NCBI GenBank assembly: GCA_946545675.1
Contig: CAMNNR010000019.1
Location: 1-13,859, forward strand
DNA: 13,859 nucleotides
Direction: 5' to 3'
Source of the DNA: an uncultured Thermoplasmata archaeon
GTDB lineage: Archaea; Thermoplasmatota; Thermoplasmata; Methanomassiliicoccales; Methanomethylophilaceae
Under the pieces are notes generated by a model that saw only the letters and a list, made by a program, of their open reading frames with translations, made no database searches and had not been told where the DNA came from. Positions 1 through 13,859 of the stretch are shown here, piece by piece (position 1 is the first letter of the stretch; each line of letters starts with the position of its first letter). Position numbers and translations under genes: made by a program.

Positions 1-2
1 CA

Positions 3-176
3 CTTAAGAAATTCCGTGATAACAACAGTTTCAGCTATGCGGTGAAGGTATCCAGGAACAACTACGGTTACGACATGGAGACAGGGATACTGACGATTCC
101 GTTCTACGAGCTGTTCCTACTGGCCGAACAGATCGCCGATGACCGTATTCCCGATGATCTCTTCAACAGAAATTGA
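3..176 (+). CDS. C-terminal tail of an unidentified protein, possibly a DUF4143-type ATPase (5' end outside window)
   Basis: An open frame runs from the window edge for 57 codons to a TGA at 174-176. The tail reads as an alternation of strands and helices, with AVKVSRNNYGYD followed by GILTIPFYELFLLAEQI. That resembles the end of archaeal and bacterial AAA ATPases with a C-terminal DUF4143 domain, which often finish with a basic, serine-containing strand and then an IPLY-type motif. The match is from memory of the family pattern and is weak. The Walker motifs that would settle it lie outside the window. The gene converges on the cation-efflux gene and overlaps its 3' end by 14 bases. Codon choice looks like the neighbouring real genes, so I believe it is coding; the family is uncertain. 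Confidence 0.45.
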   Translation, partial: LKKFRDNNSFSYAVKVSRNNYGYDMETGILTIPFYELFLLAEQIADDRIPDDLFNRN

Positions 177-795
177 GAGTGGGGGAGCGTGGGACACAGA
201 TGTAATCCGGGTATATCTCCGAGACCTCGGAGCAGAGCGTCCTGATGGCTTCGGCACGGTCCACGTCGAAACTGAGTACGGCATCGAAACGCATCCGCTT
301 CGAGTCCGTATCCACATGGAACGCATGTATCTGCAGCACCCATTCGTGTGAGGATGCGATCTCCAGGACCTTCTTTCTGATCCCAGCCGCGACCGGGTCG
401 GTGTTGTTGACCGAATACACGCCTATCGCTGCGAGTGTCACGCCCGTCTCCTGGTAGACCCTGACCTGCAGATCCCGGGAGATAACATCGATCTCCTCCG
501 CGGTGGTCCCGGAATCCATTTCCATATGAATCGAAGCGTAATCCCTTCCTGGCCCGTAGTTGTTGATAACGAGGTCGTATGCCCTCAATACGCCGGGCGT
601 CTCGCAGACGATATCCTTAATCCTGCCGGTAACCTCGGAGTCTGACCTCTGGCCCAGGATCTCCCCAAGGGTCTCGCCCATCATCTCCAAACCGGATTTG
701 ATGATGAATACCGAGATCAGGACACCGACGTACGCTTCCAGAGCGAGGCCGGTGAATACCATTATCAGAGCGGTTGCGAGGTTCCCGAGAATCAT
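163..795 (-). CDS. Truncated cation diffusion facilitator (CDF) transporter, C-terminal half only
   Basis: The 210-residue product matches the second half of archaeal CDF metal exporters. Residues about 2-37 give the end of TM5 and TM6, ending KSGLEMMGETLGEILGQ. A cytoplasmic domain follows, with AYDLVINNYGPG, a metal-domain-like SIHMEMD stretch, VYQETGVTLAAIGVYSVN, and a family extension with VLQIHAFHVD. Full-length relatives run to roughly 380 residues. Here TM1-TM4 and the start of TM5 are missing, so the transport-site residues of TM2 and TM5 are absent. The ATG at 793-795 has an in-frame TAA three codons upstream (TAA TCA GAT ATG), so no longer version exists in this frame. A TATA box lies about 30 bases upstream with a palindrome between it and the start. 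It is either a decaying remnant left by an N-terminal deletion or a soluble/regulatory CDF-domain protein; it is unlikely to transport metal alone. Confidence 0.8.
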   Translation of the reverse strand: MILGNLATALIMVFTGLALEAYVGVLISVFIIKSGLEMMGETLGEILGQRSDSEVTGRIKDIVCETPGVLRAYDLVINNYGPGRDYASIHMEMDSGTTAEEIDVISRDLQVRVYQETGVTLAAIGVYSVNNTDPVAAGIRKKVLEIASSHEWVLQIHAFHVDTDSKRMRFDAVLSFDVDRAEAIRTLCSEVSEIYPDYICVPRSPTLNFC

Positions 796-805
796 ATCTG
801 ATTAA

Positions 806-823
806 TTTTAGGTATTCCTAAAA
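806..823. promoter_or_regulatory. Perfect inverted repeat, DtxR-like operator candidate
   Basis: TTTTAGG and CCTAAAA form perfect 7-base arms around TATT. The half-sites resemble the TTAGG...CCTAA half-sites of iron and manganese regulators of the DtxR/IdeR/MntR family, which archaea also have. It lies between the minus-strand TATA box and the start of the CDF gene, overlapping the predicted transcription start region, where a repressor would act. The metal link is inference from the site shape and the neighbouring metal-transport gene. Confidence 0.45.
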
Positions 824-832
824 AATATATAA
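821..832 (-). promoter_or_regulatory. TATA box of the CDF gene
   Basis: The minus strand reads TTATATATTTTT, centred about 32 bases before the ATG at 795. This spacing predicts a transcript with a leader of only a few bases, consistent with no Shine-Dalgarno motif there. The AT run is partly symmetrical, so a plus-strand promoter reading toward polymerase IV cannot be excluded. Confidence 0.55.
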
Positions 833-973
833 CGATTAGGGAGGCATTCTATCAGCGAGTTTGCGTTTGATCGGCAGGATTCTTCTTCACGTATCTGACA
901 AATGGCCGTCTGGCACAATGTGTGATATTGATCACGATATGCGGATTCTCACTTTCGGCCACCCCTCCCTTAG

Positions 974-983
974 CTTTATAAAG
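974..983 (+). promoter_or_regulatory. TATA box of DNA polymerase IV gene
   Basis: CTTTATAAAG is centred about 35 bases before the ATG at 1014. It supports that ATG as the true start rather than the in-frame ATG at 861, which would place this promoter inside the coding region. Confidence 0.6.
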
Positions 984-985
984 GC

Positions 986-999
986 ATGTCGCAAGACAT
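986..999. repeat. Short inverted repeat in the polymerase IV promoter
   Basis: ATGTC-GCAA-GACAT forms a 5-base-arm palindrome starting a few bases after the TATA box and ending near the expected transcription start. It could be a repressor site or a 5' hairpin with a GNRA-type loop. The arms are short and could arise by chance. Confidence 0.25.
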
Positions 1000-1013
1000 C
1001 TTCTGGGAAAACG

Positions 1014-2297
1014 ATGCAGGATACCGGAACACCTCAGCAGATCATCATCCATGTGGATATGGATGCCTTCTACGCATCCGTCGAAGCTAGGGACGATCCC
1101 TCCCTCTGCGGGAAGGCACTCATCATCGGTTCCTTACCCGGCGAAAGGGGTGTGGTCTGTACCTGCAGTTACGAGGCGAGGGAATTCGGGGTCCGTTCGG
1201 CGATGAACATCAAGGAGGCCTACAGGAGATGCCCTGACGGCATATACATGCATCCCAATTTCTCCAAGTACAAGGAAGCTTCTGCACAGGTCCACCGTAT
1301 CTGGGACTCCTATGCAACCGCGGTGGAATCGGTGGCTCTCGATGAGGCATATTTGGATGTGACGGAGACTGCTGGCACATTCGAAAGGGCGAGAGAGTTC
1401 GCACTGGAGATAAAGCGCCGCGTCAAGGAAGAGGTCGGTTTGACCTGTTCCGTCGGCGTAGCCTATTCCAAGACAGCGGCCAAGACCGCCAGCGAGGAGA
1501 ACAAGCCGAATGGTTTCTTCGAGATCCCGACGCCAGACGATTTCGTTAATCTGATAATCGACCGTGAAGTGGATGTGCTTTACACCGTAGGCAGGAAGAC
1601 TGCCGAGAAACTCCGTTCGATGGAGATATTCACTGTCCGCGAACTCCGTGACAGGGAGAGCGAGGTGATTGCCACATTCGGTAAACACGGGCGGTGGCTG
1701 GTGCAGCTGGCGTACGGGATCGATACGCAGAAGGTCGTACCATATAAACCGGAAGACGCCAAATCCGTCAGCAGAGAGATTACCTTCCAGAAGAACGTGA
1801 GCGACCGTCCGTTCCTGAAGGACGTGCTCCTACTCCTCTCCGTCTCCGTGGTGGAACGTGCACGCACCCACGGGTTGCAGGGGAAGGGGGTAGTCCTCAA
1901 GATCACCTATGGGAATATGCAGAGCATCAGCAGGTCCAGGCTCATCACCGCACACGATGACGCATATTCGGTCTACAGGGAAGCCTGCAGGATGCTGGAT
2001 TCAGTGAGTTACAAGGATGTGAGACTCATCGGTGTGGGGATATACAACGTGATCCAGTCAAAGCGTAGGCAGCTCACCCTGGATGACCTCAACGGAGATG
2101 GGTCGGAAAAACGCCGCATCTACCTTTCCAACGCCTTGGACAGGATCGGAAGGCATTACGGTCTCGTATCCGTCCTTGACCCCCGTACGATGGGCGGTCT
2201 CGAAGAACTCCACCGCGTGGTCGGACACATGCACGAGTGTCGTGCCAACAGTCCCTGGTCGGGTTCCTATCTGGCAAGAGATAAGCTCTCTGCATGA
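1014..2297 (+). CDS. dinB: DNA polymerase IV (Y-family translesion polymerase)
   Basis: This 427-residue Y-family polymerase copies past damaged bases with low fidelity. The palm starts with HVDMDAFYASVE: Asp15 is a catalytic metal ligand and Tyr20 sits at the steric-gate position that excludes ribonucleotides. ESVALDEAYLD supplies the other catalytic acids, Asp110 and Glu111. CSVGVAYSKTAAKTASEENKPNG is the typical fingers/palm motif (about residues 145-167). The thumb has a helix-hairpin-helix-like segment around VGRKTAEKLRSM, and the little finger follows. QLTLDDL near residue 353 resembles a sliding-clamp binding peptide. Length suits the family, with a somewhat long tail after the clamp peptide. 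I chose the ATG at 1014 because the TATA box lies just upstream and the family starts close to this point; the extension back to 861 has no homology-like content. It is a single-gene unit, divergent from the CDF gene. Confidence 0.95.
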   Translation: MQDTGTPQQIIIHVDMDAFYASVEARDDPSLCGKALIIGSLPGERGVVCTCSYEAREFGVRSAMNIKEAYRRCPDGIYMHPNFSKYKEASAQVHRIWDSYATAVESVALDEAYLDVTETAGTFERAREFALEIKRRVKEEVGLTCSVGVAYSKTAAKTASEENKPNGFFEIPTPDDFVNLIIDREVDVLYTVGRKTAEKLRSMEIFTVRELRDRESEVIATFGKHGRWLVQLAYGIDTQKVVPYKPEDAKSVSREITFQKNVSDRPFLKDVLLLLSVSVVERARTHGLQGKGVVLKITYGNMQSISRSRLITAHDDAYSVYREACRMLDSVSYKDVRLIGVGIYNVIQSKRRQLTLDDLNGDGSEKRRIYLSNALDRIGRHYGLVSVLDPRTMGGLEELHRVVGHMHECRANSPWSGSYLARDKLSA

Positions 2298-2418
2298 GAT
2301 CGTTACCGTAAGTCCTAGCAGACGTGGGACAGATCAGGAAATATCCTTGAGAGTCTCTTCATGCACCCTAGATAATCTTACAATATATTGGATGTATCTG
2401 CCGTCTGTTAGCAATCGG

Positions 2419-2426
2419 CTTTATAG
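2419..2426 (+). promoter_or_regulatory. TATA box of the small TAG-containing ORF
   Basis: CTTTATAG is centred about 27 bases before the ATG at 2450, the classic distance for a leaderless archaeal transcript. It is the best sign that the short downstream ORF is a real transcribed gene. Confidence 0.55.
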
Positions 2427-2449
2427 TCTGCGACCCCGATTCCAGATTT

Positions 2450-2683
2450 ATGAAGGATATCACAGAGTCAGAGGTCCTGGCCGCCATCAAGGAGAATCCT
2501 ATGATCTGTACCCGTGCTCTGGTCAAGAAACTGCGCCCTGATGAGTTCAGGGATGCCGAGGCATACAAGGGGTACCTGTGCGCACTCTAGCCTATGCTGA
2601 CAAAGCTCTGGAAGGATGGGACGATTATTTCTTCCAAGGTTCAGTGCTGCACATTCAATCTCAAACAATGGCAGATGGCTTGA
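2450..2683 (+). CDS. Small winged-helix-like protein with an in-frame TAG (possible pyrrolysine readthrough)
   Basis: From the ATG at 2450 the frame gives 46 codons starting MKDITESEVLAAIKENPM, then TAG at 2588-2590. The same frame continues for 30 sense codons, PMLTKLWKDGTIISSKV through LKQWQMA, to TGA at 2681-2683. Read through, the 77 residues look like one compact winged helix: a first helix (ESEVLAAIKENP), a second (ALVKKL), a long helix spanning the TAG (AYKGYLCAL-x-PMLTKLWKDG), then a hairpin wing (GTIISSKVQCCTFNL). The TAG falls within one predicted helix, so termination would remove the wing. Methanomassiliicoccales decode UAG as pyrrolysine, and no other gene here clearly ends in TAG. 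Alternatives are a recent nonsense mutation or a genuine 46-residue product. The TATA box and continuing coding pattern support a gene; the reading of TAG is undecided. DNA binding is inferred from fold pattern only. Confidence 0.5.
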
Positions 2684-2726
2684 ATGAAACAAATGTGATC
2701 ATCTGATTCATTTCAGGATTTCAGAG

Positions 2727-2963
2727 TCATTCCAGAAGCCGTCTGGCTGTATCCATTATCTCCGATTTCAGGTCATCCGGTATTAGTACATAGGTGGACG
2801 CTTCTTCGATCGTCATCCCCCTATCCTTTACTAAATAGACTATGGTGGAAATAGGGACCTGTTTGGCAGCTTCGGCCATCCCCTCAGCTAGACCTTCAGA
2901 CAAACCTTCGGCTTTGCCCTCGCGGAACCCGCGATTGTATGCTTCCTCATCCAGTGTTATCAT
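2727..2963 (-). CDS. Stand-alone C-terminal fragment of an Rpn-family protein (possible intragenic-antitoxin-like small protein)
   Basis: The 78-residue product starts MITLDEEAYNRGFREGKAEG. It is closely similar to the last ~105 residues of the full Rpn protein just upstream on this strand, with fewer EGLAEGKA-type repeats and the same tail (LVKDRGMTIEEASTY...IPDDL). The nuclease domain is absent. Homology continues only about 30 bases before the ATG; a one-base difference puts it out of frame, with TGA and TAG codons further back. It is therefore a partial duplicate. GGAGG lies 9 bases before the ATG, so the piece may still be translated. In E. coli Rpn genes, small C-terminal proteins from internal starts inhibit the toxic full-length nuclease; this could be a detached version. 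The plainer view is a decaying duplicate. Confidence 0.5.
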   Translation of the reverse strand: MITLDEEAYNRGFREGKAEGLSEGLAEGMAEAAKQVPISTIVYLVKDRGMTIEEASTYVLIPDDLKSEIMDTARRLLE

Positions 2964-2994
2964 GTCCCGAATCCTCCCAGAATCCTATCATACC
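2727..2994 (-). repeat. Partial direct repeat of the 3' end of the Rpn gene (second copy at 3024-3378)
   Basis: This block repeats 3024-3378 in the same orientation with clear but imperfect identity, including the tail coding for KDRGMTIEEASTY and the segment coding for GFREGKAEG. The block is shorter because it has fewer tandem units. Similarity stops near 2994. The pair records a local duplication of the gene's 3' end, or deletion of most of a second gene copy. Confidence 0.75.
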
Positions 2995-3023
2995 GAAAAT
3001 GTTGAGGTTTAACACATTCTGAG

Positions 3024-4046
3024 TCATTTAAGAATGTGTCTGGCTGAATCCAATATCTCCGAACTCAGGTCATCCGGTATCTGCAGATATGTGGATGCTT
3101 CTTCGATTGTCATTCCCCTATCCTTTACCAAATGGACTAGGGTGGAAACAAGAACCTGTTTGGCACCTTCGGCTTTACCCTTAGCTAAACCTTCAGACAA
3201 ACCTTCGGCCTTACCCTTAGCTAAACCTTCAGACAAACCTTCTACCTTCCCCTCAGCTAGACCTTCGGCTTTGCCCTCAGCTAGACCTTCGGCTTTGCCC
3301 TCGCGGAACCCGTGATTGTATGTCTCCTCATCCAGTGTTATCATGTCCCCAATCCTTCCCAAAATTGCATCATCTAGTGAAATTTTAAACTTATCTTTGA
3401 CGACTTCTTTACGTTTTTCCATCTTCATCGGTGAGAAAAGGGCGGCAGGAATCGCAGAGATCTCAGGGAGTTCTTCCCCATAAGGTCCAACGAATACCAT
3501 GATGATATTGAACGTGTCAAGAGGTTCCATGTATCTGTTGGGATCTCCGGCCAGACTTTCCGCCATCATCTTGTATCTTGTGACAGTGTTGCGGTATGCG
3601 GCTTTGGGATTCAATATGTACCAGATGCTGTAAACCTTGCGAAGTTCATCGTAATCTGATCCGGAGAATTCACTTCCTTTTTGAGCCGACACCATCCTCC
3701 CAAGATAGTATTCGGCACGTTTCCCAAGGGGGTATCCGGGAGATGGATCGTTCTGACCTTCCACGTTCACTATCACTTCGATATTCTCGTCTGAGTTCGG
3801 AATCTTAACAGTGAAAACGCTATCTGTCACTATGCTGCCATCTTCGGGGTCATGGTATTCAGTCTCTCTTCCTATGACAGTGATGTTATCGGCACCTATG
3901 TTAAGACAGTCCTTTATCGTACCGAAGTCTTTGTCCACGAATTCCTCTAGAGTGTAGCGCAGAAGCATGGACAACACATCACCGTTGTGAACAATCGCCT
4001 TGAATTCTTGATCCAGCAGAGTTTGTTTGTCATTTTCGGATTTCAC
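3024..4046 (-). CDS. Rpn family PD-(D/E)XK nuclease / putative transposase
   Basis: The 340-residue protein belongs to the Rpn (recombination-promoting nuclease, PD-(D/E)XK 'transposase') family. LDQEFKAIVHNGDVLSMLL opens the domain. Asp75 (TDSVFTV) and Glu96-Gly-Gln98 (VNVEGQN) fit the D...ExQ catalytic pattern, and GYPLGKRAEYYLGRMVS (about 104-120) is a family signature. A bridging region (about 150-234) leads to a repeat-rich linker of EGLAEGKAEGLSEG type (about 248-294) and a helical tail (295-340). The start is GTG at 4044-4046, chosen because GAGGTGAT, a perfect anti-16S match, lies three bases upstream. An internal ATG at 3344 (residue 235) with AAGGA eight bases before it could give a 106-residue C-terminal product. 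E. coli members cut DNA, and such genes are reported in phage defence; the role here is inferred. Confidence 0.85.
   Translation of the reverse strand: MKSENDKQTLLDQEFKAIVHNGDVLSMLLRYTLEEFVDKDFGTIKDCLNIGADNITVIGRETEYHDPEDGSIVTDSVFTVKIPNSDENIEVIVNVEGQNDPSPGYPLGKRAEYYLGRMVSAQKGSEFSGSDYDELRKVYSIWYILNPKAAYRNTVTRYKMMAESLAGDPNRYMEPLDTFNIIMVFVGPYGEELPEISAIPAALFSPMKMEKRKEVVKDKFKISLDDAILGRIGDMITLDEETYNHGFREGKAEGLAEGKAEGLAEGKVEGLSEGLAKGKAEGLSEGLAKGKAEGAKQVLVSTLVHLVKDRGMTIEEASTYLQIPDDLSSEILDSARHILK
3166..3306 (-). repeat. Tandem repeats coding for the Rpn linker (36-base and 24-base units)
   Basis: Two 36-base units (3166-3201 and 3202-3237) differ by a single base. They are followed by 24-base units at 3238-3261 and 3262-3285 and a partial one to 3306. 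All share the start CCTTCGGCTTT or a close variant and are multiples of three, so changes in unit number keep the frame. They encode the EGLAEGKAEGLSEGLAKGKA-like helical linker. Near-identity of the 36-base units points to recent slippage or unequal recombination. Confidence 0.85.
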
Positions 4047-4049
4047 AAT

Positions 4050-4057
4050 ATCACCTC
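4050..4057 (-). promoter_or_regulatory. Shine-Dalgarno site deciding the Rpn GTG start
   Basis: The minus strand reads GAGGTGAT followed by ATT and the GTG start. It is a full match to the archaeal 16S 3' end and makes GTG at 4046 the most likely start. Confidence 0.7.
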
Positions 4058-4133
4058 GATTTCGATCTTCGGAATCAAGCTGACATAAAAAGCGAAGCAG
4101 TGTACAGTTAGTATGTCACAGAGACAGAGCCAG

Positions 4134-4145
4134 ATATATATAAAA
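4134..4145 (+). promoter_or_regulatory. TATA box of the UbiD-family operon
   Basis: ATATATATAAAA is centred about 30 bases before the ATG at 4169, predicting a leaderless or near-leaderless transcript. No Shine-Dalgarno motif precedes that ATG (CGCCCCCA), which agrees. The Rpn gene diverges from the same 122-base gap. Confidence 0.65.
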
Positions 4146-4168
4146 AAACAAAGAACGATACGCCCCCA

Positions 4169-5431
4169 ATGACAATAGATCTCAAAGGGGCGAAGACGGT
4201 CTCCGAAGCCGTCGACCCCGACAACTACGGCGCCACTCGGTATATGCAGGACGACCAGGACACCACCTTCCTATTCACCGATCTCAACGGAGGGAAAGCG
4301 GCAGGTAACGTCTACTCCACCAGGCAGAAGATCGGTGCCGCCATGGGTATCCCGAAGGAGGACATCGTCAAGCATGTGATGGATGCGATGTCCGCCCCCA
4401 TAGCCACGGAGGAGGTTTCCGACCCGCTTTTCAAGGAACAGGTTCTGGAACTCGACCTCACCAAGCTGCCCATAGTCAAGTACTTCCCCAAGGATGCCGG
4501 CAGGTACATCTCCGCCGGAATCGTCGTGTCCGAATACAACGGCAGGAGGAACGTCTCCTTCCACAGGATGCTCATCAAGGACAAGGACACGATCGTCATC
4601 CGTTTGGTTCCCCGTCATACCTTCACCCTTTTCAACGAGGCCAAGAAGGACGGCAAGGAACTGAAGATCGCGGTATGCATCGGAGCACCCGTAGAAGCGA
4701 TGGTCTCCGCTGCCCTGTCGGTGGATTTCGGAACCGATGAACTGACCATCGCATCCGCCATGCACAAGGCCGGCCACGGCACTCCTCTGAAGGTCGCCAA
4801 GTGCGACAACGGCCTCTCCGTGCCCGCAGAATGCGAGTACGTCTTCGAGGGAAGGATCACCGCCGAGACATGCACCGAAGGACCGTTCGTGGATATAGCT
4901 GGCACATATGACGAGATAAGGGATCAGCCGGTCATAAAGATCGATAAGATATGGGCAAAGAAGGATCCCGTTTTCCAGCTCCTGCTCCCGGGAGGAAACG
5001 AACATTTCCTGCTGATGGGTGTACCCAGGGAACCCGTAATATTTAAGACCGTAAGGCAGGCTGTGCCCAAGGTGAAGAACGTGCGTCTCACCGAAGGAGG
5101 ATGCTGCTGGCTGAACGGTGTCGTCTCCATATCCAAGAACAAGGGGGGCGACGGCGTCAATGCCATCATGGCTGCCTTCACCGGCCACCCGTCCATGAAG
5201 AGCGTGATCATCGTGGATGACGACATCGACATCTTCGATGACCGCGAGGTCGAATGGGCTGTCGCCACCAGGATGCAGGCAGACAGGATAATCAGGATCC
5301 CAGGCGCTGCTGGGTCTTCACTCGATCCTTCCGCTCACGGCACCACCTGGAAGGTCGGTTACGACGCCACCATCCCTGTCGGGGAGGACCGCGCCCCCTA
5401 CACCAAAGCCGTGCTGCCGCCGAAGGAGTGA
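4169..5431 (+). CDS. UbiD family decarboxylase, possibly trans-anhydromevalonate-5-phosphate decarboxylase
   Basis: This 420-residue protein belongs to the UbiD family of prenyl-FMN-dependent reversible decarboxylases. Family marks include GNVYSTRQKIGAAMGI (about 46-61), RYISAGIVVSEYNGRRNVSFHRM (112-134), IRLVPRHTF (144-152), FEGRITAETCTEGPF with Glu237 in the EGPF motif (226-240), VIIVDDDIDIFDDREVEWAVATRMQAD (346-372), and RIPGAAGSSLDPSA (376-389). The cofactor would come from a UbiX partner not seen here. Archaea without quinones commonly use a UbiD homologue to decarboxylate trans-anhydromevalonate 5-phosphate in the modified mevalonate pathway to isoprenoid lipids. Length and the single-copy, promoter-proximal setting fit that role, but it is inferred; aromatic-acid or menaquinone-type decarboxylases are alternatives. 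The TPR-like gene starts four bases after its stop, with the ribosome site overlapping the last codons. Confidence 0.88.
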   Translation: MTIDLKGAKTVSEAVDPDNYGATRYMQDDQDTTFLFTDLNGGKAAGNVYSTRQKIGAAMGIPKEDIVKHVMDAMSAPIATEEVSDPLFKEQVLELDLTKLPIVKYFPKDAGRYISAGIVVSEYNGRRNVSFHRMLIKDKDTIVIRLVPRHTFTLFNEAKKDGKELKIAVCIGAPVEAMVSAALSVDFGTDELTIASAMHKAGHGTPLKVAKCDNGLSVPAECEYVFEGRITAETCTEGPFVDIAGTYDEIRDQPVIKIDKIWAKKDPVFQLLLPGGNEHFLLMGVPREPVIFKTVRQAVPKVKNVRLTEGGCCWLNGVVSISKNKGGDGVNAIMAAFTGHPSMKSVIIVDDDIDIFDDREVEWAVATRMQADRIIRIPGAAGSSLDPSAHGTTWKVGYDATIPVGEDRAPYTKAVLPPKE

Positions 5432-5435
5432 TACC

Positions 5436-6275
5436 GTGTCCACGGTAACCCCGGAACTCCTCTCGGAAGGGGAGGCGATTGTTAGCAGGCATGATGCGGA
5501 GGAGATCCACCGCTTCGGCGACAGGATCGTATCAGTGGAACCTGACAACTGGTTCGGTCTCTACGTCAGGGGAGTCGGTTACGGTCTGGAGATCGACCTG
5601 AAGAACGCTGTCGACTGCTGGACACGCAGTCTCGAGGGTATCGACGACGAGAGTTATGCGGAGAAGATGCTCCCGGGCATCGTGGATTCCCTTGCATTCT
5701 GCCTGAACCACATGAAAGGCGGTGAGATGGACGATTTCAAGTCCCTCGGGGAGCTCATATCCTCCCTCAACGGAATGCTTCCAGAGAGTGACGACGAGGT
5801 CATTGTCAATCCTGTCCTGGACAGGTCCGTGGAGTTCTTCAGCGCGCACCCCGCGGAGTTCCCGTTCACAGCTTACTATGCGCTCAAGGCATTCGTGATG
5901 ACCGCGTTCAGGGCCTATGTCGAGCTCAGGTTCTTTCCGGTCTTCTTCGGGAAGCTGAAGAATGCTGGGGATCACATCAAAGCGAACGCGGAGGAGCGTG
6001 TCGCCAATGCGATCGACACCGACTACCTATTCGTCGATACTCTGGTCAACGCCATCAACGGGGCCTTGGAATCGACTTCTGCGGAGGATCTCGATGCCAT
6101 CGAGGAATACTGGCTCGAGCACAAGGTCGATCCCTATCTGGCACATCTCATGCAGGCGTATCAGATGTCGGCTGCCATGGCGACTTCAGGCAAGTTCATG
6201 GGCAAGGTAGCGAAGACCGTCATGAACTCCGAGATCCCCCTGTTCATCAAGGCGTATCTCTCGCCCAAACACTGA
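5436..6275 (+). CDS. Hypothetical helical protein with a TPR-like N-terminus
   Basis: I do not recognise a named family for this 279-residue, mostly helical protein. Residues about 22-70 read like one to two tetratricopeptide repeats: paired helices around VEPDNWFGLYVRGVGYGLEIDLKNAVDCWTRSLE, with the usual small and aromatic positions. The middle (about 140-170) is rich in Phe, Tyr and Ala (FPFTAYYALKAFVMTAFRAYVELRFFPVFF), giving one hydrophobic helix pair but no clear signal peptide. The C-terminus is helical and ends SPKH. The start is GTG at 5436: GGAGTGA, spanning the UbiD stop codon, is well placed as its ribosome site, so it is translated with the decarboxylase. A scaffold or accessory role is possible but unsupported. 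Its TGA ends one base before the convergent kinase stop. Confidence 0.75.
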   Translation: MSTVTPELLSEGEAIVSRHDAEEIHRFGDRIVSVEPDNWFGLYVRGVGYGLEIDLKNAVDCWTRSLEGIDDESYAEKMLPGIVDSLAFCLNHMKGGEMDDFKSLGELISSLNGMLPESDDEVIVNPVLDRSVEFFSAHPAEFPFTAYYALKAFVMTAFRAYVELRFFPVFFGKLKNAGDHIKANAEERVANAIDTDYLFVDTLVNAINGALESTSAEDLDAIEEYWLEHKVDPYLAHLMQAYQMSAAMATSGKFMGKVAKTVMNSEIPLFIKAYLSPKH

Positions 6276-6276
6276 A

Positions 6277-7641
6277 TCATCTTTTGGGGATGAGCACGAC
6301 AGCCGTCGTGCCGGCCCCCACCTTACTCTTTATCTCGAACGTTCCACCCATCATGGTCTTCAGACGGGAGCTTAGGTTCTCCAGCCCCACATGGCTCCTT
6401 CCCGTATCCGTCGGGGCATCGGTATCGAAGCCCACCCCGTTGTCGGTGATGGTGATCCTGTGGGCGTTCTCCAGTTCCTCGGTGATGATGGTCACGGTCC
6501 CGCCCTCCTCCTTCTGGGTGATGCCGTGTTTGATCGCGTTCTCGACGATCATCTGCAGGGTCATGGGGGGCACCTTGAAGTCCCTGTCGGGGGTGACGAA
6601 CACCACGTCGATCTTGTCCTTGAAGCGGAGTTTCTCGAGACCGACATAGGTCATGACGTGTTCCAGTTCCTTTTCGAAGGGGATCGGGGCCGTCTGGGAG
6701 ATGGTGCTGATGTTCTCCCCGAGATAGGTCTTGAATTTGCTTATGGCCTCGACTGTCTCCGGGGGATTGCCCTCCATCTCCATGATGTTGCTAAGGGCCT
6801 CGTCGAGCAGTTCCGGTTCGATGCGGGAGACCATCACCGCCACCTTGTGTTCGGTGAGGGCGGCATCGTTCTTCAGGATCTTCATACCACGGTCCTGATA
6901 GATCTCCCCGTAGACCACCATTCCGACGGCCACCAGGGACAAGGTAGTGAAGGATGGTACGTGGAATGGCAGGGAGAGGACTCCGGTGACCAGGGGGATC
7001 AGGATGCATACGAATAGTGCGTTCCTGTGTCTAGTGGTCGTCGCATGGCACAGTGCCAGATATATGCAGATGAGGGATAGGAGCACGGTCGGGATGGTGA
7101 GCGTCCACCAGAAGAAGGTGTTCACATAGACCAGGCCATCGGGATAGAACGCGTAACCTGTCAGATAGTTCGTAATGGTCAGAACGACCTCGATGGTCAT
7201 GAGTGTGAGGGCGATCCACTTGTACTTGACGGCAAATCCTTCCTCCAGGTCCATTATCTCCATCTCGTAGTTTATGAAGAGGTAGAGGATGGGGGGAAGG
7301 ATCAGGTGCTCGATATGATAGACCGCATTGAGCATGGATATGTTATGATACAGATCCACGGCCAGCCAGTAGCAGTATTCCACGCAGAGACTGAAGTATG
7401 CCGCCGAGAGGAGGCACATGATATAGAACACGCTGTTGCTGATCCTCCGGTCGAAGTATATGGACATGAAGAGGATGAAACACACACCCATGCCCGCCCC
7501 TATGATTGATGTGCAGACGCATCCGAGGTCGCTGAAGCTGCCTATGGCCGGCAGCACTATCGCGAATAACATCACCGCGCTCAGGATCATGAGGGCGGAT
7601 ACCGCGATGCATATGGGGTTCCAGTAATCCTTCAGGTCCAT
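6277..7641 (-). CDS. Membrane LytS/His_kinase-type sensor with intact ATP site but no phosphoacceptor histidine
   Basis: The 454-residue protein has about seven membrane helices (residues ~10-245), then a dimerisation segment and a HATPase domain. Its ATP-binding motifs are intact: MIVENAIKHGI (N-box, Asn368), ITDNGVGFD (G1, Asp400, Gly402, Gly404) and GRSHVGLENLSSRL (G2, Gly419), ending MGGTFEIKSKVGAGTTAVV. The His_kinase (PF06580-type) box, normally QxQPHFLxN, reads RIEPELLDEAL here, so Glu277 stands where the histidine should be, and the flanking Tyr/Asn are also changed. It should bind ATP but cannot autophosphorylate in the usual way. The gene overlaps the last 10 bases of the partner sensor upstream and has AAGGAGGAT seven bases before its ATG. 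Both share layout and are clear paralogues. The best reading is a catalytic subunit that phosphorylates its partner's histidine; an ATP-gated regulator is the alternative. Confidence 0.88.
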   Translation of the reverse strand: MDLKDYWNPICIAVSALMILSAVMLFAIVLPAIGSFSDLGCVCTSIIGAGMGVCFILFMSIYFDRRISNSVFYIMCLLSAAYFSLCVEYCYWLAVDLYHNISMLNAVYHIEHLILPPILYLFINYEMEIMDLEEGFAVKYKWIALTLMTIEVVLTITNYLTGYAFYPDGLVYVNTFFWWTLTIPTVLLSLICIYLALCHATTTRHRNALFVCILIPLVTGVLSLPFHVPSFTTLSLVAVGMVVYGEIYQDRGMKILKNDAALTEHKVAVMVSRIEPELLDEALSNIMEMEGNPPETVEAISKFKTYLGENISTISQTAPIPFEKELEHVMTYVGLEKLRFKDKIDVVFVTPDRDFKVPPMTLQMIVENAIKHGITQKEEGGTVTIITEELENAHRITITDNGVGFDTDAPTDTGRSHVGLENLSSRLKTMMGGTFEIKSKVGAGTTAVVLIPKR

Positions 7642-9014
7642 AGGGTATCCTCCTTGATGGCAGGTATTCTGATTTTGCAGTGGATGGAACCGTCCTCGTG
7701 GAGTTCGTTCGTTATGTCGCCTCCGACCATGGACTGCAGGCGCTTCTGGAGTACCAATATGTCCTCCGTTGTGGACCCGACGAATTCCTTGGACATCTCG
7801 GACGGATTCATGTCGATGATGGATATCGTATGGTAGTCGTCCTCCAGATTGCTCAGGATGTCCATGCGCACGGTGCCGTCGCCCTCGCGGAGGTTCAATT
7901 CTATGGCCTGTTCCAGGATGATCTTGACGGTGAGCGGGGGGATGAAGAAGCCGCTGTTCTGGGCATCGATCCTGACGTCGATGCGGTCGGAGTATTTCTG
8001 TTTCAGAATCCCTATGTAGGTCTCCACGTGGTCGAGTTCCCTCGACACGGGTATGGGGTTGATTTGCCCCAGGGAGTCAAGGTTCTTGCGCATGTAGTGT
8101 CCGAACTCGGCGATGGCGTCACGGGTCTCCATGGGATTGCCCTTGATGTTCATGATGGCGGTGAGGGCGTTGTACAGGAAGTGGGGCTGGATCTGCGAGA
8201 CCATGACTGCGGCACGCTGTTCCGCCATCTCCGCCTCGTACTTTATGAGGTCGCCGCTGCGTCCGAGGTAGATGTTTGCATACATCACCACAAGCATCAG
8301 CATCATCGTCTGATATTGCAGGGAGGTACCGTAGCTGTAGACCTGCATGACCGCGCTCAGCAACGGTATCAGGACATATGCCAGGAATACGACTTTCCTC
8401 CTGAGTTCTTTCTCGTTGGCGAGTATGGTAACAGAACAGAATATGCCCTCCAACCCGGGGGCTGCGAAGGACATGAAGAATGCGTAACCGCGGGTGTATA
8501 TCCCGGTATCTGGGTCTATGGTGAAGTACCATCCCGTGACGAGGTTGAGCGCGACCGCCGCAAGACCTATAACGACTACTGTCCTCATCGGGATGCGGAG
8601 ACTCTCCATCAGTCTGCCGTCCCTGTATATCCCGTAGATGTACATCCAGAAGGTGTACGGCATGAGGATGAGGAGCGCATACATGAAGTGGTTGAGGAAT
8701 TCGGTCAGATAAATCATGGACGCGTTGCCGTCGAAGACCCATCCGAGGATGTCCCAGAAGAGAAGATTGTGTTCGAACACCAGGAGGAACAGGAAGGCCC
8801 GCGTGTTGGTGTTCCGGAGGCGGTCCTTGGATATCGAGACGAAGATCACGGTGCAGATTATCATCCCGAAGGCATCGCCGGAAATGTTGACGATGATCTG
8901 GTTGTCCATCACGGGCAGGTCGGCGATGATAATAAGCAAAATAGCCAGAGCACAGGAGGCAGCCATCAAGACTGCGGTCAGAATCTCGACCGTGTTTGCC
9001 CTTATCTGTCTCAT
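7632..9014 (-). CDS. Membrane LytS/His_kinase-type sensor with phosphoacceptor histidine but degenerate ATP site
   Basis: The 460-residue protein has about seven to eight membrane helices (~11-250) including the segment NLLFWDILGWVFDGN, then a linker helix and the His_kinase box SQIQPHFLYNALTAIMNI with His278 intact. The following HATPase-like domain has lost its nucleotide motifs. The N-box reads IILEQAIELNL (Asn replaced by Gln369, KHG replaced by ELN). G1 reads IIDMNPSEMS, keeping the Asp but none of the glycines. No G2 glycine motif is seen (TTEDILVLQKRLQSM). It is therefore probably unable to bind ATP and needs another kinase to phosphorylate His278. The start ATG at 9012-9014 has AGGAG about ten bases upstream. 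It is first in a two-gene operon with the complementary sensor. No response regulator lies beside it. Signal unknown. Confidence 0.88.
   Translation of the reverse strand: MRQIRANTVEILTAVLMAASCALAILLIIIADLPVMDNQIIVNISGDAFGMIICTVIFVSISKDRLRNTNTRAFLFLLVFEHNLLFWDILGWVFDGNASMIYLTEFLNHFMYALLILMPYTFWMYIYGIYRDGRLMESLRIPMRTVVVIGLAAVALNLVTGWYFTIDPDTGIYTRGYAFFMSFAAPGLEGIFCSVTILANEKELRRKVVFLAYVLIPLLSAVMQVYSYGTSLQYQTMMLMLVVMYANIYLGRSGDLIKYEAEMAEQRAAVMVSQIQPHFLYNALTAIMNIKGNPMETRDAIAEFGHYMRKNLDSLGQINPIPVSRELDHVETYIGILKQKYSDRIDVRIDAQNSGFFIPPLTVKIILEQAIELNLREGDGTVRMDILSNLEDDYHTISIIDMNPSEMSKEFVGSTTEDILVLQKRLQSMVGGDITNELHEDGSIHCKIRIPAIKEDTLWT
7647..7655 (-). promoter_or_regulatory. Strong Shine-Dalgarno site for the second sensor gene
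   Basis: The minus strand reads AAGGAGGAT, seven bases from the GGAGG core to the ATG at 7641, inside the 3' end of the upstream sensor gene. It shows the second gene is reinitiated at high efficiency on the same message, which favours matched amounts of the two proteins. Confidence 0.75.
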
Positions 9015-9064
9015 TCGATATCGTCTCCTGGGGATTGGGCTTCGAGACGAAATCGTAGGATTCG

Positions 9065-9075
9065 ATTATAAATTT
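9065..9075 (-). promoter_or_regulatory. TATA box of the sensor operon
   Basis: The minus strand reads AAATTTATAAT, centred about 55 bases before the ATG at 9014. That leaves a leader of some 25-30 bases holding the AGGAG ribosome site, unlike the leaderless genes nearby. It lies in the 99-base gap after purA. Confidence 0.5.
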
Positions 9076-9113
9076 AGTGTTGGAAAGGAGGGGCCGGAGC
9101 CCCTGGGTTATGA

Positions 9114-10418
9114 TCAGTTCCACCAGTCTGCCTTGCGGCCGATGGTCTCATCCCTGTCGGGTCCGAGGGAGATGATGTCGGCCGGGGTGCCGGTCTCTTT
9201 CTCGATGAAGGCGATGTAGTCCTTCATCTCCTTGGGGAGTGCGTCGTATCCTCCCTTCACGAGGGCCTCGGTGTCGTCCCATCCCTTCCATCCCTTGAGG
9301 GTGGTGTAGACGGGTTTGGCCCTCTCGAGCTTCTTGATGGATGCGGGGAAGTACCTGGTCTTCTGACCGTCGATCTCGTAGGCGGTGCACACGGGCAGTT
9401 CCTCGTAGTCGTTGAGGACGTCGAGCTTGGTGATGGCGAGGTTGTCGAATCCGCAGAGGGTCTTGGCGTGGTTGACCACGACGAGGTCGAGCCATCCGCA
9501 CCTCCTTCCCCTTCCGGTGGTTACTCCGAACTCTCCGCCCTTCTTCTGGAGGCTCTCCTCCTCTTCGCCGTGGAGCTCGGTCACGAAGGGGCCCTCTCCG
9601 ACGTGGGTGGTGTAGGCCTTGACGACTCCCATGCAGTGGTTGAGCCTGCTGGGGGCGATTCCGGAACCGGTGCAGATTCCTCCGCCGGTGGTGGAGGATG
9701 AAGTAACGAAGGGGTAGGTTCCGTGGTCGATGTCGAGCATGGCACCCTGGGCACCCTCGAGCATGACGTTCTTGCCCTCGTCGAGGGATTCGTTGATGAG
9801 AACGCCGGTGTCCACGATGTACCTTCCGAGTTTCTCTCCCCATCCGGTCATCTTGTCGAGCAGGGATTCAACGGTGCAGCTGCATCCCTCGGCATCGAGC
9901 ATGTTCATGAGGTCTTTCTTGTAGGGGAGGAGCAGGGAGATCTTCTCCTCGAGGGTCTCCTTCTCCAGCAGGTCGCCGGCCCTGAATCCGATCCTGGCGA
10001 TCTTGTCCTGGTAGCTGGGTCCGATACCCTTCTTGGTGGTTCCGACGGGCTTTTTGCCGCGGTATTTCTCCTCGGCGCCGTCGAGCTTCTTGTGATAGTT
10101 CATGATGAGTGCGGCACGGTCGGAGATCCTGAGTCCCTCGATGCTGCCTCCGGCCTCCTCGACGCCCTTGATCTCGTCGAGGAGCTCCTCGATGTTGACC
10201 ACGGTACCGTTACCGATGACGGCCAGCTTGCCGGGCCTGACGACTCCCGATGGGAGTCCGTGGAGTTTGAAAACCTTGTCGCCGACGACGATCGTGTGTC
10301 CGGCGTTGTTGCCTCCCTGGAAACGGACGATGAGGTCCGCTTTCTCATCGAGGTAGTCTATGATCTTTCCTTTACCTTCGTCGCCCCATTGGGACCCGAT
10401 GACTGCTAGGCTCGGCAT
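9114..10418 (-). CDS. purA: Adenylosuccinate synthetase
   Basis: This enzyme joins IMP and aspartate with GTP hydrolysis to make adenylosuccinate, the first committed step from IMP to AMP. The 434-residue sequence opens MPSLAVIGSQWGDEGKGKIIDYL, the GTP/IMP-binding signature with catalytic Asp13. GGNNAGHT (about 35-42) holds the second catalytic residue, His41. The VGTTKKGIGPSY motif, LEGAQGAMLDIDHGTYPFVTSS and TTGRGRRCGWLDLVVV all match the family, as does the length. The ATG at 10416-10418 starts right at the signature and sits about 33 bases after a TATA box with no Shine-Dalgarno motif, so it is probably leaderless. It is its own transcription unit, in the same direction as trm1 upstream and the sensor pair downstream. 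Confidence 0.97.
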   Translation of the reverse strand: MPSLAVIGSQWGDEGKGKIIDYLDEKADLIVRFQGGNNAGHTIVVGDKVFKLHGLPSGVVRPGKLAVIGNGTVVNIEELLDEIKGVEEAGGSIEGLRISDRAALIMNYHKKLDGAEEKYRGKKPVGTTKKGIGPSYQDKIARIGFRAGDLLEKETLEEKISLLLPYKKDLMNMLDAEGCSCTVESLLDKMTGWGEKLGRYIVDTGVLINESLDEGKNVMLEGAQGAMLDIDHGTYPFVTSSSTTGGGICTGSGIAPSRLNHCMGVVKAYTTHVGEGPFVTELHGEEEESLQKKGGEFGVTTGRGRRCGWLDLVVVNHAKTLCGFDNLAITKLDVLNDYEELPVCTAYEIDGQKTRYFPASIKKLERAKPVYTTLKGWKGWDDTEALVKGGYDALPKEMKDYIAFIEKETGTPADIISLGPDRDETIGRKADWWN

Positions 10419-10446
10419 ATGAAATCATGACAAGATAGGCCAACCC

Positions 10447-10456
10447 CATTTATAGG
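10447..10456 (-). promoter_or_regulatory. TATA box of purA
   Basis: The minus strand reads CCTATAAATG, centred about 33 bases before the purA ATG, in the 87-base gap after trm1. Confidence 0.6.
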
Positions 10457-10505
10457 TTATCGGGGGTAGTCGCGGGAACATCGTTCAGTGCGATGCTGAT
10501 GCTCC

Positions 10506-11633
10506 TCATTCCCTCTTGGGGGCGGGGGTGGCGTGGGCCACCTCGCGGTAGACGGCGAGGATGTCCTTCAGGGGGAGTTCGGTGACGAACGAGGTAGGTG
10601 AGAAATGGGTCTTGGAGGTGGGGCAGAGCTCGTTCATTCTCTCCACGAAGAGGTCGAGGTTGGGCGGGGACAGCTTGGTGTAGGAGGAGAGCTCGCTCAT
10701 GTCGTACACGAACGGAACGGAATCGATCTCGTCCCTCCAGATGTCCAGCATCTTGGAGCACTTCTTCTCCTTCGCCATACCCTCAGGCTGCATCCTGTTG
10801 AGAAGCTCCTTGTCGAAGAGGGGTCCGAGCCAGAACGGGCCCAGCTTATGGTCGGAGTCATACTCCTTCACCGCCTCCCTCTCCAGGTTCTGCATGTCGT
10901 ACCTCATGTACCCGAGCTGGTCGAGCATCCTGTCGCAGGCGGTGGTGCCGCTCTCGATTTGGATATACGTCCTGTAATAGTGGTCGGCGCTGAAGGAGAG
11001 CAGGGGGCGCATGCCCATGTCGAACTTCCCCATCTCCCTCGCGATGGTGCAGAGGAGGATGCGGAGCCCTCCCTCGTGGCACATGTATCCCCTGATGGGT
11101 TCGCACTGGTACCTGCGTCTGCATTTCGGTGCCTGTGCGCCTGCCAGGGGTGCGGTGTCCGTGGCGGTCACCGCGAGCACTCCCCGCTTGCGGGTCCCGC
11201 GGATGGCTGACTGTATGAACAGCGAGGGGGAACCGAACGGGTCCAGGTCGACGTAATCGAAGGAGTTGTCGGCGAAGAGGGCGTGCATGTTGGCGTGGCT
11301 CGGGGTCACGTTGGAGAGGTTATTGAGTTCGATGTTGGCCTTGATGTAGGGGATGGCATTCTCGTCGAAGTCGTTGGCGGTGACCTCTGTGCCAGGTACT
11401 TCGTTGGCTATCCTCACCGCCCTGCTGCCGGTGGCGGTCATGGCATCGGCCACGGTCATGGTCGGCTTCTCCAATGCCCGGAGGAGCATGATGCTCACAT
11501 CACGGTTGAAGGCCATCTGTTCGTTGAAGAATACGGAACCGGCGTTGATCTTGCCGGGACCTTGGGTGGAATGTACTTCGGGGACCAGGAGTCTGGTCTT
11601 CCCTTCGGTGATGACAGTGCCAGAGGGGCTCAA
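10506..11633 (-). CDS. trm1: tRNA (guanine(26)-N(2))-dimethyltransferase
   Basis: This SAM-dependent enzyme makes N2,N2-dimethylguanosine at position 26 of tRNAs, a modification of archaea and eukaryotes. The 375-residue length matches archaeal Trm1. GSVFFNEQMAFNRDVSI (about 32-48), DAMTATGSRAVR (SAM site, 63-74), DLDPFGSP (129-136, catalytic/base-binding) and TATDTAPLAGA (156-166) are the family motifs. The C-terminal domain includes HKLGPFWLGPLFDKEL. The start is TTG at 11631-11633: an in-frame TGA lies two codons upstream, no ATG follows before the conserved N-terminal motif, and GGTGA is six bases upstream. Its TTG overlaps the TGA of the THEP1 gene as TTGA, so translation of the two is coupled. 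A rare start and overlap may tune its level. Confidence 0.95.
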   Translation of the reverse strand: MSPSGTVITEGKTRLLVPEVHSTQGPGKINAGSVFFNEQMAFNRDVSIMLLRALEKPTMTVADAMTATGSRAVRIANEVPGTEVTANDFDENAIPYIKANIELNNLSNVTPSHANMHALFADNSFDYVDLDPFGSPSLFIQSAIRGTRKRGVLAVTATDTAPLAGAQAPKCRRRYQCEPIRGYMCHEGGLRILLCTIAREMGKFDMGMRPLLSFSADHYYRTYIQIESGTTACDRMLDQLGYMRYDMQNLEREAVKEYDSDHKLGPFWLGPLFDKELLNRMQPEGMAKEKKCSKMLDIWRDEIDSVPFVYDMSELSSYTKLSPPNLDLFVERMNELCPTSKTHFSPTSFVTELPLKDILAVYREVAHATPAPKRE

Positions 11634-12178
11634 ATGTTTTCACCGCTCATGAGTTTGACGATCTTGTAGGGGAGGATGTTCCTGTTGGTGGGGGTCACCT
11701 CGAGTATCCTCACGTCGTCCCTCCTCCTGATGTCCTGCAGGAGGGGGTTCCTGGATTTCTTGTGGATGGGGAGGATCATGGGTTTGTCCACGTCGAGGGC
11801 TTCCTTGACTATGTCCACGAATGCCTGGCTCTCCACCTCCGCCTTGCCTACCTCATCTATGATTATGATGTCGCAGGTCTCGCAGGCGGCCCTGATGGCG
11901 TCGATGGCGACGGATTCGAAAAGCGAAAGGTCCACTCCGAGGTTGCCGATGGTGATCTTGCTCTCGATGTCGGGGTTGGCGAAGACTATCTCCTCCCCGG
12001 TGAGTATGTTCCTCACCTTGACACCGATGTCGTGCCTGCCGTCGCTGAGTTTCTCGTCGATCATCCCGCCGACGGTAAGCTCCTCCTCGTTGGTCAACAT
12101 GTCGATCACGCGCTTGAGCGTGAAGGTCTTACCTGAACCTGGTAGTCCCGTAATACCTATCTTGATGTTGTTGACCAT
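11630..12178 (-). CDS. THEP1-family nucleoside-triphosphatase
   Basis: This is a 182-residue P-loop NTPase of the THEP1 family. GITGLPGSGKT is the Walker A motif (8-18), CDIIIIDEVGKAE the Walker B (Asp108, Glu109), and GVKVRNILTGEE plus PILPIHKKSRNPLL fit family positions. Members hydrolyse a broad range of NTPs in vitro; the cell role is unknown, and nucleotide or RNA metabolism has been suggested. The true start is the ATG at 12176-12178: it begins directly before the P-loop as in the family and AGGTGC lies six bases upstream. A longer in-frame reading to 12277 would run over the TATA box and is rejected. Overlap with trm1 (TTGA) suggests the two act in one process or simply share a message. 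Confidence 0.92.
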   Translation of the reverse strand: MVNNIKIGITGLPGSGKTFTLKRVIDMLTNEEELTVGGMIDEKLSDGRHDIGVKVRNILTGEEIVFANPDIESKITIGNLGVDLSLFESVAIDAIRAACETCDIIIIDEVGKAEVESQAFVDIVKEALDVDKPMILPIHKKSRNPLLQDIRRRDDVRILEVTPTNRNILPYKIVKLMSGENI

Positions 12179-12210
12179 TGAATAGCACCTTACGGAGAAT
12201 ATCGTTTTTA

Positions 12211-12221
12211 GTATATATAAA
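12211..12221 (-). promoter_or_regulatory. TATA box of the THEP1-trm1 operon
   Basis: The minus strand reads TTTATATATAC, centred about 38 bases before the ATG at 12178, leaving a short leader that carries the AGGTGC ribosome site. It lies in the 108-base gap after mptD. Confidence 0.65.
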
Positions 12222-12286
12222 CTAACGAATGCTGGCCAATAAAAACCGTATATAATCCTGACGTTTACCGTCCCCAAAATCGGTTT

Positions 12287-12667
12287 TTAAGCTTTTTTCA
12301 CATCCGAGATATACATCAGCGGGTATTGGAGTTCCTCGTCGTAACGCATCTCCGCGGTGACGACCGTGCCGTCGAGGGATATAGTGACAACTGCATCGAT
12401 CATGTCGCCGGTGAGGGATGTGTACGAATACTGGTCCTCTTTTCCTCCCGCTCCCCTGCGGATCCTGACTTTGGCATCGAGGACGTAGGGTTGGACGCGG
12501 ATGCATTCGGCGATCGTGTCCTCCAGATCGGCGACGTTCCTGTCGCAGAACGGTGTTCCCACGAACTGGTGGTAGATGGTGGCCATCTTGATCCCCGCTT
12601 CGAAGCATGCACGTTCGCCTACCGAACATCTGAACCTGGATGATGCTGCATCTTCCCTATCGCTCAT
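12287..12667 (-). CDS. mptD: Archaeal dihydroneopterin aldolase (MptD family)
   Basis: MptD cleaves 7,8-dihydroneopterin to 6-hydroxymethyl-dihydropterin and glycolaldehyde, feeding tetrahydromethanopterin (or folate) synthesis. The 126-residue sequence matches this archaea-specific family (DUF381): ERACFEAGIKMATIYHQFVGTP (about 18-39) at the N-terminus and YDEELQYPLMYISDV at the C-terminus. Glu23 and His33, ten residues apart, correspond to the active-site Glu and His I recall for the M. jannaschii enzyme. I start it at the ATG 12665-12667, which lies about 27 bases after a TATA box (leaderless). An in-frame GTG at 12703 would lie upstream of that promoter. It ends in TAA, the only complete gene here that does. 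C1-carrier synthesis fits a methanogen. Confidence 0.88.
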   Translation of the reverse strand: MSDREDAASSRFRCSVGERACFEAGIKMATIYHQFVGTPFCDRNVADLEDTIAECIRVQPYVLDAKVRIRRGAGGKEDQYSYTSLTGDMIDAVVTISLDGTVVTAEMRYDEELQYPLMYISDVKKA

Positions 12668-12688
12668 AGCTGACGTATCGGGGAGGTC

Positions 12689-12698
12689 GTATAAGTTT
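12689..12698 (-). promoter_or_regulatory. TATA box of mptD
   Basis: The minus strand reads AAACTTATAC, centred about 27 bases before the ATG at 12667. It sets the start and marks the transcript as leaderless. The motif could also serve the small plus-strand ORF at 12747. Confidence 0.55.
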
Positions 12699-12746
12699 GT
12701 CACACCCAGACCGGCGAAGAAATCCGTGAGTTTCTACGGATGAGTG

Positions 12747-12887
12747 ATGGATATCTCCAAGACGATAGTCACCGGAGCCACCGGAAATGTTACCGCATCT
12801 GCGAAGGCCCTTACCGATTCTGATATGGCGGCCCTGCCCGAGGATACTAGGAAACTGCAAATCGGGGCCCCGACCAAGAAGCAGTGA
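12747..12887 (+). CDS. Possible 46-residue small protein
   Basis: An ATG at 12747 opens 46 codons to TGA at 12885. The product reads MDISKTIVTGATGNVTASAK, then ALTDSDMAALPEDTRKLQIGAPTKKQ. It is a Thr/Ala-rich, soluble peptide with no membrane segment and no family I recognise. The phrase VTGATGNVT superficially recalls the glycine-rich start of NAD(P)-binding (NmrA-like) proteins, but nothing of that fold follows. Only a weak GTGAG lies upstream and a TATA-like motif at about 12689 is shared with mptD. It fills the gap between mptD and nadA; coding status is uncertain. Confidence 0.35.
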   Translation: MDISKTIVTGATGNVTASAKALTDSDMAALPEDTRKLQIGAPTKKQ

Positions 12888-12950
12888 GCTGAAAACATCT
12901 TAACGGAATGGTGCTGTCTCAGGTATCATTGCCGAACAACTGTCACATAC

Positions 12951-12963
12951 TTTTTTAAATAAG
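12951..12963 (+). promoter_or_regulatory. TATA box of nadA
   Basis: TTTTTTAAATAAG is centred about 26 bases before the ATG at 12983, the spacing of a leaderless transcript. The bases before the ATG (CCGTTTTTC) hold no Shine-Dalgarno motif. Confidence 0.6.
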
Positions 12964-12982
12964 TCCACAGTAACCGTTTTTC

Positions 12983-13859
12983 ATGCAATCCGTAACGGAA
13001 CGCATCCTCGAGCTCAAGAAGCAGAAGAATGCAGTCATTCTGGCACATAACTATACGACCCCCGAAGTACAGGACCTCGCGGATTTCGTTGGAGACTCCC
13101 TCGGACTATCCCAGAAGGCCGCTGCCACGGATGCAGACATAATCGTGTTCTGCGGAGTCTCGTTCATGGGCGAGACCGCCAAGATTCTATCCCCCAAGAA
13201 GAAGGTCCTCCTCCCCGAGCCCGAGGCAAAATGCGCCATGGCCTCCATGTGTTCCGCCGACCAGATAAGGCAGGTAAAGGAGAAGCACCCTGACGCTACC
13301 GTCGTCGCCTACGTCAACACCACCGCGGAGACCAAGACTGCGGCAGACTACTGCTGCACATCCGCCAACGCCCTCAACGTGGTCAACCAGATTCCCAACG
13401 ACGAGATCATCTTCGTTCCCGACATAAATCTCGGAGCCTTCGTGAAGGAGAAGAGCGGGAAGGACATCGTCCTCTGGAGCGGATTCTGCCCTGTGCACCA
13501 GTGTGTGACACTCAGACAGGTGAGGGAACTCCAGGAAGCCCACCCCGGAGCCGAGGTAGTCGCTCACCCTGAGTGCAGACTGGAGGTTCTGGAAGTCGCC
13601 CAGTTCGTCGGTTCCACCGAGGCCATCCTCAAATACTGTCAGAAGTCCGAGAAGAACGAATTCATCGTGCTTACGGAATCTGGTATGGGGCACAGGCTGG
13701 AGAGAGCATGCCCCGGTAAGAGGTTCTATTTCACCTCCCAGTCCCTTTGCATGACCATGAAGATGATCTCCCCCGAGTCCATACTGGAATGCCTCGAGAA
13801 GGAGACCGGAGAGGTCGTGCTTGACGCGGAGACCATGGAGAAGGCCTACACACCCGTCA
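12983..13859 (+). CDS. nadA: Quinolinate synthase A (3' end beyond window)
   Basis: NadA condenses iminoaspartate with dihydroxyacetone phosphate to quinolinate, the precursor of NAD, using a [4Fe-4S] cluster. The frame is open for 292 codons to the window end; family length is about 300, so perhaps ten residues are missing. It begins ATERILELKKQKN-like (MQSVTERILELKKQKN), then ILAHNYTTPEVQDLADFVGDS (19-39). CGVSFMGETAKILSP (57-71), AYVNTTAETKTAADYCCTSANA (109-130), WSGFCPVHQ (165-173), AHPEC (194-198) and TESGMGHRLERACPGKRF (231-248) all match. Cys84, Cys169 and Cys256 have the spacing of the three cluster ligands. The L-aspartate oxidase/dehydrogenase and NadC partners are not seen and may follow downstream. 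Confidence 0.95.
   Translation, partial: MQSVTERILELKKQKNAVILAHNYTTPEVQDLADFVGDSLGLSQKAAATDADIIVFCGVSFMGETAKILSPKKKVLLPEPEAKCAMASMCSADQIRQVKEKHPDATVVAYVNTTAETKTAADYCCTSANALNVVNQIPNDEIIFVPDINLGAFVKEKSGKDIVLWSGFCPVHQCVTLRQVRELQEAHPGAEVVAHPECRLEVLEVAQFVGSTEAILKYCQKSEKNEFIVLTESGMGHRLERACPGKRFYFTSQSLCMTMKMISPESILECLEKETGEVVLDAETMEKAYTPV

What the first reader, a model, noticed from the sequence alone, without database searches (positions are those of the whole stretch)
6277..9014. Two overlapping sensor kinases with complementary losses: one keeps the histidine, the other keeps the ATP site
Seen directly: the first gene's protein has PHFLYN with His278, but its HATPase domain lacks the N-box Asn (ILEQAIELN) and the glycines of G1 (IIDMNPSEMS) and G2. 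The second has VENAIKHGI, DNGVGFD and SHVGLENL intact, but EPELLDEAL in place of the histidine box. Both share the same membrane-plus-kinase layout and overlap by 10 bases. Known precedent for division of labour: the CheA3/CheA4 pair of Rhodobacter, where one protein has the ATPase and the other the phosphorylated domain. Inference: a duplicated LytS-type kinase in which each copy lost one half, giving an obligate heterodimer that signals only when both are present. I know of no described archaeal LytS-type pair like this.
Basis: partly seen in the sequence, partly recalled or inferred. Interest (0 to 1): 0.88.

Follow-up and report, generated by a model that had tools for sequence, protein, structure and literature searches.

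The report
Two half-kinases sharing one job
A group of gut methane-making archaea carries pairs of sensor kinases in which one partner keeps the phosphate-accepting histidine and the other the ATP-using site, so that they look able to signal only together; the same division recurs in related species and at more than one place in the genome.

Summary
K1 (7632-9014, minus) keeps His278 but has lost the ATP site; K2 (6277-7641, minus) keeps the ATP site but has Glu277 instead of the histidine; the genes overlap by 10 bp. The pattern is conserved. In six genomes of the genus I found 12 K1/K2 pairs at three kinds of locus: K1 kept His in 12 of 12, K2 lacked it in 12 of 12, and the K1 ATP site was destroyed in 10 of 12; the other two (4/5 and 5/5 key residues) look like intermediates. 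Of 377 scoreable proteins none had lost both halves. The His domain is better conserved in K1 than in K2, the ATP domain far better in K2. A sister genus has a pair with both copies complete. In one closed genome (99% complete) the two K2s are the only histidine-kinase ATP domains that my profile searches found, and there is one full response regulator. Best reading: a split LytS-type histidine kinase, K2 phosphorylating K1 in trans, most likely as a heterodimer. No biochemistry supports this yet. Closest precedents are CheA3/CheA4 and Streptococcus FasB/FasC; I saw no archaeal case in what my paper searches listed.

The parts
7632..9014 (-). K1: membrane histidine kinase-like protein, 460 aa; phosphoacceptor half (A-K1)
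8169..8189 (-). K1 H box QPHFLYN, His278 at 8181-8183; Asn at His+4 also kept
7893..7919 (-). K1 degenerate N box ILEQAIELN (Gln in place of Asn)
7791..7820 (-). K1 degenerate G1 box IIDMNPSEMS (Asp kept, both glycines lost)
6277..7641 (-). K2: membrane histidine kinase-like protein, 454 aa; ATP half (A-K2)
6799..6819 (-). K2 position of the H box: EPELLDE, Glu277 instead of His
6520..6546 (-). K2 intact N box VENAIKHGI
6424..6444 (-). K2 intact G1 box DNGVGFD
6373..6396 (-). K2 intact G2 box SHVGLENL
7632..7641 (-). 10-bp overlap of K1 end and K2 start (translational coupling plausible, inferred)

Best explanation
K1 and K2 are the two halves of a split LytS-type (PF06580) histidine kinase. 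Both are membrane proteins with about seven to eight predicted helices up to the signalling helix. They pair through their DHp helices; the ATP-binding domain of K2 phosphorylates His278 of K1 in trans; K1~P then passes the phosphoryl group to a response regulator (REC plus a weakly scoring winged-helix domain) encoded at a second locus (locus B) beside a second, paralogous split pair. K1 keeps the Asn at His+4, so K1 without K2 may act as the regulator's phosphatase. Shown here by sequence: the complementary losses, their conservation and co-occurrence, the opposite constraint on the two domains, a complete-copy relative, and the gene inventory of a closed genome. Inferred: dimerisation, trans-phosphorylation, the link of locus A to the locus B regulator, the phosphatase role. 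Not known: the signal and the target genes.
For: Twelve pairs in six genomes: His kept in K1 12 of 12, absent in K2 12 of 12; K1 ATP residues 2/5 or fewer in 10 of 12. Of 384 aligned proteins 377 could be scored: 53 of 53 without His keep 5/5 ATP residues, and 53 of 53 with 3/5 or fewer ATP residues keep His (rows partly redundant). Mean identity within orthologue groups, DHp / ATP domain: A-K1 0.70 / 0.36, A-K2 0.59 / 0.62, B-K1 0.68 / 0.32, B-K2 0.60 / 0.63. In closed G037 the PF02518 hits over the cut-off are the two K2s, gyrase B, Hsp90, Topo VI B and a 626-aa frame with only HATPase families; HisKA, HisKA_3 and HATPase_c_5 give no match and HATPase_c_2 only weak ones in the two K2s; one REC over the cut-off. 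Both copies complete in G074. Bacterial relatives: His in 79 of 79.
Against: No biochemical or interaction data. One K1 (G041 locus B) keeps 5/5 ATP residues and one (G043 locus B) 4/5, so those could still work as homodimers. One K2-type database protein (P0138) has a His letter (EPHFLSE), though the Tyr and Asn of the box are gone. Locus A carries no response regulator. K2 itself conserves its two domains about equally, and in G000 against G045 its dN/dS is lower in DHp (0.20) than in the ATP domain (0.28). The K1 ATP domain is still predicted to fold, so loss of ATP binding rests on motif residues. dS is near or above 1 in several comparisons.
Confidence: 0.8

Rival explanations
1. Trans-phosphorylation without a heterodimer: K2 homodimers phosphorylate K1 homodimers as a separate substrate.
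For: Sequence does not show which dimers form; the complementarity data fit this as well.
Against: The DHp domain stays conserved in both partners, and the genes overlap or abut in four locus A copies. FasB and FasC form heterodimers and no homodimers in a two-hybrid test (PMC12675982, passages).
Confidence: 0.12
2. K2 is a pseudo-histidine kinase regulator of the RetS or DivL kind and K1 a phosphatase or phosphate sink; phosphate enters elsewhere, or K2 acts on another residue.
For: Tyr stands in the His column of 16 of the 53 His-less rows of the tree set, as recalled for DivL; inhibitory kinase heterodimers are known (PMC12189002, passages).
Against: K2 keeps all five ATP residues in 53 of 53 scoreable His-less rows; the profile searches of the closed genome found no other histidine-kinase ATP domain; the His column of K2 drifts among E, Y, D, R, N, A, K and T while the His of K1 is kept.
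Confidence: 0.06
3. The kinases are decaying and the losses are only pseudogenisation.
For: K1 ATP domains diverge fast (dN/dS 0.28-0.58); G043 B-K2 has an in-frame TAG and the G046 B-K2 frame departs from its relatives after the G2 box.
Against: Open frames in the other genomes; no scoreable protein lost both halves; dN/dS below 1 in every comparison made; strongest constraint on K1's His domain; K1 still predicted to fold.
Confidence: 0.02

Closest known systems
FasB/FasC of Streptococcus pyogenes (PMC12675982; abstract, passages, sections 2.1 and 2.3 seen)
   Same: Two membrane kinase-like proteins encoded together; heterodimerise; FasC needs only its TM and DHp parts with His246, its ATP domain being dispensable; the authors propose that FasB supplies the kinase domain; one response regulator.
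   Different: Bacterial. FasB still has histidines in its DHp, so the losses are not complementary by sequence as here. One pair only; no series of decay stages in what I read.
CheA3/CheA4 of Rhodobacter sphaeroides (PMC3591291; abstract, passages, discussion seen)
   Same: ATP binding and phosphoacceptor functions on two proteins; neither autophosphorylates alone; the mixture labels CheA3.
   Different: CheA family, cytoplasmic cluster, whole domains absent. Here both partners keep all domains and lose catalytic residues, in membrane LytS-type proteins.
AlgZ/FimS of Pseudomonas aeruginosa (PMC4064291; passages seen)
   Same: LytS-like kinase with an H box but no identifiable G1, F and G2 boxes.
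   Different: No His-less, ATP-competent partner mentioned in the passages seen.
RdmS and MsmS of Methanosarcina acetivorans (PMC11784639; start of abstract and passages seen)
   Same: Archaeal kinases that lack the H box; RdmS binds and hydrolyses ATP but is no autokinase; the authors suggest an outside phosphorylation target.
   Different: RdmS is a cytoplasmic orphan kinase; no His-bearing partner kinase named in the passages seen.
'HisKA, no HATPase' proteins of archaea (PMC5847659; passages seen)
   Same: Archaeal proteins with a conserved His but no recognisable ATPase domain.
   Different: No ATP-bearing partner named in the passages seen.

Membership tests
LytS/YehU-type histidine kinase (PF06580) | PF06580 domain over Pfam cut-off | tested here: met
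   K1 60.0 bits, K2 38.6 bits, cut-off 25.2
LytS/YehU-type histidine kinase (PF06580) | phosphoacceptor His in the PHFLxN box | tested here: inconclusive
   met by K1 (His278), not met by K2 (Glu277): the feature is divided between the two
LytS/YehU-type histidine kinase (PF06580) | HATPase_c domain with N, G1, G2 boxes | tested here: inconclusive
   met by K2, not met by K1: the feature is divided between the two
LytS/YehU-type histidine kinase (PF06580) | LytTR response regulator as partner (usual, recalled) | tested here: not met
   no LytTR in the window's genome, which is 70.6% complete; the locus B regulator is REC plus sub-threshold Trans_reg_C
Split histidine kinase (CheA3/CheA4 type) | phosphoacceptor and ATP functions on two different proteins | tested here: met
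   by residue inventory: 12 of 12 K2 without His, 10 of 12 K1 without ATP site
Split histidine kinase (CheA3/CheA4 type) | neither protein autophosphorylates alone; the mixture phosphorylates the His partner | not testable with these tools
   needs purified proteins
Split histidine kinase (CheA3/CheA4 type) | CheA domain architecture | tested here: not met
   over the cut-offs PF06580 and HATPase_c only
FasBC-type kinase heterodimer | two TM-DHp-HATPase proteins encoded together with one response regulator | tested here: inconclusive
   locus B has both kinases and the regulator; locus A (this window) has no regulator
FasBC-type kinase heterodimer | heterodimer, no homodimer | not testable with these tools
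   no interaction assay; the folding tool takes one chain

The most novel reading that the evidence does not exclude
Each of these archaea runs its one conventional two-component pathway from four half-kinases (two split pairs) feeding one response regulator. Matched and crossed pairs (A-K1 with B-K2 and the reverse) could form a combinatorial coincidence detector, and phosphatase action by free K1 could make the switch bistable, as modelled for CheA3/CheA4. The lineage also preserves the route: complete tandem kinases, then a His-less partner with a still complete K1, then decay of the K1 ATP site more than once.
Probability: 0.3. Interest if true: 0.87.

Novelty: new variant of a known kind. 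Interest (0 to 1): 0.75.

Why it matters
Split kinases are rare in print. Here the division is visible across several species of a genus, with paralogous loci, intermediates and a complete-copy relative, so the question of how two interdependent halves evolve from a self-sufficient kinase becomes testable on natural stages. It would also be the first complementary kinase pair in archaea that I could find (ten paper searches, listings capped). The hosts look like gut and rumen methanogens, and closed genome G037 matches in length that of ISO4-H5, which as I recall is grown in the laboratory.

Tried and rejected
Tree order of the paralogue groups: in the full-length quick tree all 53 His-less rows plus P0138 fall in one clade, SH-aLRT 95, but the ATP domain is part of the trait. 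Without the ATP domain and H box the order of the groups is unresolved (63 rows chosen by me). There, all K2 together already form one side of a branch with weak support (79/84), and AU tests accept each of the three other groupings tried: all K1, locus A, locus B (p 0.61-0.76). So I do not claim one or two losses of His, nor that K1 and K2 of this locus are sister copies. Fewest changes on that tree: 2 for His (P0138 accounts for one), 3 for the ATP site.

LytTR regulator in own genome: none. NCBIfam gave no match over a cut-off for either kinase. Sensor identity: the top 50 PDB fold matches for each model were kinases or kinase-like proteins and none names the sensor, so the ligand is unknown. 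Wider search: in a phylum-wide draw 4 of 389 genomes had a PF06580 match, 3 of them in this genus and one below the cut-off.

Rows left out or moved: 14 near-duplicates or fragments were dropped from the tree set before the counts (listed). I therefore recounted all 384 aligned rows. Seven could not be scored; two of these (P0144, 330 aa, and the upstream piece of G043 B-K2) lack both the His and, in that frame, the ATP domain. P0032 (His, 2/5) lies outside the K1 clades and its partner is unknown. P0245, which I first listed as B-K1, goes with the solo complete kinase L037. P0247 is placed in B-K1 with weak support only. L036 is not in the 12 pairs. Two dN/dS comparisons were out of frame and were redone.

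This is circumstantial and kept apart from the 12 seen in DNA. In those 8, K1 has 3/5 or fewer ATP residues in 8 and K2 lacks His in 7 (P0138 is the exception).

Literature on an archaeal or LytS-type complementary pair: ten searches listed none that I recognised; most listings were capped, several searches had other aims, and the library lacks most subscription papers.
Full report
WHAT IS THERE. Two genes on the minus strand, K1 (7632-9014, 460 aa) and K2 (6277-7641, 454 aa), overlap by 10 bp. They lie downstream of an adenylosuccinate synthetase gene (9114-10418, same strand). K2 runs tail to tail with a 279-aa gene without a Pfam match (5436-6275), which follows a UbiD-family gene. Both models show seven to eight long helices up to the signalling helix, then the DHp (PF06580) and ATPase-type domains; mean pLDDT is 88.8 (K1) and 87.0 (K2). 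The closest PDB relative by sequence is 6swj, the GanS kinase domain, which is also first for K1 and third for K2 by fold. K1 has His278 in QPHFLYN but no N, G1 or G2 residues beyond the G1 Asp. K2 has intact N, G1 and G2 boxes but Glu277 in the His column.

CONSERVATION. PF06580 occurs in 7 of 147 genomes searched in the order: 6 of 14 in this genus and 1 in another genus. I fetched DNA around all matches and aligned 30 gene products or fragments. Locus A, the tandem of this window, is present in G000, G045, G043, G037 and G046 (in G046 on two contigs). Locus B has a K1-type gene facing a K2-type gene, with a response regulator next to K2, in G000, G037, G045, G043 and G041; G046 has the same genes on two contigs. 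G041 has a third, divergent tandem with its own regulator (L038). That makes 12 pairs. K1 keeps His in 12 of 12. K2 lacks it in 12 of 12, with Glu, Tyr, Ala, Asn or Arg there. K1 keeps 2 or fewer of 5 key ATP residues in 10 of 12; the others are 4/5 (G043 B) and 5/5 (G041 B). K2 keeps 5/5 in the 11 that could be scored in one frame; in G043 B an in-frame TAG splits the gene and the downstream piece has 5/5 too. G074 has a tandem pair with both proteins complete, next to a response regulator. G041 also has a solo complete kinase (L037).

DATABASE PROTEINS. Searches with K1, K2 and one B-K1 gave 501, 999 and 267 hits; the best 120 of each were listed and used. Together with the locus rows that is 384 aligned proteins, partly redundant, of which 377 could be scored: no His with 5/5, 53; no His with fewer, 0; His with 5/5, 263; His with 4/5, 8; His with 3/5 or fewer, 53. 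The 263 are largely bacterial-type relatives. In the 132-row tree set the residue in the His column of the 53 His-less rows is E 19, Y 16, D 6, R 5, N 3, A 2, K 1, T 1. One K2-type protein, P0138, has a His letter in a broken box (EPHFLSE). Control: 79 of 79 scoreable PF06580 proteins in 78 bacterial loci have the His; 70 have 4-5 of 5 ATP residues, 8 have 3, 1 has 2. Those loci had been picked by ATP-site patterns, so the control is fair for the His and not for the ATP site.

OPPOSITE CONSTRAINT. Mean pairwise identity (DHp / ATP domain): A-K1 0.70 / 0.36 (11 proteins), A-K2 0.59 / 0.62 (11), B-K1 0.68 / 0.32 (7), B-K2 0.60 / 0.63 (7) (representatives chosen by me). So DHp is best kept in K1 and the ATP domain in K2; within K2 the two are about even. 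Ratios from dN and dS (DHp, ATP domain), G037 against G046: A-K1 0.08, 0.33; A-K2 0.29, 0.18; B-K1 0.10, 0.28. G000 against G045: A-K1 0.18, 0.58; A-K2 0.20, 0.28, so here K2's ATP domain is not the slower one. G037 against G041: B-K2 0.41, 0.28. K1's ATP domain is relaxed but not free, and is still predicted to fold; it may be kept for packing or regulator docking (inference). The Asn at His+4 is kept in 20 of 20 K1 rows and 2 of 20 K2 rows (12 DNA pairs plus 8 circumstantial ones). A phosphatase motif HE/DxxN/T is cited for HisKA kinases in PMC3591291 (discussion); that the Asn serves so here is inference.

HISTORY. With the ATP domain and H box removed, A-K1, A-K2 and B-K1 are each one clade with bootstrap 100, but their order is unresolved. 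Within B-K1 the ATP site runs from 5/5 (G041) through 4/5 (G043, P0033, P0243 and, weakly placed, P0247; each lacks the N-box Asn), 3/5 (P0241) to 1-2/5. A-K1 is a separate, fully decayed clade. If an ATP site is not regained, it was therefore lost at least twice in K1 types. G041 B shows a His-less K2 beside a still complete K1; that His was lost first there is an inference.

WHOLE-GENOME INVENTORY. G037 is one contig of 1,937,883 bases, 99% complete. In it PF06580 occurs four times. HATPase_c over the cut-off occurs in the two K2s and four other proteins: gyrase B, Hsp90, Topo VI B and a 626-aa frame (cut by the fetched stretch) with only HATPase families; B-K1 scores just below the cut-off. 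HisKA, HisKA_3 and HATPase_c_5 give no match in any of the seven genomes. HATPase_c_2 in G037 matches only the two K2s, weakly; in G041, G043 and G074 it also matches strongly in frames of 640-756 aa that I did not examine. One REC domain in G037 is over the cut-off, beside B-K2; a second, weak and partial one sits in a 302-aa frame of a kind also seen in relatives. The eight genomes of the genus without PF06580 have no REC match better than E 2e-8, against 4e-21 or better in the six with it, which fits kinases and regulator coming and going together. In seven regulators of this type the REC Asp, Thr and Lys read as conserved (my reading of the alignment).

MECHANISM. K1 seems unable to use ATP, K2 has no histidine to receive phosphate, and my searches of the closed genome found no other histidine-kinase ATP domain. 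Phosphate should therefore enter from K2 to K1. I put 0.8 on trans-phosphorylation within a K1:K2 complex. Shown: residues, conservation, co-occurrence, inventory. Inferred: dimer, transfer, locus A using the locus B regulator, phosphatase action of K1.

WHAT IS KNOWN. Split kinases are known from CheA3/CheA4 (PMC3591291: abstract, passages, discussion). FasB/FasC (PMC12675982: abstract, passages, sections 2.1 and 2.3) is the nearest: heterodimer by two-hybrid, FasC ATP domain dispensable, His246 needed. In archaea, H-box-less ATP-binding kinases (PMC11784639, start of abstract and passages) and His-bearing proteins without ATPase (PMC5847659, passages) are described, without paired partners in what I saw. 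Ten paper searches (listings mostly capped) showed no archaeal or LytS-type complementary pair. I therefore rate this a new variant of a known kind.

Noticed in passing
L035:6928-6930 (minus), G043 locus B K2: An in-frame TAG at the position of a conserved Tyr splits this K2; the order is known for pyrrolysine at UAG (recalled), so read-through is conceivable.
   Followed up: no
L031:7388-8119 (+) and matches in L029, L033, L035, L039, and in pieces L041, L042: A roughly 245-aa protein follows B-K1 in the six locus B copies (in G046 in two pieces on two contigs; in G037 overlapping B-K1 by 4 bp) and had no Pfam match in G037; it may belong to the signalling system.
   Followed up: partly
window 5436-6275 (+) and matches in L030, L032, L034, L036, L043: A 279-aa protein without Pfam match ends next to K2 tail to tail and is conserved beside locus A.
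   Followed up: partly
L038:1122-5449 (G041 contig C21): A third, very divergent split pair (APHFLFN / FPEDLSR) with its own response regulator.
   Followed up: partly
window 3024-4046 (-): 340-aa ORF with sub-threshold Yae1_N and PDDEXK_2 matches and repeated GLAEGKAEG-like units.
   Followed up: no
P0161, P0163, P0166: A further deep group of His-less K2-like proteins (QPKFVNS, QPEFVST, QPRFIKT) of unnamed source, without identified partners.
   Followed up: no
G043:C90, G074:C9, G041:C79: HATPase_c_2 domains over the cut-off in frames of 640-756 aa, nature unknown.
   Followed up: no
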